From Pseudanabaena galeata CCNP1313 (lineage in GTDB: Bacteria; Cyanobacteriota; Cyanobacteriia; Pseudanabaenales; Pseudanabaenaceae), in the NCBI RefSeq assembly GCF_029910235.1, contig NZ_CP112874.1:3100001-3164000 (forward strand): a stretch of DNA of 64,000 nucleotides, read 5' to 3'. Numbering within the stretch: position 1 is the first letter of the stretch; each line of letters opens with the position of its first letter. The notes under the pieces are model-generated. The model ran no database searches, had not been told where the DNA came from, and saw nothing but the letters and a program-made list of their open reading frames with translations. This document shows, piece after piece, positions 1 to 64,000 of this stretch. The position numbers and the translations under genes are program-made.

Positions 1-1
1 C

Positions 2-439
2 AAACAACATGCTCAAGTGATCCTCGCTAAGCATATTAAAGATGCAGACATTGTGATTACCACCGCCCAAGTGCCTGGGCGTAAAGCACCTGTGATGGTT
101 ACTGATGACATGATCGCCCAAATGAAACGTGGGTCAATCATTGTCGATATGGCAGGTGAACAAGGAGGTAATTGTGAAGGAACTATTGCTGGTAAAGATG
201 TGCTTTGTCACGGGGCAACAATTATTTCGCCAATTAATTTACCGTCATCTATGCCAATCCATGCTTCGCAAAAATATGCCAAAAATCTACTCAATTTACT
301 CAATCACCTGATCAAGAAGGGTGAACTAAACCTTGATTTTGACGATGATATTATCAGCAGCACCTGTATCACTCATGCTGGTGAGATTCGCAATCAGCGA
401 GTTAAAGATGCACTTTCTCAATTAGCAGTCACCGTTTAA
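2..439 (+). CDS. pntA: NAD(P) transhydrogenase subunit alpha, 3' part
   Basis: Partial gene entering from the left edge; the last 145 residues are present. The sequence is the C-terminal half of the alanine dehydrogenase/PNT NAD(H)-binding domain (dI), with the segments TTAQVPGRKAPVMV and SIIVDMAGEQGGNCE typical of PntA. The enzyme couples hydride transfer between NADH and NADP+ to proton movement across the membrane. In this split form dI is a soluble subunit, and its membrane segment is encoded separately by the next gene, followed by pntB. The three-gene arrangement is known from cyanobacteria and Rhodospirillum. A strong hairpin separates it from the next gene by about 100 bp. Confidence 0.95.
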   Translation, partial: KQHAQVILAKHIKDADIVITTAQVPGRKAPVMVTDDMIAQMKRGSIIVDMAGEQGGNCEGTIAGKDVLCHGATIISPINLPSSMPIHASQKYAKNLLNLLNHLIKKGELNLDFDDDIISSTCITHAGEIRNQRVKDALSQLAVTV

Positions 440-446
440 AGAACCA

Positions 447-485
447 GATTTTTTGTGGCGCGGCGAAGCCACGCCACAAAAAATC
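447..485 (+). terminator. Hairpin between pntA and pntA2
   Basis: An 18-bp stem with one mismatch and a GAA loop (core GGCG-GAA-GCC, arms ending in runs of T and A). It lies inside the transhydrogenase operon, so it may be a partial terminator, an mRNA stabiliser, or an inserted repeat of the family A type. Confidence 0.6.
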
Positions 486-543
486 CGTTCCTTAGTCCAC
501 ATTCAATTGCATTGTCGGTACTTAGTGCCGACAGAAATTAACT

Positions 544-834
544 ATGAACGAATCATTAATTAGCGCTCTATTTGTCTTTGTACTGGCTTCATTTGCAGGG
601 TTTGAAGTAATTAATAAAGTTCCCCCGACATTACACACACCACTAATGTCTGGCTCCAATGCCATTTCAGGAATATCGGTAATTGGGGCTTTGATTGTGG
701 CGGGTAGCGATGTCAATCCCAATCTCTCAGTAATTCTGGGACTAATCTCGGTTGTCTGCGCCACAATTAACGTTGTTGGTGGCTTTCTCGTCACCGATCG
801 CATGTTGCAAATGTTCAAAAAGAAAGAGGCGTAA
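544..834 (+). CDS. pntA2: NAD(P) transhydrogenase alpha subunit, membrane part
   Basis: A 96-residue membrane protein with about three hydrophobic helices (roughly residues 5-25, 38-58 and 60-82), matching the C-terminal membrane segment of one-piece PntA (domain dII). The motif PPTLHTPLMSGSNAISGI is characteristic: the loop carries residues of the proton pathway. It assembles with PntB to form the transmembrane proton channel. An SD-like AGAAAGAGG just before its stop serves pntB, which starts six bases downstream, so these two are tightly coupled. The ATG at 544 is the only sensible start and gives the usual length. Confidence 0.93.
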   Translation: MNESLISALFVFVLASFAGFEVINKVPPTLHTPLMSGSNAISGISVIGALIVAGSDVNPNLSVILGLISVVCATINVVGGFLVTDRMLQMFKKKEA

Positions 835-840
835 AGCACC

Positions 841-2253
841 ATGCTAGAAAATATCTTGGGCTATGTGCCGACAGGGATTCAGCTTACCTATTTGGTAGCA
901 GCGACCCTCTTTATGATTGGTCTCAAACAGATGGGATCACCTGCTACGGCGCGTAAGGGGAATTTGCTCGGCGCGATCGCCATGTTATTAGCAGTTGTGG
1001 CAACATTGCTCGACAAGCAAGTATTGAGTTATGGATTGATTTTAGTGGCGATCGCAATTGGATCGGCGATCGGTTCTCTGATTGCTTACAAAGTCGCCAT
1101 GACCGATATGCCCCAAATGGTGGGCTTACTCAATGGTTTAGGCGGTTTGGCTTCTTCGTTAGTTGCTGTGGGCGAATATTGGCGCGTGACTAGTCATGGT
1201 TTAACATTGCCCCTAGTCGATAATCTCTCAATTATTGCTAGCGTGCTGATTGGCAATATCACCTTTACGGGCAGCATGATCGCCTTTGCAAAATTGCAAG
1301 GGATCATGAAAGGCGCACCGATTCGCTTTGCCTATCAGCAAACCGTTAATATCCTGCTGTTAGTTACCTTTGCCGTTGGTGCAGCCATGCTAATTGCTAA
1401 TCCTACTGATGTTGTGGGATTCATTGGCATTAATATCATTTCCCTTTTAGTGGGCGTATTATTCGTGATTCCCATTGGTGGCGGCGACATGCCTGTGGTG
1501 ATCTCGCTGCTGAACTCCTTGTCAGGTGTTGCCGCTAGCGCCGCAGGTTTTGTGGTGATGAATAATGTATTGATTATTGCTGGAGCATTAGTTGGTGCTT
1601 CAGGCTTGATCCTCACCCAGATCATGTGTAAAGCCATGAACCGTACTCTTCCCAACGTCTTGTTTAGTGGCTTTGGTGAAGCCTTAGTTGTAGAAGGTGA
1701 CGCAGGGGACAGTAGCAACAAAACTGTGAAAACTATAGATCCCGAAGAATGCGCGATGATGTTGGGCTATGCGCGATCGGTAGTAATCGTCCCTGGTTAT
1801 GGTATGGCAGTCGCTCAAGCACAGCACGCTGTCCGTGAGTTATCGGACATGCTCGAACGCAAAGGTGTGGAAGTGAAGTTTGCCATTCACCCTGTCGCAG
1901 GTCGGATGCCTGGGCATATGAATGTATTGCTTGCTGAGGCAAATGTGCCTTATTCGCAACTCTATGACATGGACGATATCAATACCCAGTTTGAAAATAC
2001 TGATGTGGTGTTGATTATCGGTGCGAATGATGTGGTCAACCCTGCGGCGCGAACTAATCAAGCTAGCCCGATTTATGGAATGCCGATTTTAGAAGTGGAT
2101 AAAGCCAAAAATGCGATCGTGATTAAGCGCGGAATGAGTGCTGGTTTTGCAGGTGTCGAAAATGACTTGTTCTATCAACAAAAAACGATGATGTTATTTG
2201 GTGGTGCTAAAGACATGGTTGGCAAGCTTGCCAACGAGCTAAAACAAATTTAG
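841..2253 (+). CDS. pntB: NAD(P) transhydrogenase subunit beta
   Basis: 470 residues, the usual PntB length. Residues about 1-275 hold eight or nine hydrophobic helices (domain dII, the proton channel). About 300-470 form the NADP(H)-binding domain dIII, with the inverted Rossmann motif PGYGMAVAQAQHAV and the later segments HPVAGRMPGHMNVLLAEANV and GANDVVNPAA. Together with PntA and PntA2 it uses the proton gradient to make NADPH from NADH in the cytoplasmic membrane. Gene order and spacing leave no doubt. The stop codon is the first base triplet of a long terminator stem. Confidence 0.96.
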   Translation: MLENILGYVPTGIQLTYLVAATLFMIGLKQMGSPATARKGNLLGAIAMLLAVVATLLDKQVLSYGLILVAIAIGSAIGSLIAYKVAMTDMPQMVGLLNGLGGLASSLVAVGEYWRVTSHGLTLPLVDNLSIIASVLIGNITFTGSMIAFAKLQGIMKGAPIRFAYQQTVNILLLVTFAVGAAMLIANPTDVVGFIGINIISLLVGVLFVIPIGGGDMPVVISLLNSLSGVAASAAGFVVMNNVLIIAGALVGASGLILTQIMCKAMNRTLPNVLFSGFGEALVVEGDAGDSSNKTVKTIDPEECAMMLGYARSVVIVPGYGMAVAQAQHAVRELSDMLERKGVEVKFAIHPVAGRMPGHMNVLLAEANVPYSQLYDMDDINTQFENTDVVLIIGANDVVNPAARTNQASPIYGMPILEVDKAKNAIVIKRGMSAGFAGVENDLFYQQKTMMLFGGAKDMVGKLANELKQI

Positions 2254-2303
2254 CAAGCAAAAAAAAGAGACTCGTTTTTCGAGTCTCTTTTTTTTGCTTG
2301 CTA
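2251..2303 (+). terminator. pnt operon terminator
   Basis: Perfect 24-bp stem around a 5-base T loop; it includes the pntB stop codon, and the descending arm has eight T. Ends the pnt operon. Confidence 0.85.
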
Positions 2304-2331
2304 ACCTTTTAGTCAGTAGCTACAATGCAAC

Positions 2332-2443
2332 TATAGCTGTCGCCATTCTTGTTAGGACATAAAACCCAAATAGTGTGAGGCGGCGCTTCGCGCCGCCTCA
2401 CACTATTTGGGTTTTTATTTGTCTTGATACAGGTGGCTATAGC
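2332..2443. repeat. Family A palindromic repeat, copy 1
   Basis: A 26-bp perfect stem (2361-2386 with 2390-2415, loop TTC) with GGCGGCGC at its tip. The imperfect outer arms begin and end near CTATAGC. An in-frame reading upstream of mazE through this repeat is spurious. Confidence 0.8.
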
Positions 2444-2473
2444 TATACTATTGATTTTAAGGGTTATTTAACT

Positions 2474-2737
2474 ATGGGCGCAGCTATTAGAACCCGCATC
2501 ATTAAAATCGGTAACTCTCAAGGTATTCGTATTCCCAAGTTACTCCTTGAGCAAAGTGGTATTCATGCAGAAGTGGAAATTGAAGTGCAGGGCAGCCATC
2601 TGACTGTGCGCCCATTTCCACAATTACGCATGGGATGGAATCAAGCCTTTGCGACGATGGCAGAGCAAGGAGACGATATTTTACTAGATGATATTAGCCC
2701 AACTGATTGGGAGAGAGTTGATTGGGCGTGGGATTAA
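2474..2737 (+). CDS. mazE: MazE-type antitoxin (AbrB fold)
   Basis: An 87-residue protein whose first 50 residues form a SpoVT-AbrB swapped-hairpin DNA-binding domain (RTRIIKIGNSQGIRIPK, then a VEIEVQGSHLTVRP strand). The acidic C-terminal tail, rich in D, E and W, is the usual toxin-binding region of MazE. The frame is open further upstream, but that part translates a repeat, so I take the ATG at 2474. The gene overlaps mazF. In such modules the antitoxin binds the toxin and represses the shared promoter, which here would lie in or beside the family A repeat. Confidence 0.85.
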   Translation: MGAAIRTRIIKIGNSQGIRIPKLLLEQSGIHAEVEIEVQGSHLTVRPFPQLRMGWNQAFATMAEQGDDILLDDISPTDWERVDWAWD

Positions 2738-3057
2738 ATGTCAAACGCTTTGATGTTTTTCTGGTTAATCTCGATCCCACTATTGGCAACGAAATTCAAA
2801 AAACACGCCCATGTGTTGTGATTTCCCCCGATGAGATGAATCGCTATATTTCGACGGTGATTATTGCGCCTATGACGACTAGAGGGCGCGTATATCCTAC
2901 CCGCGTCATTTGTCAGTTTCAAGAAAAAGCAGGGCAAATAGTTATCGATCAAATTCGCACAGTTGATAAAACAAGATTAGTAAAGCGGCTTGGGCAAATC
3001 AGTCAGGATGAGCAAAAACTAGTTCTGGGAATTTTGGCAGAAATGTTTGCTGAATAG
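2722..3057 (+). CDS. mazF: MazF-type endoribonuclease toxin
   Basis: About 111 residues with the PemK/MazF signature: RFDVFLVNLDPTIGNEIQKT near the N-terminus, TRPCVVISPDEMN, then IIAPMTTRG and QIRTVDKTRL. These toxins cleave mRNA at short sequences and are held by the antitoxin made just upstream. The start overlaps the end of mazE: a TTG at 2722 (with AGAGAG about 7 bases upstream) or a GTG at 2728 both fit, and no ATG is available. The conserved R and T residues of the active site are present, so the toxin looks intact. Confidence 0.85.
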   Translation: MGVGLNVKRFDVFLVNLDPTIGNEIQKTRPCVVISPDEMNRYISTVIIAPMTTRGRVYPTRVICQFQEKAGQIVIDQIRTVDKTRLVKRLGQISQDEQKLVLGILAEMFAE

Positions 3058-3125
3058 GAGATTACAGTCTGAATTATCGTTAAGGTTATGATTGATATTG
3101 TGGCTAATTTGTCCAAAGAAAAACT

Positions 3126-4022
3126 ATGACTCAAACCTCCCCCCCGCCTTTACCAATTCAGGAAACACAACCTCAGCAAATATCCCTCCCTGAAATACCT
3201 ACATCCAATTTTTGGGCATCGGATTTTCAGCAAGAAGTGACAGCTTTGACGACGAGACTGTTTATCCAATTGCGTCGCCGCCCGACAACCCTGATTGCAG
3301 GGGTGTTACAGCCTTTGATGTGGTTGCTCTTATTTGGTGCGTTATTTAGTGGTTTGCCTAAAGGTTTAGTTGGTGATGGTCAGACCTATGTACAGTTTTT
3401 AGCGGCGGGGATCATTGTCTTTACAGCCTTTAGCAGTGCGCTGAATTCGGGATTACCGATGCTGTTCGATCGCGAATTTGGTTTTCTCAATCGCATCTTG
3501 GTTGCGCCCTTAGTATCACGATTTTCGATTATTGTGGCTTCCGCGATTTTTATCATTGTGTTGAGTATGGTGCAAACCGTGGCGATCGTCGCAGTCAGTG
3601 GCTTGATGGGTGCGAGCTTACCCAGTCTGAGTGGTTTAGCCATAATGTCATTAATCTTGATGCTGCTAATCGTCGATTTCACGATGTTGAGCTTGGGACT
3701 TGCCTTTGCCATGCCAGGACATCAAGAGATGTTAGCTTTTATTTTCTTGGTGAATTTACCATTAATGTTTTCTAGCACAGCTCTTGCACCTCTTGCTTTT
3801 ATGCCAACTTGGTTGCAATGGATCGCTAGCCTTAACCCTCTATCTTGGGCGATCGAGCCAATTCGTTATGTTTACAGCCACAGCACATGGGCATGGGATA
3901 GCGTGGTATTTACGGCTCCTTGGGGAAATATGACGATCGCTAATGCGGCGATCGCCCTACTCAGTTTTGGTGTATTTGTCGGTATTTTCATTCGAGGGAC
4001 TTTACGGCGAGGCGTAGCATGA
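3126..4022 (+). CDS. ABC-2 type transporter permease (DrrB-like)
   Basis: 298 residues. A soluble proline-rich N-terminus (1-60) precedes about six hydrophobic helices between 58 and 292, with FDREFGFLNRILVAP between helices 2 and 3, which is the hallmark of ABC-2/DrrB permeases. It would form the membrane part of an exporter for a lipid, drug or polysaccharide. No ATPase gene is adjacent, so the partner must be encoded elsewhere. The stop overlaps the start of the next gene (ATGA), which indicates translational coupling. Substrate unknown. Confidence 0.85.
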   Translation: MTQTSPPPLPIQETQPQQISLPEIPTSNFWASDFQQEVTALTTRLFIQLRRRPTTLIAGVLQPLMWLLLFGALFSGLPKGLVGDGQTYVQFLAAGIIVFTAFSSALNSGLPMLFDREFGFLNRILVAPLVSRFSIIVASAIFIIVLSMVQTVAIVAVSGLMGASLPSLSGLAIMSLILMLLIVDFTMLSLGLAFAMPGHQEMLAFIFLVNLPLMFSSTALAPLAFMPTWLQWIASLNPLSWAIEPIRYVYSHSTWAWDSVVFTAPWGNMTIANAAIALLSFGVFVGIFIRGTLRRGVA

Positions 4023-4747
4023 TTGCGGAAATGGGTGAAGTTCCCGCTTTGCCTGAAGTCCAACCCTTTGCCGATAACTGGTCATATCTTAAAGCAGAAT
4101 TAGCTTGGCTTGATCGAGTATTGATGCGATCGCTAGCTAAACAGCGTCAAACTAATCAAGAAGTTGATCGCGTAGCAAAATCAGCCGTTGATCGCTCCAC
4201 TAGTCATTGGTGGAAGGGATTCATTGCGATTGATCCATCTAAGGGTGGCAGTCTCGCCCCCAAACAGTTACCTCAGGCTATACATCCTCTTGGGCGTTAT
4301 GGCGATCGCCTTGCTGCGAGTCGTGAAAATAATATTCGTCTAGCAATTCCAACTTTATGCGATCGCCTAGAGCTAGGTCAATTCGAGCGAGATTTACTGA
4401 TTCTCTGCCTTGCCCCTGAAATTAGCCGCCGTTATGAAAAACTCTACGCTTTTCTCAATAACGATGAAAGTAATTGTAAACAACCTACGGTTGATTTGGC
4501 TCTGCGTCTCTTTTGTCGCTCCGATGGGGAATGGCGCAAAGCTCGCAATACGATCTCGGCAACATCGCCATTGATCAAACGCAAAATTATTCAGCTTTAT
4601 TTGCCTGAAAATAGCACAGCGCGATCGCTTCTTGCTAAAGCGATGCTACTTAGTGAGAAAGCAGCTACTTATCTGCTCAGTGAAGACTTGCCCATTGAAT
4701 CAGTTATTCCTAAACCTAGAACCAGCAAAACAAAAAGAAAAGGATAG
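4019..4747 (+). CDS. Stand-alone AAA-ATPase-associated N-terminal domain protein
   Basis: 242 residues without a Walker motif. The segments WLDRVLMRSLAKQR, SAVDRSTSHWWKGF and IPTLCDRLELGQFERDLLIL resemble the region found before the AAA module in large cyanobacterial AAA-family ATPases (my recollection of the family, not a search result). Here that region ends without an ATPase core, so it is a natural single-domain form or the remnant of a fusion. It is coupled to the ABC permease by a 4-bp overlap. The last codons (KRKG and the stop) lie in the arm of the terminator hairpin, giving the tail a lysine-rich end. Confidence 0.5.
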   Translation: MIAEMGEVPALPEVQPFADNWSYLKAELAWLDRVLMRSLAKQRQTNQEVDRVAKSAVDRSTSHWWKGFIAIDPSKGGSLAPKQLPQAIHPLGRYGDRLAASRENNIRLAIPTLCDRLELGQFERDLLILCLAPEISRRYEKLYAFLNNDESNCKQPTVDLALRLFCRSDGEWRKARNTISATSPLIKRKIIQLYLPENSTARSLLAKAMLLSEKAATYLLSEDLPIESVIPKPRTSKTKRKG

Positions 4748-4780
4748 GCGGCGCAATGCGCCGCCTATCCTTTTCTTTTT
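4732..4780 (+). terminator. Terminator hairpin with family A core
   Basis: Perfect 23-bp stem, loop AAT, tip GGCGGCGC/GCGCCGCC, arm ending in TTTTCTTTTT. It contains the last codons and stop of the preceding gene. Confidence 0.75.
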
Positions 4781-4824
4781 GGAACTATCGAAAAAATTAA
4801 TCAGCGATCGCCGTCAGGATATTT

Positions 4825-5358
4825 CTAAGAAATACGCAATAGCTCAACATCAAAAATCAATGTCGCATTAGGAGGAATCACCCCACCTGCTCCACGAGCG
4901 CCATAACCGAGATCAGGAGGAATAATCAAGGTGTAGCGATCGCCAACACGCATAATCGATAAACCTTCATCCCAGCCCTTGATCACTTGACCAACGCCAA
5001 GCTTGAACGAAAAAGGACTATTGCGATCGCGAGAGCTATCGAACTTAGTTCCATCTTCGAGCGTACCTATGTAATGAACGATGACAGTATCGCCCTTCTT
5101 AGGAGTTGCACCTGTACCAGCCGTGATCACTTTATATTTGAGACCAGTGCCAGTTTCTTTGATTTCAGAATCACTCATACTAATTAAAGGTGCTGCTGCT
5201 ATTTTTACTTCTGTTTGATTTGGTACACCTGTTGATGGCGCACCAGTGCTAGCAACTGCTGGCTGTCCGCCTGTAATTTGGGCAACTACAATGACTAGTA
5301 CAGCAACTGCCATAATGCCAAAGCTAATCAAAATTCCTTTCAAGGCTATATTCTCCAA
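4825..5358 (-). CDS. FKBP-type peptidyl-prolyl cis-trans isomerase, membrane-anchored
   Basis: 177 residues. Residues about 8-28 form one hydrophobic helix that acts as a signal anchor. A linker rich in S, T, G and A follows, and the FKBP domain runs from about 65 to the end (GDTVIVHYIGTLEDGTKFDS, VIKGWDEGL, LIIPPDLGYG, FDVELL). The active-site aromatic and D positions of FKBP are kept. It should catalyse proline isomerisation in the periplasm or thylakoid lumen. The ATG start gives a well-formed anchor. It appears monocistronic. Confidence 0.92.
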   Translation of the reverse strand: MENIALKGILISFGIMAVAVLVIVVAQITGGQPAVASTGAPSTGVPNQTEVKIAAAPLISMSDSEIKETGTGLKYKVITAGTGATPKKGDTVIVHYIGTLEDGTKFDSSRDRNSPFSFKLGVGQVIKGWDEGLSIMRVGDRYTLIIPPDLGYGARGAGGVIPPNATLIFDVELLRIS

Positions 5359-5476
5359 TCAATTACGTGATGACTTAGCTTTTGGAATCTTATACCAATT
5401 AATACCAAATCACAAAATGGCTACACTTGCGGGAATTGGTATAAGTAAAGTGCGGCTACACTTCATTTACGCAAAA

Positions 5477-5517
5477 AACAAAAAAAAGAGTTCGCTGAGC
5501 GAACTCTTTTTTTGTTT
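5477..5517 (-). terminator. tRNA-Phe terminator
   Basis: Stem GAGTTCGC/GCGAACTC extended by A/T runs of seven or eight bases; it lies just downstream of tRNA-Phe on the minus strand. Confidence 0.7.
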
Positions 5518-5521
5518 AACA

Positions 5522-5594
5522 TGCCAGGAACGAGATTTGAACTCGTGACACGTGGATTTTCAGTCCACTGCTCTACCAACTGAGCTATCCCGGC
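5522..5594 (-). tRNA. tRNA-Phe (GAA)
   Basis: A 73-nt cloverleaf on the minus strand: acceptor GCCGGGA pairs with TCCTGGC (one G-T), the anticodon stem GTGGA/TCCAC closes the loop CTGAAAA with anticodon GAA, and the T-arm has GTTCAAATC. No encoded CCA. Confidence 0.95.
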
Positions 5595-5687
5595 GCTGTG
5601 CGTTTTTTTGCGCTTTACTAAGATAACACTGAATGGGATTTTCGATCAATAGAATTTTAAAAAATTTCCAGAAATTATAGCCATGTA

Positions 5688-5775
5688 AGTTTTGCTTAGG
5701 ACATAAAATCCGAAAGATAAGTGGCGGCGCGAAGCGCCGCCACTTATCTTTCGGATTTTATGTCCTAGATATCTC
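5688..5775. repeat. Family A palindromic repeat, copy 2
   Basis: Perfect 34-bp stem (5697-5730 with 5734-5767, loop GAA), tip GTGGCGGCGC. The left flank carries GTAAGTTTTGC of the family end. Confidence 0.85.
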
Positions 5776-5827
5776 TTGCGTCTCCATACAAGTAATCCAA
5801 CGTGAGTTCGACAAAAGTGGAACGCTG

Positions 5828-5893
5828 AGATTGGGGCTTGGAGACCAAGCCCCTACATTTACACATATGTAGGGGCTTGGTCTCCAAGCCCTC
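5828..5893. repeat. Family D hairpin repeat, copy 1
   Basis: Inverted repeat GGGCTTGGAGACCAAGCCCC around a loop TTTACACATATG, with the mirrored arm downstream. The same unit recurs near 61.65 kb, where it is interrupted. A family B end (AACGTGAGTTCGAC, 5802) lies just before it. Confidence 0.75.
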
Positions 5894-5901
5894 TTTCTAA
5901 C

Positions 5902-6015
5902 TTAACACCAGTTCGACAAAAGCGAAAAATGGTAAGAATCGCTAAACGATTCTTACCATTTTTCGCCATTTGCTGCGTGCGAAGCACGACGCAAATGGCA
6001 ATATCGAACTCACGT
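5902..6015. repeat. Family B two-hairpin repeat, copy 1
   Basis: About 114 bp: a CAGTTCGA end, hairpin I (GAAAAATGGTAAGAATCG arms), hairpin II (GCCATTTGC arms with tip GTGC-GAA-GCAC) and a TCGAACTCACGT end. Hairpin II here is imperfect (GCTGCG against CGACGC). Confidence 0.85.
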
Positions 6016-6042
6016 CACGTTAATCCAAATTTCTGGACAATT

Positions 6043-6100
6043 AACCAAAAAAACTTTGTGAAAGTGTTGCAAATTAACACTTTCACAAAGTTTTTTGGTT
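6043..6100 (-). terminator. Terminator of the DUF218 gene
   Basis: Long stem CTTTGTGAAAGTGTT/AACACTTTCACAAAG with an extended A/T base, just downstream of the minus-strand gene ending at 6133. Confidence 0.7.
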
Positions 6101-6132
6101 TAGCTTGAGCGCAATACGCTGTAAAGGTTCAC

Positions 6133-6684
6133 CTATAAACCTGTAACTAGCCAGAAAACTGATCGCAAACCATCTCGCAAAGCTTTAGTAGGATTCTCCG
6201 ATTTGATGCTAGAAGGAATGGTCACAGGATGCATTTCAATACCACGACTGCCTAAAACGATTTTGCCAATAACGAGAGCGCGAGGCATATGAAAATCGGA
6301 AGTCAGCACATATACATCTGTAATTTTACGTTGCTGAAGCTCTGTCACCATAATCGTAAAATTAGTGACTGTATCAACAGCACGATAGTCTAAATGAATT
6401 CGCTCGCGCTCAACGCCTGCACGGTCAAACACATATTCAGCATATTCCTCTGGACTGCCTGACGAAACAAAAATTGGCAACCGTGGATGTTGTAAAGCAA
6501 ACTGAGCAGCAAACTGTTCACGGGTGGGAGAGCCGCCCAAGACTAAGATCGCCTGTGGCTCTCTAGGCGAAGGACTGCTACTGATTGGTGGAAAGCATGG
6601 TACACCAAAAATCATACATCCAGAGCCAATTAACCCAGATAAAGCTGTCATAGTACTTCTGCTAGGGAATGGGTTAATCATCAT
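6133..6684 (-). CDS. DUF218/YdcF-ElyC family protein
   Basis: 183 residues from the ATG pair at 6684. A longer GTG reading reaches into the recR terminator and is unlikely. A short hydrophobic N-terminal segment (about residues 10-30) may anchor it. The DUF218 core follows: ILVLGGSPTREQFAAQFA, PIFVSSGSPEEY, DYRAVDTVTNFTIM and YVLTSDFHMPRA. E. coli ElyC and SanA of this family act in envelope biogenesis, and the exact reaction here is unknown. It lies just downstream of recR on the same strand, separated by a terminator. Confidence 0.8.
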   Translation of the reverse strand: MMINPFPSRSTMTALSGLIGSGCMIFGVPCFPPISSSPSPREPQAILVLGGSPTREQFAAQFALQHPRLPIFVSSGSPEEYAEYVFDRAGVERERIHLDYRAVDTVTNFTIMVTELQQRKITDVYVLTSDFHMPRALVIGKIVLGSRGIEMHPVTIPSSIKSENPTKALRDGLRSVFWLVTGL

Positions 6685-6749
6685 TACTAATGCGTTGCGA
6701 ATCAGCAAAATATTATCTGCATGATGGAACAATATGCAACAAGTTTTTG

Positions 6750-6782
6750 TTAACAGTCTCACTCTTTGGGTGAGACTGTTAA
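6750..6782 (-). terminator. recR terminator
   Basis: Perfect 13-bp stem TTAACAGTCTCAC/GTGAGACTGTTAA, 14 bases past the recR stop. Confidence 0.7.
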
Positions 6783-6795
6783 TAGACTTAATAGA

Positions 6796-7392
6796 CTATA
6801 AATCTATTTCGCGTCGCCCCTCGATCGCTTTGGCGAGTGTTACCTCATCTGCATATTCTAAATCACCACCCATCGGAATACCAAAGGCAATTCGCGTAAC
6901 TTTTGTAAATGGTTTTAATAATCCGCCGACATATAGAGTGGTAGTCTCCCCTTCAACACTAGGTGCGATCGCCATAATTACCTCTAAGACTTTGTTGCCA
7001 CTGACCCGCCTCACTAGGCTTTGGATATTTAGTTGATCAGGGCTAATGCCATCCATGGGCGAAATCAGACCACCAAGGACATGATATTTACCGCGATATT
7101 CACGAGTTTTTTCAAGGGCTATCAAATCGCGAGAGTCAGCAACTACACAGATTACAGAATTATCGCGACTAGGATGGGCGCAAATTTCACAAATTGGCTC
7201 TGCCGAAAGATGCCCACATATAGTGCAAAGCCCCACCTGTTGTTTTGCCTGAATTAATGCTTGAGCAAGGGCTTCAACCTCTTCAGTCGGACGTTTGAGA
7301 ATATGCAGTGATAGGCGTTGAGCAGTTTTTGCCCCCACCCCAGGTAGGCGCTGCAATTGTTCAATCAGATTAGCTAGAGGTCGAGTATACAA
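6796..7392 (-). CDS. recR: Recombination protein RecR
   Basis: 198 residues, standard RecR length. A helix-hairpin-helix lies near residues 14-28 ([13 protein letters not shown]), a C4 zinc finger at C56, C59, C68 and C71, and a Toprim domain starts near 79 ([15 protein letters not shown]). The C-terminal segment includes [14 protein letters not shown]. With RecF and RecO it loads RecA onto gapped DNA. The start codon is TTG; no ATG or GTG lies upstream in frame, and the N-terminus [12 protein letters not shown] is the usual beginning of the family. Upstream is a cluster of three hairpins, so it is probably expressed alone. Confidence 0.95.
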
Positions 7393-7403
7393 AACAGCGA
7401 AGA

Positions 7404-7440
7404 CATGAAGTAACGTTAACGATTTTAACGTTACTTCATG
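7404..7440. repeat. Perfect palindrome upstream of recR
   Basis: 16-bp perfect stem CATGAAGTAACGTTAA/TTAACGTTACTTCATG, loop CGATT, starting 12 bases upstream of the recR start codon. It could be an operator, or a hairpin covering the recR leader. Confidence 0.5.
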
Positions 7441-7448
7441 CCTTCATT

Positions 7449-7523
7449 AAAAAAAGTAAAGGAGGAGCAAAGCTTCTCCTTTACTTTTTTATTCAGAGAC
7501 AAGGGGCTTAAGCCCCTTGTCTC
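7449..7523 (-). terminator. Two hairpins downstream of the secreted HEXXH gene
   Basis: A stem AAAGTAAAGGAG/CTCCTTTACTTT around GAGCAAAGCTT (7449-7490) and a perfect 28-base palindrome GAGACAAGGGGCTT/AAGCCCCTTGTCTC (7496-7523). Either could terminate the minus-strand gene ending at 7545. Confidence 0.55.
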
Positions 7524-7544
7524 ACCTAGGGCTTTGCAATGCCC

Positions 7545-8129
7545 CTATTGGTTGGTTTTAGCGAAGCGATTTTGCAAATCGTAGGCTTCTCGTTCCATTA
7601 GATTATCTTCGTATTTTTGTTTGCCGCGCTTATATTCCACAAAATATTGATAGCCAAATTGATCTAACCCTCCATTTTGAAAACATTGGCGCACATGCAC
7701 CATTTCGTGAGCTAAAACTGATAACTGCTTGATATCTTCGGGCTTGTAAGCATCGCGGAGATAAATGCGATCGCAATAGGTTTGGGCGATCGTCTCGACT
7801 TGACCTAAATGCACAGCCACATTACCAAATACCCAACGATCCATCATTTGCGAGTTGTAAATGACATGCACACGATCAATATAGTCGATGAAATATCTTC
7901 TTAGATAACGCTTTTGGACATTATCTAAAGCCTGTCCTTCGCCATTTTTAGAGCGCATGGTTTTTGCGGCTGCTTGATAGGCGATCGAGCCTGCTTGCCC
8001 CCAAGCTTCCTCAGCAAGGCTAGATTTTGTTTCTGAGTCAGCAAAAAAACTCGCGTCTGACATCCCTATGGTTGCGACTAAAGCGAGAGTCAGCAAAATT
8101 AAAAAAAATATTCTCCGAATGCTATTCAT
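7545..8129 (-). CDS. Secreted putative zinc metallopeptidase (HEMVH)
   Basis: 194 residues with a signal peptide (about 1-27, basic N-terminus then a hydrophobic stretch). The only strong motif is HEMVHVRQ at residues 141-145 and onward, an HEXXH zinc site, followed by a conserved-looking EREAYDLQ that may supply the third ligand. This resembles the DUF4157-type putative peptidase core. The substrate is unknown. The gene lies between PP2C and recR on the same strand. Catalytic function is inferred from the motif only. Confidence 0.6.
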   Translation of the reverse strand: MNSIRRIFFLILLTLALVATIGMSDASFFADSETKSSLAEEAWGQAGSIAYQAAAKTMRSKNGEGQALDNVQKRYLRRYFIDYIDRVHVIYNSQMMDRWVFGNVAVHLGQVETIAQTYCDRIYLRDAYKPEDIKQLSVLAHEMVHVRQCFQNGGLDQFGYQYFVEYKRGKQKYEDNLMEREAYDLQNRFAKTNQ

Positions 8130-8191
8130 GATGCTTTACAGAGCTTTTAAGCGCAACTAGAGAGCCTTGCTTGTGATGAAACTTAGTTAAG

Positions 8192-8932
8192 CTAGTTGTT
8201 GTTTTGGTTTAATTCGTTAGCAACAATCACTACAGTAATGTTATCGCGACCACCGCGCAACTTGGCCGACTCAATTAGGGATTGAGCCGCTTGCTGACAG
8301 TTACGAATGCCCTTGAGATGATGGGTAATCCGATCATCGCTTAATTCTTCAGTCAAACCATCACTACAGATCAAGAAGCGATCGCCCGGTTGCCATTCGA
8401 TTTCACGCGCCGTAATTGATTTAACATCTTCCCGCCCTAGGCATTGCAATAACATATGTCGCCAAGGATGGCTTTTAGCTTCTTCGGGGTTAACTACACC
8501 AGTTTGAATAGCCCTGGCAATCCATGTGTGATCATCGCTGATCTGTTCTAGTTTACTGCCGCGCAAACGATACAACCGCGAATCACCAATATGGCAGAAC
8601 CACGGCTGTTCATCTCTAAATAGCAAAACCACAATCGTTGTTCCCATATCCGATCGCACAGGATTAGCCGCTTGATCATTAATGATTGCTTGGTTAGCTT
8701 TGTCGATCGCATCTTGCATGAGCTTCTGAGGAGTTGCCTCGACATCCCACAGTGCTTCTAAACATGAACGAATGGAATCGACGGCAATCTGACTTGCCAC
8801 CTCGCCACCTGCATGTCCTCCCATCCCATCAGCAACTACAAAAAATCGTCCCTCAGGGTCGATATAGTAAGAATCTTGGTTGGCTGATCTGACGCAGCCA
8901 GTATCGGTTGCTCCCGCAAATAGACGCTTCAT
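8192..8932 (-). CDS. PP2C-family Ser/Thr protein phosphatase
   Basis: 246 residues from the ATG at 8932; an earlier in-frame start at 9007 adds 25 residues not typical of the family. All PP2C metal-binding motifs are present: RSANQDSYY, VADGMGGHAGGEVAS, GDSRLYRLRG, DDHTW, ICSDGLTEELSDD and GRDNITVVIV. It should dephosphorylate Ser/Thr residues in the cytoplasm, opposing Hanks-type kinases. No kinase of that type is adjacent; the neighbouring ABC1 kinase is of a different class. Confidence 0.93.
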   Translation of the reverse strand: MKRLFAGATDTGCVRSANQDSYYIDPEGRFFVVADGMGGHAGGEVASQIAVDSIRSCLEALWDVEATPQKLMQDAIDKANQAIINDQAANPVRSDMGTTIVVLLFRDEQPWFCHIGDSRLYRLRGSKLEQISDDHTWIARAIQTGVVNPEEAKSHPWRHMLLQCLGREDVKSITAREIEWQPGDRFLICSDGLTEELSDDRITHHLKGIRNCQQAAQSLIESAKLRGGRDNITVVIVANELNQNNN

Positions 8933-9052
8933 GTTAGGTGGTTCAGCTCGACGTATTAAATTGACCAGTTCTGCTATAGCAATCTTTAGTTTAACGCTCA
9001 CGGGCAAAAACTATAGCAATCCTAATCTTTTGTTTTTCTTCAATTTAGGCTT

Positions 9053-9158
9053 ATAGCAATGTAAGTTTTGCTTTGGACATCAAAACCAGAAGATGAGTGG
9101 CGGCGCTTCGCGCCGCCACTCATCTTCTGGTTTTTGATTTGTCTTAGCTATTTCTTGC
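9053..9158. repeat. Family A palindromic repeat, copy 3
   Basis: Stem of about 25 bp (9082-9106 with 9110-9134, loop TTC). The left end reads TATAGCAATGTAAGTTTTGC, the clearest example of the family A terminus. Confidence 0.85.
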
Positions 9159-9159
9159 G

Positions 9160-9252
9160 TTGCTCTTGTTAGAACACAAAACCCAAGAAGCGATTTGCGG
9201 CGCTTCGCGCCGCAAATCGCTTCTTGGGTTTTGGTTTGTCCTCATGCAAGTG
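9160..9252. repeat. Family A palindromic repeat, copy 4
   Basis: Perfect 27-bp stem (9177-9203 with 9207-9233). The arm differs from copy 3 (tip ATTTGCGGCGC instead of GAGTGGCGGCGC) but is fully compensated. Confidence 0.85.
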
Positions 9253-9269
9253 ACTCCCTAGGCAAAAAG

Positions 9270-9318
9270 CCAAACCCGTAAAGTTACGCCCCTGAGGGGC
9301 GCAACTTTACGGGTTTGG
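9270..9318 (-). terminator. ABC1 kinase terminator
   Basis: Stem CCAAACCCGTAAAGTT and CGCCCC, loop TGA, with one internal mismatch, just past the stop of the minus-strand ABC1 gene. Confidence 0.65.
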
Positions 9319-9339
9319 TAATTTATTTTGCACAGGTAC

Positions 9340-11031
9340 TTATCGTTCAGGACGATCAATTTTTGATAGCAATCGTAATAGACTTAATATAAAAAGCCCT
9401 GCGACGATCGCCGCAATTATGGCTGGGATCTGCAAGCTGTTAATAAATAAAAGCGTGGCGCACAATAAGCAAGTTGCTCCCAACAAAGCATAAATCGCTC
9501 CGATCCCGACATTACTGAGGCGGCGTAATAGGCGATCGGTTTCTTGAGATTTGACCCTGACCCGAATATCACCGCGATCGAGTTTGGCAAGAGTGTCATC
9601 AATGCGACGGGGCAAGGCGATCGCCGTATTACTGACCTGTGCAGCCTGTCTACCCAGTTCACCTAGAAAGGCTGTGGATAAATTTCCTGATTCTTTAGCA
9701 CTACCATTTTCCATAAGGTTTGTTGCGTAGGGTTTAGCGACTTCCATAAAGTTAAAACTGGGATCGAGTCCTTTACCTAGTCCTTCAAGTGTAGAGATTG
9801 CTCTCAGGACAAAGGTAAATGTAGCGGGGAATCGAAAGGGTTGGTCATAGGCAATATCGTACAAATCATCACTGATTGCGGCAACCGATTGTTTTTCCAT
9901 CGACTGTCCCATGAAGTTATCGAGCATATATTGCACCGATCGCCTAATTGGACCAGTATCACCAGTAACTTCCAACGCGCCTAGTTCGATTAACGAGTTA
10001 ATCACCGCCTCCGCATCTTTTTGGGCAATCCCAAAGAACGTTCTTAATAACTTATCGCGGGTGATCGATTGGATCTGTCCCATCATTCCAAAATCATAGA
10101 AAATCAATTCGCCTTTACCCGTCACTGCGAGATTGCCAGGGTGGGGATCGGCGTGAAAAAATCCATGATTGAGTAATTGTTCTAAATATGCCTCGGCTCC
10201 AATTCGGGCGATCGCTTTACGATCTATTCCAGCCGCTTCTAGAGCTTCATAATTACTAACTTTGATCCCTGGCATATATTCCAGAGCCAGCACTCGTCGA
10301 GACGCATAGCGCCAATACACACGCGGAACCATAATGCGGCGATCGCTCCGAAAATTACGCCGAAAAGTATCCGCATTCTTACCTTCGTTTAAATAATCCG
10401 CTTCTTCATAAAGGATCTTGCTACATTCTTCATAAATACCAACCCAGTCGCGCCCCCGTCCATGTTTAGGATGATTTTGAAAGTATTGAGCAATGCGCTT
10501 GAGAATCCCTAAATCGATCGCAAATAATTTTAATAATCCTGGCCGTTGAACTTTGACAACGATTTCTTCGCCTGTATGCAATTGAGCTTTATGCACTTGT
10601 CCCAGACTAGCTGCTGCAAGGGGAACTGGATCAAAGTACCCAAACATAGTCTCGATCGGTTTACCTAAATCCCCCTCAATGATTTGCCTAGCTTTTTCGG
10701 CTGTAAAAGCTGGAACTTTATCTTGCAACTTTGATAGCTCCTCAACGGACTCAGTTGGCAAAATATCAGCACGAGTCGAAAGCAATTGCCCAACCTTAAT
10801 AAATGTGGGGCCCAATTGCAGCATGGACTCCCTTAGCCAGATAGCTCTCTTGCGAGTACGTTTTTTAACCTTGGCTTCAGTCTTTCCTCCAACATAGCTC
10901 CATTTTTTGCCATCAATCCAAACCATCCACGAAAATGTTAGGACTGTACGCCAAATGTCGATGGTGCGGGCGAGTTCAGAGTAGTTGTCACGACTCCAGC
11001 GATAATTGGGTTCAGAGGATAAGGCTGGCAC
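9340..11031 (-). CDS. ABC1/AarF (UbiB-like) atypical kinase
   Basis: 563 residues. The ABC1 signature is complete: FIKVGQLLSTRADILP (the KxGQ motif) near 95, PLAAASLGQVHKA with its A-rich loop near 155, VKVQRPG, catalytic HADPHPGNL near 295 and YDFGMMG. The last 60 residues hold two hydrophobic helices that anchor it. UbiB/ADCK proteins support quinone biosynthesis, and in cyanobacteria and plastids also plastoquinone or tocopherol metabolism; the precise target here is unknown. The start is a GTG. It is separated from the upstream CHASE2 gene by several hairpins, so it is probably monocistronic. Confidence 0.92.
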   Translation of the reverse strand: MPALSSEPNYRWSRDNYSELARTIDIWRTVLTFSWMVWIDGKKWSYVGGKTEAKVKKRTRKRAIWLRESMLQLGPTFIKVGQLLSTRADILPTESVEELSKLQDKVPAFTAEKARQIIEGDLGKPIETMFGYFDPVPLAAASLGQVHKAQLHTGEEIVVKVQRPGLLKLFAIDLGILKRIAQYFQNHPKHGRGRDWVGIYEECSKILYEEADYLNEGKNADTFRRNFRSDRRIMVPRVYWRYASRRVLALEYMPGIKVSNYEALEAAGIDRKAIARIGAEAYLEQLLNHGFFHADPHPGNLAVTGKGELIFYDFGMMGQIQSITRDKLLRTFFGIAQKDAEAVINSLIELGALEVTGDTGPIRRSVQYMLDNFMGQSMEKQSVAAISDDLYDIAYDQPFRFPATFTFVLRAISTLEGLGKGLDPSFNFMEVAKPYATNLMENGSAKESGNLSTAFLGELGRQAAQVSNTAIALPRRIDDTLAKLDRGDIRVRVKSQETDRLLRRLSNVGIGAIYALLGATCLLCATLLFINSLQIPAIIAAIVAGLFILSLLRLLSKIDRPER

Positions 11032-11128
11032 GGTTCACTGACTAAAGGTAGGGCTATCAAAAATCTGTAACAAACCTTTACATCTTAACCCAAATCTTTA
11101 AATTTTTAATGCTGTCGCTTCGGTCGTA

Positions 11129-11341
11129 GCAATTCTCATTTTTTTTAACAGCCCGCCGTTGGCGGGCTGTCAAAAAAACGATTTTTATAATGAGAATTGC
11201 TGCTTCAGTCGCTTGAAATTAACCCGAACCGAGATGCTGCTAGTTAATTTCAAACTAGCACCTAGGGAGAGTTAGCGCTGCGAACCCTCCCTAGGTGCCA
11301 AAACAGTAAAAGCCTTGCGAAGCAAGGCTTTTACTGTTTTA
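11129..11341 (-). terminator. Array of intergenic hairpins
   Basis: Four consecutive inverted repeats fill this gap. GCAATTCTCAT/ATGAGAATTGC (11129-11201) encloses ACAGCCCGCC/GGCGGGCTGT. GAAATTAAC/GTTAATTTC follows at 11215-11250, then GCACCTAGGGA/TCCCTAGGTGC (11258-11298). Last is the perfect 19-bp stem AAAACAGTAAAAGCCTTGC with loop GAA (11300-11340). No coding sequence is seen. Confidence 0.55.
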
Positions 11342-11374
11342 GCTTTTAAAATTTTGTAGCTTATCCAAAACTCA

Positions 11375-11455
11375 CGTTGCTTAGGACATAACCCCAAAAG
11401 ATGAGTGGCGGTGCGAAGCGCCGCCACTCATCTTTTGGGGTTATGTCCTAGCTAT
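11375..11455. repeat. Family A palindromic repeat, copy 5
   Basis: 33-bp stem (11382-11414 with 11418-11450, loop GAA) with a single wobble mismatch. An H-type hairpin fragment (CACAAAATGGCGTA..., 11470-11511) follows. Confidence 0.8.
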
Positions 11456-11546
11456 CTTTTTCGTCGCTATAAAACCACAAAATGGCGTATCCATTTTGTC
11501 ATTTGGTATAAGACAGTGCTTTGCGCTATATGGGTATTGCAAACAA

Positions 11547-13277
11547 CTACTGTTTATATCCTATGGCTCTGTTTCTGCCTTGCTCTTTAGCCTTATATAA
11601 AGCGCGATCTGCTTTAATCAATAGATCTAAACTAGAAATATCCTCAGACTCCATACACGCAACCCCACAGCTTAATGTCACAACATTATTGGTCATTGAA
11701 CTTTTATGAGGAATATTGAGGCTACGCACATTTACAACAATTCTTTCCGCTACAGCTAAGGCTGATTCATAGCTAGTATTGGGAAGAATCACTGCAAATT
11801 CTTCTCCTCCATATCGACCTGCAAGTTCGCCACTACGTACAGATTTATTAATGGCTTGTGCTACTAATTGTAAGCATTTATCTCCATCCTGATGGCCATA
11901 GCTGTCGTTATATAGCTTAAAGTGGTCAACATCACAAATGAGGACGCAAAGGTCTTGCTTTGTCTGAAAGTTTTTCATCAAAAAGCGATCAAAATAACGT
12001 CGATTGGCAATTTGCGTTAACTCATCAATATTTGATGCATAACGAAACTTTTCGCCAAGTTGAATAATCGAAATTACGCTACTCAATAAAAATGAAGACA
12101 AAGCAGGAAATATTGATAACCAAAAACTAAACAAAAAAGAAATATAACTAATTAAGACTAATCCCATCATTGATATGACAAGGAAGGTTAGGATGCCTGC
12201 AAAAAATTGGGCTTTGACAAAACTGCCTCCTCTCAGAAAGCTTGAAATGCCAGCTACACCAATAGAAGCCCATATAAGAACCCATATCCCTTCCACCCAC
12301 TTTGGATAGGTCTGTAAAAATGGACGGTTATTTATGGCTCCATTAATAATTTGTGATATCAAATTGGCATGGATATGTACACCAGGAATTGATCCATAAG
12401 GAGAAAAGAAGAAATCTCGGAGACTTTCTGCGGTAGATCCGATTAATACAATCCGATTTTCAAACAGATTCTGTGGATATTTACCATCAAGAACATTTGT
12501 CATGGAAATTTCCTGAAAACATTCCGTCTGACAACGATAATTGAGCAAAATTTGGTATCCACCATTGTCAGTAGCACCATAACCAGTTTGGTGAGAACCT
12601 AATGGGGTAAATCTAGATTTTCCTAAAACAACTGTGTGATCTTTGTCAGAAGATGTGTCAGGAGTTATACCTTTGGAAGCCAAATAATTTAGGGCGATTT
12701 TAATTGAGAAGCTATAAATTATCTCGCCATTAGGCTTCTCTATAGACAGTAGTCCTCGTCTTACCGTACCATCCTGATCGACTACAGTATCTACAAAACC
12801 AACTTGATTTTTATAATCGATATAAGGCGGCGGTAAAACGCTCGGATTAACAAATTTTTCAGCAACAATTAGGTTAGGAGTAGCTTGAAAAACCTTTTTT
12901 AATTCGTCAAAACCTGGCTCTACTGGCAGATTTCGATATACATCTAAACCAATTACTCTTGGATTTCCTGCCTTGACTTGCGTAATTAATTTTGCAACTA
13001 CATTATCTGGGAAGGGCCATCTCCCAACTCTTGCAAGATCACGATCATCAAAAGTGACCATGACTATGCGAGAGTCTAAACCTTCAGATGTTCTTAGTTG
13101 GAAAAGTTTGTCTAAAAATTTCAACTCTAATAGTTGAAACAATCCTAATACTTGTAGCGTGCAAATTAGAATCACGATTAAAACTGGAATCGTAAATATA
13201 CTGGATTGAAGTTTATTTACGGTTCTAGGTATGGCTTTATTTAACAAGCGTAACGGATTCAGATGATTGAACGACAT
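11547..13277 (-). CDS. CHASE2-GGDEF diguanylate cyclase
   Basis: 576 residues from the ATG at 13277. TM1 lies near 28-48, an extracytoplasmic CHASE2 sensor domain at about 60-310 (ending in FENRIVLIGSTAESLRDFF and GVHIHANLISQI), three membrane helices at about 325-410, and a GGDEF domain from about 420. The active site reads RYGGEEF (GGEEF at 490-494), compatible with c-di-GMP synthesis. Five residues upstream the product-inhibition site is RSGE instead of RxxD, so feedback inhibition may be weak. The start overlaps the end of the DUF928 gene by about 40 bp, so the two are one transcription unit. Confidence 0.93.
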   Translation of the reverse strand: MSFNHLNPLRLLNKAIPRTVNKLQSSIFTIPVLIVILICTLQVLGLFQLLELKFLDKLFQLRTSEGLDSRIVMVTFDDRDLARVGRWPFPDNVVAKLITQVKAGNPRVIGLDVYRNLPVEPGFDELKKVFQATPNLIVAEKFVNPSVLPPPYIDYKNQVGFVDTVVDQDGTVRRGLLSIEKPNGEIIYSFSIKIALNYLASKGITPDTSSDKDHTVVLGKSRFTPLGSHQTGYGATDNGGYQILLNYRCQTECFQEISMTNVLDGKYPQNLFENRIVLIGSTAESLRDFFFSPYGSIPGVHIHANLISQIINGAINNRPFLQTYPKWVEGIWVLIWASIGVAGISSFLRGGSFVKAQFFAGILTFLVISMMGLVLISYISFLFSFWLSIFPALSSFLLSSVISIIQLGEKFRYASNIDELTQIANRRYFDRFLMKNFQTKQDLCVLICDVDHFKLYNDSYGHQDGDKCLQLVAQAINKSVRSGELAGRYGGEEFAVILPNTSYESALAVAERIVVNVRSLNIPHKSSMTNNVVTLSCGVACMESEDISSLDLLIKADRALYKAKEQGRNRAIGYKQ

Positions 13278-13971
13278 GATCTTTGAGCAGTTTTTCCCAA
13301 GCTTGAGAAATTGTTGAATTGTCTGGGGATTGCTTTTGCAATCGATAGAGTTCATTGATCATGTCATACCAAATGCCATTTTCACCATATATAGCTACTC
13401 GAGCAATTGGTGATGCATTTCGCAGCTTAGTGGTGAGGGCTTGAGTTGGGGTAGTGCGTTGCACCCAACCTGCGATCGCGGGGCTGTCTGGTCGGAGCGC
13501 TTTCCCACAGATGAATGTCATTGTCCATTTATATTTTTTATTCGCAATAAGATCGGGAGCTTGACTGGGGAAATTAATCTTAACAAATCCAACATCTGAT
13601 GATAAAGGTGAAAAAGTTTGGTAAACTTGTTCGCCATCTTCACTTTCAAGACTAAAAAATATTTGCCTTGCACTGCTTTTTGTTTTAAATATCAAAATTT
13701 CTGGGCGACTAGAAGTTGTTAAACCATAGTTTGTCTGTGGCAATATTGGTGATGTTTTCTTGTTAGGTTGGGCTGAGTCGAACAAACAACTTTGGTCACG
13801 AGTTGCTGCTCCAGTTGTAGTTTTAGGCGCTCTACCACTGGGAGGCTTAAAATTAACTGTTTGAGCCAACATTACTTCAGGAGTAAAAGCCAAAGGCAGT
13901 AAAATAGCTGTTAATGTCGAAAGGCAAATCTTAGGCATCATTGATAACATCATTGATAAATTTAAGTACAT
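13237..13971 (-). CDS. DUF928 family secreted protein
   Basis: 244 residues from the ATG at 13971, which follows a GAGGAT-type ribosome site; a TTG 15 bases earlier is less likely. A signal peptide covers about 1-31 and ends in VMLAQ. The mature start PPSGRAPKTTTGAATRDQSC is the DUF928 hallmark, and the domain continues to about 215. Its function is unknown. It overlaps the CHASE2-GGDEF gene and lies near the CHAT and TpsA genes, an association I recall from other cyanobacteria. The role in signalling at the cell surface is inference from location only. Confidence 0.88.
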   Translation of the reverse strand: MYLNLSMMLSMMPKICLSTLTAILLPLAFTPEVMLAQTVNFKPPSGRAPKTTTGAATRDQSCLFDSAQPNKKTSPILPQTNYGLTTSSRPEILIFKTKSSARQIFFSLESEDGEQVYQTFSPLSSDVGFVKINFPSQAPDLIANKKYKWTMTFICGKALRPDSPAIAGWVQRTTPTQALTTKLRNASPIARVAIYGENGIWYDMINELYRLQKQSPDNSTISQAWEKLLKDHVVQSSESVTLVK

Positions 13972-13989
13972 CTTTAGTATCCTCAATCG

Positions 13990-14370
13990 AAAGAAAATAT
14001 TTATAATTAATATAGGAATTCTAAATTATTTGAAGAAAAGAAAAGAGCATTAAGTCCTGTGTTATTAGCTTTATCTTTACTAATGTCCATTTAGGATTGC
14101 TATACTTAACGGCAGAAGATTAACGGCAAAAGACAAAGATCGGTAGAAATAATGATTTTTATCCTTGCTTTTTAGTGGGAGTAAAAGTAGTATTAGATAC
14201 AATAACTAATATTAATCATAATCTAGCAATTAAAATTTAGCTATATCCAAAAGTTATACAAAAGATATATAAATCTTGAAAATCCCTATATCTATTGTTT
14301 GTTTGATACAATTTTCTTCCTAATAATATATTTATTTTATATAATTGTTTTTTGTAAGATAAGTGATATA
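13990..14370. promoter_or_regulatory. AT-rich leader upstream of DUF928-CHASE2
   Basis: About 380 bases without a credible gene, strongly AT-rich. It must hold the promoter of the minus-strand DUF928-CHASE2 pair. I cannot fix a -10/-35 pair with confidence. Confidence 0.4.
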
Positions 14371-14377
14371 GCAAAGC

Positions 14378-14465
14378 AAGTTTTGCTTAGGCCATAAAAC
14401 CCAAGAAGTGAGAGGTGGCACAGATTACCACCCCTCACTTCTTGGGTTTTGGTTTGTACTAGCTA
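14378..14465. repeat. Family A repeat, copy 6 (decayed core)
   Basis: Arms ACCCAAGAAGTGAG/CTCACTTCTTGGGT intact, but the tip is GAGGTGGCACAGATTACCACC, so this copy has lost the GGCGGCGC tip. The flank GCAAGTTTTGCTTAGG matches the family. Confidence 0.75.
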
Positions 14466-14590
14466 ACTCTTTTTTTGCTATAGATAAAAGTGAACTATTT
14501 ACTATAGCAATCCTAAATGAATCTAGAGAAGGTAAAGCTTATAACAAGCAGCTTAAGTACACTTATCTTTTTTATTGCGCTGTAAGAAAA

Positions 14591-14704
14591 CTTGAGTTCG
14601 ATATAGCCATTTGCGGCGTGCAAAGCACGCCGCAAATGGCGAAAAATGGGAAGAATCGCTAAGCGATTCTTCCCATTTTTCGCTTTCGTCGAACTGACGT
14701 TAAG
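14591..14704. repeat. Family B two-hairpin repeat, copy 2
   Basis: Inverse orientation to copy 1. Hairpin I carries a compensated change (ATGGGAAG with CTTCCCAT instead of ATGGTAAG with CTTACCAT). It may terminate the minus-strand tpsA-CHAT unit. Confidence 0.85.
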
Positions 14705-14757
14705 AAAGGAATTAAGCAAGCCTTTCATTGTCATATTTTGTCATTAAGTATTGAAAC

Positions 14758-17403
14758 TTAAAGCCAGCTACCTACTAGTACAAAAGCAGCCCAGTAATAG
14801 GGATGTCGGTATTGTGAATCTTTAAGTATTGAAAGTTGAGATTTTTGTAATGCTTCTGCTTTAGAAATAGTAGGTTGGCTGACGAGAATGTCATAGAAAT
14901 TTGACATTAGCTGACTGGTTGAGTCATCGTTGACTGCCCATAAGCTACCAATCGTACTCCTCGCACCAGAGCGTATTGCAATACCAGCAAGTCCCAAGAT
15001 GGCTTTCACATCACCTTCGGCAGTTTTACAAGCACTGAGTACAAGTAACTCTAGAGGTTGTTTGCGATTGTCGGTGCGATCGCGCAAAAAACTATAGAAA
15101 TCTGGGACAGTGACGCGATCATCCCAAGCCAGAATAAATGTTGAGTCTGGATCGGAGCTAAACTGTCCATGCGTCGCTAGGTGGACTATAGCTGTCCCTG
15201 CCTCCGATAGACCTTTCTGTAAGTTGTTTTTAGTAAAATTGCTATTTAATTCTAAGTCAGTGGGAATTTGCTTGGAGATTTGGTTAGCTTCAAACTTTAC
15301 CCCTCTTAACTCAGTAAAACCTTGCCTAGCTTCTGAAAGTCCGCCTAGCCAAACTTTCAGTTGTCCTCGATCTAGCGGCTTTGCTCCTAATATTTGGAGT
15401 CCTGGGGTTAAAGCCATACTGTACTTTTCGATCGCATATTGCTTGCCATCATACAAAGCTGCCATGGGCAGATTTCGCAATGAGCCATCCAGAACAAATA
15501 CTAAATTTTTGATTTGCTTTTCGGCGAGGGCTGTTTCTGAAGGGCGGATGATCAGGTCGTATAGTTTTTGCGATATTTTTAAGCGAATACGGTCAGAAAA
15601 TGCTGGGTTCAGAGCTTGAAGAAATTGATCAGCACTATCATCTAATTCTGTCTGCGATATATTCGAGGAAAAATACTGTAGAGGCTCTTTAGGTAATGAG
15701 AGGATCAATGCTAGGCGATCGCTTAAGATTGCTGAATAGATCACTGCGGAATTGGAGTCAACAGCATCAATTTGCTGTGGTTGGATATCGAGACAAGCTG
15801 CTCGAAAGAAATTTTCTAGTTCTACGACTTGCAGTGACTCAAGGGTAAGCCGCGCTTGGATCAGGTTTTCTTGAGATGGTTTATCGCTTTTTAGTAATAG
15901 AGAGACGAGTTCACGATAAATTGGCTCGATGCGATCGCGAAAGGCAAACTGAACTTCTGGAGATGTCGCAACTAGCTCTCGACGCAGGTTTTGGATATTC
16001 TGCACAGCTTGGCGATACGCCTCAATTGCGAGGTCAGATTTGCCCTGTTTGTTTAAGATGCGACCTGAGAGCCATTGCCAACGATAGAGTAAATCATCGG
16101 CGCTTATTGATTGAGCAAGCAATAGCGCCCGTTGGGAAAGCTGATAAGCCTCCGTAAGTTGTTGATTTTGTTCGTAAAGTCCACCTAAAGCACCAATTGC
16201 AAAGGACTCGGCTCTGCGGTCTTGAATGGATTGAGCCTGCCGCAACGCGACAGTTAATAACTCGGCAATCCTTGATGTGGTAATTGGACGAGCATTTGCA
16301 TCTTTAATCTTCATCAAGCATTCGCTCAAATTGATGCTCAGATAAACACTGCGACGGCTAGGCTGCAATTTCGTCAGCTCTGGTTCGATCTGTTGCCATA
16401 GTGGTTGAACTTGTTGGAGACGATCGCTTTCAACGAGCAAACTTAAATTTAAAGCCTGTGCTTCTAAGCGCAGAATGCTTACAGGCGAAGTTTTTGCGGC
16501 TTGTTCATATTTTTGTAAAGCGCCATCTATATCTTTGATAAACCTGAAGTTATTGCCAATGCTGATTAATGTGGCACTGCTCTCGGCAGGATTGTTTAGG
16601 TTTTGAGCGATCGCTAAGCTTTGTTCGAGGATTTTTTGAGACTTGGCAAGATCTCCAAGGGTCTGTAGGGTCGTGCCGAGGCTATGCAGTGCTACAGATT
16701 TAAGGAGTGAGTCTGGTTGCTTTTGGAGACGTAATTCGATCGCTTCTAATTGTTCGCTCGCTAGACGAAATAGCCCTAAAGCTTGCAGTGCTTGTGCTTG
16801 ATTGGTTTGACTTCCTAATAGCCCAATTTCGTCATCGAGTTGGGTGTATCGTTCCGCCGCTATTTTCCAATTGTCTAGGGCAGCTTGGGGATTGCCCATA
16901 GCAAGTCGCAGGCTACCCTGTGTATTGCTGATTCTTGCCGCGATCGCTAGTCCTTCTTTACTCGCTAATAGTTGTCTATCCAGTAAATTTGCACTCTGGG
17001 CTATCGTTTCTTGAGCTTGATCCCACTCGCCAAGTTCTTGATAAGCCATTGAGAGATAATTTAGGCACAGCGCCTCATTTAATTGAGCGCGTAATTTTTC
17101 AGTTACGGTATTTTGGCGAAGACGATAGGTGAATAGAGCTTTTTGCCATGTGGCTACGGCTTCGGTAAGGTTGCCTTGTGCATAGAGGCGGCTTCCTTGC
17201 TCTAGCAATGAAGGCTGATTGGACTGGGATAATTGCGTTGATAGGTTGTTGGGATTATCCGCAGTTTGGTTACGGGTAGCGATCGCAGGTTGGATAAATG
17301 CGATTGAGCAGTAGGTAGCGATCGCCAACATCAACAGGAATGTCAGTTTCTTTTTATTAATTATTTGCCAGAACTTTCGAGCAGTAGCGATCGCAAATTT
17401 CAT
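14758..17403 (-). CDS. Exported TPR-CHAT caspase-like protein
   Basis: 881 residues. A signal peptide or anchor lies at about 20-42 (hydrophobic stretch ending QPAIATRNQ). TPR-like helical repeats fill about 60-480. A CHAT (caspase HetF-associated with TPRs) domain fills about 590-881, with catalytic H745 in HLATHGQF and C792 in LVLSACKTAEG, so the dyad is intact. CHAT domains are C14-clan cysteine proteases or protease-like folds. The gene starts 15 bases after tpsA stops, so it is co-transcribed with the exoprotein. An exported CHAT protein implies a periplasmic or surface substrate, and TpsA is the obvious candidate (inference). Confidence 0.92.
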   Translation of the reverse strand: MKFAIATARKFWQIINKKKLTFLLMLAIATYCSIAFIQPAIATRNQTADNPNNLSTQLSQSNQPSLLEQGSRLYAQGNLTEAVATWQKALFTYRLRQNTVTEKLRAQLNEALCLNYLSMAYQELGEWDQAQETIAQSANLLDRQLLASKEGLAIAARISNTQGSLRLAMGNPQAALDNWKIAAERYTQLDDEIGLLGSQTNQAQALQALGLFRLASEQLEAIELRLQKQPDSLLKSVALHSLGTTLQTLGDLAKSQKILEQSLAIAQNLNNPAESSATLISIGNNFRFIKDIDGALQKYEQAAKTSPVSILRLEAQALNLSLLVESDRLQQVQPLWQQIEPELTKLQPSRRSVYLSINLSECLMKIKDANARPITTSRIAELLTVALRQAQSIQDRRAESFAIGALGGLYEQNQQLTEAYQLSQRALLLAQSISADDLLYRWQWLSGRILNKQGKSDLAIEAYRQAVQNIQNLRRELVATSPEVQFAFRDRIEPIYRELVSLLLKSDKPSQENLIQARLTLESLQVVELENFFRAACLDIQPQQIDAVDSNSAVIYSAILSDRLALILSLPKEPLQYFSSNISQTELDDSADQFLQALNPAFSDRIRLKISQKLYDLIIRPSETALAEKQIKNLVFVLDGSLRNLPMAALYDGKQYAIEKYSMALTPGLQILGAKPLDRGQLKVWLGGLSEARQGFTELRGVKFEANQISKQIPTDLELNSNFTKNNLQKGLSEAGTAIVHLATHGQFSSDPDSTFILAWDDRVTVPDFYSFLRDRTDNRKQPLELLVLSACKTAEGDVKAILGLAGIAIRSGARSTIGSLWAVNDDSTSQLMSNFYDILVSQPTISKAEALQKSQLSILKDSQYRHPYYWAAFVLVGSWL

Positions 17404-17418
17404 GTTTTTTATCTCTAT

Positions 17419-19950
17419 CTATTTATTTGGATTTGTAGGACAAATAACGGGCGATCGCCACACTGGCTCTGATGGCGAGTCCGCATAGGCTAATAGTTTC
17501 AAGTTTCCATTTGCATCTTTTTCCCATCCTTGGGCTTCGATTTGGGGGATAGGTTGCGTGGCAACTGGTTGAGTGGACTGAGTGGCAACTTGATTTGAAG
17601 TGGTTTGAGCCGTGGGGTTTGATTGTGTCGAGGGGATCTCGGACAATCGTAAATCTCGCCAAATCGCCTGACTGGAGATTGTTTGGGTGGCATCAGTTGG
17701 AGCGCCGCCACGTCCAGTAGAGATTAGCTCATTACCTCGAAAGCGATCGCAAGCCGCCACAATTTGGTTATTGGTATCGGTTAAGTTATCAGGAAGTTTG
17801 ACTAAACCTCGGCTGAGATCGTTATCAGGCGATCGAATTTCCACCAGCCCATTAAATTGTGTGCCTAAAGCTGAGGTTGCCGTAATGTCACTGAAAGGAG
17901 TCAAGCGATTCAACGATTGAAACCCGATCACACCTTTAGCGGTGATAATCACTTGTCCACCGAAGCTATTCAATGAGTTAGCAGTGATATTGCTATTTTC
18001 TAAGGGAACTGCCACCAAAAAGTCGGTGTTAATCCGAATGTTTCCACCTGTCGCATTACCTAAGGCATTGGTGGAGATACTGCTCGCATTTCGCAAAAGT
18101 GTCAGTGTGGAGTTTATGTTAATGTTGCCGCGAGAACCACTCAACGAATCAATATTTATCCGTCCACCATTAAGCAAGATAGATGGCGAAGTAATGGTAA
18201 TGTTACCCACTGAACCACTTCCAGGGAAGGTGGTACTATTACTGCGAAAGTTGCTTGCACTGATAAGACCACCATCACGTACAGTCAATTGATCGCTATT
18301 AACGACAATATCGCCTCCATTTCCCGTACCAAAAATAGCATTGGCAAATAAACCACTGCGTCCCCGCTCAACCTGTCCAGAGATATCGATTAACTTCGCA
18401 TTCACCACTAAGTTCCCTGCGTTGCCACTACCAGCAGTCCCAACAGAAACCTGCGCTCCGTTGTTAATAGATAGATTGTCTGATGTAATTGTCAGTATGC
18501 CCCCATTTCCTGTTGAGCCTGCTTCTGCTGCGGATGAGATACCTGTCGGAGAATTATTAGTCCCGAATAGGCTGATGTTTTTTGCGATAACCTCTAGATC
18601 ACCTGCATTACCCCTTCCAAAAGTACTAGTTATGAGACTCGCACCATTCAAGATTTGCAGGTTATCAGTAGTGACTGTAATTTTGCCACTATTGCCCGTC
18701 GCCGTTCGGCGCAGAACTTGAGAGAGTATACCACTGGGATAGAAAGCTGGAAGAATAGCAGATCTCCCCGATAAAATTATTTCACTAGCATTAACTTTGA
18801 TCTCACCAGCATTCCCAGCACCCAATACCCCAGCACTAATTTGCGCTCCGTCTATCACTTCTAATTTTTTTGTAGCGATCGTAATATTGCTGCCATTTCC
18901 CGTAGAAGTTGATGATGTGTCTGTAAATATACCACTAGCGAAAGGGCGGTTAGATTCTCCCCTTGCTGAGAGAAGTTCGGTAGCGCGGACAAATATCTCT
19001 CCTCCATTGCCATTTCCTAGGGATGAAGATAGCAGAACTGAACCATTATTTAGGGTTACTTGTCTACCTTGCACCTGAATGCTGCCTCCACCATTGATCC
19101 CGCTTACATCCACTAAAGCAGCTTGCTCCAGTCGAATATTGCCAAGATTAGGAGCATTATCGTAATTTAATAGCCATCCACTAGCAGTTTGCGCGATCGC
19201 CACAAATCCGCTCCCCACAACGCTGCCAAGTTCGATGCGTCCACTATCTGCGGTCAATTTTGCGCCTTGAAGATTTATATCTCCACCAACAAAAGCCAAA
19301 GTACGCCCACTTGATACACCCAAAGGTGGGTTGGGAAATCGCAAAATTTCTAGAAAATCAGGGGGTCTATAATCTAGCCCAACGCCGAGACCCTGTGCGG
19401 CGATCGCGCCATTAGTTGTGCCGTTAAACTGTAAGCCAACGGGAGTACTTACTAATAATAGAGGTGAGGTTGTTTGTGTACTTGCATTAGCTCTAAATTC
19501 ACTCCCATCTAGAAATCTAACGCTATTAGCTGTAGTCGCTAAAAATGAGCCTCCTATGTCCAAACTCGCATTTTGCCCAAAAACGATTCCATTAGGATTA
19601 ATCAAAAACAAGTTGGCATTATTGGCTCTAATTACCCCATCAATGCTAGATATATTACCTCCAGTTATCCGAACTAGAATATTTTGAATAGCGAGTGGAT
19701 TATCAAAAAATGCTGTCTCACCATTAATTAAGGAAAACTGGCTAAAACTGTGAAACAAGTTAGTATTTGCTGCTGTCCCTCCTGTAATAGTGAAAAGTGG
19801 TCCTCCACCAACAATAGAATTAGTTGGCAAAGTAGTATCAGGTACAATTTGTGCAAATACAAGTTCAGGAATGCTAATTACAGAAAGATTAGCTATGGCA
19901 AAGCCCAAGATCGTCATATTCCCAAAAAAGTTTTGCCATAAAATCTTCAT
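17419..19950 (-). CDS. TpsA-type exoprotein with filamentous-hemagglutinin N-terminal domain
   Basis: 843 residues. The signal peptide ends near 33 (LVFAQIVPD). The two-partner-secretion domain (about 35-200) has NLFHSFSQFSL, the secretion-motif region ITGGNISSIDG and NANLFLINPNGIVFGQNA. From about 250 to 720 the sequence is a repetitive beta-helix (units like GNGGNI.I....L...NGA.IS). A Q/T/S-rich linker follows, and the tail ends in two cysteine-flanking segments with CPTNPNK. It should be secreted through the TpsB pore encoded divergently. The role could be adhesion, surface coat or contact signalling. It is the first gene of the unit with the CHAT protein. Confidence 0.92.
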   Translation of the reverse strand: MKILWQNFFGNMTILGFAIANLSVISIPELVFAQIVPDTTLPTNSIVGGGPLFTITGGTAANTNLFHSFSQFSLINGETAFFDNPLAIQNILVRITGGNISSIDGVIRANNANLFLINPNGIVFGQNASLDIGGSFLATTANSVRFLDGSEFRANASTQTTSPLLLVSTPVGLQFNGTTNGAIAAQGLGVGLDYRPPDFLEILRFPNPPLGVSSGRTLAFVGGDINLQGAKLTADSGRIELGSVVGSGFVAIAQTASGWLLNYDNAPNLGNIRLEQAALVDVSGINGGGSIQVQGRQVTLNNGSVLLSSSLGNGNGGEIFVRATELLSARGESNRPFASGIFTDTSSTSTGNGSNITIATKKLEVIDGAQISAGVLGAGNAGEIKVNASEIILSGRSAILPAFYPSGILSQVLRRTATGNSGKITVTTDNLQILNGASLITSTFGRGNAGDLEVIAKNISLFGTNNSPTGISSAAEAGSTGNGGILTITSDNLSINNGAQVSVGTAGSGNAGNLVVNAKLIDISGQVERGRSGLFANAIFGTGNGGDIVVNSDQLTVRDGGLISASNFRSNSTTFPGSGSVGNITITSPSILLNGGRINIDSLSGSRGNININSTLTLLRNASSISTNALGNATGGNIRINTDFLVAVPLENSNITANSLNSFGGQVIITAKGVIGFQSLNRLTPFSDITATSALGTQFNGLVEIRSPDNDLSRGLVKLPDNLTDTNNQIVAACDRFRGNELISTGRGGAPTDATQTISSQAIWRDLRLSEIPSTQSNPTAQTTSNQVATQSTQPVATQPIPQIEAQGWEKDANGNLKLLAYADSPSEPVWRSPVICPTNPNK

Positions 19951-20272
19951 ATTAATAAAACCTTTATTACGTAACGCAATTTATCTATTATTCTGGTACT
20001 TCTATATCAACTTAAATTTAATTTACTGCAACGAAATAAGCCATTAGCTTTTAATATTATTGCTATATGTTGTATAGCAATCTTAAATGTGTTGTGAGAG
20101 TGCGCCCCAAAGGGGCTTACTCTCACAACCCTCCAAATCTTACAAATCATTTAGGATCGCTATATAGCGGCTCTAGTTTGGTTTGAAGAAACATCCCCTA
20201 AGGATCGCTGTATTGCTGGAAAATTAGTTTTGTAATCACTAGCAAAACTTATATGTGAGGAGATATATCTAG
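19951..20272. promoter_or_regulatory. Divergent tpsA/tpsB intergenic region
   Basis: 322 bases between the divergent tpsA and tpsB starts; it must hold both promoters. A family C repeat occupies 20073-20164. GAGGAG about 12 bases before the tpsB ATG is its ribosome site. Confidence 0.6.
20073..20164. repeat. Family C repeat, copy 1
   Basis: Starts TATAGCAATCTTAAAT and ends ATTTAGGATCGCTATA. The core is TTGTGAGAGTGCGCCCC with a mismatched right arm. Confidence 0.85.
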
Positions 20273-21970
20273 ATGCAGTTACTGTGGAGACGCATGTTTT
20301 TTTGCGGACTGATCGCTATATTTGGTTGTTTGTTAGAAGATAATTCTATTTTAGCTCAATCTACTATACCGTCAAATCTAGTTCCATCTGTGCCTGTCCG
20401 ACCAGAAGAATCTCCACGACGACTACCTCCTGTTGACCAACTACTAACTCCAAACAGTCCTCAAGTCGAACCAAATCGGGAAATACCTGACTCAACCAAT
20501 ACTTTTGTTGTGCAGGAGTTTCGAGTAATTGGTAGTACTGTGTTCTCGGCAGATGAGTTAGCTGCGGCTGTAAAGTCTTTTACTAATCGTCCCATCAGTT
20601 TCAGTGAATTATTGCAAGCAAGGGCGGCGATCGCTGATTTATACATTCGTAACGGATACATCACATCAGGCGCTTTTATCCCTCCTCAAGAGACGAATAA
20701 TGGCAATATCACAATTCAAGTCGTTGAAGGTAAGCTCGAAGAAATTCAGATCACAGGGACAAATCGCGTTAATCAAAGCTATATTCGCTCGCGTCTAGAG
20801 ATAGCAACGGGCGCTCCTTTAAACCGCGATCGCTTGCTCAATGCTTTGCAATTATTGCAGCTCGATCCTTTATTCTCGTTTGTTTCTTCAGAACTCAAAA
20901 CTGGCTCACAACTAGGAACAAGTATCTTAGCGGTTAAGGTTGACGAGGCAAATTCCTTTAATGTCAGGGCAAGCCTTGATAATTATGCGTCTCCTAGTGT
21001 TGGGCAGTTATCGCGACAGATTGAAATAAGCGATCGCAATTTACTGGGCTTAGGAGATCGCATTATCGCCACCTATGGCAATACCGATGGTCGAAATCAG
21101 TATAATCTCAGCTATACATTGCCAGTTAATGCCTATAACGGAACCTTGAGCTTTTTGTTTAGTAATACCAACAGCAATGTGGTCGAATCCGAATTCAAAA
21201 TTCTGGATATTTTCTCCAACTCTACAAATTACGAATTAACTTTTCGCCAACCACTCGTTCAAACTCCTGCCCAAGAATTTGCTCTCGGTTTGACCGCATC
21301 TCATAGCGACAGCTTTACAACCTTGCTCAAGTTGCCAATTCCCCTCTCCGCAGGTTCGGATGATTTCGGTAAAACGAAGCTCTCAGCTTTACGTTTTTTC
21401 CAAGACTATACGCAGCGTAGTAGTGAGGATGTGATTGCCTTGCGATCGCAGATTAGTTTGGGGCTAGGTGGTTTTCTAAATTCTACGGTTAATCTCAAAT
21501 CACCAGATAGCAGTTTTGTCGCTTGGCGTGGACAGTTGCAATACATTCGGGCTTTGGCCGAAGACACTTTGCTGATCGTGAGTGGCGGACTCCAGTTTGC
21601 CGATCGACCTCTGCCAGCCGCAGAAAAATTTAGTCTGGGAGGTTCTCAAAATGGTCGAGGTTATCGACAAGATGTTCTAGTTGGCGATGGGGGTATGAAT
21701 GTTTCCTTAGAAGCAAGATTGCCGATTGTGCGTGTTCCAGAATTACAAGGACTGTTGCAACTTGTGCCTTTTATTGATTTAGGAAGTGTATGGAATAATG
21801 AAGGCTCTGCTTCTACTAGCAACTGGATACTAGGAACAGGATTAGGACTGCGTTGGCAGATGGGTGATCGGCTTACCGCAAAACTAGATTACGGGTTACC
21901 CCTAATTTCCATAAGGAATAATCGTCAAGACAGTAGCATCTATTTTTCACTGTCATACAAACTATTTTAA
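20273..21970 (+). CDS. TpsB outer-membrane transporter (ShlB/FhaC/HecB family)
   Basis: 565 residues. The signal peptide ends near 29. A proline-rich linker (40-75) is followed by POTRA domains (about 80-150 FVVQEFRVIGSTVFSADEL and 155-230 IQVVEGKLEEIQITG). A 16-strand beta barrel from about 235 to the end contains the lid-loop signature FSLGGSQNGRGYRQD (the VRGY/L6 region) and finishes with an aromatic residue (FSLSYKLF), as barrel proteins do. It exports the TpsA protein encoded divergently. Its TAA stop coincides with the TTAA end of a family B repeat. Confidence 0.94.
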   Translation: MQLLWRRMFFCGLIAIFGCLLEDNSILAQSTIPSNLVPSVPVRPEESPRRLPPVDQLLTPNSPQVEPNREIPDSTNTFVVQEFRVIGSTVFSADELAAAVKSFTNRPISFSELLQARAAIADLYIRNGYITSGAFIPPQETNNGNITIQVVEGKLEEIQITGTNRVNQSYIRSRLEIATGAPLNRDRLLNALQLLQLDPLFSFVSSELKTGSQLGTSILAVKVDEANSFNVRASLDNYASPSVGQLSRQIEISDRNLLGLGDRIIATYGNTDGRNQYNLSYTLPVNAYNGTLSFLFSNTNSNVVESEFKILDIFSNSTNYELTFRQPLVQTPAQEFALGLTASHSDSFTTLLKLPIPLSAGSDDFGKTKLSALRFFQDYTQRSSEDVIALRSQISLGLGGFLNSTVNLKSPDSSFVAWRGQLQYIRALAEDTLLIVSGGLQFADRPLPAAEKFSLGGSQNGRGYRQDVLVGDGGMNVSLEARLPIVRVPELQGLLQLVPFIDLGSVWNNEGSASTSNWILGTGLGLRWQMGDRLTAKLDYGLPLISIRNNRQDSSIYFSLSYKLF

Positions 21971-22082
21971 CGTCAGTTCGATGAAAGCTAAAAATGGTAA
22001 GAATCGCTAAGCGATTCTTACCATTTTTAGCCATTTGCGGCGTGCTTCGCACGCCGCAAATGGCTATATCGAACTCACGTTA
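21967..22082. repeat. Family B two-hairpin repeat, copy 3
   Basis: Begins TTAACGTCAGTTCGA and ends TCGAACTCACGTTA. Hairpin I has the compensated base pair CTAAAAATGG/CCATTTTTAG; hairpin II is GCGGCGTGC-TTC-GCACGCCGC. It overlaps the tpsB stop. Confidence 0.9.
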
Positions 22083-22135
22083 TTTTAGTTTCAGTTCAGG
22101 TTGTTTGATTACAGAGCTTATAGCTCAAAACTAAA

Positions 22136-22178
22136 AGACTTTTTGAAAATATTGCGATGCAATATTTTCAAAAAGTCT
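22136..22178. terminator. Perfect hairpin downstream of tpsB
   Basis: Perfect 20-bp stem AGACTTTTTGAAAATATTGC with loop GAT. It lies between the convergent tpsB and the small secreted-peptide gene and can serve both. Confidence 0.65.
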
Positions 22179-22233
22179 TTTGCGGTTCGTTTTGAGTTAT
22201 GAAATCTGTAAATCAATATGAGGTTGAATCAAT

Positions 22234-22482
22234 TTACCACCATCCACACAACCATTCAAGTCCAGGAGGACATCCCCTGCTGGAGTATTCCTCTGATTCT
22301 TCGCCATCTTCCTCTCCTTTTTCAGCGATCTTCAGTGGGGGATGCTCTGAGATTTGAATAGACTGTAATTCTATGTTCGTATTGATATTCTTAGGCTGAG
22401 AAACTGCTAAAGCAGCAGTGCTGAAAGCGATTAAAGTAGAAGCTGCGATCGCAGAAGCTGATAGTAGAGAAGATATTTTCAT
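22234..22482 (-). CDS. Small secreted peptide with Cys/Trp tail
   Basis: 82 residues, not recognised. A clear signal peptide (about 1-26, ending AALAVSQ) is followed by an acidic stretch (EKGEEDGEESEEYSS) and a short tail CPPGLEWLCGWW with two cysteines that could form one disulfide. The layout (leader, acidic spacer, compact Cys/Trp end) resembles secreted signalling or ribosomally made peptide precursors, but no processing enzyme is adjacent. It is convergent with tpsB. Coding is supported by the well-formed signal peptide and the ATG. Function unknown. Confidence 0.6.
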   Translation of the reverse strand: MKISSLLSASAIAASTLIAFSTAALAVSQPKNINTNIELQSIQISEHPPLKIAEKGEEDGEESEEYSSRGCPPGLEWLCGWW

Positions 22483-22499
22483 GATTAACCCCAGTAATT

Positions 22500-23007
22500 T
22501 TACGATTTAATTGCAAGAAACATAACTTAGAATCAATTTAGTAATTATTTTGATTCTCCCCCGACCCGACACATATCTAGAAAATCCAGTTCCAATCTCT
22601 ATTTCTTTAATAGATTTAGAGAATAGTAGAACTCGGAAACTTGTAGTAGAACTTGACTACGAAATTACTATATTCTACTCAAATAGTTATTGTCTATACT
22701 AAAAAGTTATAAGAAAGTTATTAGTAATTGCCAAATCAGAATATTAAAATAAATTAGCCTAAAATGCTCATGAATACTCAGGGTTACGTGGAACTCAGAT
22801 GATGAACCTCTTGCTGCTAGCATAACAGGGCAACCACGGGGGGCTTGCACCCACCTGTAAATTTCAGATATTGTAGGGACTACGCCACAGGGCAAGCCCT
22901 AGACTTACGCCATCGCAAGAATTCCTTCCACGTAACATCAGTGTCTAAATCTACTTTTTGTCGTTAAGAGTAGTTCATAGAAAATTCTCATCTTACACGG
23001 CTTAAAA
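22500..23007. other. Non-coding stretch with degenerate repeat G
   Basis: No credible gene. About 22784-22935 resembles a stretch near 50.43-50.53 kb (shared GCTAGC and CAACCACGGGG/TAACCACGGGG blocks followed by TGTAGGG.CT.CGCC), so it is a decayed repeat or element. The rest is AT-rich and probably holds the promoter of the small secreted-peptide gene. Confidence 0.4.
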
Positions 23008-23123
23008 TAACGTGAGTTCGATATAGCCATTTGCGGCGTGCTTCGCACGCCGCAAATGGCGAAAAATGGTAAGAATCGTTTAGCGATTCTTACCATTTTT
23101 CGCTTTCGTCGAACTGACGTTAA
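23008..23123. repeat. Family B two-hairpin repeat, copy 4
   Basis: Inverse orientation to copy 3, ends TAACGTGAGTTCGA and TCGAACTGACGTTA. The loop of hairpin I differs (CGTTTAGCG). Confidence 0.9.
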
Positions 23124-23185
23124 AATGAGGATTATTGATTTTTAATGGAAAATCTTATGATTTTTTCTGTTGGCGATAAAGTTTC

Positions 23186-23485
23186 TCATCTATGCATTGC
23201 CCTGCAATTATTTAGTATTTTTTCAGCATGAGCAATCAAACATTTTGAGTCATTAATCAATCCCTGAGGAGAGTATGTGACTTTGCGGTTACTCATTAGT
23301 TTTTTAGCTTCAGCAATCAAGTACTTTGATTCATCAATTAATGCTTGATGCGATGGTGATTGTATGAGCGTCTGAGAATTTTCATGTTGTGAATGAAAAA
23401 ATCCCTCGCTAGTAGAGCGATCCATCATACGGTTAGAAATATCAATATTTGCGTTTGGACGAACTTCTGCTTTGTTGTAATTCAT
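23186..23485 (-). CDS. Small protein with an internal tandem repeat
   Basis: 99 residues, not recognised and without a signal peptide. The C-terminal half holds two related helical units: SHQALIDESKYLIAEAKKLM (about 45-64) and PQGLINDSKCLIAHAEKILN (about 73-92), sharing the pattern LI-[ED/ND]-SK-LIA-A-K-L. The duplicated helix suggests a small helical-hairpin protein, possibly a leader or binding protein. It is encoded on the same strand as two other small genes in this strip. Coding is supported by the residue-level repeat. Function unknown. Confidence 0.5.
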   Translation of the reverse strand: MNYNKAEVRPNANIDISNRMMDRSTSEGFFHSQHENSQTLIQSPSHQALIDESKYLIAEAKKLMSNRKVTYSPQGLINDSKCLIAHAEKILNNCRAMHR

Positions 23486-23628
23486 AATATTTATCTAATT
23501 TTTTAAGTGGTGTTACAGTTTTAGGACTTACGCAGTAGCCCTGCAATAAATTGTGGTCTGAAAGCTTAAACCCGTTTAAACGGATTGATTAGAGGGATTC
23601 TTTTAGTCTGCTAAAGTTAAGAACCAAT

Positions 23629-23973
23629 CTAGCGCACAGCCCACAAAGAAGATGAATCGCCTAACCACCATGGAGTGAATGAGTCACCTAGTAATTGAGA
23701 ACTATCAGAAGTAGAAGATGTTTGAGATTTATTGCTGCCAAGAACAACATTCGACTTGGTTAGCTCAGTACCAAACTCAAGCCCTTGGCTGATTTGTTGT
23801 TGATCCAAGATTGAGAATAAAGTGTTCTGAAAATTTAGAAGAGGCTGAGCAAATCCTAAATCATTGATGGTCACATTGTCGGTCAAGTATGAAGCCCAGA
23901 TTTTGCCAGCCATCTCAAATGCAGCCATTTGAGTCTGGGATACGTCTTGTGCGTAACTAAAATTAAATCGCAT
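23629..23973 (-). CDS. Short protein resembling the N-terminus of a cyanobacterial secreted metalloprotease family
   Basis: 114 residues from the ATG at 23973 (MRFNFSYAQDVSQTQ). The opening FNFSY...Q...FEMAGKIWASYLTD is the start I recall for NF038122-type cyanobacterial metalloproteases, in which a zinc peptidase domain follows. Here no HEXXH occurs and the protein ends after a serine-rich stretch and the tail WWLGDSSSLWAVR, so this is a truncated copy or a short relative. A run of nine C (G on the coding strand) lies about 35 bases upstream in an extended reading frame. Likely a gene remnant. Confidence 0.4.
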   Translation of the reverse strand: MRFNFSYAQDVSQTQMAAFEMAGKIWASYLTDNVTINDLGFAQPLLNFQNTLFSILDQQQISQGLEFGTELTKSNVVLGSNKSQTSSTSDSSQLLGDSFTPWWLGDSSSLWAVR

Positions 23974-24007
23974 TACCTTCCTGCCCCAGAAATTCGTAAG
24001 TTGGATT

Positions 24008-24016
24008 CCCCCCCCC
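24008..24016 (-). other. C9/G9 homopolymer upstream of the short metalloprotease-like gene
   Basis: Nine consecutive C on the plus strand, within an alternative upstream reading frame (glycine run). A tract of this length is prone to slippage. Confidence 0.5.
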
Positions 24017-24168
24017 AACATCATTCTTTAAAAGACAATGGACAAAAAAAAGTATATAAATTAAAAGTATATAAATTAACTGAGTTAATAGCTAACTGAC
24101 CTAATTTCACAAATACGATAACGCGGACACAGATCTGTTGTCACTACCAAAAAGTTATCAGAAAGTTA

Positions 24169-24233
24169 TATAGCAATCCTAAATAGGTTAGTGCGCCCCT
24201 TCGGGGCGCACTAACCTATTTAGGATTGCTATA
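24169..24233. repeat. Family C repeat, copy 2 (perfect hairpin)
   Basis: Perfect 31-bp stem with loop TTC. Both ends are the family terminus TATAGCAATCCTAAAT. The shortest complete copy. Confidence 0.9.
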
Positions 24234-24240
24234 TCAGTAG

Positions 24241-24330
24241 CTAGGCATAATTAAAGATGAGTGGCGGCGCGAAGCGCCGCCACTCATCTTTTTGGTTTTA
24301 TGTCCTAAGCAAAACTTACATTGCTATAGA
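24241..24330. repeat. Family A repeat, copy 7 (left end missing)
   Basis: Stem AAAGATGAGTGGCGGCGC with loop GAA is complete, but only the right outer end (ATGTCCTAAGCAAAACTTAC, then ATTGCTATA) is present. Confidence 0.8.
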
Positions 24331-24420
24331 ACAAATCAAAGCCCAAAAGATAAAGTGGTGGTGCTTTGTGCCACCACTTTATCTTTTGGGTAAGAAAAAC
24401 TTACATTGCCATAGCCCAGA
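24331..24420. repeat. Family A repeat, copy 8
   Basis: Arms CCCAAAAGATAAAGTGGTGG/CCACCACTTTATCTTTTGGG, i.e. the GC tip is GTGGTGG instead of GTGGCGG, compensated on the other arm. The right end is AAAACTTACATTGCCATAG. Confidence 0.75.
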
Positions 24421-24548
24421 ATTGGAGAGCTATAGCAATGTAAGACATTTATTGGTAATCTTGCGTTAACTTAAAGCAACATAAGTTCGGCAAAATCTCC
24501 AGAAATATCGATCGCAAAGTCGCGTTACTTACAAACCTATAATTTTTT

Positions 24549-24824
24549 ATGGATGCTTTCAATCCAACACCTCCAGAATGGGTCGAAAAGGCTACACATG
24601 CTAACGGGTTTTGTTGCCCTAAATGTGGGCTTCCACCTAGCAAAGCAGAAGCAGTGTGGATAAACCGCCGATCGCCTGTTTATACCGAAAACCATCAACG
24701 CAAATGGCAAGAGTTTTATAAATGTGATTGCCAAGCAGTTTGGTGGGCTTGGAGCAACGATCGCCCACCTTCAGAATTTAGCGATCGTGCTATTCGGAAC
24801 ACCTTTGACGACGATTTAATCTGA
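24549..24824 (+). CDS. Small zinc-ribbon-like protein
   Basis: 91 residues, not assigned to a named family. Two cysteine pairs, CCPKCGLP (about 22-29) and YKCDCQAVW (about 57-65), are spaced as in a zinc ribbon. The rest is rich in W and charged residues with no membrane segment. It ends four bases before comEC starts, so it is translated in the same unit, and a link to DNA uptake is possible but only by position. I consider it real because of the cysteine pattern and the tight spacing. Confidence 0.65.
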   Translation: MDAFNPTPPEWVEKATHANGFCCPKCGLPPSKAEAVWINRRSPVYTENHQRKWQEFYKCDCQAVWWAWSNDRPPSEFSDRAIRNTFDDDLI

Positions 24825-24828
24825 GCCA

Positions 24829-27174
24829 ATGAAATCTCAAGTTGTCCTAGTGCTAGCTTTATCTTTTGTGGCGGGAGCCTATGCCAGCTTTTTACCAGAT
24901 TGGACAGGTTTTTATACGGTTTTTGGGCTAGGTTTTGCCTTATCTTTGGTGGTTCCTGTCATTTGGCGATTGGGTCCAAAGCGTTGGGTTTATTTACTAG
25001 CAACATTGTTAGCGGTTTTTGCTTGTTTTTATATAAAAATTCGCACTCCCCAACCCCAAACTGACGATATTTCTAAATATGCGCCGTTGTCCAATGCGAT
25101 CGTGCGCGGACAGGTAATCGAAGCACCTAGCTTGACGCGCAGCGAGAGGGCAAAGTTTTTGTTAGAGGTAAAGGAGATTAATACCTCTGGAAAACTCGAC
25201 CTTAAAGAACTTACGCAGAATCCTGCGGCAAATCCCAATAGTCCCGAAGTTAAGCCCGATGAGGCTAATAAATTTGTAGCGGCTTCTGGAAAATTGTATG
25301 TGACAGTGCCATTGATTGAGGTGACAGGGTTACGCTCAGGTCAAGCCGTTGAGCTTTTAGGAAGATTGTATTTGCCCAATAGAGCTGATAATTTTGGAGC
25401 CTTTGATTTCAAATCCTATTTAGCTCGTCAAGGTGTATTTGCGGGGATGAGTGGGCGATCGCTAGTAGAGCAAGGTGATGCGCCAAGCTTTGGCGAATGG
25501 TGGTTTGTGAGTCGGATTGTCCGCTCCCATGTGATGGGGGCTGGTGTGCCAGAGGGTGCATTGCTTAGTTCATTGGTATTGGGTAGCCGAGCCGTAGATT
25601 TGCCAAGCGATCTGAAGGATGCTTTTATTCAAGCAGGATTGGCGGCTGTATTAGCAGCTTCAGGATTTCAGGTGACATTGGTACTAGGTGCAGCGATCGC
25701 CTTAACGCGCAATAAATCACTCAAATTCCAATTTGTGATTGGTAGCCTGTGCTTAGTGGGATATTTACTATTAACTGGTGCAAGTCCGTCGATTTTGCGA
25801 GCCGTGGTGATGGGCTTTGGCAGTTTGATTGGTCTAGTGGTGCAACGCCGCAGCCGTCCTGTGATTGGGCTAATTGTTACGGCTGTATTGTTATTGCTTT
25901 ATCAACCGCTTTGGATTTGGGATTTAGGTTTTCAGTTTAGTTTTCTCGCTACATTCGGACTACTGACTACCTCACGTTCAATTTCCGAGCGTTTAGAATG
26001 GCTACCGCCCGCGATCACTGAATTGCTTTCTGTGCCGATCGCCGCCTATATCTGGACATTGCCTTTACAACTATTAGTATTTGGCAAACTCTCTCCCTAC
26101 AGCTTGATCGCCAATGTCCTGACGACACCATTAGTTTCTATATCCACCTATGGCGGACTTATTAGCGGTGTCTTAGGAATTATCTTTGTGCCAATTGGAG
26201 CCGCGATCGCTTGGTTCCTCTATCCATTACTACATTGGATGATTAATCTAGCTCAATGGCTAAATACTTTACCCAATGCAAGTACTAGTGTTGGGGCGAT
26301 CGCACTCTGGCAAATGTTAGTTGCCTATGCTTTATTCATCGCGATTTGGGTAGTGCCTTGGTTTGGCAGGATGCAGCGTTGGACGATCGCCTTTGTTTTA
26401 GCTTGCGTAGTGCTATTTATTCCCAATGCGGTCGCTCAGGCTAGCGCATTTCAAGTGACATTACCAGCATTTAATGATGTGCCGATTATGTTGATCAAAA
26501 ATCAAAATCAAACTGTGTTAATTAACACTGGTGATCAACAATTTGCTGGCTTTACATTGCAACCATTTTTGCAGAAGTTGGGGGTTAATCGCATTGATTG
26601 GGCGATATCCACCGATACTCAGCCCGATGTTAGCGATGGCTGGAATACTTTGGTATCTGGCTCAGTAGCGATCGCCCAGTTTCGTGATATCAGTCTTGGT
26701 GTTACCCCAAAACCCTATCAAAATCTGCAACAAGCCCTTGCCAATGCGAAAACTCCCCTAGCTTCCCTTAAGGCTGGGGAAACCCTGACGATTAACAATC
26801 AAGTGGAAATTCAACTACTCAACCAATCCCCTGATGTGATTAAAATCAAAACAGGGAAGCTATCTTGGTTACTACTACCAAATGCAGATCCCAAATCTCA
26901 ACAGGCGATCGCTGCAAAAAAAGAGCTACTTCCTAAACTATCAGCAAATATTCTCTGGTGGACAGGGAGTCAAATTGAGCCAGCTATTTTGCAAGCCATC
27001 AATCCTAAAATTGCGATCGCCTCAGCAACGAGTGTTGTGGAAGCGATGGTCAATCAACTCTATGAAGCTAAAATTAGAGTATTTTGGACAGGTCGTGATG
27101 GCGCAATTCAGTGGACTCCTGATAAAGACTTTCATACTCTCCGCGATCAACAGGACACGAGATCGCCAATCTAA
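24829..27174 (+). CDS. comEC: ComEC/Rec2 family DNA-uptake channel
   Basis: 781 residues. Hydrophobic helices lie near 5-75, an OB-like DUF4131 region at about 85-220, and the Competence domain at about 235-500 (LLSSLVLGSRAVDLPSDLKD, VLAASGFQVTLVLGAA, TGASPSILRAVVMG). ComEC forms the inner-membrane channel for transforming DNA. The C-terminal region (about 545-770) aligns with the metallo-beta-lactamase-like part (MLIKNQNQTVLINTGD), but the HxHxDH metal site is replaced (STDTQPDVSDGW), so nuclease activity from this domain is unlikely. It is coupled to the small zinc-ribbon gene upstream. Confidence 0.93.
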   Translation: MKSQVVLVLALSFVAGAYASFLPDWTGFYTVFGLGFALSLVVPVIWRLGPKRWVYLLATLLAVFACFYIKIRTPQPQTDDISKYAPLSNAIVRGQVIEAPSLTRSERAKFLLEVKEINTSGKLDLKELTQNPAANPNSPEVKPDEANKFVAASGKLYVTVPLIEVTGLRSGQAVELLGRLYLPNRADNFGAFDFKSYLARQGVFAGMSGRSLVEQGDAPSFGEWWFVSRIVRSHVMGAGVPEGALLSSLVLGSRAVDLPSDLKDAFIQAGLAAVLAASGFQVTLVLGAAIALTRNKSLKFQFVIGSLCLVGYLLLTGASPSILRAVVMGFGSLIGLVVQRRSRPVIGLIVTAVLLLLYQPLWIWDLGFQFSFLATFGLLTTSRSISERLEWLPPAITELLSVPIAAYIWTLPLQLLVFGKLSPYSLIANVLTTPLVSISTYGGLISGVLGIIFVPIGAAIAWFLYPLLHWMINLAQWLNTLPNASTSVGAIALWQMLVAYALFIAIWVVPWFGRMQRWTIAFVLACVVLFIPNAVAQASAFQVTLPAFNDVPIMLIKNQNQTVLINTGDQQFAGFTLQPFLQKLGVNRIDWAISTDTQPDVSDGWNTLVSGSVAIAQFRDISLGVTPKPYQNLQQALANAKTPLASLKAGETLTINNQVEIQLLNQSPDVIKIKTGKLSWLLLPNADPKSQQAIAAKKELLPKLSANILWWTGSQIEPAILQAINPKIAIASATSVVEAMVNQLYEAKIRVFWTGRDGAIQWTPDKDFHTLRDQQDTRSPI

Positions 27175-27225
27175 ATTGCTGATCTAAATCATTGTGCATC
27201 TAATCAATTTAACTAATCCAAATAT

Positions 27226-29205
27226 ATGAATAAGCGATCGCTAATTTTCCCGATTATTCTGGCTAGCCTTACATTTACAACTTTACCTGCGGTGGCTCAA
27301 TATACGGGACTAGGTAAAGATAGTGTTGATCCTGCAATTCTCAAGCGCTATGCTCCCCCTGCATTACCACCAACAGTGACGCGACCGATTGAGTCGATTT
27401 TGGATGTGCGATCGCCGGGTTTAGGCATGGTGACACCCGATGGCAAACAGATGTTTTTTACTTGGGGAATTACAGGCACGGTGCAGGTATGGCGACTGGA
27501 TGGAGCGCAAAAATTTCCTGTACAAGTAACAGGAGGACAGGATGCCACCACCATTTCAGGGATGACTCCCGATGGTAAATATCTCTTACTATCCCGCGAT
27601 CGCCAAGGCGAGGAAAATCCGGGATTATATTTGCAATCCACTAAGGGGGGCGAGTTAGAGGAAATTCAACATTTAGCAGGGGTAAGGACTTCACTGCAAT
27701 ATATCGGTAATGATTCGCGCACGATTTACTTCAGTGCCAATGATATTAAGCCCGACTCAGTTGTAATCTATCGCTACGATTTGCAAACTAAGAAGAAGGT
27801 GCAAATTTCTGGTGGCGATGGCATTTGGTGGATTGCCGATGTGTTTGTCAATCCAGAAACAGGCGATCGCGAGAAGTTTCTCTTTGCTAAAGCAACGGGC
27901 AGTCTATCCCGCGAATATTACGAATATGATGTCAAGACCCGCCAAACTACACCACTGCTTGGTCAAAATGAGCAGGAAGAGTATGGAGTTAGTTACGGTG
28001 TTAGCAAAGACGAATATCTCGTATTAACTCCCAAATTTGGAGAATTTCGTCGCCTTTATCATTACAAAGACAAAAAATTTACGCCAATTACGCCAGAACT
28101 AAAAGCAGATGTATCTAACTTTGATATTGATGATCAGCGTCAGCGCATTCTTTACTCAATTAACGATGGAGGTTACACACGCCTTAAAGCGATCGCGGCA
28201 AATACCTTTGAGGAAATAAAATTACCTGAATTTGCCAATGCCGATCATATTTATACAGGCTCCACCACTCGCAATGGTCGCTTTACAACTATCGGGGTGG
28301 AAACTGCCCAAGCCCCACGCCTCAGCTATGTTTACGATTGGCAAACTCAGAAACTCACTCAATGGGTATTACCTAGTACGCCCGAAATCGACACCAGCAA
28401 GTTTGCCAAGGCTAAGCTCGACAACTACACAACGCGGGATGGCATATCAATTCCCATGTTTGTCTATAAATCACCGCAATGTGAAAATACTGCTCAAAAG
28501 CCTCTGGAAAAGCCTTGTCCTGTGGTTGTGCATTTTCATGGGGGGCCAGAAGGGCAGAGTACGGCTGGATTTAATCGGTACGCCCAGTTATTTGTGAATG
28601 CAGGGTTTATATTTGTAGACCCAAATGTGCGGGGTAGTGATGGCTATGGCAAAACATGGCTGAACGCTGATAATGGACGCGATCGCCTCAAGGTCATCAC
28701 CGATATCGAAGATGCATCGATTTACATTCGCAAAAATTGGCAAATTAACGGGATCACTCCCAAAATCGGCATCGTTGGCGGTAGCTATGGCGGTTATGCC
28801 GCGTTGATGGGTATGTCTAAGTTTGCAGGCAGTTATGATGCAGGTGTATCGATTGTTGGCATTAGCAATCTGCTCACATTCTTAAACAATACTGCCCCCT
28901 ATCGCCGCATTTTAAGAATTAGTGAATATGGTGACCCTGTCAAAGATCGCGAAGCTCTGATTAAGTTATCCCCTGTGACCTATAGCGATCGCATCAAAGC
29001 CCCATTACTCATCATTCAAGGGGCAAACGATCCCCGCGTCCCTGTTGGTGAAGCCATCCAAATCCAAAAAATCCTCGAACAGAAAAAAATCCCTTCGCAA
29101 CTAGTAATCTTCCCCGATGAAGGTCACGGCTCCAGCAAGCGCAGTAACCAAGTCCTAGAGATTGGCTACACTCTCAACTTTTTCAAAAAGCATCTACAAA
29201 ACTAG
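27226..29205 (+). CDS. S9 family serine peptidase (prolyl oligopeptidase type), secreted
   Basis: 659 residues. A signal peptide covers about 1-24 (ending AVAQY). A beta-propeller region at about 60-390 carries TolB/WD-like blades. The alpha/beta-hydrolase domain at about 400-659 has catalytic S520 in GGSYGGYA, D602 in GANDPRVP and H634 in DEGHG, all present. This class cleaves short peptides, and with its signal peptide it should act in the periplasm. It lies 51 bases after comEC on the same strand and is closed by its own terminator. Confidence 0.93.
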   Translation: MNKRSLIFPIILASLTFTTLPAVAQYTGLGKDSVDPAILKRYAPPALPPTVTRPIESILDVRSPGLGMVTPDGKQMFFTWGITGTVQVWRLDGAQKFPVQVTGGQDATTISGMTPDGKYLLLSRDRQGEENPGLYLQSTKGGELEEIQHLAGVRTSLQYIGNDSRTIYFSANDIKPDSVVIYRYDLQTKKKVQISGGDGIWWIADVFVNPETGDREKFLFAKATGSLSREYYEYDVKTRQTTPLLGQNEQEEYGVSYGVSKDEYLVLTPKFGEFRRLYHYKDKKFTPITPELKADVSNFDIDDQRQRILYSINDGGYTRLKAIAANTFEEIKLPEFANADHIYTGSTTRNGRFTTIGVETAQAPRLSYVYDWQTQKLTQWVLPSTPEIDTSKFAKAKLDNYTTRDGISIPMFVYKSPQCENTAQKPLEKPCPVVVHFHGGPEGQSTAGFNRYAQLFVNAGFIFVDPNVRGSDGYGKTWLNADNGRDRLKVITDIEDASIYIRKNWQINGITPKIGIVGGSYGGYAALMGMSKFAGSYDAGVSIVGISNLLTFLNNTAPYRRILRISEYGDPVKDREALIKLSPVTYSDRIKAPLLIIQGANDPRVPVGEAIQIQKILEQKKIPSQLVIFPDEGHGSSKRSNQVLEIGYTLNFFKKHLQN

Positions 29206-29212
29206 TATCTAA

Positions 29213-29247
29213 CGATTGGAGAACAAACTTTGTTTGTTCTCCAATCG
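29213..29247 (+). terminator. Terminator of the S9 peptidase gene
   Basis: Perfect 15-bp stem CGATTGGAGAACAAA/TTTGTTCTCCAATCG, seven bases after the stop codon. Confidence 0.75.
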
Positions 29248-29441
29248 ATTTACTTACAAAATTTCTCTTTTTTCTCAAATAGAGCAATGCCAAAGTTATA
29301 CCAAATCTTCTCAAGGCTTTTGGCGATCGCTGTAGCAACCTCTGTGATTTTCGCAACTAGGCAACCCTGTCAAAAAGATGTAATAATTTGTAACAGAATT
29401 AACAAGCGATCGCATATATCTCGATCAACTCGATCAAAATT

Positions 29442-29831
29442 ATGGAACCCGAAATAACAAGTACGGAAACTGAAAACATAGAAACAATCAACGCGGAAGT
29501 AGTTGCCCCAGCCATAGAGGAAGAACTACACCGCCACGAATGTGGAGTATGTGGATATATATATGAACCATCCATTGGTGATGCTAAGCGAAATATCCCT
29601 GCTGGCACTGCCTTTGAGAGCATTAGCGCCGATTGGCGTTGCCCAGTCTGCAACACCAAGAAAAAAGCTTTCTCAGATATTGGTGTCGCCGCCAAGCCCT
29701 CAGGCTTTACCGAAAACCTTGGCTATGGATTTGGCGTAAACGTCCTCACCCCAGGACAAAAAAACTTACTCATATTTGGCTCTTTAGCCTTGGCAGTAGC
29801 ATTCTTTATTAGTCTCTATGCCCTAGATTAG
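29442..29831 (+). CDS. rubA: Membrane-anchored rubredoxin RubA
   Basis: 129 residues. An acidic N-terminal arm (1-30) is followed by the rubredoxin fold with Cys ligands C34 and C37 (HECGVCGYIYEP) and C67 and C70 (WRCPVCNTKK), then a linker and one C-terminal membrane helix (about 105-127). Cyanobacterial and chloroplast RubA is needed for photosystem assembly (PSII reaction centre; PSI accumulation also reported). It is followed by ycf48, its usual partner. The expected psbEFLJ genes do not follow. Confidence 0.95.
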   Translation: MEPEITSTETENIETINAEVVAPAIEEELHRHECGVCGYIYEPSIGDAKRNIPAGTAFESISADWRCPVCNTKKKAFSDIGVAAKPSGFTENLGYGFGVNVLTPGQKNLLIFGSLALAVAFFISLYALD

Positions 29832-29889
29832 TTTATTCATCAGCACTTTTATTTAGCATTATAACCTTCATTATTCTCGACCAATTTTT

Positions 29890-30891
29890 ATGAAAAAAAG
29901 CATAAAACGATTCCTTAGCTCCTTTTCGATCTGTGTATTACTTGTTTGCCTAACATTATTTGGCAATATCCCTAGCGCCTTGGCAAGTACTGGTAGCTGG
30001 CACAAAGTTGATCTCCCCGTGGCAATTACGCCTCTCGATCTATGGTTTGACAAATACGACCCAAATCATGGCTGGCTAGTTGGCACTGACGCAACTTTGC
30101 TCGAATCTACCGATGGCGGTAACACATGGGAAGAGCGCAAACTCGATCTTGGCGATAGTATTTATCGCTTCTCGTCAATTAGCTTCTCTGGTAATGAAGG
30201 CTGGATTACAGGACAGCCAGCACTCTTGTTGCATACCACTGATAGCGGCAAATCTTGGTCACGCATTGGGCTTAGCTCAAAGCTCCCTGGTGATCCCTTT
30301 GCGATCGTTGCCCAAGGTAGTAACTCGGCGGAAATGGTCACCGATTTGGGCGCAATCTATAGCACTCAAGATGCTGGACAAAACTGGAGAGCCTTAGTTA
30401 CTCAGGCTGTTGGTAATGCCCGTAACCTCAACCGCAGTGCAGATGGACGTTATGTGGCGATATCAGCAAATGGTAACTTTTATTCCACATGGCAACCCGG
30501 TGATATGACTTGGATTCAACATAACCGTAATAGCTCTCGCCGTGTCCAGAACATGGGCTATACCCCTGACAATCGCCTCTGGATGTTGAACCGTGGCGGA
30601 CAAGTCCAATTTAGTGAAGTTGGTGAATTTGATACATGGGAGAAAAAGCAAACTCCTAAAGAAGGGGGTGGCTTTGGGTTGCTGGATCTTGCCTATCAAG
30701 ATGAAAATAATGTTTGGATCTCTGGTGGTAGTTCACGCTTGATCCATAGTGAAGATGGCGGCAAGACTTGGAAACGCGATGAGTCAACAGCTAATGCAGG
30801 CGCGAACCTCTACAAGATTTACTTTTTCTCAAGCGATCGCGGTTTTGTCATCGGACAGAATGGCACATTACTCGCCTATTCACCAGATTAA
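29890..30891 (+). CDS. ycf48: Photosystem II assembly factor Ycf48
   Basis: 333 residues. A signal peptide ends ALAS at about 33, followed by a seven-bladed propeller with repeated (D/S)GG(N/K)TW motifs (STDGGNTWEERK, TTDSGKSWSRIG, EDGGKTWKRDE) and the family arginine patch (NRNSSRRVQNMGY). Ycf48/HCF136 binds newly made D1 in the lumen during early PSII assembly. The lipobox known from some homologues is not obvious here (C at -LVCL- lacks the G/A/S before it), so the export type may be signal peptidase I. It is co-transcribed with rubA. Confidence 0.95.
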   Translation: MKKSIKRFLSSFSICVLLVCLTLFGNIPSALASTGSWHKVDLPVAITPLDLWFDKYDPNHGWLVGTDATLLESTDGGNTWEERKLDLGDSIYRFSSISFSGNEGWITGQPALLLHTTDSGKSWSRIGLSSKLPGDPFAIVAQGSNSAEMVTDLGAIYSTQDAGQNWRALVTQAVGNARNLNRSADGRYVAISANGNFYSTWQPGDMTWIQHNRNSSRRVQNMGYTPDNRLWMLNRGGQVQFSEVGEFDTWEKKQTPKEGGGFGLLDLAYQDENNVWISGGSSRLIHSEDGGKTWKRDESTANAGANLYKIYFFSSDRGFVIGQNGTLLAYSPD

Positions 30892-30896
30892 ATAAA

Positions 30897-30953
30897 AATC
30901 TCGATAAAAAAGGTTGCAGTACAAAGTACTTCAACCTTTTTTTTATCGAGATT
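30897..30953 (+). terminator. rubA-ycf48 terminator
   Basis: Stem AATCTCGATAAAAAAGGTTG with its complement and an inner AGTAC/GTACT pair around AAA, with a T-rich descending arm. Confidence 0.8.
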
Positions 30954-31009
30954 AAACTAAACAACACTTTTAAAAAATTTCTTACTTTGAGTTTGAGCGC
31001 AAAGCGCTA

Positions 31010-31095
31010 TTAGGAGATAAAACCTAAGAAGGGAGTGGCGGCGCGAAGCGCCGCCACTCCCTTCTTAGGTTTGCAAAACTTACATTGCTATATAT
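31010..31095. repeat. Family A palindromic repeat, copy 9
   Basis: Perfect 25-bp stem (31020-31044 with 31048-31072, loop GAA). The right end GCAAAACTTACATTGCTATA is intact. Confidence 0.85.
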
Positions 31096-31170
31096 GTTCA
31101 ATTTCACCTTTCGATTAAAGAGAACTAGAGCTAGATTTGGAAACGTAGAAATTTCTAACCCTTGAGTTGT

Positions 31171-32598
31171 ATGGCAATTCCTCAACATTTGACCAAGATC
31201 GTTGCCACCATTGGACCCGCAAGCCGATCGCCTCAAGTCTTCCGCAAGATGGTCGAGACAGGTGTCAGAGTGGCAAGGCTGAACTTTTCCCACGGTAGTT
31301 ATGCTGATCATGCCCAAACCATCACCATGATCCGTGAAGTATCAGAAGAATTAGATATTCCGATTACGATTTTACAAGATTTACAAGGACCAAAAATTCG
31401 GGTTGGTAATTTGCCTGCTACAGGAATTGAGCTAATTGAAGGCAAATTTATCACGCTCGTACCAATGGATCAGTTTCAGCAGTTAGAACCTATTTATGCT
31501 GATGCGATCGCCATTGATTATGCCTATATTGCCGAAGAGGCTACCATTGGCACACAGATTCTATTAGCTGATGGCATCTTTGAACTGAGCGTCAGTGGAC
31601 TATCGGGTAATGCTGTCCATTGTGAAGTAGTCAAAGGTGGAATACTCACTAGTCACAAGGGCGTAAACTTTCCTAGTTTAAATTTGCGCTTGCCATCCAT
31701 GACCGATAAGGATCGGCAAGATCTTGCATTTGGTTTAGAGCAAGGCGTGGATTGGATTTCACTTAGCTTTGTCAGACAAGCAGCCGATGTGAAACTACTT
31801 AAAGATCTGATTACTGAATATGGAAAGTCAGTATCAATTATTGCCAAAATCGAAAAGCCTCAGGCGATCGTCAATCTGGAAGAAATTCTTGCCGTTGTCG
31901 ATGGGATTATGGTGGCGCGGGGTGACTTGGGCGTGGAAATGCCACCAGAACAAGTTCCGATGATCCAAAAGCATATTATTCGACGCTGTAACGAAAGTGG
32001 TATTCCTGTAATCACAGCTACGCAAATGCTAGAGAGCATGATTCAGAATCCACGTCCCACTAGAGCCGAGGCGAGCGATGTCGCCAATGCAATTATGGAT
32101 GGTACTGATGCAGTAATGCTCTCAGGCGAGTCGGCAGTGGGCGCATATCCTGTGCAAGCAGTGGAAATGATGACCAGAATCGCGGCGGAAGTCGAGAAAG
32201 ACGCTGTTTTCACTAACTATCCTGCATCCAGAACCGACGAAGTTCATGCCATTAGTGAAGCACTGCATGTGATTTCTGATGTGATTGATTTTCGCTGTAT
32301 TGTTGCCTTCACAGCTACTGGTTATACCGCAATTCTCGCTTCTAAAGAACGTCTCAAAACCCCAATCATTGCCATCACTCCCAATATTAATGTTTATCAT
32401 CGGCTGAACTTAGTTTGGGGGGTAAAGCCTTTACTAGTCGATGAAGAGGTGAGTTCCTTCGAGATGGTTCTGCAACAGGTAGAGTCTTGTTTATTAGAGC
32501 GAAATATTGCGGCAAAAGGCGATCGCATTTTGATTATTGGTGGTATCCCGATGGGCATACAGGGAGGAACCAACTTCCTGAAAATACATATTCTATAA
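31171..32598 (+). CDS. pyk: Pyruvate kinase
   Basis: 475 residues from the ATG at 31171; a TTG three codons earlier is possible. The motifs are complete: KIVATIGPASRSP, RLNFSHGSYADH, TILQDLQGPKIRVG, IIAKIEKPQAI, MVARGDLGVE and the MgADP/PEP signature TRAEASDVANAIMDGTDA with SGESAVGAYP. It converts PEP and ADP to pyruvate and ATP in glycolysis. The C-terminus ends at about 475, so the extra C-terminal domain found in the long (about 590 aa) cyanobacterial isozyme is absent. The promoter region upstream contains family A copy 9. Confidence 0.95.
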   Translation: MAIPQHLTKIVATIGPASRSPQVFRKMVETGVRVARLNFSHGSYADHAQTITMIREVSEELDIPITILQDLQGPKIRVGNLPATGIELIEGKFITLVPMDQFQQLEPIYADAIAIDYAYIAEEATIGTQILLADGIFELSVSGLSGNAVHCEVVKGGILTSHKGVNFPSLNLRLPSMTDKDRQDLAFGLEQGVDWISLSFVRQAADVKLLKDLITEYGKSVSIIAKIEKPQAIVNLEEILAVVDGIMVARGDLGVEMPPEQVPMIQKHIIRRCNESGIPVITATQMLESMIQNPRPTRAEASDVANAIMDGTDAVMLSGESAVGAYPVQAVEMMTRIAAEVEKDAVFTNYPASRTDEVHAISEALHVISDVIDFRCIVAFTATGYTAILASKERLKTPIIAITPNINVYHRLNLVWGVKPLLVDEEVSSFEMVLQQVESCLLERNIAAKGDRILIIGGIPMGIQGGTNFLKIHIL

Positions 32599-32603
32599 GC
32601 CCT

Positions 32604-32632
32604 AAAAAGGGTTCGCTTTGCGAACCCTTTTT
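32604..32632. terminator. Bidirectional terminator pyk/plsC
   Basis: Perfect 13-bp stem AAAAAGGGTTCGC with loop TTT, T-rich on both strands; it lies between two convergent stops. Confidence 0.8.
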
Positions 32633-32634
32633 AT

Positions 32635-33327
32635 TCATCTTCCTAATGCGTGGAGAGCATTTATCGCATCCGCACATTTTTGAGTGTAAGCCTCAAGAGT
32701 CTGGCGATCGCTTGCCTCAGGTGGTGGAATTAGCTCCCCGATCCTGACGGTAACAGGTTGAAATAACTTCGGGAACTTTGCTCCCTTCGGTAAAATTGTT
32801 TCCGTTCCCCAAATACTAATCGGTAAAAATGGAGCTTGAGTCTTTGCCGCAATCATCGCCGCTCCTAATTTTGGTTCTGTCACCCTTCCATCTAATGTGC
32901 GTGTCCCCTGCAAAAAAATACCCGTTGCCCATCCCTTCTCAATGGAAGCGATCGCGGCTCTAATGGCGGCGCGATCGCCTGCCCCCCGTTTCACAGGATA
33001 AGCACCAAACGCTTGAATTGCTTGACTTAGCACAGGTATTTCAAATAATTCTTCTTTTGCCATAAAAGCGACAGGACGACCCATACAACTACCAACGATG
33101 AGAGGATCGAAGTCACTAGCATGATTACTGACGACGATCAGATGACCAGTGAGTGGCACATTTTCAGCACCATAAATTCGCTCTTGATAAAACAAATACA
33201 GCAGTGGTCTAACTACCAACCACTTGAACATTTTATATAACAAGGGATTTCCACCCCTATCTTTGACAATGTTAGTTGCATTGTTTGGATCAGATTTTTT
33301 TAGTTCAGAGCTTTTAGCATTTTCCAT
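32635..33327 (-). CDS. plsC: 1-acyl-sn-glycerol-3-phosphate acyltransferase family protein
   Basis: 230 residues. The acyltransferase motifs are NHASDFDP (HX4D catalytic block, about residue 68), FLQGTRTLDG (substrate-binding block; E of the usual EGTR is Q here), and the later PISIWGTE. A short hydrophobic stretch (about 33-50) allows membrane association. It would acylate lysophosphatidic acid to phosphatidic acid in membrane lipid synthesis. The Q for E replacement occurs in cyanobacterial members as far as I recall. It is convergent with pyk. Confidence 0.88.
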   Translation of the reverse strand: MENAKSSELKKSDPNNATNIVKDRGGNPLLYKMFKWLVVRPLLYLFYQERIYGAENVPLTGHLIVVSNHASDFDPLIVGSCMGRPVAFMAKEELFEIPVLSQAIQAFGAYPVKRGAGDRAAIRAAIASIEKGWATGIFLQGTRTLDGRVTEPKLGAAMIAAKTQAPFLPISIWGTETILPKGAKFPKLFQPVTVRIGELIPPPEASDRQTLEAYTQKCADAINALHALGR

Positions 33328-33407
33328 TTAACAAGTTCCTACAACATTTCTATGACCAACAAATTGAAATCCTAATAGAAGCAATAGCGTGAACTCTTCT
33401 ATTAAAG

Positions 33408-33692
33408 TTAAATTTGCTGCCATTGTTCAGGCGTATAAGTTTTGAGCGATAGTGCATGAATTGTAGTTTGCATCTGATCGGATAAGGCTTCATAGACCAT
33501 GCGATGCTGTTGCATCATCGTTTTGCCAGCAAAACTAGCAGCAACCACGATCGCGTCATAATGACCACTGCCAACTGGGGCATTCATCCGTCCTTGATGG
33601 TGTTTATGCAAATCACTACGATCTTCAATTTCGACAATTGTTGCGCCGATTTTTTCTTGCAAAATAGTTTTGATTGTTGATGTTGCATCCAT
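33408..33692 (-). CDS. bolA: BolA family protein
   Basis: 94 residues, a complete BolA fold: helix, VEIEDRSDLHKHHQGRM with the H and R/S positions of the family, HYDAIVVAASFAGKTMMQQHRMVYEAL, ending IHALSLKTYTPEQW. BolA proteins work with monothiol glutaredoxins in iron-sulfur cluster handling and can act in regulation; the conserved His available for cluster sharing is present. It lies 80 bases downstream of plsC's start on the same strand. Confidence 0.92.
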   Translation of the reverse strand: MDATSTIKTILQEKIGATIVEIEDRSDLHKHHQGRMNAPVGSGHYDAIVVAASFAGKTMMQQHRMVYEALSDQMQTTIHALSLKTYTPEQWQQI

Positions 33693-33773
33693 GTTTTTGC
33701 TATGGCAATGGTTTGGTCTAAATTACTATATCGTTTTGTAAGCCCCCTCTATAGTGCTTTGCACTTACCCCAA

Positions 33774-33826
33774 AACAAGAGTTTTTTGAAAGTGTAGCTT
33801 AGTATCACTTTCAAAAAACTCTTGTT
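33774..33826. repeat. Perfect 21-bp inverted repeat between bolA and the SPFH gene
   Basis: AACAAGAGTTTTTTGAAAGTG with its exact complement, loop TAGCTTAGTAT. It sits between two divergent genes, so it cannot be a normal terminator of either: it may be a relic element or a regulatory hairpin. Confidence 0.55.
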
Positions 33827-33993
33827 TGTTTAGTCAAATATCTATAAGCCGCCAGCAATTGACACTATAAAAATCGATTTTTTGAAATGCAGATATTTCT
33901 ACAAGTTTACTATTCTTGATACACAAGCGATCGCCTCTCGTAGATTGAACGCGCTATTATTAAAGTGATTTCAAGCAACGATGGAAAAACATT

Positions 33994-34962
33994 ATGGACA
34001 TACTTTTTAGCTTTGTAATCGGTGCTGGTGTCTTCTTTGGGCTCGGCAGTTCATCGTTTAAAATAGTCAACCAAGGTGAAGAAGCATTGGTGGCCTCCTT
34101 TGGTAAATACAAACGCAAACTGCCTGCTGGCCCCCACTTTATCTTGCCTTTTATTGACAGTGTAAGCTACAAAGGCTCAATCAAAGAGCAGGTACTAGAT
34201 ATTCCACCACAACAATGTATTACCCGCGATAACGTCTCAATTACCGCCGATGCTGTGATTTATTGGCGAATTGTGGATATGGAAAAAGCTTTTTATCGTG
34301 TAGAAAACTTGCGTCAAGCAATGGCAAATATTGTATTGACCCAAATTCGTTCAGAGTTGGGACGATTAGAGCTTGATGAAACATTCACAGCCAGAAACAA
34401 AATCAATGAAATTCTGTTGCGAGACCTCGATGATGCCACCGATCCTTGGGGCGTGAAAGTAACAAGGGTGGAGTTGCGCGACATCTTACCTGCTAAAGCT
34501 GTGCAGGAAGCTATGGAAATGCAAATGACCGCAGAGCGCAGAAAAAGGGCAGCGATTCTCAACTCTGAAGGCGAACGCGAAGCGGCCGTTAATCAGGCAA
34601 AGGGCTTAGCTGAGGCACAGTTATTAAATGCTGAAGCTTCTCAGAAATCGGCGGTTCTAGAGGCAGAGGGGCAGAAGCAGTCACGTATTTTGCGTGCTGA
34701 GGCGGAACGTCAAGAGCAGGTTCTTAAAGCCCAAGGTACATCTCAGGCGATGCAAGTACTATTGCAGTCGATGAAGGGCAATCCTCAATCTCAGGAAGCA
34801 CTGCAATTTTTGCTAGCCCAGAGCTATATCTCAATGGGTACAACCATCGGCTCAAGTGGCAGTAGCAAAGTGATGTTTATGGACCCGCGATCGCTGCCTT
34901 CGACATTAGAAGGCTTAAAGTCAATTGTGGATAACCCAGAAGCGGGAGAATGGACTAAGTAA
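33994..34962 (+). CDS. SPFH/stomatin-like membrane protein (QmcA type)
   Basis: 322 residues. An N-terminal membrane helix (about 3-24) is followed by an SPFH/band-7 domain at about 27-190 ([65 protein letters not shown]). An A/E/Q-rich coiled coil at about 190-260 and a C-terminal segment with [11 protein letters not shown] complete it, in the order typical of stomatin and QmcA. Such proteins form large membrane-associated rings that organise membrane proteins or proteases. No NfeD gene is adjacent, so the partner is unknown. Confidence 0.92.
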
Positions 34963-34996
34963 ACAAAAAAGGCTCGCTTTGCGAGCCTTTTTTGTT
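34962..34996. terminator. Bidirectional terminator SPFH/cphB
   Basis: Perfect 16-bp stem AACAAAAAAGGCTCGC with loop TTT (34962-34977 with 34981-34996); it overlaps the stop of both convergent genes. Confidence 0.8.
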
Positions 34997-35933
34997 ATAC
35001 CGATGGACTTATAGGAATGCGCTTGAGCATATGATATTTGCATCCTGCGGCAAGAATATGCACACGCAAGTTATGGATTGTTAATGGAGCCGTGCCACTA
35101 ACCCATAGTTGGTTGCTATAGGAAACTTCACCTGGATCGACTACGGTGACAGTGCCACGTCCCAAAACACGCATGGTATTGTTTGGCTCAAAAATAGCCA
35201 CCGTATCTTCATCGATACCAATGCCAATTTTGTCAGGATGTGCGGCGATCGCCGTCATCAGTCGAGCCATCCGATTACGATTATGAAAGTGCTGATCAAC
35301 GATGATTTCAGGCAGGATACTTAAGCCAGTACTCATATTGACCAGTTCCTTATGTGGAGACTCGCCACTACTGCCTCCAGAAATCATGTGATAGCCCATT
35401 GCGGCTGCACCTGCACTTGTCCCAGCTAAAACTAGACGCTTTTCATCAATTCGCTTGGCGATCGTGATCGCAAAGGGGGTATCAGCAATCAAGCCGCAAA
35501 GACGCAGTTGGTCGCCGCCAGTCATAAATATGCCTGTAAACCGATCTACTAAAGCCTCTGCTTCGGGATAATCATCACGAGGACGCTCACGAATATCTAG
35601 TACTTCTACTGCACTTGCGCCGAGTTCAGTAAAAATATCGTGGTAAATTCGTCCAATAATGTCAGGTTCTCTTGAGGCGCATGGAATTATAGCAATGCGA
35701 GCTTGGGAGCCACCAGAATTTTCTACAAAGGCTTTGAGAATTTTGCGGTCTTGGACTTTATCCTCTCCACCACCAATTACCATTACCGCCGACTTAATAA
35801 TTTGAGTCATGCCCCTATCTATTGCCACATCTTCATCTAAGTTCAGCATATTAGCAGATTGGTCAACAAATTTTTTCAGGCGATTGATTAGGTTCACGCC
35901 TCGACTCAGTTTTTGCTCTTGCTGACTCGCCAA
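34995..35933 (-). CDS. cphB: Cyanophycinase
   Basis: Up to 312 residues. The domain from about residue 42 matches CphB closely: SAVMVIGGGEDKV, IIPCASREPDIIG, GIFMTGGDQLRLCGLIADTP, catalytic serine in AGTSAGAAAMG, SSGESPHKELV, and VDQHFHNRNRMARL. It is a cytoplasmic S51 serine peptidase that degrades cyanophycin (Arg-Asp storage polymer) to dipeptides. The TTG start at 35933 gives a 41-residue extension, while the ATG at 35810 gives the usual 271-residue size; I cannot decide. The synthetase cphA, usually beside it, is not in the window. Confidence 0.93.
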   Translation of the reverse strand: MASQQEQKLSRGVNLINRLKKFVDQSANMLNLDEDVAIDRGMTQIIKSAVMVIGGGEDKVQDRKILKAFVENSGGSQARIAIIPCASREPDIIGRIYHDIFTELGASAVEVLDIRERPRDDYPEAEALVDRFTGIFMTGGDQLRLCGLIADTPFAITIAKRIDEKRLVLAGTSAGAAAMGYHMISGGSSGESPHKELVNMSTGLSILPEIIVDQHFHNRNRMARLMTAIAAHPDKIGIGIDEDTVAIFEPNNTMRVLGRGTVTVVDPGEVSYSNQLWVSGTAPLTIHNLRVHILAAGCKYHMLKRIPISPSV

Positions 35934-36036
35934 TGGTTTGAATTACCTCCATTGATGCTTACATGGCTAGCAATATGGCTAAACCTAGTCAGATTGTATA
36001 ACTTTTGTGCTGTTAAAGACTAGTATTTCATCAAGT

Positions 36037-36140
36037 AATACCAATTCACGAAAGTGTTGTCACACTTCTATGAATTAAAAACCAAACCCAGTAAGGGTTT
36101 TTAAATTAAGAAATGGCTATGCCATTTCTTAATTTAGTAT
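36037..36140. repeat. Family E repeat, copy 1
   Basis: AATACCAATTCACGAAAGTG, an inner imperfect inverted repeat, AAACCCAG.AAGGGTTT, then AAATTAAGAAATGGC.TATGCC. It ends in TTAGTAT. Confidence 0.65.
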
Positions 36141-36188
36141 CCGTACAAAATAAGGTGGGCAAAGTACCTAACTTACTTTTGTACTTAC

Positions 36189-36410
36189 TTAATCATTTTG
36201 CCAACACTCACGGCTAACTAAATCACAAATGCGATCGCGTAACAGATATTGATGATCTTCTAATTCTCGTTCGATCTGACACCATTCGCGATCGCGAAAG
36301 AAGCGACAAAGAGTATGAATTGGTTGACTCCGTGTAAGTCTTCCGCTTTCGAGCAAATGTCTTGCTTCGTCTTGAATAGCGCCGATGGAGTAGTACAGTG
36401 ATTGCAACAT
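36189..36410 (-). CDS. DUF4327 family protein
   Basis: 73 residues from the ATG at 36410. The pattern YSIGAIQDEARHLLESGRL, then QPIHTLCRFF, REWCQIERELE, YLLRDRICDLVSRECW matches the DUF4327 family of short cyanobacterial proteins (from memory). It has no membrane segment, is mostly helical, and its function is unknown. It stands alone, flanked by family E repeats on both sides. The in-frame TTG two codons upstream is less likely as start. Confidence 0.8.
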   Translation of the reverse strand: MLQSLYYSIGAIQDEARHLLESGRLTRSQPIHTLCRFFRDREWCQIERELEDHQYLLRDRICDLVSRECWQND

Positions 36411-36500
36411 AACCAAACTCTCTGTATAGGTTTTTGCTAAATAATTTGTTTGATAAATTCAGTGATCTGCCCAATGACTTGAACTTATTTAAGCTGGAAC

Positions 36501-36606
36501 TTATACCTGTTCACGAAAGTGTTACAACGCTTTCGTGAATCAAAAAACAAACCCAGCAAGGGTTTTTAAATCTAAAAAAGGCGTAGCCATTTTTAGATTT
36601 GGTATT
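36501..36606. repeat. Family E repeat, copy 2
   Basis: Same order of blocks as copy 1 but with a better hairpin: TTCACGAAAGTGTT/AACGCTTTCGTGAA, AAACCCAGCAAGGGTTT, then AAATCTAAAAA/TTTTTAGATTT around GGCGTAGCC. It ends GGTATTA. Confidence 0.7.
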
Positions 36607-36720
36607 ATTTAAAAAATAATTGAAGTCTGTGATGCAGAATACAGTCTTTAATTATCTTCGCACGGAGTTTTTGCTACTACATAAAAGTAAATGAAACTCA
36701 AAGGAAAAAAATATTTCTTG

Positions 36721-36831
36721 TTAACGTCAGTTCGACAAAAGCGAAAAATGGTAAGAATCGCTAAGCGATTCTTACCATTTTTCGCCATTTGCGTCGTGCG
36801 AAGCACGACGCAAATGGCGATATCGAACTCA
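36721..36831. repeat. Family B two-hairpin repeat, copy 5
   Basis: Begins TTAACGTCAGTTCGAC. Hairpin II is GCGTCGTGC-GAA-GCACGACGC, a compensated T-A pair where copies 3 and 4 have G-C. The right end has decayed (CGAACTCACATTC). Confidence 0.9.
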
Positions 36832-36840
36832 CATTCTTGT

Positions 36841-36880
36841 TAGAACCCATAGATGCGCCACAGCGCATCTATGGGTTCTA
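36841..36880 (-). terminator. livH-type permease terminator
   Basis: Perfect 18-bp stem TAGAACCCATAGATGCGC; its left part includes the permease stop codon. Confidence 0.7.
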
Positions 36881-37834
36881 CACTTTCTGAACAAAAGTTT
36901 TGCCAAGCAGTCCTTGGGGGCGTACAAGTAAGACGATAAACAGTAAAGCAAAAGCTACAGCATCTTTATAGGCTGACTGATCGGAGGGGACAAAGGACTC
37001 AGCTAGCCCTAAGATAACGCCACCAACGACGGCTCCAGGGATATTGCCTAGCCCACCTAAGACAATTACGGCTAGTCCTTTTAATCCAAAGCCAATCCCA
37101 AAATAGGGGCCAGAAATACTGACACTGGAGCCAACTAGAGTTCCTGCGAGACCACCTAAAAAACCTGAGACGAAAAAGGTAAGCAGAATAAAAAAGTCGG
37201 TGTTTATGCCCAAAAGACTAGCAGTAACTGCATCTTCAGCCACGGCTTTCATAGCTTTGCCCAGCTTGGTGAAATTAATCCCATAGGTGAGAATTGCTAA
37301 AATTAGTCCTGACACTCCAAAAATGACAATTTGGACGGTGCGAATGTTGATTGGTTTATCGATTGTGCCGAAATTTATCGCTGGGGGCAAGCTACCGTAA
37401 ATATTGGCAGGGAAGTTATAGCTTTCTGCTCCCACCAGATATTGGATTGTATTGACGATGACTACGGCTACGCCCAAGCTAGAAACTAAGGTAAGCAAGG
37501 GGTCAGCGTGGCGATCGCGTAAAGGTCGGAAGGCGACGCGCTCGATTAGGACACTTACTCCTCCTGCGAGGATGCTGCTGATGAAAATGGCAACAAAAAA
37601 AGGTAAATGTAGTTCTTTGGGTAAAGATAAGTTGGCAAGGAGTCCATTAAATCCAAACGCACCGCCGCACAGTACATAGGTAAAATAGGCTCCGAGCGTA
37701 AACACTGCACCATGGGCAAAGTTAATGATTCCTAAAATCGAGAATACTAATGTGTAGCCGAGGGCAAAGATGGCGTAAACACTGCCTATCGACAAGCCAT
37801 TTAAAAACTGCTGTAAAAATACCGAAAAGTCCAT
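36878..37834 (-). CDS. livH: Branched-chain amino acid type ABC transporter permease (LivH family)
   Basis: 318 residues from the ATG at 37834; a longer reading runs through the divergent gene and is rejected. It has about eight hydrophobic helices. The LivH signature GSVYAIFALGYTLVFSILG, INFAHGAVFTLGAY and FVSGFLGGLAGTLVG is present, with GFGLKGLAVIVLGGLGNIPG near 245. It would carry branched-chain or neutral amino acids (or urea, UrtB) with LivM, LivG, LivF and a binding protein, but none of these is adjacent, so it is an orphan permease gene. Its start lies 10 bases from the divergent C39 gene's start. Confidence 0.88.
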   Translation of the reverse strand: MDFSVFLQQFLNGLSIGSVYAIFALGYTLVFSILGIINFAHGAVFTLGAYFTYVLCGGAFGFNGLLANLSLPKELHLPFFVAIFISSILAGGVSVLIERVAFRPLRDRHADPLLTLVSSLGVAVVIVNTIQYLVGAESYNFPANIYGSLPPAINFGTIDKPINIRTVQIVIFGVSGLILAILTYGINFTKLGKAMKAVAEDAVTASLLGINTDFFILLTFFVSGFLGGLAGTLVGSSVSISGPYFGIGFGLKGLAVIVLGGLGNIPGAVVGGVILGLAESFVPSDQSAYKDAVAFALLFIVLLVRPQGLLGKTFVQKV

Positions 37835-37844
37835 GCGAGGTTTT

Positions 37845-38588
37845 ATGGGTTTTTTAAAAAATTCTACACTTGCGATCGCCACTATCGCGATCGCCGTAAC
37901 AGTCACGCCAGCAATGTCAGCAATTACCACACTCAATCGTCCCCATGGCGCATCAAAAAAAACTCAGGATCAACCTCAGGATTTAGTTGCTGCTACCAGT
38001 GGCTCATCTCAACCAATTCAACTGCCCGATACAGGCGCACAAAATGACGGCTGGAGTTGTGGACCTAATTCGGCGGCGCGGATATTACGTTATTACGGGC
38101 ATGATGTTAACTATGCAACAGTTCGAGCCGCGACGGACAAAAAACTATTTTTGCCGCAAAAATTTCGCAATCCTTTGAATAACCAATGGATTGAGGTGCG
38201 AACAGGCACACCGCCGCAGACATTGCAACAGGTCATGCAGCGTTGGGAAGGTGATCGCGTTAAAAAATCTCCAAAGACTAGTTTTAATCGGCTGATTAAT
38301 TTAGTGCGATCGGGTAAACCTGCGATCGCTTTGGTGCGAGTTGGCGGTTTATCCATGCCCTATATCGGCTCAATCCCTTATTTGCACTGGATCGTTGTGA
38401 CGGGGGCTGATCCAGTAAGCCAACAAATTTATTACACAGATACCAATAGTCAAACCTATGCTCTGTCCTATCAAGATTTTCAGGCAAGATGGAATTTGGG
38501 CTTAGATCGCGATGTGAGTGGGGCGATCGCGAGTGTTCTTAAAAATAATGGTGTAGAGGCGAGAACCATCGTATGGGTAGATAAATAA
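37845..38588 (+). CDS. Secreted C39-like cysteine peptidase
   Basis: 247 residues from the ATG at 37845, which follows GAGG; an ATG at 37833 is also in frame but overlaps the livH start codon. A signal peptide of about 28 residues ends near TPAMSAI. The papain-like C39 motifs are catalytic Cys in DGWSCGPNSAARILRYYG, His in LHWIVVTGADP, and D/N in YYTDTNSQTYALSY. This family cleaves double-glycine leaders or similar peptides; here the domain is exported and has no ABC part, so it may act on the cell wall or on a secreted peptide. Substrate unknown. Confidence 0.82.
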   Translation: MGFLKNSTLAIATIAIAVTVTPAMSAITTLNRPHGASKKTQDQPQDLVAATSGSSQPIQLPDTGAQNDGWSCGPNSAARILRYYGHDVNYATVRAATDKKLFLPQKFRNPLNNQWIEVRTGTPPQTLQQVMQRWEGDRVKKSPKTSFNRLINLVRSGKPAIALVRVGGLSMPYIGSIPYLHWIVVTGADPVSQQIYYTDTNSQTYALSYQDFQARWNLGLDRDVSGAIASVLKNNGVEARTIVWVDK

Positions 38589-38611
38589 TTGCAGCGCTTC
38601 GCGCTGCAATT
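38587..38611 (+). terminator. Terminator of the C39 gene
   Basis: Stem AATTGCAGCGC with loop TTC, beginning at the stop codon; a second, longer hairpin (38618-38670) follows. Confidence 0.6.
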
Positions 38612-38617
38612 TAAAAG

Positions 38618-38670
38618 CCCCAAAATTTTGTGAAATGTTTACTTTGCAGACATTTCACAAAATTTTAGGG
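38618..38670. repeat. Long hairpin
   Basis: Stem CCCCAAAATTTTGTGAAATG with its near-exact complement (one mismatch), loop of about 11 bases. Same style as other hairpins in the window. Confidence 0.55.
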
Positions 38671-38684
38671 TTTGTTTAATCAGT

Positions 38685-38725
38685 AATTTCTTATAGGGAG
38701 CGCAAAGCGCTCCCTATAAGAAATT
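38685..38725 (-). terminator. Terminator of the remnant gene
   Basis: Perfect 19-bp stem AATTTCTTATAGGGAGCGC with loop AAA. It begins at the stop codon of the degraded reading frame on the minus strand. Confidence 0.6.
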
Positions 38726-38920
38726 TAAGCCGTTCGACGCATCAGCTTAAGGCAACATTGCAAATACGATAAATAATTGAAATCCACAATTTGATAAGTT
38801 TCCTTGCTAAAGTCATTGATGTGGTGTGATGGATCAAGACTCAGCTCTTTTAATTTGTTTTTCTAATTTTTCAATCTACTGCTCATGATCATTTCTGCTT
38901 TTAAGTAGCTCACCATAATT
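38725..38920 (-). pseudogene. Degraded 3' end of an unidentified gene
   Basis: On the minus strand one frame reads IEKLEKQIK after an in-frame stop. A shift of one base continues as ELSLDPSHHINDFSKETY, then QIVDFNYLSYLQCCLKLM and RRTA before a stop, followed by a terminator hairpin. The amino-acid composition and the proper gene end suggest the last ~60 codons of a protein that has taken a stop and a frameshift. The rest is lost to a hairpin repeat on the right. Identity unknown. Confidence 0.4.
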
Positions 38921-38981
38921 AAAACCTAAAACCAGAAGCTGTCCCGCCCGCTACGCGGGCGGGACAGCTTTCTAGGTTTTT
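38921..38981. repeat. Hairpin with GCCCGC core
   Basis: Stem AGCTGTCCCGCCCGC with loop TAC, flanked by AAAACCTA and TAGGTTTT as in family A, but with a different core. A divergent relative of A. Confidence 0.6.
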
Positions 38982-39054
38982 AGTTGACTTATGCCTAGCT
39001 ACTTACTAACTCATAACTTCTCTTGGCAGAAACAAGCTATAAGCAATATTAACT

Positions 39055-40605
39055 ATGATCAAAACCGCAATTACGAAGATCGCATTAGTGGGCTTTTTCC
39101 CGCTAATGTGTAGTTTCGCTCCTGCTCTTGACCCGATCGCCTTAGCTCAAACATCACCTAATCAAACGACTCAAATTTCCCAGAGCGATCCACTAGCCAA
39201 CACACCACTTAAGTTGGTAGAAAGAGCTAACTCGTTAAGGGAACAAAATCAACTTGATCGCGCCCTGACACTCTATCGTCAAGCGATCGCTGCGAGTCCA
39301 GAGTTAGTGCCTGCTTACTATGGTTTGGGTGTGACGTTGCGCCAAAAGGGGGATATTCAAGGTGCAATCGAAGCTCACCGCCAAGCGATTCTAATCGATA
39401 AAAGTTATACGCCTGCCTATTATGGTCTGGGGATAGCCCTGTATCAAAAGGGTGATGCCAATGGGGCGATCGAAGCCTATGACCAGTTTATTCAGCTTAG
39501 TAAAGCGGATACGAATCTTGCCCCTGTTTATTACAATTTGGGGTTAGCCCACGAGCGTAAAAATAATCTTCAGGGAGCAATTACCTCTTTTCGCAAGGCT
39601 ATAGAGTTTGATCCGAAATATGCCCTTGCTCACAATGGTCTAGGTACAGTACTACGTCGGCAAGGTAATCGCCAAGAGGCGATCGCTGCTTATCGTAAGG
39701 CAATCGAGCTTGCGCCCCAGTATGCGGTTGCCCATTTTGCCCTAGGGATCTCGCTGTATGAAGATCGTGACTATACAGGCGCAATTGATGCTTATAAGCG
39801 GGTAACTACGCTTGATCCGAATTTCCCGAATGTTCATTACAATCTTGGCTTGGCTTATAACCAGTCAAATGATCGCCCCAATGCGATCGCCACATTCCGC
39901 AAAGCTGCCCAACAAGATCCCCGTAATGCCGATATTTATGCGGCTCTAGGTAGCGCTCTATTGCGTGAGGAAAATATTCCTGAAGCAGCCGAAGCCTTTA
40001 GACGCAGTACTGAACTAAATCCGAGAGTTGCTAGTACCTTCAACGGGCTAGGGCTGGCTCTACGTCGTCAAGGCGATCTCGAAGGGGCGATCGCCGCCTA
40101 TGAGAAATCGATCACGATTAACCCTAGATATGCAGCCGCTTACAATAATCTTGGACGGGTTTTGTCTGATCAAAATCGTACTTCTGAGGCAGTTGCTGCA
40201 TTTCGTCAAGCGATCGCCATTGATACAAAGAATGCTGTGGCTTATAGCAATCTTGGCAATTTATTGCGCTCTCAGGGCAATAGTGACGAAGCGATTGATG
40301 CTTTTCAGAAAACCATTGCGATTGGTAAAGAAGATTTATGGGTGGACTACACCAGTTTAGGGTTAGCTTATGCTGATCGCGGTCGCCTTGGCGAAGCTCA
40401 AGCTGCCTATTTCAAGGCTCTATCTTTAAATCCTACCTTTGCGAAGGCACATTTCGGGCTAGGCGCTTTGTATACGCTTAAGGGTGAGGTAAGTAATGCA
40501 ATTCGCTCTTACCAAGAGGCTTTAAAGCTATACGAAGAAAATCGTGATGCCGAATGGATCAAGCGGACACAACAAGCAATCCAAGCATTGCAAGGGATTA
40601 CCTAA
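39055..40605 (+). CDS. Secreted TPR repeat protein
   Basis: 516 residues. A signal peptide ends near 32 (ALAQTS), followed by a Q/T-rich spacer and about twelve 34-residue TPR units from about 52 to 500, each with the A-x-x-x-Y/F-x-x-L-G consensus (for example YYGLGVTLRQKGDIQGAIEA, HYNLGLAYNQSNDRPNAIAT). Such proteins act as scaffolds in the periplasm or at membranes. No partner domain is present, so the target is unknown. The promoter lies after the hairpins near 38.95 kb. Confidence 0.85.
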   Translation: MIKTAITKIALVGFFPLMCSFAPALDPIALAQTSPNQTTQISQSDPLANTPLKLVERANSLREQNQLDRALTLYRQAIAASPELVPAYYGLGVTLRQKGDIQGAIEAHRQAILIDKSYTPAYYGLGIALYQKGDANGAIEAYDQFIQLSKADTNLAPVYYNLGLAHERKNNLQGAITSFRKAIEFDPKYALAHNGLGTVLRRQGNRQEAIAAYRKAIELAPQYAVAHFALGISLYEDRDYTGAIDAYKRVTTLDPNFPNVHYNLGLAYNQSNDRPNAIATFRKAAQQDPRNADIYAALGSALLREENIPEAAEAFRRSTELNPRVASTFNGLGLALRRQGDLEGAIAAYEKSITINPRYAAAYNNLGRVLSDQNRTSEAVAAFRQAIAIDTKNAVAYSNLGNLLRSQGNSDEAIDAFQKTIAIGKEDLWVDYTSLGLAYADRGRLGEAQAAYFKALSLNPTFAKAHFGLGALYTLKGEVSNAIRSYQEALKLYEENRDAEWIKRTQQAIQALQGIT

Positions 40606-40611
40606 AGTGCA

Positions 40612-40695
40612 TAGCTAGTGCACAAGAAGTGATAAGTGGCGCTTTGCGCCACTTATCACTTCTTGCACTAAGCAAAACTTGACGTTGCTATAAAA
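40612..40695. repeat. Family A repeat, copy 10
   Basis: Perfect 20-bp stem (40623-40642 with 40646-40665, loop TTT) with shortened tip AAGTGGCGC. The right end is AAGCAAAACTTGACGTTGC. Confidence 0.8.
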
Positions 40696-40755
40696 TAGAA
40701 CACATTGCCAATTAAGTGATCGCACTCAATGATTGTGCAGAAGGGAGCAAAATAG

Positions 40756-41211
40756 ATGACACTAACAATCGTTGCTAAATCTCTATATGAGTCTGACTAT
40801 TTACTCTGGACTCACGACACCGTAGCGAAGCTAAAGACTAGGGACTTTGCTCATGTGGACTTAGAAAATTTAATAGAGGAGATTGAGAGTTTGGGTAAGT
40901 CGGAGAAAAAGGAGATAAGAAGCCGCTTAACAACCTTGCTTGCACATTTGCTCAAACGTATATATGTCGATATGCCTGACTGTTTCAATGGTTGGGAAAA
41001 TACTATCACTGAGCAAAGAACTGAGATCGAGTTTGTCCTTGCTGACTCACCGAGTTTAAAAACCTTGTGGGATGATACTTTTGACGTTGCTTTTCGTGCT
41101 GCATTGCGAAATGTACAAAAGGAATATTCAAAAAAGGGGTATCAATTTCCTGATCAATGGCAGTTTGGAAACGACATTGACACGATGCTGAATGTTGATT
41201 TCTGGGAATAG
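40756..41211 (+). CDS. DUF29 family protein
   Basis: 151 residues matching the DUF29 pattern: SLYESDYLLWTHDTVAKLKT, DLENLIEEIESLGKSEKKEI, LLAHLLKRIY, then SLKTLWDDTFDVAFRAALRN and FPDQWQ. The family is abundant in cyanobacteria, soluble and helical, with no firm biochemical function. It stands alone between a repeat and fabG. The ATG follows AGAAGGGAGC, a good ribosome site. Confidence 0.88.
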   Translation: MTLTIVAKSLYESDYLLWTHDTVAKLKTRDFAHVDLENLIEEIESLGKSEKKEIRSRLTTLLAHLLKRIYVDMPDCFNGWENTITEQRTEIEFVLADSPSLKTLWDDTFDVAFRAALRNVQKEYSKKGYQFPDQWQFGNDIDTMLNVDFWE

Positions 41212-41314
41212 CAATCGCACCAGCATTAAAAGTTCATAGATGTGTCCACAAAAGTACCCTGCGCGACTGTGACGAACAGGGCTTTAGATTGTTATAAGCT
41301 TACATAAGTTTTGA

Positions 41315-42121
<807 letters not shown>

Positions 42122-42124
<3 letters not shown>

Positions 42125-42160
42125 TTTTTGTATCGCGGCAAAGCCGCGATACAAAAATTA
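42122..42160 (+). terminator. fabG terminator
   Basis: Perfect 18-bp stem TAATTTTTGTATCGCGGC with loop AAA; it begins at the stop codon. Confidence 0.75.
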
Positions 42161-42205
42161 AATTGCTGAGTCCTAAATTCTGTTAGTTTTTTGAGAGAGA
42201 GCCAT

Positions 42206-42703
42206 ATGCGCCACAGTTTCAAAATTTTTAGCCAAGTTTTGAGTATTTGGATATTTGTGATTAGCTTTTTGGTTATTAGTCCCAATTTGGCGATCGCAGC
42301 ACCAACCAATACACCAATCAAAATTGCATCAGTGGATTTCACCAAACAAACGGCGATCGAGGTGAAAGTCAGTCTGAGTAACACTGCTAATGAACTGAAA
42401 TTTATTCCCGATCGCTTCACCTTTGAGTCGGGCAAACGCTACAAGTTGTTACTGAACAATTCTAGCGGCTTGAAACATTACTTCACGAGCAAAGATTTTG
42501 CTGATGCGATCTGGACACAAAATGTCGTCGCGGGTAACGTGGAAGTTAAAGGCAATATTCGCGAACTCGAACTACGCCCAAATACCACTGCTGCATGGAC
42601 TTTTATCCCCATCAAATCTGGGACCTATGAGTTACATTGCGCGATCGCTGGTCATTCGGAAGCAGGGATGCGCGGGCTAATTACAATTCAACCGAGTGCA
42701 TAA
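42206..42703 (+). CDS. Secreted cupredoxin-like copper protein
   Basis: 165 residues from the ATG at 42206 (preceded by GAGAGAGAG); a TTG at 42191 is less likely. The signal peptide ends near 31 (AIAAPT). The cupredoxin domain carries the type-1 copper pattern: KHYFTSKDF supplies the first His, and GTYELHCAIAGHSEAGMRG supplies Cys, His and Met in the plastocyanin order. It is probably a periplasmic electron carrier or copper-binding protein, not plastocyanin itself. The next gene starts within a few bases of its stop. Confidence 0.82.
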   Translation: MRHSFKIFSQVLSIWIFVISFLVISPNLAIAAPTNTPIKIASVDFTKQTAIEVKVSLSNTANELKFIPDRFTFESGKRYKLLLNNSSGLKHYFTSKDFADAIWTQNVVAGNVEVKGNIRELELRPNTTAAWTFIPIKSGTYELHCAIAGHSEAGMRGLITIQPSA

Positions 42704-42704
42704 A

Positions 42705-43949
42705 TTGAAAGTTCTCCATATCATTCCCTCTGTAGCAACAGTACGCGGTGGTCCTAGCCAAGCGGTGATTGAAATGGTGAGCGCTTTGCGATCGCAAGGA
42801 GTAGATGCGGAAATAGCAACTACTAATGACAATGGCAAAGATTTACTAGATGTACCTCTATATGAACTTACCAATCAGTTAGCTGAGTATGGGCATGTAC
42901 CGATTCGTTTCTTTCCTCGGTTTTCGCCAAATATACATGCGGTGCGAGAGTTTGCCTTTTCGCGATCGCTGACAACTTGGCTATGGCAACACATTACTGA
43001 ATATGATCTAGTTCATGTCCATGCAATTTTTTCCTATGCTTCGACAATTGTCATGGCGATCGCCCGTATTAAAAAAGTTCCTTACATCAATCGTCCTTTA
43101 GGACAACTCTGTACATGGTCGATGCAGCAAAGTAAGGTACGCAAACAAATATATTTGAAGTTGATTGAACGTTCTAATTTATTGCATAGTCAAGCACTCC
43201 ATTTCACGGCTCAACAGGAACTAGAAGAATTCAATCTATTGAAGCTCAATATTCCTAGTTTTGTCTTGCCTCATGGAGTAAAGGTTCCAGATCTAATTTC
43301 TGATGCTCAAGAGAGAGTCCGCAAACTTCTGCAAATCCCCGATCGCTTTCCTATTCTTCTCTTTATGTCTCGCATCCATCCTAAAAAAGGATTGGAATAC
43401 TTGATTGCGGCACTTAGTAAATTAAAAGAATACAATTTTGCCTTAGTGATCGCAGGAAGTGGCGAACCTATCTATGTACAACAGATTCAAGATTTGTTAG
43501 TAACTCATGGTCTAAGAGAGCGAACGCATTTAGTCGGTTTTGTGGAAGGTGAAACCAAAAATTTATATCTCCAAGGTGCAGATTTATTTGCACTTACTTC
43601 TCATTCTGAGAATTTCGGTATTGCGGCGATCGAGTCTCTTGCATCTGGTACACCTGTGTTGATTACCGATGGAGTCGCGATCGCGACGATGGTACAAGAA
43701 CAGGCGATCGGTTATGTTACTAAATTAGAGATTAATGTGATCGCTTCTACAATTCAAGATTTTTTCGAGCATCCCCACATTGCTAAACAAAAAGGCGATC
43801 GCGCCCAGCAATATATTGCTGATCATTATGCTTGGGATAAAATAGCTCAAAAGCTAATCACCACATATAGCATTTTTCAAGCAAGCGAGGTACAAAGGTT
43901 TGTTTCCCCGCCGAAGGCGGGGAAACAAACCCGTACTTCACCAGACTGA
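42705..43949 (+). CDS. Glycosyltransferase family 4 (GT-B)
   Basis: About 414 residues. TTG at 42705 gives the usual start KVLHIIPSVATVRGGPS; GTG at 42696 overlaps the upstream stop. The N-terminal donor loop has RGGPSQ, and the C-terminal GT-B half has LFMSRIHPKKGLEYL and SHSENFGIAAIESLASGTPV (EX7E motif). It adds a sugar to an extracellular or lipid-linked acceptor; sugar unknown. The last ~24 codons (after IFQ, ending QTRTSPD) are encoded by a family F repeat, so the natural C-terminus has been replaced or extended. It forms a sugar cluster with the next genes. Confidence 0.9.
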   Translation: MKVLHIIPSVATVRGGPSQAVIEMVSALRSQGVDAEIATTNDNGKDLLDVPLYELTNQLAEYGHVPIRFFPRFSPNIHAVREFAFSRSLTTWLWQHITEYDLVHVHAIFSYASTIVMAIARIKKVPYINRPLGQLCTWSMQQSKVRKQIYLKLIERSNLLHSQALHFTAQQELEEFNLLKLNIPSFVLPHGVKVPDLISDAQERVRKLLQIPDRFPILLFMSRIHPKKGLEYLIAALSKLKEYNFALVIAGSGEPIYVQQIQDLLVTHGLRERTHLVGFVEGETKNLYLQGADLFALTSHSENFGIAAIESLASGTPVLITDGVAIATMVQEQAIGYVTKLEINVIASTIQDFFEHPHIAKQKGDRAQQYIADHYAWDKIAQKLITTYSIFQASEVQRFVSPPKAGKQTRTSPD

Positions 43950-43958
43950 TAAACGCTA
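43881..43958. repeat. Family F repeat, copy 1 (inside a coding region)
   Basis: GCAAGCGAGGTACAAAGGTT, then the hairpin TGTTTCCCCGCC-GAA-GGCGGGGAAACA and the tail AGACTGATAAACGCTA. It is almost identical to 47733-47820. It encodes the C-terminus and stop of the glycosyltransferase. Confidence 0.9.
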
Positions 43959-43975
43959 TATATCAACTATGTCAA

Positions 43976-44614
43976 ATGATGAATACAAACTCAACTTGCG
44001 AATACTTCTATAAAACTGCTGAATCTGGTCATCATCATCATTATATTTTTCCTGCTCTAAAAAAACTATTGAGTAAAATCAAGACAAATGAGCATAGACA
44101 GCTACGAGTATTAGATATAGGTTGTGGGAATGGAAGCTTAAGTAACTTAATTGCTAAAGAAGGCTATGAAGTTGTGGGAATTGAAGAATCCCTGTCAGGA
44201 TTTACTACTGCAATTAATAGCTTTCCAGAATGCAAATTTATTCATGCCAATTTATATGATATTCCATACTCTGATTTAGGAGGAGATTTTGATATTGTTA
44301 TCTCTGCTGAAGTCATTGAACATTTAGCATATCCAAGAGAGCTAATTAAATCTGCTAAGAAATGTTTAAAGTCTAATGGATTATTGATTTTAACAACGCC
44401 TTATCATGGATACTTTAAGAATCTAGCTCTTGCTCTAACTGGTAAAATGGATAATCATTTTACTGTGCTATGGGATGGTGGACATATCAAGTTCTTTTCT
44501 GTAAAGACTCTAACAAAGTTGCTAATTACAGAAGGATTTAACAATTATCAATTTGAGTTTGCTGGTAGATTCCCCTATTTATGGAAGTCTATGTTAGTTT
44601 TGGCATCCTTTTAG
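43976..44614 (+). CDS. Class I SAM-dependent methyltransferase
   Basis: 212 residues. The SAM site VLDIGCGNGSLSNL (motif I) is near 45-58, then VVGIEESLSG, FDIVISAEVIEHL (motif post-I to II) and LLILTTPYHGYFKNL. It is related to UbiG/Mmt-type methyltransferases that work on small molecules or sugars. The start may be at either of two adjacent ATG codons. The acceptor is unknown, but the glycosyltransferases on both sides suggest sugar or glycolipid methylation. Spacing to the previous gene is 26 bases and contains a repeat end. Confidence 0.88.
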   Translation: MMNTNSTCEYFYKTAESGHHHHYIFPALKKLLSKIKTNEHRQLRVLDIGCGNGSLSNLIAKEGYEVVGIEESLSGFTTAINSFPECKFIHANLYDIPYSDLGGDFDIVISAEVIEHLAYPRELIKSAKKCLKSNGLLILTTPYHGYFKNLALALTGKMDNHFTVLWDGGHIKFFSVKTLTKLLITEGFNNYQFEFAGRFPYLWKSMLVLASF

Positions 44615-44637
44615 AATTTTATTACTATGATTAAACT

Positions 44638-45201
44638 ATGATTGCAACACCTGTTAAAACTCTTACTCTAGATCTGTTTCTGCAATTGCCAGAGACTAAA
44701 CCTGCTAGCGAATATATTAATAATAAGGTTACTCAAAAAATTATGCCAAAAGGTCGGCACAGTAGATTACAAGGTAAACTTTGCCAAGAAATTAATCAAG
44801 TTTCTGAATTGCCAAAACTTGCCTATGCTTTCCCAGAGCTAAGATGTACCTTTGATGGTAGTTCAATTGTGCCAGATATCGCAGTTTTTGAATGGCGGAA
44901 TATTCCATTTCTTGCAGATGGTGAAATTCCTGATAACTTTAATCTTGCACCAGACTGGATCATTGAAATTCTCTCGCCTGATCAGAATGCTAACAAAGTT
45001 ATCGGTAAGATTTTGCATAGTCTTCAGCATGGCAGCAAATTAGGATGGTTTCTTGATCCTAGCGATCGCAGTATTCTTGTGTTTCAGCCAAATCAACAGC
45101 CTATACTAATGGCAAATAGCGATCGCTTACCAAGTTTAGAAATAATTCCTTTAGAGCTAACAGTTGAAGTTATATTTAGCTGGTTAAAAATGGAGAGTTA
45201 G
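44638..45201 (+). CDS. Uma2 family (restriction-endonuclease-like fold) protein
   Basis: 187 residues. It matches the Uma2/DUF820 family: LFLQLPETKPASEYINNK, IVPDIAVFEW (the D of a PD-(D/E)xK core), LAPDWIIEILSPDQNANKVIGK (E and K of the core) and GWFLDPSDRSILVF. The fold is nuclease-like, and these genes are very numerous in cyanobacteria with unknown function. It lies between a methyltransferase and a glycosyltransferase, probably by chance. The residues expected for a metal site are present. Confidence 0.88.
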   Translation: MIATPVKTLTLDLFLQLPETKPASEYINNKVTQKIMPKGRHSRLQGKLCQEINQVSELPKLAYAFPELRCTFDGSSIVPDIAVFEWRNIPFLADGEIPDNFNLAPDWIIEILSPDQNANKVIGKILHSLQHGSKLGWFLDPSDRSILVFQPNQQPILMANSDRLPSLEIIPLELTVEVIFSWLKMES

Positions 45202-45256
45202 ATTTTTGTGATATAGCTTCGCTACGCCACAAGAACTATTAAATCGCAACGTTAAA

Positions 45257-46021
45257 ATGCTAGAACAAATCACGCCATTAATTCTTACTTACAATGAATC
45301 TTTAAATATTGGCAGAACATTAGAGCGATTAACATGGGCAGAAAGAATAGTTATAATCGATAGCTTTAGTGATGATAAAACTCTGGAGATTGTGAATAAT
45401 TATCCACAAGTGGAAGTTTTTCAGCGTCAATTTGATCATTTTGCAGAGCAATGTAATTATGGAATATCACAAGTTAGGACTGAATGGATACTTTCATTAG
45501 ATGCAGATTATCTTCTTAGTGCTGAATTGATTGAAGAGTTATGTTTATTAACTGATCGCCTAACTAAAGATGCGTACTTTGCTAAATTTAAATATTGTGT
45601 GTTTGGTCAACCTTTACGTGGAACTCTACTACCTCCCCGCAAAGTTTTATACCGCAAAGACAAAGCTATTTATATAGAAGATGGACATGCTCATCGAGTT
45701 CAAATTGTTGGAGAATCTGGGTATTTAGCTGGATATATAAGCCATGACGATCGCAAGCCATTAAGTCGCTGGTTACAGTCTCAAGATCGGTATTTATCAA
45801 TTGAAGCTCAGAAATTATTAACAACACCAAGTAGCAAATTAAGTTTTGGCGATCGCCTTCGCAAGCAAAAGGTGATTGCGCCAATTGTAATTTTGTTTTA
45901 CTGCTTAATTCTCAAGGGTGGAATTTTGGATGGTTGGGCAGGTTGGTATTATGCTTGGCAAAGAACGTTAGCTGAAATTTTATTGGCAATTCGTTTAATT
46001 GAGTTAGAAAGCCATAAATAA
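45257..46021 (+). CDS. Glycosyltransferase family 2
   Basis: 254 residues. The GT-A nucleotide-sugar fold has PLILTYNESLNIGRTLERL (donor site), VIIDSFSDDKT, the metal motif LDADY near 77 and a C-terminal HDDRKPLSRW. A C-terminal hydrophobic helix (about 205-225) ties it to the membrane. It resembles WaaE/KdtX-type transferases that act on lipopolysaccharide cores, but the acceptor is unknown. Only 55 bases separate it from Uma2, so it is probably in the same transcription unit. The last codons fall in a bidirectional terminator. Confidence 0.88.
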   Translation: MLEQITPLILTYNESLNIGRTLERLTWAERIVIIDSFSDDKTLEIVNNYPQVEVFQRQFDHFAEQCNYGISQVRTEWILSLDADYLLSAELIEELCLLTDRLTKDAYFAKFKYCVFGQPLRGTLLPPRKVLYRKDKAIYIEDGHAHRVQIVGESGYLAGYISHDDRKPLSRWLQSQDRYLSIEAQKLLTTPSSKLSFGDRLRKQKVIAPIVILFYCLILKGGILDGWAGWYYAWQRTLAEILLAIRLIELESHK

Positions 46022-46055
46022 AAAGCCGCGCTTTGCACGGCTCTTTATTTATGGC
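46012..46055. terminator. Bidirectional terminator overlapping two genes
   Basis: Stem CCATAAATAAAAAGCCG with its complement (one mismatch); it contains the last codons of the GT2 gene (+) and of the minus-strand gene ending at 46049. Confidence 0.75.
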
Positions 46056-46615
46056 TTTTGACGGTTGTTGTATTTTTGAGCTGTGGTAGTACTAGGCATT
46101 ACGCCATCACTATTTGGTGAGGCAACTTCAGATGGATCGAGTAGCTTAATCGTCACTTGATTATTTTTGATCCAACCCTGTTTTCTCAGTAACATTTCCT
46201 GATTCTTCCCAGAATTTAAAGTTTGGGGTAATTTTTCTCGTAGACCCTTAACCCTTTGCTCGGTCGAGTTTACCTCTGTTGTAATCTCGTCGAGACGATC
46301 TTTTTGTGAGGACTGATAGGGAAGTAATTTAGTAATCGCCGCGATCGCCGCAAGAGACAAAGCTAAGTTCACGGCAATGACAATGATTGACTCAGTTGCT
46401 TTAGTTCGGCAATATTTTTCTCTTTTACGTTGGACATTCTGAGCAACTGCTTCACTGTAGTCACTAGCGCCATTAAAAGATGCAAGATTGCTAGAGGCAG
46501 AATGGTTGCTGCGTGAATACATATTCACAACATCATTTCGCCTGTACTTACCCTGCGATCGCGGGGCTTGTTTAGGTGTTGAAAAATGTGGAGATAAGTC
46601 TCGTTTGGCAACCAT
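46049..46615 (-). CDS. Hypothetical protein with one membrane helix and a coiled coil
   Basis: 188 residues from the ATG at 46615 (AGAGG upstream). A polar, basic N-terminal third (1-70) is followed by one strong helix (about 77-97, SIIVIAVNLALSLAAIAAIT), then a coiled-coil segment (about 103-135, with EITTEVNSTEQRVKGLREKL) and a polar tail with PSEVASPNSDG. The layout (cytoplasmic N-tail, helix, coiled coil outside) fits a small cell-division or envelope organiser, but I recognise no family. It is preceded on the same strand by psaM. Confidence 0.65.
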   Translation of the reverse strand: MVAKRDLSPHFSTPKQAPRSQGKYRRNDVVNMYSRSNHSASSNLASFNGASDYSEAVAQNVQRKREKYCRTKATESIIVIAVNLALSLAAIAAITKLLPYQSSQKDRLDEITTEVNSTEQRVKGLREKLPQTLNSGKNQEMLLRKQGWIKNNQVTIKLLDPSEVASPNSDGVMPSTTTAQKYNNRQKP

Positions 46616-46677
46616 TCGCAACCTCTAGGCTGTAAAAATAGATATTATGAGAGATATTATGAGGACTGGGAATTGGA

Positions 46678-46776
46678 CTACGAGTTAGAAAGCGCAGAAC
46701 CCAATAGAGCTGCCAATACTGCGGGGAACAGTGCAACTACCAATGCTGTAAAAACTTGAGCATCTGAAAGATTCAT
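46678..46776 (-). CDS. psaM: Photosystem I reaction centre subunit XII (PsaM)
   Basis: 32 residues: the N-terminal LSDAQVF, followed by a single membrane helix rich in A, L and V, matches PsaM (family pattern [LI]SD.Q...ALV.AL.P..LA). The ATG at 46776 follows AAGGAGATAT at correct spacing. PsaM lies at the periphery of PSI trimer contacts and binds chlorophyll. It stands about 60 bases upstream of the coiled-coil gene on the same strand and could share its transcript. The gene is too short to be found by standard length cut-offs. Confidence 0.85.
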   Translation of the reverse strand: MNLSDAQVFTALVVALFPAVLAALLGSALSNS

Positions 46777-46905
46777 ACAATATCTCCTTATATAGTTCTT
46801 ATTTCGATCTTAACAATACACTGTCATATCAAAAATTGACTAGACGTTAAAACAAATAAAAACAAATAGCAACAAAAAAGGACATGCCCTATCTTGCTTA
46901 GCTGC

Positions 46906-46997
46906 TATAGCAACCCTAAATGTGTTGTGAGAGTGCGCCCCAAAGGGGCGCACTCTCACAACACTCCAAATCTTCCAACTCATTTAGGATCGCTTTA
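46906..46997. repeat. Family C repeat, copy 3
   Basis: TATAGCAACCCTAAAT, core GTGAGAGTGCGCCCC-AAA-GGGGCGCACTCTCAC, right end ATTTAGGATCGCTTTA. It overlaps the stop codon of the esterase gene on the minus strand. Confidence 0.85.
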
Positions 46998-47624
46998 GTT
47001 GGCTTGGTGCTCTAGGATAAATTGCTGAATGCGATCGCAGGTTTCAGGACGAATTTCGTGGGACATCTCGTATTCTTCATACTCTACGGTTACACCCAGA
47101 CGATCAAAGACCTCTTTTGTATTACGAGCCACACTGATAGGGACAACTGTATCTTGCGTACCATGAGCGATCAAAATAGGCGGAAATGATACATCTGTAA
47201 GTTCTTGTAATTCTTCTTCTGTGATATGCAAGTAACCGCTTAGAGCAATTAATCCTGCTAAGGGAAATACTAAGCCCACATCTAAGGTCATGGCTCCACC
47301 TTGAGAAAAACCTAGTAAAAATGTTTTCTCTAGAGGTATCCCTGTCATCGCTGGTAAATCTTCGAGAAACTGGCTGAGCAGTTCGCAGCTTTTGGCTAAA
47401 CCTTCAGCATCAAGGCTTTGGAGGTCGTACCACATTTTGCCATTGGGCATCGGATGGTTAAAGGGAGCCTCAGGACAAATCCATTGATAATTGCGGAGTC
47501 CAACCATAGGCGCAAGGGAGATCAGATCATCACAGTTTGCGCCCCAGCCGTGGAGTGCGACTATCACACCAAATGCATTGGGATTAGGTAGTTGTGAGGG
47601 AAGAGATCGGTAATTTAAGGTCAT
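46995..47624 (-). CDS. Carboxylesterase/phospholipase-type alpha/beta hydrolase
   Basis: 209 residues from the ATG at 47624; an earlier in-frame start would run into a repeat. It is related to the alpha/beta-hydrolases of the carboxylesterase/acyl-protein thioesterase type: IVALHGWGANCDDL, catalytic Ser in LLGFSQGGAMTLDVG, Asp in IAHGTQDTVVP and His in EMSHEIRPE. It hydrolyses esters of small or acyl substrates in the cytoplasm; substrate unknown. Its stop overlaps a family C repeat. Confidence 0.9.
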   Translation of the reverse strand: MTLNYRSLPSQLPNPNAFGVIVALHGWGANCDDLISLAPMVGLRNYQWICPEAPFNHPMPNGKMWYDLQSLDAEGLAKSCELLSQFLEDLPAMTGIPLEKTFLLGFSQGGAMTLDVGLVFPLAGLIALSGYLHITEEELQELTDVSFPPILIAHGTQDTVVPISVARNTKEVFDRLGVTVEYEEYEMSHEIRPETCDRIQQFILEHQAN

Positions 47625-47644
47625 GAACAAAATTATAACTGTCG

Positions 47645-47697
47645 CCATCCAAAAAGATAAAGGCGGCGCGATGCGCCGCCTTTATCTTTTTGGGTTT
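47645..47697. repeat. Family A repeat, copy 11
   Basis: Perfect 21-bp stem (47649-47669 with 47673-47693, loop GAT), tip AAAGGCGGCGC. It ends GGATTGCTATA. Confidence 0.8.
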
Positions 47698-47732
47698 TGG
47701 ATTGCTATACAATGAAATTGCATAGAATATGG

Positions 47733-47820
47733 CGTTTGTCGAGCAAGCGAGGTACAAAGGTTTGTTTCCCCGCCTTCGGCGGGGAAACAAACCCGTACTT
47801 CACTAGACTGATAAACGCTA
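47733..47820. repeat. Family F repeat, copy 2
   Basis: Same as 43881-43958 except for the loop (TTC) and one base in the tail. The outer ends GCGTTTGTCGA and TGATAAACGCTA form short terminal inverted repeats. Confidence 0.85.
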
Positions 47821-47879
47821 AATGCAGTTTTAAAAAACAAAACATATAAACTTTTCAAAATTGCTGGAGAATTGCCTGA

Positions 47880-48935
47880 ATGCAACTCGTCGCGCTTCAG
47901 AACTTACTGGACAACTCATCATTTGCCGTCCTCTTTGCGACCATGCTCGTTTTCTGGGTGCATGTCGCATTTCCCAATTTGCCATATTTACGATCGCTTG
48001 GTAATGCAGGCATGGCGATCGCTAATCTCTGTATTGCTACATTACTGGGAGCGCGTTGGATTGATGCAGGCTATTTCCCACTGAGCAATCTTTATGAATC
48101 GCTATTTTTCTTAGCATGGGGCATTACCACCATGCATATTGTCGTTAATCGGATCGGCAACAAAAGCGCCAATGACAATGCTAAGCGTCTAGTCGGAGCC
48201 TTCACTTCACCGATGGCGATGGGAATCACCGCTTTTGCTGCTCTTGCTTTGCCTTCTGGAATGCAGATGTCAGAACCCCTTGTACCTGCGCTGAAGTCTA
48301 ACTGGTTGATGATGCATGTTAGCGTCATGCTCTTGAGTTATGCCGCCTTAATGACGGGTAGCATTTTGGCGATCGCCTTTTTGATCGTCACTCGTGGTCA
48401 AGAGGTGGTGCTACAGGGTAGTTCATTTGGTACTAATCTTCGCAGTGTTGCCGATGGCAATAATACGAATAATCCTAACCCTGAAACATTTGCCGCGTTT
48501 GCGGTTGAGAGTATGGGCAGTATTTTAAATTCAGGTAATCTCCAAACTGCCAATACTGGCACAATCACTGCCGAGGCGATCGCTCCTAAAACTAAGCCCC
48601 TATCATTGCGTCGTCTCACCATTGGTGAAACTTTAGACAATCTCAGTTATCGAGCGATCGGGCTAGGATTTCCCCTGCTAACGATTGGTATTATTGCAGG
48701 CGGAGTATGGGCAAACGAAGCATGGGGTTCTTATTGGAGTTGGGACCCGAAGGAAACATGGTCTTTGATCACATGGTTGGTCTTTGCAGCTTATTTACAC
48801 ACACGTATTACTAAAGGATGGCAGGGTCGTAAGCCTGCGATTTTGGCTAGTGTAGGGCTTTTAGTAGTCTGGACTTGCTATCTAGGCGTAAATTTACTCG
48901 GTAAGGGTTTACACAGTTACGGATGGTTCCTTTAA
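47880..48935 (+). CDS. ccsB: c-type cytochrome biogenesis protein, heme-handling component (CcsB/CcsA family)
   Basis: 351 residues with about eight membrane helices. The tryptophan-rich heme-binding motif is [18 protein letters not shown] near 283-300, with conserved His residues flanking it and HSYGWFL at the C-terminus, as in CcsA/ResC. Together with Ccs1/ResB it exports heme and attaches it to apocytochromes c on the lumen side, needed for cytochrome f and c6. The partner gene is not in the window. A variable linker lies at about 180-235. It is monocistronic with its own terminator. Confidence 0.92.
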
Positions 48936-48936
48936 T

Positions 48937-48977
48937 CTCAAAAGAAAAGCCTCGCTAAGCGAGGCTTTTCTTTTGAG
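48937..48977. terminator. Bidirectional terminator
   Basis: Perfect 19-bp stem CTCAAAAGAAAAGCCTCGC with loop TAA, between the convergent ccsB gene and the secreted hypothetical protein. Confidence 0.8.
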
Positions 48978-48980
48978 GAT

Positions 48981-49628
48981 TTAACGTTTACTTAACTCTT
49001 CTTCAAGTTTAGGAAGACTATCTAACTCAAATACGGTGATTTGCCCAGAATTGGCGCTACCTCTACCATTTTGCAATAGCTCGATCCAGTAGCCGTATTT
49101 TTTGCCTTGACGTAATTCTCCTTGTAAAGCCCTGAGAATTGGAGAAGCATTTTTTGCTTGTGATCGCAGCACCATAGCGGTCGTTGGATATGCATAAACC
49201 CGTTTAGCCGTTGCATAATCACGCATAATCTCTGGTCCATAAATAGAACGCAGGGCTTCTTCTAGACGCGATCGCGTGACCCCATTAATGATGTCAAAAA
49301 AGCTAATCCGCTCACTTCTAATCAAATTTGCGTCGCCCTTTTGGATAGCGGCAATCCCCGGTAGCACTACACTAGCTTGAAATTGAAATCGTCTTGATGG
49401 GGTGTCACTTTTTCGCACGAGTAGCCGCTCGCCAGCCGATGGACGTAATACTGGATGTGTTCTAATCCAGTCGATGACCTGATCGGGCGTTTGTCCAGGT
49501 AAGGCGATCGCTGATGGCACGACTGAACGCCATGTTGTTGGTAGAGCCATACTGGTGATCTGCATCAAAAGTGTGGTTGCGATCGCGATATTTACACCTT
49601 TAATGTTTGCGCTCTTAAAGCAATTCAT
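48981..49628 (-). CDS. Secreted hypothetical protein
   Basis: 215 residues, not recognised. A signal peptide covers about 1-42 (hydrophobic IAIATTLLMQITSMAL, cleavage near SAIALP). The mature protein has a folded-looking alpha/beta pattern: PDQVIDWIRTHPVLRPSAGER, FDIINGVTRSRLEEALRSIY, YAYPTTAMVLRS, and ends QITVFELDSLPKLEEELSKR. No cysteines or membrane segments occur in the mature part. It stands alone between two hairpins. Function unknown. Confidence 0.6.
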   Translation of the reverse strand: MNCFKSANIKGVNIAIATTLLMQITSMALPTTWRSVVPSAIALPGQTPDQVIDWIRTHPVLRPSAGERLLVRKSDTPSRRFQFQASVVLPGIAAIQKGDANLIRSERISFFDIINGVTRSRLEEALRSIYGPEIMRDYATAKRVYAYPTTAMVLRSQAKNASPILRALQGELRQGKKYGYWIELLQNGRGSANSGQITVFELDSLPKLEEELSKR

Positions 49629-49730
49629 GGGAAACCTCTACACCAATTAAATCCGATTGCGTTTTGCAAATGAGGGCATATTGATTTGCAAATTTGTTTT
49701 ACAAATCAAAAAGGCAACTACATTAAGGTT

Positions 49731-49771
49731 TAGCAGTTTTCATTTTGCCTACGGCAAAATGAAAACTGCTA
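49731..49771. repeat. Hairpin upstream of the secreted hypothetical
   Basis: Perfect 19-bp stem TAGCAGTTTTCATTTTGCC with loop TAC. It lies upstream of the minus-strand gene, so it is not its terminator. Confidence 0.6.
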
Positions 49772-49887
49772 TATAGACAAATTTAGCTGGCAAATAATGG
49801 GTGAAAGGATATCACGGACGGGCGTAAATGCAATGACTTTTTCAGTCTTTTTACGATGTTTTGAGGTTTTATAGCGATCGCTGGTGA

Positions 49888-50073
49888 TGGAATGGCAAAA
49901 TCGCAACCCCAAAAAGCTTTACTCTGCGAAGCTCTTTGGGTGGTTATGAAGAAGTTTTTAAAAAATATGCTGAGAGTATTGACAAACGCCTTTTAAATCT
50001 ACATAATAAGGAGCGCTTAAATAAAGAAACGCAAAAAACGAGCTGCAACCCAGCTAGTAAAAAGCAATTCTAG
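49888..50073 (+). other. Open frame without a normal start, possible gene relic
   Basis: One frame is open for about 60 codons ending at TAG 50071-50073 and contains a charged helical stretch (YEEVFKKYAESIDKRLLNL, ending ASKKQF). No ATG or GTG start lies in this frame after the upstream stop, so it is at most a relic. It overlaps the putative tRNA-Asp promoter. Confidence 0.3.
49979..50007 (+). promoter_or_regulatory. Putative sigma-70-type promoter upstream of tRNA-Asp
   Basis: TTGACA at 49979-49984 and CATAAT at 50002-50007 with a 17-base spacer, about 90 bases before tRNA-Asp. Near-consensus, but it lies within an open frame. Confidence 0.45.
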
Positions 50074-50097
50074 AAATAAGTTTAAGCATAAAAATTT

Positions 50098-50171
50098 GGG
50101 TTCGTAGTTCAATTGGTTAGAGCACCGCCCTGTCACGGCGGAAGTTGCGGGTTCGAGCCCCGTCGAACCCG
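50098..50171 (+). tRNA. tRNA-Asp (GTC)
   Basis: A 74-nt cloverleaf: acceptor GGGTTCG/CGAACCC, D-arm TTCAATTGGTTAGAG, anticodon stem CCGCC/GGCGG closing CTGTCAC (GTC), T-arm GCGGGTTCGAGCCCCGT, discriminator G. No CCA encoded. Confidence 0.95.
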
Positions 50172-50175
50172 TTCT

Positions 50176-50232
50176 AAAAGACTAAAAAAAGGAAGGTACT
50201 GATAAACAGTACCTTCCTTTTTTTAGTCTTTT
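50176..50232 (+). terminator. tRNA-Asp terminator
   Basis: Perfect 26-bp stem (50176-50201 with 50207-50232) around ATAAA, with a seven-T run inside the descending arm. Confidence 0.8.
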
Positions 50233-50400
50233 TAGGGCTTATCGATATCTTTCATCAAAAATAATTTTTGTAATGCAGATTGGTGTTTTGATTACCAAAA
50301 TTACTAAAGAAAATAAATCTTCTCCTATAATCTGTCAAACTTAGAAAAAGAATTATATCAACGCAGTGATGCAAACGTTTTTGGCTGATTAATTTAGTAA

Positions 50401-50426
50401 TTAATTAGTAATTAATTACTAATTAA
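50401..50426. repeat. AT palindrome
   Basis: Perfect 26-base palindrome TTAATTAGTAATT/AATTACTAATTAA in the gap before the first kinase gene. Confidence 0.5.
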
Positions 50427-50430
50427 TTGA

Positions 50431-50544
50431 TGTTACGCAGAATGCAGACGCGGAATCTCTTACAGCTAGCCAATCAGGGTAACCACGGGGAAATCGCGAC
50501 TATCTAATTCTTGTTCTGTAGGGGCTGCGCCCCCATACAAACCC
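50431..50544. repeat. Degenerate repeat G, copy 2
   Basis: Shares GTTACG, GCTAGC, a CAGGGTAACCACGGGG block and TGTAGGGGCTGCGCC with the stretch near 22.78-22.93 kb. A family C unit follows directly. Confidence 0.4.
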
Positions 50545-50604
50545 CGATCTTAAATGGGTTGTGAGAGTGCGCCCGCACTCTCACAACCCATTTAAGATCG
50601 CTAT
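50545..50604. repeat. Family C repeat, copy 4 (shortened)
   Basis: GATCTTAAATGGGTTGTGAG, core GTGCG-CCC-GCAC, with right end ATTTAAGATCGCTATA. The left terminus TATA is missing. Confidence 0.75.
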
Positions 50605-50652
50605 AACTGCGTAAGGTGAGTGATTAAATATCCCTAGAATTAAGTGAAAGCG

Positions 50653-52434
50653 ATGAACGCTAAAAGTCTCCTCCTCCGTAAACAATTACTATCGGCGATC
50701 GCCCTTGATCCGTTGATAGTTGCTGTAGACACAGGAGTCATAACGGCGATCGCCTCTATGGAGAAAACAGGCTCAAGTTGTGTTTTGGTAGTTAGGAACA
50801 ACCATGAGTCTGAGGCAATTAGTTTAGTTGGTATTGTGACCAAACATGATATTTTTCAGTCCATTGCTCAGCATGTTCTTTTAGATAATTTATCGATACA
50901 GTCGGTAATGCATGATTCGGTTGTTACCATTCAAGAATCAGCCCTAATCGATTTTCCATCTGTCCTCAAAATATATCAACAATATCGAATTCATCATTTA
51001 CCTGTACTAGATGGCGATCGCCTTGTTGGGGTGTTATCTCAAGATGCTTTAATCGATCTGTTGACCCAGAATGTTTTGCAGGGAGGATTTGAGGATCAGG
51101 ATTTATCTATACTTGACCATATCGAAGATAGCCGAGATATTAGCGAAAAAATCGACAGCACCATTACCGCAGGTGTTACGAGCCTCCATGATTTGACCAC
51201 ACTTAAGCAAGTAAAAGAATCCTTACAAAATAGAGAACAGTTTTTACGCACAATCTACGAAGGTGTGGAACAGGCTATTTTTACAGTTGATGTATTAGAG
51301 GATGGAGATTTTCGGCTTGTTGCTTTTAATCCAGCCGCCGAAAGATTAACGGGGCGTTCGACAGCAGAAATATCTGGGAAATCACCCACCAAGGAAGTCC
51401 TTCAAAACTATATAGCTTGTGTCCAAGCAGGAACTTCGATTACCTATGAGGAATGCCTAGTTTTTAAGGGGCAACCAACTTGGTGGATTACCACTCTAAA
51501 TCCTATCTACGATGCCTTAGGGCGTATTTGTCGCATTGTGGGAACTAGCACCAATATTTCCCAACGCAAGAAAATGGAAACTGCTCTCCAAAATCTGATT
51601 GAGAGTACTTCTGCGGTTACAGGTGAAGATTTTTTCCCAGCTTTAGTTAGTCACATAGCTAAAGCGCTCAATGTTTCCTATGCAGTTGTTACAGAAGTAG
51701 AAGGCGATCGGCTGCATACCCTTGCTATTTGGACAACTGATACATTGCAAACCGATTTTTTATACGATTTTGCAAAGTCTCCCTGCCAACGTACTTTACA
51801 GGATGGGATGTTTTTTTGCGATCGCTTTCTTCAGCAGCAGTTCCCAGAGGATCGCGATCTTGTGGGTATGGGGGTAGATAGCTATTTGGGTATTGCTTTA
51901 CGGGATAGCCATAATCGAGCGATCGGGACTTTATGTATCCTTGATAAGCAGCCAATTCAAGATCCCCTGTGGGCTGAAAGCCTACTGCGGATATTTGCAT
52001 CCCGTGCGGCGGCTGAGTTGGAGCGCGAACGAGCCATGAATGCACTGGAGAATTTGAATCAAGAACTGGAAACTAGGGTGAAAGAACGCACAGCAGCATT
52101 GCAAGAAAGCCAGCGTTTTATCCAACAAATTGCCGATGCATCACCGAATATTCTCTATTTGTACGACCTCCAAGAACAGCGTAATATTTACGTTAATCGT
52201 GAGATTGGGATTATTCTTGGGTACACCCCCGATGAAATTCAATCGATGGGTTCCAATTTGTTTACTAATTTAATTCATCCTGATGATTTAAAGAAATTGG
52301 CTTCTTACCATACCCAAATCTATGCGGCTCAAGATGATGAAATTCTCGAATTTGAATATCGGATCAGACATGTAAATGGAGAATGGCGTTGGTTCTATGG
52401 TCGAGATGCAGTATTTAACCTGAATTATGCATGA
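50653..52434 (+). pseudogene. CBS-GAF-PAS hybrid histidine kinase, 5' part (split by IS1380 element)
   Basis: Start ATG 50653 (a GTG three codons earlier is possible). The 5' part encodes two CBS domains (about 1-140, VGIVTKHDIFQS, HHLPVLDGDRLVGVLS), a PAS domain (about 195-305), a GAF domain (about 310-460) and part of a second PAS domain. It runs from genuine sequence to base 52418 and then 16 bases into the insertion, ending NLNYA. Joined to 54053-55781 with one TTAA retained, the frame is open throughout and predicts a 1,164-residue protein. The kinase core is lost from this fragment. Confidence 0.88.
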
Positions 52435-54048
52435 CAAGGGGAACGAGAACAAGAAAAAGAGCCTAAAAGCTATTAGAATTAGGCTCTTCAGAATAATAAT
52501 AGATGTATTTTCTCATGACAGAGTGTAATCAAGAAGCAAAGATCGAATTTTATAAAAAAAAGCGACTAGAAGTAAAGTTTAGTGGCGAACAATTGAGTAG
52601 TGAAGGTGGAATACTGCTGGTGAGACAAGCAGAAGAGAAAGTTAAAATTATCGAAGAGATGGCAGAGAGAATCGAGGATAAGCGAGACCAGAATAAAATC
52701 AGACACAGCATGGAACAGTTAATCCAGCAAAGGGTATTGCAAATAGCCAGGTGGCTATGAAGATGCCATCGATAGCAATCAGCTGAGAAAAGACCCAATT
52801 TTAAAAATTGCCTGCAATCGGTTGCCAATAGATGAAGAAGAGGAACTACTGGCAAGTCAGTCAACCATGACGCGGTTAGAGAATCGGATTGCGAAATCAG
52901 AGAACAAAGCCATGAGGCGGTTATTTATCGAGAAATATATCGAACAGCACAAGACCCCTCCCAAACAAATCGTACTAGACATAGATGGGTGGGATGCGCC
53001 AACGCACGGAGAGCAACAGATGAGCTTTTTTCATGGATACTATGATCATCATATCTACTATCCCGTATTGATCAATGAAGCAAAAAGTGGATATCCTCTA
53101 GTATTGCAACTGAGAGCAGGGAATAGTCATGCAGGGAAAGGAGTCGCACCAATATTACGTTGGCTATTCTGGCGATTAAAACGGGAATGGGCAGGAGTCG
53201 AAATCATTTTGCGGGGTGATGGAGGATTCTCCTTACCCGAAATCATCAAAGTCTGCGAGCGTTCGGGTGTTGGCTATGTTTGTGGATTTTCTAGTAATGC
53301 TGTTTTAAAGCGCAAGGTAGCTAATTTGCTGGAACGCGCAAGATTGCAATATTGTCAGACGAGAGAAAAAGCGCGGTTGTTTGATGATGTTTACTACCAA
53401 TCTAGTTCATGGTCAGAACCACGACGCTTAGTAATGAAAGCGGAATGGCTAGAAAAAGGCGCTAATCCACGTTTTCTGATTACCAATTTGGCGTTACCAC
53501 CCCAAGAACTTTACGATAAATTTTATGTCTATAGAGGGGCGGATTCTGAGCATCGTATCAAGGAATTGAAATTGGGTATCAAGGCAGGTCGCCTCAGTTG
53601 TCATAGTTTTACGGCTAACCAGTTTCGGCTGCTTCTGGCTCAGGCTGCCTATATTCTCATGTTAACGATTCGACAAGCGGCGGCGGCAACGACATTAGCC
53701 AAAGCTCAAGTAATTCGCTTACGCGATTCTTTGCTCAAATGTGCGGCTCATGTCAAAGTGTCGGTTAGGCGGGTGCTGGTAGAATTGCCAAATTTCTTTC
53801 CCTTTGCTAAAGAATTCTGTCTGATTTCTCAGCGTTTATCCGAGCCTAACTTCTGTATTTTTGATTAGTTTTTGACCTCTCATAGGATTAATCTATCTCT
53901 TTGTAGCCATTTAAGTCCATTTTTGCCATTAATTCTTGTTTCTGTTGCTTTTTCTTCTTTTAATTGATGCAAATCTCTCCATTCTTAACTTAACGATCTG
54001 TTTTTGCTTGGATTTCGTTTCTCTTTCCCATCTCGTGAATAATACAGG
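52419..54048 (+). mobile_element. IS1380-family insertion sequence
   Basis: 1,630 bp. The ends CCTGAATTATGCATGA and, on the other strand, CCTGTATTATTCACGAG are imperfect terminal inverted repeats. A 4-bp duplication TTAA flanks it (52415-52418 and 54049-54052). It carries a frameshifted IS1380-type transposase. The clean ends and perfect duplication suggest a fairly recent insertion. Confidence 0.92.
52503..53868 (+). pseudogene. IS1380-family transposase, frameshifted
   Basis: The first frame (52503-52760) carries GGILLVRQAEEKVKIIEEM and RHSMEQLIQQRVLQIA. The second (in frame from about 52752, ATG at 52822) continues with GGYEDAIDSNQLRKDPIL and the catalytic core IVLDIDGWDAPTHGEQQ (D), ILRGDGGFSLPEI (D), GADSEHRIKELKLG (E). 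IS1380 transposases are normally one frame of about 450 residues. The break at GCCAGGTGGC needs a shift of +1 (or loss of two bases) and has no obvious slippery run, so it is probably inactivating. Confidence 0.85.
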
Positions 54049-54052
54049 TTAA

Positions 54053-55781
54053 GCGCGATGCCGATGGTCATGTGATTCAAACTATTGGCACTGCTCAAGA
54101 TATTACTGAACGTAAACGTTTGGAACAAGAACAAAGTAATTTGCTGTCTATTCTTGAAGCATCGACAGACTATATTCTCATTGCCGATATCACAGGTCAG
54201 GTAATCTGGAATAACAAGGCGCTTAAACGGATGCGCGGTCTGTATAGTGATGCTGAAGTCAAACAACAAAGACCAATAGATTATCATCCTCAATGGACAG
54301 TGGATATACTGGAGCAGAAAGCTGTCCCTACTGTGCTTGCTGAAGGTAGTTGGCTCGGCGAAACTGCATTGCTGGACGCTGATGGACAGGAAATCTTAGT
54401 ATCGCAATTGCTGCTTGGGCATAAATCATCTGAAGGAGAAGTGGAATTTTTCTCTGCGATCATGCGTGATATCCGAGTTCAGAAAGAATATGAACAGCAA
54501 CTAGAAAGAACGAATGCCGAGATGCTCCGTGCTACAAGGCTTAAGGATGAGTTTTTGGCAAACATGAGTCATGAATTACGGACTCCTCTCAATGCAATTT
54601 TAGGCATGTCAGAAGCATTGCAAGAAGAAGTCTTCGGTAAAATAAACGAGCGCCAAGCAGCTTCGATCTCTACTATCGAAAGTAGCGGACAGCACTTATT
54701 GGGTTTGATTAATGACATTCTCGAACTCTCAAAAATTGAAGCAGGTAAGCTAGAGCTAGATATTGAAAAGGTTTCCATTACTGAGCTTTGCAAATCAAGT
54801 TTGGTATTTGTCAAGCAACAAGCCTTCAAAAAGCAGATTCAACTCAATGAGTCATTTCCTAAAGATGTACGAACAATATCCGTAGATGAACGCCGTATGC
54901 GGCAGGTATTGATTAATCTATTGACTAATGCGGTGAAGTTCACACCTACAGGGGGACGGGTGTCAATTGAAGTACATTATGAACCGATAGATCTTAATCT
55001 TGCCGAACGGATACCCATCATTCGTCCTACGCAGTTACCTGATTCGCATCCTGCTATGCATGACTGGATACCTCATGATGATTGCTATGTCTGCATTTCA
55101 ATCGTTGATACTGGGATTGGCATTAAACATGAGGATCAAGCAAAACTCTTTCAACCCTTTGTCCAGATCGACAGCAGCCTGAATCGTCAATATGAAGGTA
55201 CTGGACTTGGACTTGCCCTAGTGAAACGAATTGTAGAAATGCATGGTGGAGATGTTAGCCTCCATAGTGAGCTAGGAGTCGGTAGTTGCTTTACTTTACG
55301 CTTGCCCTATATCTCTCAATTAGATCAAAAATCATTGTTAACTCCTGCTCTATTTGATGGGAGATACACCAAACCAGAGCTTTTGACGGCTACTGCTGAA
55401 TCGCATTATGTCAATTCATATTTGATTCTTTTAGCAGAAGATAACGAAACCAATATTATTACGATTTCCAGTTATTTAAGTGCTAAGGGTTATCAAATAA
55501 TCTGTGCTAGCAATGGTCAAGAAGCGATCGCCATGGCTCTTTCGGCGAAACCTGATTTGATCTTGATGGATGTACAAATGCCTGTGATGGACGGGCTTGA
55601 AGCAATACGTCGAATGCGCCAGCTTCCGAGTTTAGCCAATATACCGATTATTGCCCTAACGGCTCTAGCGATGACAGGCGATCGCGATCGCTGCATTATG
55701 GCAGGAGCTAATGAATATCTGACTAAGCCTGTCAAACTGAGCCTATTAACTCAAACGATCCAAAACCTTTTAAATATATAG
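54053..55781 (+). pseudogene. Hybrid histidine kinase, 3' part (split by IS1380 element)
   Basis: In frame with the 5' part once the IS and one TTAA are removed. It carries the end of a PAS/PAC region (TIGTAQDITERKRLEQ), another PAS, HisKA with the phosphorylated His in MSHELRTPLNAILGM, HATPase (LINLLTNAVKFTPTGG, DTGIGI, GTGLGLALVKRIVEMHGG) and a receiver domain (AEDNE, phospho-acceptor Asp in LMDVQMPVMDGLEAI, K in TKPVK). A GTG at 54072 could start a separate truncated protein that still has kinase and receiver. The stop lies in a family A repeat. Confidence 0.88.
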
Positions 55782-55885
55782 CTGTCGCCAGTCTTGTTAG
55801 GACATAAACCTAGAAAACGAGTGGCGGCGCTTCGCGCCGCCACTCGTTTTCTAGGTTTTGATTTGTCTTAATGCAAGTGACTACA
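55778..55885. repeat. Family A repeat, copy 12
   Basis: Perfect 25-bp stem (55806-55830 with 55834-55858, loop TTC). The left end TATAGCTGTCGCCA contains the TAG stop of the split kinase. Same subfamily as copy 1. Confidence 0.85.
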
Positions 55886-56011
55886 GCTATAGATACAATT
55901 TATGCATTGTCTCTACGGTAAAATAAGACTCTCATTTTATTTTCGCTTAATTCTTCAAGTACTTAGATCTCACCATTAATCTACTCCCCTATCCTATATT
56001 CTTAGCTGAAT

Positions 56012-58849
56012 ATGACCACTACTACCAGCCCCATCATCAACAAAAAATTAATATCGTTGATTGCCACAGAGTCTTTGATGATCTCGTCAAAAGCTACTGC
56101 GAAGCAGGCGATCGCCATGATGGGAGAAACGGATTCAAGTTATGTGCTAGTGATGGAAAGATTAGATGAAGATGATGAGCATCCGACTTTAGTTGGCATT
56201 TTAACTGCGCGAGATGTTGTACGGCTTAGTATGCAGTTCCATGAATTAGAGCAATTGTCTATTCAGGAAGTGATGAGCCATCCTGTAGTTACTATCCAAA
56301 AAGCAGCCATTCATAATATAGCCGTTACTCTAAACCTATTTCGACAATATCACATTGGTCATTTACCAGTGCTAGATGGCGATCGCTTAATTGGACTTTT
56401 ATCTAAAGAATCTTTAACTGAAGCATTAGCAGAAACGGTTTTAAATTTGAATGATATAGATCAATTAGAACCAGTAATCAAAGACGATAATTGCTATTCT
56501 CAAATAGCTACTGCGATTCCTGTAGATATTTTCAGATTTGATCAATTATTTAACTGCATTTATGTCAATGACTTCTGGAGCGAGATGACAGGTAGATCTA
56601 AAGAATCTGCCTTAGGGAATGGGTGGATGGATGCGTTACATCCAGATGATCGCGAACATCTCCTTACCTTGTGGTCGCAGAATTTTACTGAAGCAACTTT
56701 AGGCAATCAAACCATTAGACATGGGGAAGGTAGGCATCTGCGACCAGATGGGCGCATTAATTGGTTTCATGTGCAAATTGTGCAGGAGTTTGATTCTGAA
56801 AATAATTTGATCGGCTATATAGGCTCTTTGATAGATATTAGCGATCGCAAACAAACAGAACTTGCTCTCCAAGAAAGCCAACATTTTATTCAGAAAATAG
56901 CCGATTCATCACCAAATGTTCTCTATTTATACGACATCCAAAAACAGCAAAATATTTACTCCAATCGCGAAGTTTTCTCAACCTTGGGTTACTTACCTGA
57001 CGAAATTAAAGAGTTAGGCGATAACTTTGCTCTCAAATTAATGCATCCTGACGATCTCAAATCGGTTTATCCAGTTTACTTTGACCAAATACAGATGGCT
57101 CAGGATGGAGAGATTATTGAAAATGAATATCGAATGAGACATGCTAACGGAGAATGGCATTGGCTATATAGTCGAGATTCAGTTTTTAGTCGCGATGAGA
57201 AGGGTCTAGTTAAGCAAATCATTGGTACGGCTCAGGACATTACCGAACGTAAGAATTTAGAACAAACCCAAAAGCGTTTGATTGCGATTTTGGAAGCTTC
57301 GACTGATTACATCAGTATGTCAGATGCTAAAGGCAATATCTTTTGGAAAAATGCTGAGTTAAAGCGCCTGTGTGGTATCGATCCGCATAAAAAAGATGTG
57401 CTGCAATTTAGACTTGCTAATTGTCATCCTCAGTGGGCTGTGGATTTGATCGAGCAGCAGGCTATTCCGAGTGCGATCGCCAATGGAAGTTGGCTGGGGG
57501 AAACAGCGTTGCTAGATGCGGAAGGTCGAGAAATTCTAGTATCGCAATTGCTACTTGTCCATAAATCACCACAGGGAGAGATTGAGTTTTTCTCCAATAT
57601 AATGCGCGATATGCGAGTTTACAAAGAATATGAACAGCAACTAGAGCGAACAAATGCCAATCTGATCCGCGCTACTAGTCTCAAAGATGAATTTCTTGCC
57701 AGCATGAGTCATGAACTTCGTACTCCTCTCAACGCTATTTTAGGTATGGCGGAAGCATTGCAAGATGACATTTTTGGCGCTGTGAACGAGCGGCAACTTA
57801 AGGCTTTACAAACCATTGAACGCAGTGGTGTCCACTTGCTAGAACTAATTAACGATATCCTAGATGTCTCTAAAATTGAATCAGGGCAGATGAATCTAGA
57901 CTATGTATTTACTAATGTAAATGCGCTCTGTCAATCCAGCATTGCCTTTGTCAAGCAGCAGGCTCTGCAAAAGAATATTCAGATCGATGAGAGGATTTCC
58001 CAAAATCTACCCGATCTATGGGTTGATGAAAGAAGAATTCGCCAAGTCTTGATTAATCTGCTCAATAATGCTGTTAAATTTACTGCGGAAGGAGGACGAA
58101 TTACCCTCGAAGTTACCTATCTTTCTCTTAATCCAGATCCTAAATCTGCTAGTGCCAAAAACTTCTTGCGAATTGCGGTAATTGATACGGGTATAGGTAT
58201 CGCATCTGAAAATATCCATAAACTATTTCAGCCCTTTGTCCAAATCGATAGTGCTTTAAATCGGAAGTATGCAGGTACGGGGTTAGGATTATCGCTCGTA
58301 AAGCGCGTTGTTGAATTACATGGGGGCAAGGTGGGGCTGACGAGTGAGTTGGGAGTTGGCAGTTGTTTCATGATTGATCTGCCCTATGTATCTACTTCTG
58401 CTCAACTAGCTTCAGCTACGGATATAACTCCTAGCAAAGCGCCACAGGACAATGCGATCGCTAATCCAACTGATGACTTAGTTGCACCTTTAGTCTTACT
58501 AGCAGAAGATAACGAGGCGAATATAGCTACTATTTCTAGTTATTTAATTGCGAAGGACTATCGCATGGTTTTCGCGAAAAATGGTCAAGAGGCGATCTCC
58601 TTAGCCAAATCTCATCCGCCTGACATAATTTTGATGGATATCCAAATGCCGATTATGGATGGACTAGAAGCAACCAAACAAATTCGCCTTGATCCAGATT
58701 TGGTTAATATCCCAATCATTGCCTTGACAGCTTTGGCGATGACAGGCGATCGCGAAAAGTGTTTAAAGGCTGGAGCTAGTGAATATCTGACAAAACCTGT
58801 CAAACTAAAGGCATTATCTCAAATGATTCAAACTTTTTTGGCTCACTAG
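56012..58849 (+). CDS. CBS-PAS hybrid sensor histidine kinase (second paralog)
   Basis: 945 residues. Domains: two CBS (about 15-145), three PAS units (about 165-290, 295-410, 420-545), HisKA with His in MSHELRTPLNAILGM (about 565), HATPase (LINLLNNAVKFTAEGG, DTGIGI, GTGLGLSLVKRV) and a receiver (about 825-945) with MDIQMPIMDGLEATKQI and TKPVK. No membrane segment is seen, so it is a cytoplasmic sensor; CBS domains often bind adenosine nucleotides and PAS domains small ligands. It is intact and clearly paralogous to the split gene upstream. Only 11 bases separate it from the next gene, so they are co-transcribed. Confidence 0.93.
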   Translation: MTTTTSPIINKKLISLIATESLMISSKATAKQAIAMMGETDSSYVLVMERLDEDDEHPTLVGILTARDVVRLSMQFHELEQLSIQEVMSHPVVTIQKAAIHNIAVTLNLFRQYHIGHLPVLDGDRLIGLLSKESLTEALAETVLNLNDIDQLEPVIKDDNCYSQIATAIPVDIFRFDQLFNCIYVNDFWSEMTGRSKESALGNGWMDALHPDDREHLLTLWSQNFTEATLGNQTIRHGEGRHLRPDGRINWFHVQIVQEFDSENNLIGYIGSLIDISDRKQTELALQESQHFIQKIADSSPNVLYLYDIQKQQNIYSNREVFSTLGYLPDEIKELGDNFALKLMHPDDLKSVYPVYFDQIQMAQDGEIIENEYRMRHANGEWHWLYSRDSVFSRDEKGLVKQIIGTAQDITERKNLEQTQKRLIAILEASTDYISMSDAKGNIFWKNAELKRLCGIDPHKKDVLQFRLANCHPQWAVDLIEQQAIPSAIANGSWLGETALLDAEGREILVSQLLLVHKSPQGEIEFFSNIMRDMRVYKEYEQQLERTNANLIRATSLKDEFLASMSHELRTPLNAILGMAEALQDDIFGAVNERQLKALQTIERSGVHLLELINDILDVSKIESGQMNLDYVFTNVNALCQSSIAFVKQQALQKNIQIDERISQNLPDLWVDERRIRQVLINLLNNAVKFTAEGGRITLEVTYLSLNPDPKSASAKNFLRIAVIDTGIGIASENIHKLFQPFVQIDSALNRKYAGTGLGLSLVKRVVELHGGKVGLTSELGVGSCFMIDLPYVSTSAQLASATDITPSKAPQDNAIANPTDDLVAPLVLLAEDNEANIATISSYLIAKDYRMVFAKNGQEAISLAKSHPPDIILMDIQMPIMDGLEATKQIRLDPDLVNIPIIALTALAMTGDREKCLKAGASEYLTKPVKLKALSQMIQTFLAH

Positions 58850-58860
58850 CAGAGTTACCT

Positions 58861-61653
58861 ATGATGAACTTGTTGCCCAGAGATATTTTATCCGCAATCT
58901 CTCGCAATCCTCTGATCGTTGCACCAGAGCTAAGTGCGCTCGAAGCGATCGCGCTGATGGATAAAACTGGCTCTAGCTATGTGATAGTTAGCAGAAAAGA
59001 CGCTAGTCAGGTTCTAGGAATACTCACAGAGCGAGATATTATTCGTCTTAACTCCCAACGATTACCCTTAGATCAATTAGCCATTCAGTCGGTGATGAGT
59101 CATCCCGTCATGACGCTTCAAGTTTCAGAACTGATAGATATCAATATCAATGCTGTGATTATGCTATTTCAAGAGCATTCGGTGCGGCACTTACCTGTAC
59201 TAGATGGCGATCGCTTAGTGGGACTGCTAGAAAAAGAAAACTTAACTGAGCTATTAACTAAGCAAGTTCAAGCATTCGTTCAAAATCCGATCGTTCAAAA
59301 TCCCATCGCCCAAACAGAGAATCGTTTAGAAATAGGCGATCATCAAAGAGAAGATGCCAAGTTTTGGGCTAGTGAACAACGATCACAAAAATTATTTGAT
59401 GCTCTCCCGAAGATATCGGTACAGGGATATAGCCGCGATCGCCAAGTAATTTATTGGAATAAAGCAAGTGAGAAAATCTATGGCTATACTGCCGATGAAG
59501 CCATCGGTCAGAAGTTGGAGTACCTGATTATTCCTCCAGCCATGCGCCAAGATGTCATTAATTCGATAGAAGCATGGGTAAATGGGGGGGAGCCTATTCC
59601 AGCTTGTGAGTTAACTCTAATGGCGAAAGATGGATCTAGTGTGTATGTTTACTCTAGTCATGTTTTGCTGAATAACCCAAGGAACGAGCCAGAACTATAC
59701 TGCATTGATATTGACTTGAGCGAGCATAGACAAGCTGAATTAGCACTCCAGCAAAGTGAAGCCCAATGTCGAGCAATTTTAGAGACCATTCCCGATCTCA
59801 TGTTTCGGGTGGGGACTGATGGCGTTTATCGCGGATTTGTTACGGCAAATCGAGATTTTGGAATATTACCATCGGATTTCGATCCCACGGGTCAATCAAT
59901 GGCAGATCTGATGTCAGAAGAGATCGCGAAGCGGCAATATTACTATATGCAACAGGCCTTGTTGACGGGGAAGTTACAGGTATATGAGCAGCAAATCCAA
60001 ATTGACGATCGCCTGCAAGTTGAAGAGGTCAGAGTGATCAAAAGCGGTGATGATGAAGTGCTATTTATGATCCGTAATATTAGCGATCGCAAGCAGGCTG
60101 AAGCTGCTCTCAAACAAAGCGAAATGACTAACCGCGCAATTATCGAGACGCTACCCGATCTCCTAATTCAAATGGATATCGAAGGACGATATCTCAGCAT
60201 GTTTGCGGGTAGTGGGGTGAGGGTTGTTAGACCTCCTGACTCGCTTAACCATCCAGAAGTCTACAATATGCCAGCCGATTTAGCGGAAAAACGAATGCAT
60301 TATGCTGAGCAAGCGATCGCCACTGGTAGCATACAGATATATGAGCAAATTTTCACCTTTGAGGATGAGCAACGTTATGAAGAAGTTCGAGTTGCGCCCC
60401 TCAATGATCGGGAAGTACTGATCATTATTCGAGATATTACGGATGCGAAACAATTTGAATTTGAGCGATTGCAAAATGAAGAACTGCTCCGTGCAACTCG
60501 GCTCAAAGACGAATTTCTGGCTAACATGAGTCATGAACTTCGCACGCCGCTTAATGCCATCCTTGGTATGACCGAAGTACTCTCCGAAAAAATTTTAGGA
60601 GCCATTAATGAACGACAGATTAAAGCTTTACAGACTATTCAGAGCAGTGGCTCCCATTTGCTAGAGTTGATTAACGATATTCTGGATGTTGCGAAGATTG
60701 AATCTGGTCAAATAGAACTGGATTGCCAACCTACAGCCGTAATTCCACTCTGTCAATCCAGTCTTACTTTTGTCAGACAGCAGGCGATCACCAAACATAT
60801 CCAGATCAAGACTAAATGGCAAAATGATCTGCCTAATCTATTAGTAGATGAACGACGAATGCGCCAAGTCTTGATCAACCTTCTGAATAATGCGGTCAAA
60901 TTCACGACGGATGGGGGGCAAATCACCTTAGAAGTTACTCTCACCTCACAGGAAGATCCTCTTTTAGGAATGAGAAACTATCTACAAATTGCGATCGCTG
61001 ATACAGGTATTGGGATATCTCCAGAAAATATTCCTAAGCTATTTCAGCCCTTTATGCAAATTGATAGCGCCCTTAACCGCAAATATCAAGGTACAGGCTT
61101 GGGACTTGCCCTAGTGAAACGGATTGTGGAGTTGCATGGCGGCACTTTAGGATTAACTAGTGAAGTGGGTGTGGGTAGCTGCTTTACAATTGGTATTCCC
61201 TGTGCTGATGTTATTTCCCCTACGCCTGAACGAGAACCCCAGATTGATCTTAGCCATGAACCTAGTCAAGCAAAGCATAGTAACTACTTCTCGATCCTGT
61301 TAGCAGAAGATAATGAAGCCAATATCGAGATGCTTTCCCCCTATTTAGAAGCCTTGGGCTATCATCTTTTACTTGCAAAAAATGGACAAGAAGCGATCGC
61401 CTTAGCGAAATCCCATCAGCCTGACTTAATTTTGATGGATGTCCAAATGCCGATTATGGACGGACTAGAGGCAACCAAACAAATTCGCCTCGATCCTAAT
61501 TTGGTTAATATACCAATCATTGCATTGACAGCATTAGCGATGGTTGGCGATCGCGATCGTTGTATTGCGGCGGGAGCTAATGATTATTGTAGTAAGCCTA
61601 TTCGCCTCAAAGAACTAACTCAAATGATAGAAAATCTATTAGTGAAAGGCTGA
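58861..61653 (+). CDS. CBS-PAS hybrid sensor histidine kinase (third paralog)
   Basis: 930 residues with the same plan: two CBS domains (about 10-135, LDQLAIQSVMSHPVMTLQ, RHLPVLDGDRLVGLLE), three PAS units (about 175-545), HisKA (MSHELRTPLNAILGM), HATPase (LINLLNNAVKFTTDGG, GTGLGLALVKRIVELHGG) and a receiver (LLAEDNEANIEML, MDVQMPIMDGLEATKQI, CSKPIR). The receiver lysine motif is SKPIR rather than TKPVK. The start could be either of two adjacent ATG codons. It probably senses a nucleotide-linked or small-ligand signal and phosphorylates its own receiver; output target unknown. It closes the three-gene array. Confidence 0.93.
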   Translation: MMNLLPRDILSAISRNPLIVAPELSALEAIALMDKTGSSYVIVSRKDASQVLGILTERDIIRLNSQRLPLDQLAIQSVMSHPVMTLQVSELIDININAVIMLFQEHSVRHLPVLDGDRLVGLLEKENLTELLTKQVQAFVQNPIVQNPIAQTENRLEIGDHQREDAKFWASEQRSQKLFDALPKISVQGYSRDRQVIYWNKASEKIYGYTADEAIGQKLEYLIIPPAMRQDVINSIEAWVNGGEPIPACELTLMAKDGSSVYVYSSHVLLNNPRNEPELYCIDIDLSEHRQAELALQQSEAQCRAILETIPDLMFRVGTDGVYRGFVTANRDFGILPSDFDPTGQSMADLMSEEIAKRQYYYMQQALLTGKLQVYEQQIQIDDRLQVEEVRVIKSGDDEVLFMIRNISDRKQAEAALKQSEMTNRAIIETLPDLLIQMDIEGRYLSMFAGSGVRVVRPPDSLNHPEVYNMPADLAEKRMHYAEQAIATGSIQIYEQIFTFEDEQRYEEVRVAPLNDREVLIIIRDITDAKQFEFERLQNEELLRATRLKDEFLANMSHELRTPLNAILGMTEVLSEKILGAINERQIKALQTIQSSGSHLLELINDILDVAKIESGQIELDCQPTAVIPLCQSSLTFVRQQAITKHIQIKTKWQNDLPNLLVDERRMRQVLINLLNNAVKFTTDGGQITLEVTLTSQEDPLLGMRNYLQIAIADTGIGISPENIPKLFQPFMQIDSALNRKYQGTGLGLALVKRIVELHGGTLGLTSEVGVGSCFTIGIPCADVISPTPEREPQIDLSHEPSQAKHSNYFSILLAEDNEANIEMLSPYLEALGYHLLLAKNGQEAIALAKSHQPDLILMDVQMPIMDGLEATKQIRLDPNLVNIPIIALTALAMVGDRDRCIAAGANDYCSKPIRLKELTQMIENLLVKG

Positions 61654-61808
61654 GACTTGGGCTTGGAGACCAAGCCCCTACCTTTACAAATATAGCAGTC
61701 CTAAATCATTTGTAGATTTTTGGGTTTGTGGAAGCGCACCCCGAAGGGGTGCGCTTCCACAAACCATTTAGGATTGCTATATGTAGGGATTTGGTCTCCA
61801 AATCCTCT
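61650..61808. repeat. Family D repeat, copy 2, interrupted by family C
   Basis: GGGCTTGGAGACCAAGCCCC..., loop TTTACAAATATG, and TGTAGGGATTTGGTCTCCAA... are separated by the family C unit at 61691-61781. Removing that unit and one TA restores a D element that aligns base for base with the loop of copy 1. Confidence 0.85.
61691..61781. repeat. Family C repeat, copy 5, inserted in family D
   Basis: Ends TATAGCAGTCCTAAAT and ATTTAGGATTGCTATA (15 of 16 complementary); inner hairpin GTTTGTGGAAGCGCACCCC-GAA-GGGGTGCGCTTCCACAAAC. TA duplicated at the borders. Confidence 0.9.
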
Positions 61809-61819
61809 TTTAAATGTGT

Positions 61820-61864
61820 TATACCAAAGCACAAAATGGCGTAGCCATTTTGTGCTTTGGTATA
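61820..61864. repeat. Hairpin repeat H
   Basis: Perfect inverted repeat TATACCAAAGCACAAAATGGC with loop GTA. Related fragments lie near 11.47 and 5.39 kb. Confidence 0.65.
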
Positions 61865-61981
61865 AATCAAGTATCGCTAAATATATGACCGAAGGTGCTA
61901 TACTTTAGACGGTCAGAACTTGAGCTTTGAGAAAATGGGATAATCGGCTAAAGAATTTAATACTGCCGCCAAAATTAATTC

Positions 61982-62500
61982 ATGATTACAATCGAATTTT
62001 CAGAAGACGAGAAGAAAAAACTACTGCACGAAAGATTTCATCATCCTCATCCAAGGGTGCAGATCAAAATGGAAGCACTGTGGTTAAAAAGTCAAGGCAT
62101 GGAGCATCAAGCTATTACCCAGTTGGTCGGGATTTCAGCAAACACCTTACGCAGTTATCTGCGTGAGTACGAAGACGGAGGCATTGAAAGACTTAAGGAG
62201 ATCCGATTTCACCGTCCAAGTAGCAAGTTAATAGACCATGCACCAAGTATAGAAGCACATTTCCGTAAACACCCACCCGCAAGTATTAACGCAGCAATCG
62301 GAAACATTGAAACCCTCACGGGAATTCGTCGATCCCCCACCCAAGTCAGGCTATTTATGAAGCGCATGGGTATGAAATGTCTTAAGGTTGGTGTGTTTCC
62401 AGCCAAGGCAGATCCAGATGTACAGGAAACCTACAGACTCGAAGAGCTAGAACCTCGCATTGAAGAAGCTAAAGCAGGGAAAAGAGCCCTTTTTTTGTAG
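61982..62500 (+). CDS. IS630 transposase, first frame (N-terminal part)
   Basis: 172 residues: winged helix-turn-helix DNA-binding region (RFHHPHPRVQIKMEALWLKS, GISANTLRSYLREYEDGGIE) and a linker leading to AKADPDVQETY. The frame ends KRALFL-stop directly on a run of seven T. The sequence T-TTT-TTG is an X-XXY-YYZ slippery heptamer, so a -1 shift would join it to the second frame. The ATG at 61982 starts about 80 bases inside the left end. This organisation is known for IS630 elements. Confidence 0.88.
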   Translation: MITIEFSEDEKKKLLHERFHHPHPRVQIKMEALWLKSQGMEHQAITQLVGISANTLRSYLREYEDGGIERLKEIRFHRPSSKLIDHAPSIEAHFRKHPPASINAAIGNIETLTGIRRSPTQVRLFMKRMGMKCLKVGVFPAKADPDVQETYRLEELEPRIEEAKAGKRALFL

Positions 62501-62517
62501 ATGCAGCTCATTTCGTT

Positions 62518-63024
62518 ATGGGGGCTTTTCTAGGATTTGTATGGTGTTTTGAGCGGTTGTTTGTGCGAGCACCCTGTGGACGCAAACGTTTTAATGTCCT
62601 AGCCGCATTAAATGCTATCACCCATGAAGTCATTACCGTCACCAATGACTCCTATATCAATGCTTTGAGTGTCTGTGAACTGCTCGAAAAATTGGCTACC
62701 CTCGGTTTATCCATCCCCATCACCCTCGTTTTAGACAATGCTCGATATCAAAAGTGTCAACTTGTCCAAGATTTAGCACATTCTCTCGGAATTGAGTTGC
62801 TCTTCCTGCCCAGTTATTCCCCTAACCTCAATCTCATTGAGCGATTCTGGAAATTTGTCAAACAAAAATGTTTGTACTCAAAATACTATGAGGATTTTAC
62901 GTTGTTTCAGGATGCTATTTCTTCATGTATTGAGAACGCTCATATTAACCATAAAAAAGAACTGCTATCGCTACTCACTCTCCGTTTCCAAAATCTCAAA
63001 AAAGCTCAGATTATACCCGTTTAA
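62518..63024 (+). CDS. IS630 transposase, second frame (catalytic part)
   Basis: 168 residues from ATG, but the frame begins at the slippery site so that DAAHFVMGAF belongs to it. It contains the DDE catalytic triad: first Asp in VDAAHF (just before the ATG), second in LVLDNARYQ, and Glu in SPNLNLIERFWKFVKQK. It ends LTLRFQNLKK, QIIPV. Produced as a fusion by frameshifting, it would be an active transposase; no other lesion is seen. Confidence 0.88.
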   Translation: MGAFLGFVWCFERLFVRAPCGRKRFNVLAALNAITHEVITVTNDSYINALSVCELLEKLATLGLSIPITLVLDNARYQKCQLVQDLAHSLGIELLFLPSYSPNLNLIERFWKFVKQKCLYSKYYEDFTLFQDAISSCIENAHINHKKELLSLLTLRFQNLKKAQIIPV

Positions 63025-63111
63025 AGTATAACGATTATTTGACGATATCAGCTAAACTAAACTTACCAGTTAATTTCATCTAGCAATTTTTGGCATAAGC
63101 TATCATCCCAA

Positions 63112-64000
63112 ATGTTTTTAAGTAACAAAATATTTTATGGATATGCGATCGCTCTAGGTATTACCTCCTTAGGTACTATAACTGGATTGCTATTGGGAAA
63201 TTACTACCATCAAGAAGTATTACAAAAGAGTCAGGTTATATCTCAAGAGCGTAAATCTATAAATGCGCTCCAGTTAGACATTTTATATAATCAACCTGCC
63301 CCACAACTATCTCCAAAACTAAATAATGTTGAGATTTTGCGGCAAGAAAATCGAAAATTGCTTGAATCCATTCAAACAAACTTAAATATTGTCAAGGCTC
63401 ATCACAATTCGGGAGAATTCTCAACCATAGAAGGATTAGAAGCCTTACTAAAGGAACAAAAGCAGTTTTTAACCGAATTTCAGCAAGAATATCAAGATTT
63501 GTTCGATCGCCTAGAGCGACTCACCATATCACCTAACACATCGCCTAAAAACCTCATTGATGCAGAATTACAGCTAGTAGCGTTTTTTAAGAGCAAGAAT
63601 TTTCTGCGGTTTATTGAATTTTCCGATCGCCTATCTCCCTTTGCTGAGATTGTGTACCAACGGGAAAAAGAAGTGGATTTAGATCTTAGTCAAGCGAAGG
63701 TAGTTCGTATTCAAATAGTACTGATTAGCATGTTCCTGTCAGTCGTAACTGCGGCTTTATTTATCAAGTGTGCTAGCCATGCGATCGCCATTGAACAAGC
63801 TCAAAACAACCAAAGATTGCAAGATCAACTAGTTGAGCGTCAACAAACCGAAGCTAAATTACTCAAGAGCGAAGCCCATCAACGCGCCATACTGAGTGCG
63901 ATTCCCGACATGATCATTCGCATGAGTCGAGAAGGCTTCTATTCGGAATGTGTTACTACTCCCAACTTTGCAGTGGTAGGTGTTTTACAAGATCTGGTAG
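63112..64000 (+). CDS. Membrane sensor protein (PAS), truncated by the window edge
   Basis: 296 complete codons from the ATG at 63112, no stop before the end. TM1 lies at about 9-31, then an extracytoplasmic coiled-coil-rich loop (about 32-200, with EILRQENRKLLESIQTNL and EQKQFLTEFQQEYQDLF), TM2 at about 203-228, a second coiled coil, and the beginning of a PAS domain (ILSAIPDMIIRMSREGFYSE). This is the typical N-terminus of a membrane-bound sensor histidine kinase or cyclase, and the output domain lies outside. Given the three kinases nearby, a histidine kinase is likely but unproven. Confidence 0.75.
   Translation, partial: MFLSNKIFYGYAIALGITSLGTITGLLLGNYYHQEVLQKSQVISQERKSINALQLDILYNQPAPQLSPKLNNVEILRQENRKLLESIQTNLNIVKAHHNSGEFSTIEGLEALLKEQKQFLTEFQQEYQDLFDRLERLTISPNTSPKNLIDAELQLVAFFKSKNFLRFIEFSDRLSPFAEIVYQREKEVDLDLSQAKVVRIQIVLISMFLSVVTAALFIKCASHAIAIEQAQNNQRLQDQLVERQQTEAKLLKSEAHQRAILSAIPDMIIRMSREGFYSECVTTPNFAVVGVLQDLV

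What the first reader, a model, noticed from the sequence alone, without database searches (positions are those of the whole stretch)
11547..21970. TpsA/TpsB - exported CHAT protease - DUF928 - CHASE2 cyclase cluster
Five neighbouring genes encode only exported or membrane proteins: a secreted beta-helix exoprotein, its outer-membrane pore, a CHAT caspase-like protein with a signal peptide (H745 and C792 kept), a DUF928 protein, and a CHASE2-GGDEF enzyme. tpsA and CHAT are 15 bp apart, and DUF928 and CHASE2 overlap. The combination suggests that an extracellular cysteine protease or sensor acts on the exoprotein while CHASE2 converts an envelope signal to c-di-GMP. I recall the association from other cyanobacteria but know of no described function.
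Basis: partly seen in the sequence, partly recalled or inferred. Interest (0 to 1): 0.72.

Follow-up and report, generated by a model that had tools for sequence, protein, structure and literature searches.

The report
Exported CHAT proteases paired with exoproteins
In cyanobacteria, long surface proteins of the two-partner secretion pathway are encoded beside, or fused to, an exported caspase-like (CHAT) protease, which suggests a widespread and apparently undescribed way to process surface proteins from the periplasm or to sense through them.

Summary
All five genes are at the stated places, with strong Pfam matches, and CHAT keeps H745/C792. The pairing is general. In 19 cyanobacterial genomes from 13 families, 31 of 127 TPS exoprotein genes are fused to CHAT in one ORF. 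Of the 96 free ones, 41 have a CHAT gene within 5 kb (5.3 expected), and every genome has at least one link. TpsB-CHAT-TpsA also occurs in two betaproteobacterial MAGs.

"Extracellular protease" is probably wrong. Free TpsA ends in a two-cysteine tail (73 of 90), like the periplasmic disulfide anchor of HMW1/HxuA. All 31 fusions lack it and carry CHAT there. In three natural TpsA-TpsB fusions the tail sits directly before the periplasmic POTRA domain. CHAT therefore most likely works at the periplasmic end of the exoprotein, as LapG does on CdrA (no LapG-family gene was found here). c-di-GMP is not conserved: CHASE2 partners carry many different outputs. DUF928 folds like MtxA, which also sits beside a CHASE2 cyclase.

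Unexpectedly, 15 proteins in 12 genomes join a GT2 glycosyltransferase, an internal signal sequence, a TPS exoprotein and CHAT in one chain.

No paper in the held library describes the association. Cleavage is untested.

The parts
11547..13355 (-). CHASE2-GGDEF membrane sensor / diguanylate cyclase (GGEEF present, RxxE instead of the RxxD inhibitory site); start more likely near 13277
   Evidence: Pfam CHASE2 7e-68, GGDEF 5e-50; GGEEF context; start in relatives L060 and L072
13237..13986 (-). DUF928 protein, exported: predicted beta-sandwich plus C-terminal helices; ATG start probably at 13968
   Evidence: Pfam 2e-47; AF2 pLDDT 82.7; best structural match MtxA C-terminal domain 4z29, Z 9.3
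13987..14757 (.). 771-bp gap with a terminator-like hairpin (14400-14446, - strand) and palindromic dispersed repeats
14758..17403 (-). TPR-CHAT protein with N-terminal signal sequence (about residues 1-43), TPR region (about 60-480) and CHAT domain (610-879)
   Evidence: Pfam CHAT 5e-55, TPR_12 1e-22; signal test
14767..15576 (-). CHAT (clan CD caspase-like) domain; H745 at 15169-15171, C792 at 15028-15030
   Evidence: dyad present in 104/104 and 103/103 aligned homologues
17419..19950 (-). TpsA exoprotein: signal peptide, TPS secretion domain (residues 33-292), beta-helix to about residue 706
   Evidence: Pfam TPS 5e-62, adhes_NPXG 3.5e-23; beta-helix end in AF2 model
17422..17832 (-). two-cysteine C-terminal tail of TpsA (C734, TGRGGxP motif, C837); predicted mostly disordered
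   Evidence: C734 in 100% and C837 in 99% of 74 aligned tails; 73 of 90 free TpsA, 0 of 31 fusions; low pLDDT
20273..21970 (+). TpsB outer-membrane transporter (POTRA_2 at 20504-20731, ShlB/Omp85-type barrel), divergent from tpsA
   Evidence: Pfam ShlB 1.5e-27, POTRA_2 7e-21

Best explanation
The locus encodes a two-partner secretion system with its own exported cysteine protease and a membrane sensor. TpsA is threaded through TpsB and folds as a beta-helix on the surface. Its two-cysteine C-terminal tail stays on the periplasmic side and holds the protein in the pore. The TPR-CHAT protein is exported to the periplasm, docks through its TPR repeats, and uses His745/Cys792 to cut the retained end of TpsA (or a partner bound there), so that the exoprotein is released, matured or turned over. 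In the fused relatives the CHAT domain itself forms the periplasmic end, so docking repeats and tail are no longer needed. DUF928 is a periplasmic partner of the CHASE2 sensor and reports envelope state. In this strain the output is c-di-GMP; in relatives it is cAMP/cGMP or phosphorylation. Shown here: the gene content, the association, the fusions, the mutual exclusion of tail and CHAT, the conserved dyad, and the signal-like N-termini. Inferred: periplasmic location, disulfide formation, proteolysis, the substrate, and the role of DUF928-CHASE2.
For: Association: 31/127 TPS genes are CHAT fusions and 41/96 free ones lie within 5 kb of CHAT (5.3 expected); all 19 genomes and 13 families show at least one link. 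Order TpsA>CHAT>DUF928>CHASE2 on one strand occurs in L123, L148, L158, L165 and the window. TpsB, CHAT and TpsA are neighbours in two betaproteobacterial MAGs, L076 and L077. 0 of 112 TPS-bearing Cyanobacteriia lack CHAT, against 18 of 34 without TPS. Place: the tail is in 73/90 free and 0/31 fused TpsA (Fisher 6e-17). In TpsA-TpsB fusions the tail is joined to POTRA. HMW1/HxuA keep a disulfide anchor in the periplasm and LapG cuts CdrA's periplasmic tail (PMC5422565). The tail is predicted disordered. Docking: TPR in 38/44 split CHATs but 2/26 fusions. Catalysis: H in 104/104, C in 103/103. Export: 42/44 signal-like N-termini. The TPS-linked CHATs lie, apart from one second fusion type, in one starred clade of the sampled CHATs. 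DUF928: MtxA-like fold, Z 9.3; mtxA is followed by a CHASE2-cyclase gene (PMC4439547).
Against: No cleavage data exist, and CHAT domains can be inactive scaffolds. About half of the free TpsA have no CHAT within 5 kb, so a paired CHAT is not required in cis, though every genome has others. Fusions lack the tail, so the tail cannot be the only substrate. The Arg of GRGG is replaced by S, T, A, N or Q in several tails, so no single Arg cleavage site is conserved. 23 of 28 other CHATs also look exported, so export is not specific to TPS partners. The CHASE2 output varies.
Confidence: 0.5

Rival explanations
1. Envelope signalling relay. TpsA is a surface sensor; engagement is transmitted through its retained end to CHAT, which cuts DUF928 or another periplasmic protein, and CHASE2 passes the signal to whatever output domain it carries. 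CHAT is then a signalling protease and TpsA is not its substrate.
For: CHASE2 outputs are interchangeable (GGDEF, GGDEF-EAL, cyclase, HK, STK, CHAT-like), as expected of a receptor fed by a common periplasmic signal. DUF928-CHASE2 is a tight gene pair (27/48 DUF928 genes within 1.5 kb of CHASE2, 19 within 150 bp). Fusions tie CHAT to TpsA without the tail.
Against: Many TPS-CHAT loci have no DUF928 or CHASE2 within the fetched flanks. No direct CHAT-DUF928 fusion was seen.
Confidence: 0.27
2. Contact-dependent toxin or cell-death device. CHAT is the effector carried at the C-terminus of an exoprotein and delivered to neighbours, or it kills the producer when triggered.
For: CHAT sits at the C-terminus, where CdiA-type exoproteins carry toxin domains (PMC5422565). 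Caspase-like domains act in cell death elsewhere (general knowledge).
Against: The C-terminal domain is always the same CHAT (31/31 dyads kept), not a varied toxin repertoire. No constant small immunity-like gene was noticed beside it, but this was not searched systematically. Split CHATs have their own Sec-type signals and no transport route to another cell.
Confidence: 0.1
3. CHAT is a non-catalytic periplasmic scaffold or chaperone for exoprotein secretion; the TPR region or CHAT fold keeps the exoprotein competent for TpsB.
For: TPR proteins are often chaperones (general knowledge); CHAT is beside or inside the cargo.
Against: His and Cys are invariant in all aligned family members, which a scaffold would not need. 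About half of the exoproteins have no CHAT nearby.
Confidence: 0.09
4. No functional link: CHAT, TPS, DUF928 and CHASE2 are expanded families that fall together by chance or hitchhiking.
For: CHAT is very abundant (29 in this genome).
Against: 41 observed against 5.3 expected neighbours, at least two separate fusion lineages, the same gene order in several families, presence in another phylum.
Confidence: 0.04

Closest known systems
CdrA-LapG-LapD of Pseudomonas aeruginosa
   Same: TPS exoprotein whose C-terminal tail stays in the periplasm; a periplasmic cysteine protease acts on it; c-di-GMP is involved (PMC5422565)
   Different: The protease is CHAT (clan CD, caspase-like), not LapG (Peptidase_C93, none found in this genome); it is encoded beside or fused to the exoprotein; CHASE2-GGDEF is an enzyme with a periplasmic sensor, not a LapD-type receptor, and its output varies between species
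HMW1/HxuA disulfide-anchored TPS exoproteins
   Same: two cysteines near the C-terminus of TpsA enclose a retained loop (PMC5422565)
   Different: cyanobacterial tails are about 110 residues with a TGxGGxP motif; in fusions CHAT replaces the tail; in three cases the tail is fused to TpsB
TPR-CHAT proteases (HetF type; Csx29 of type III-E CRISPR; recalled from general knowledge)
   Same: TPR repeats plus CHAT with a His-Cys dyad
   Different: exported, tied to TPS genes, and in fusions TPR is replaced by a beta-helix; no solved CHAT structure was recognised by sequence
MtxA-CHASE2 of Magnetospirillum
   Same: periplasmic Ig-like plus helical domain encoded next to a CHASE2 cyclase; DUF928 model matches 4z29 with Z 9.3 over 149 residues
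   Different: no sequence match at E 1; MtxA is not known to be linked to TPS or CHAT
Subtilisin SphB1 and FHA of Bordetella
   Same: a dedicated protease matures a TPS exoprotein (PMC5422565)
   Different: SphB1 is a surface autotransporter subtilisin encoded elsewhere in the genome

Membership tests
Two-partner secretion (type Vb) | TpsA with N-terminal signal peptide and TPS domain | tested here: met
   PF05860 5e-62, TIGR01901 3.5e-23; signal-like start ending VFA-Q
Two-partner secretion (type Vb) | cognate TpsB with POTRA and Omp85-type barrel | tested here: met
   PF08479 7e-21, PF03865 1.5e-27 in the divergent neighbour
CHAT peptidases (clan CD) | CHAT domain with His-Cys dyad | tested here: met
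   PF12770 5e-55; H745/C792 kept in all aligned homologues
CHAT peptidases (clan CD) | proteolytic activity | not testable with these tools
   needs biochemistry
CdrA-LapG type exoprotein release | LapG-family (Peptidase_C93) protease | tested here: not met
   PF06035: 0 matches in the own genome, control genome rings
CdrA-LapG type exoprotein release | C-terminal TpsA tail retained in the periplasm | tested here: inconclusive
   two conserved Cys, mutual exclusion with CHAT, junction to POTRA in TpsA-TpsB fusions; location itself not measured
CdrA-LapG type exoprotein release | c-di-GMP control of the protease through a LapD-type receptor | not tested
   LapD not searched for; CHASE2-GGDEF present but its output varies in relatives
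CDI / polymorphic toxin exoproteins | variable C-terminal toxin domains | tested here: not met
   all 31 fusions end in the same CHAT domain with both catalytic residues
CDI / polymorphic toxin exoproteins | adjacent immunity gene | not tested
   no systematic search of small neighbours
MtxA C-terminal domain fold (for DUF928) | Ig-like sandwich followed by helical bundle | tested here: met
   AF2 model with pLDDT over 90 in the core; 4z29 Z 9.3, rmsd 3.6, 149 aligned, next match Z 6.2
MtxA C-terminal domain fold (for DUF928) | detectable sequence homology | tested here: inconclusive
   profile of 44 DUF928 proteins finds no MtxA chain at E 1

The most novel reading that the evidence does not exclude
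Cyanobacteria (and some betaproteobacteria) use a previously undescribed class of two-partner secretion in which a CHAT protease forms or serves the periplasmic end of the exoprotein. In its extreme form, one polypeptide carries a GT2 glycosyltransferase at the cytoplasmic end, an internal signal sequence, the exoprotein and a CHAT protease, so that modification, export and processing of one surface protein are built into a single chain.
Probability: 0.4. Interest if true: 0.82.

Novelty: new variant of a known kind. Interest (0 to 1): 0.68.

Why it matters
CHAT proteins are among the most expanded unexplained families in cyanobacteria (13-38 copies in most of the larger genomes counted), usually discussed as caspase relatives inside the cell. 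Tying a large subfamily to two-partner secretion gives them a location, a partner and a testable substrate. It also suggests that regulated release of surface proteins through a periplasmic cysteine protease arose more than once, with an unrelated protease. The DUF928-MtxA match offers a function (CHASE2 partner) for a domain of unknown function. The GT2-TPS-CHAT chains would be a new design for making a modified surface protein.

Tried and rejected
GRGG as a conserved Arg cleavage site: rejected, because the Arg is replaced by S, T, A, N or Q in several tails while the glycines and cysteines stay. One transcript of five genes: not supported in the window, since TpsB is divergent and a terminator-like hairpin lies between CHAT and DUF928. 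c-di-GMP as a system property: rejected. LapG itself: no match. Sequence search of solved structures with CHAT found nothing specific, with the full CHAT profile only TPR proteins in the rows shown, with TpsA nothing. AF2 of the TpsA tail gave low confidence, so disulfide geometry could not be read. Beyond the MtxA match, DUF928 resembles only generic FN3/Ig sandwiches. Literature searches for CHAT with two-partner secretion, filamentous hemagglutinin or DUF928 returned nothing; the only paper naming DUF928 is about WD40 proteins. Papers on cyanobacterial caspase homologues do not mention TPS or hemagglutinin partners.
Full report
WHAT IS THERE. The window lies in a 5.84-Mb cyanobacterial genome; the closest relatives of its CHAT gene are in Pseudanabaena and a strain labelled Phormidium tenue. 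TpsA and CHAT are 15 bp apart on the minus strand. DUF928 overlaps the CHASE2-GGDEF gene. TpsB is divergent. Between CHAT and DUF928 are 771 bp with a long terminator-like hairpin and palindromic repeats, so two transcription units on this strand are likely.

OWN GENOME. Pfam searches found 29 CHAT, 6 TPS, 6 DUF928, 10 CHASE2 and 6 ShlB matches. Of the six TPS genes, three have a separate CHAT gene within 3 kb and two are fused to CHAT; only one (L041) has none nearby. The two fusions are single reading frames of 1768 aa and 1341 aa, with TPS at the N-terminus and CHAT at the C-terminus. One of them is again next to a CHASE2 gene, a DUF928 gene (found with a local profile) and a divergent TpsB gene.

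SURVEY. TPS genes over the cut-off in 19 Cyanobacteriia genomes were fetched with flanks and annotated with local profiles. Of 127 TPS genes, 31 are TPS-CHAT fusions. At least one more is cut by the fetched region (L191), and L174 looks like a fusion broken in a low-complexity stretch. Of 96 free TPS genes, 41 have a separate CHAT gene within 5 kb and 22 within 500 bp; random placement with each genome's CHAT number would give 5.3 and 2.4. Counted by locus: 35 of 76 against 4.4. Every genome and all 13 families show a fusion or a close pair. The order TpsA > CHAT > DUF928 > CHASE2 on one strand occurs in four surveyed loci besides the window. In two betaproteobacterial MAGs, TpsB, CHAT and TpsA are neighbours, with CHAT and TpsA overlapping by about 35 bp (L076, L077).

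WHERE CHAT ACTS. Free TpsA proteins end in a tail of about 110 residues bounded by two cysteines with a TGxGGxP motif; in aligned tails the cysteines are 100% and 99% conserved. 73 of 90 intact free TpsA have such a cysteine pair; none of the 31 fusions does (Fisher 6e-17). AlphaFold2 ends the beta-helix at about residue 706 and leaves the tail mostly disordered. The review PMC5422565 describes such a disulfide loop in HMW1/HxuA as a periplasmic anchor that locks the C-terminus in TpsB, and states that LapG cuts CdrA's periplasmic tail at low c-di-GMP. Three proteins here fuse TpsA to TpsB in one chain (L147, L155, L164), and the tail sits immediately before the POTRA domain, which is periplasmic in known Omp85 proteins. 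Since CHAT takes the tail's place in fusions, CHAT too should be at the periplasmic end. Split CHATs have signal-like N-termini in 42 of 44 cases, which agrees. TPR repeats are found in 38 of 44 split CHATs but only 2 of 26 fusions, as expected if TPR provides docking that a covalent link makes needless. Twenty of 31 fusions have a proline-rich linker before CHAT.

CATALYSIS AND DESCENT. His745 is kept in 104 of 104 and Cys792 in 103 of 103 aligned homologues, including all fusions. In a tree of 101 CHAT domains, TPS-linked CHATs fall in one starred clade that splits into a mainly fused and a mainly split branch; a second fusion with its own TPR region (L181/L185) has a different origin. The sample of unlinked CHATs is small, so this is a statement about the sampled set.

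SENSOR MODULE. DUF928 lies within 1.5 kb of CHASE2 in 27 of 48 cases, 19 within 150 bp. CHASE2 partners carry GGDEF (window), GGDEF-EAL, class III cyclase, histidine kinase, Ser/Thr kinase, a CHAT-like N-terminal domain or an AAA-like domain. The DUF928 model (pLDDT 82.7) has one match that stands out, the C-terminal domain of MtxA (Z 9.3; the next is 6.2). In magnetotactic bacteria mtxA is followed by a conserved gene with CHASE2 and adenylate cyclase domains (PMC4439547). This is independent support for DUF928 as a periplasmic CHASE2 partner. It is a fold match only; no sequence match was found.

GT2-TPS-CHAT CHAINS. Three surveyed fusions have a GT2 glycosyltransferase in front of the TPS domain. 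A search with that part found more; twelve further genes fetched in full contain GT2, TPS and CHAT in one frame of 1556-1924 aa, with an internal hydrophobic segment ending A-x-A before the TPS domain in those inspected. Together that is 15 proteins in 12 genomes of three families. GT2 DxD-type and ED-type motifs are kept in most. Dedicated glycosyltransferases of TPS exoproteins are known from HMW1C/EtpC (general knowledge), but not, to my knowledge, fused to the exoprotein.

MECHANISM AND JUDGEMENT. The best-supported reading is a TPS exoprotein with its own periplasmic protease, working like CdrA-LapG but not a member of it: the protease family differs and LapG was not found. The step from location to cleavage of the tail is inference. 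The main rival is a relay in which CHAT cuts DUF928 or another periplasmic partner when the exoprotein is engaged. The held library has no paper on the association; subscription journals and domain databases may list such architectures.

Noticed in passing
L120:4371-9239, L135:8209-13677, L202:5069-11512, L233-L244: 15 proteins (12 genomes, 3 families) join a GT2 glycosyltransferase, an internal signal-like segment, a TPS exoprotein and a CHAT domain in one reading frame.
   Followed up: partly
L147:9297-13622, L155:5527-9909, L164:8934-13325: TpsA and TpsB fused in one polypeptide (TPS domain, beta-helix, two-Cys tail, POTRA_2, ShlB barrel), followed by an overlapping CHAT gene.
   Followed up: partly
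L115, L122, L128, L132, L170: CHASE2 proteins with an N-terminal, weaker-scoring CHAT domain, mostly beside DUF928 and TPS genes.
   Followed up: no
L211:5538-8051: A protein with Trypsin_2, adenylate/guanylate cyclase and CHASE2 matches next to DUF928 and a TPS-CHAT fusion.
   Followed up: no
L181:5124-9947 and L185:4932-9788: A second, separately derived TPS-TPR-CHAT fusion in which the TPR region is kept.
   Followed up: partly
window 14088-14519, 20073-20164, 24169-24233, 46906-46997, 61691-61781: Dispersed palindromic repeats with ends like TATAGCAATCCTAAATG, 14 matches against 0.37 expected; both intergenic gaps of this cluster hold them.
   Followed up: no
L178:4364-6988: A TPS-adjacent CHAT whose signal carries a twin-arginine-like motif (SWSRRSLLG), suggesting Tat export in that lineage.
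   Followed up: no
L075:9614-14274: In a Lentisphaeria MAG an exported-looking TPR-CHAT gene is followed by a CHASE2 histidine kinase, without TPS within the locus.
   Followed up: no
L113, L123, L137, L148: Tandem arrays of three to six tpsA genes; in three of the four a single CHAT gene lies downstream in the fetched stretch.
   Followed up: no
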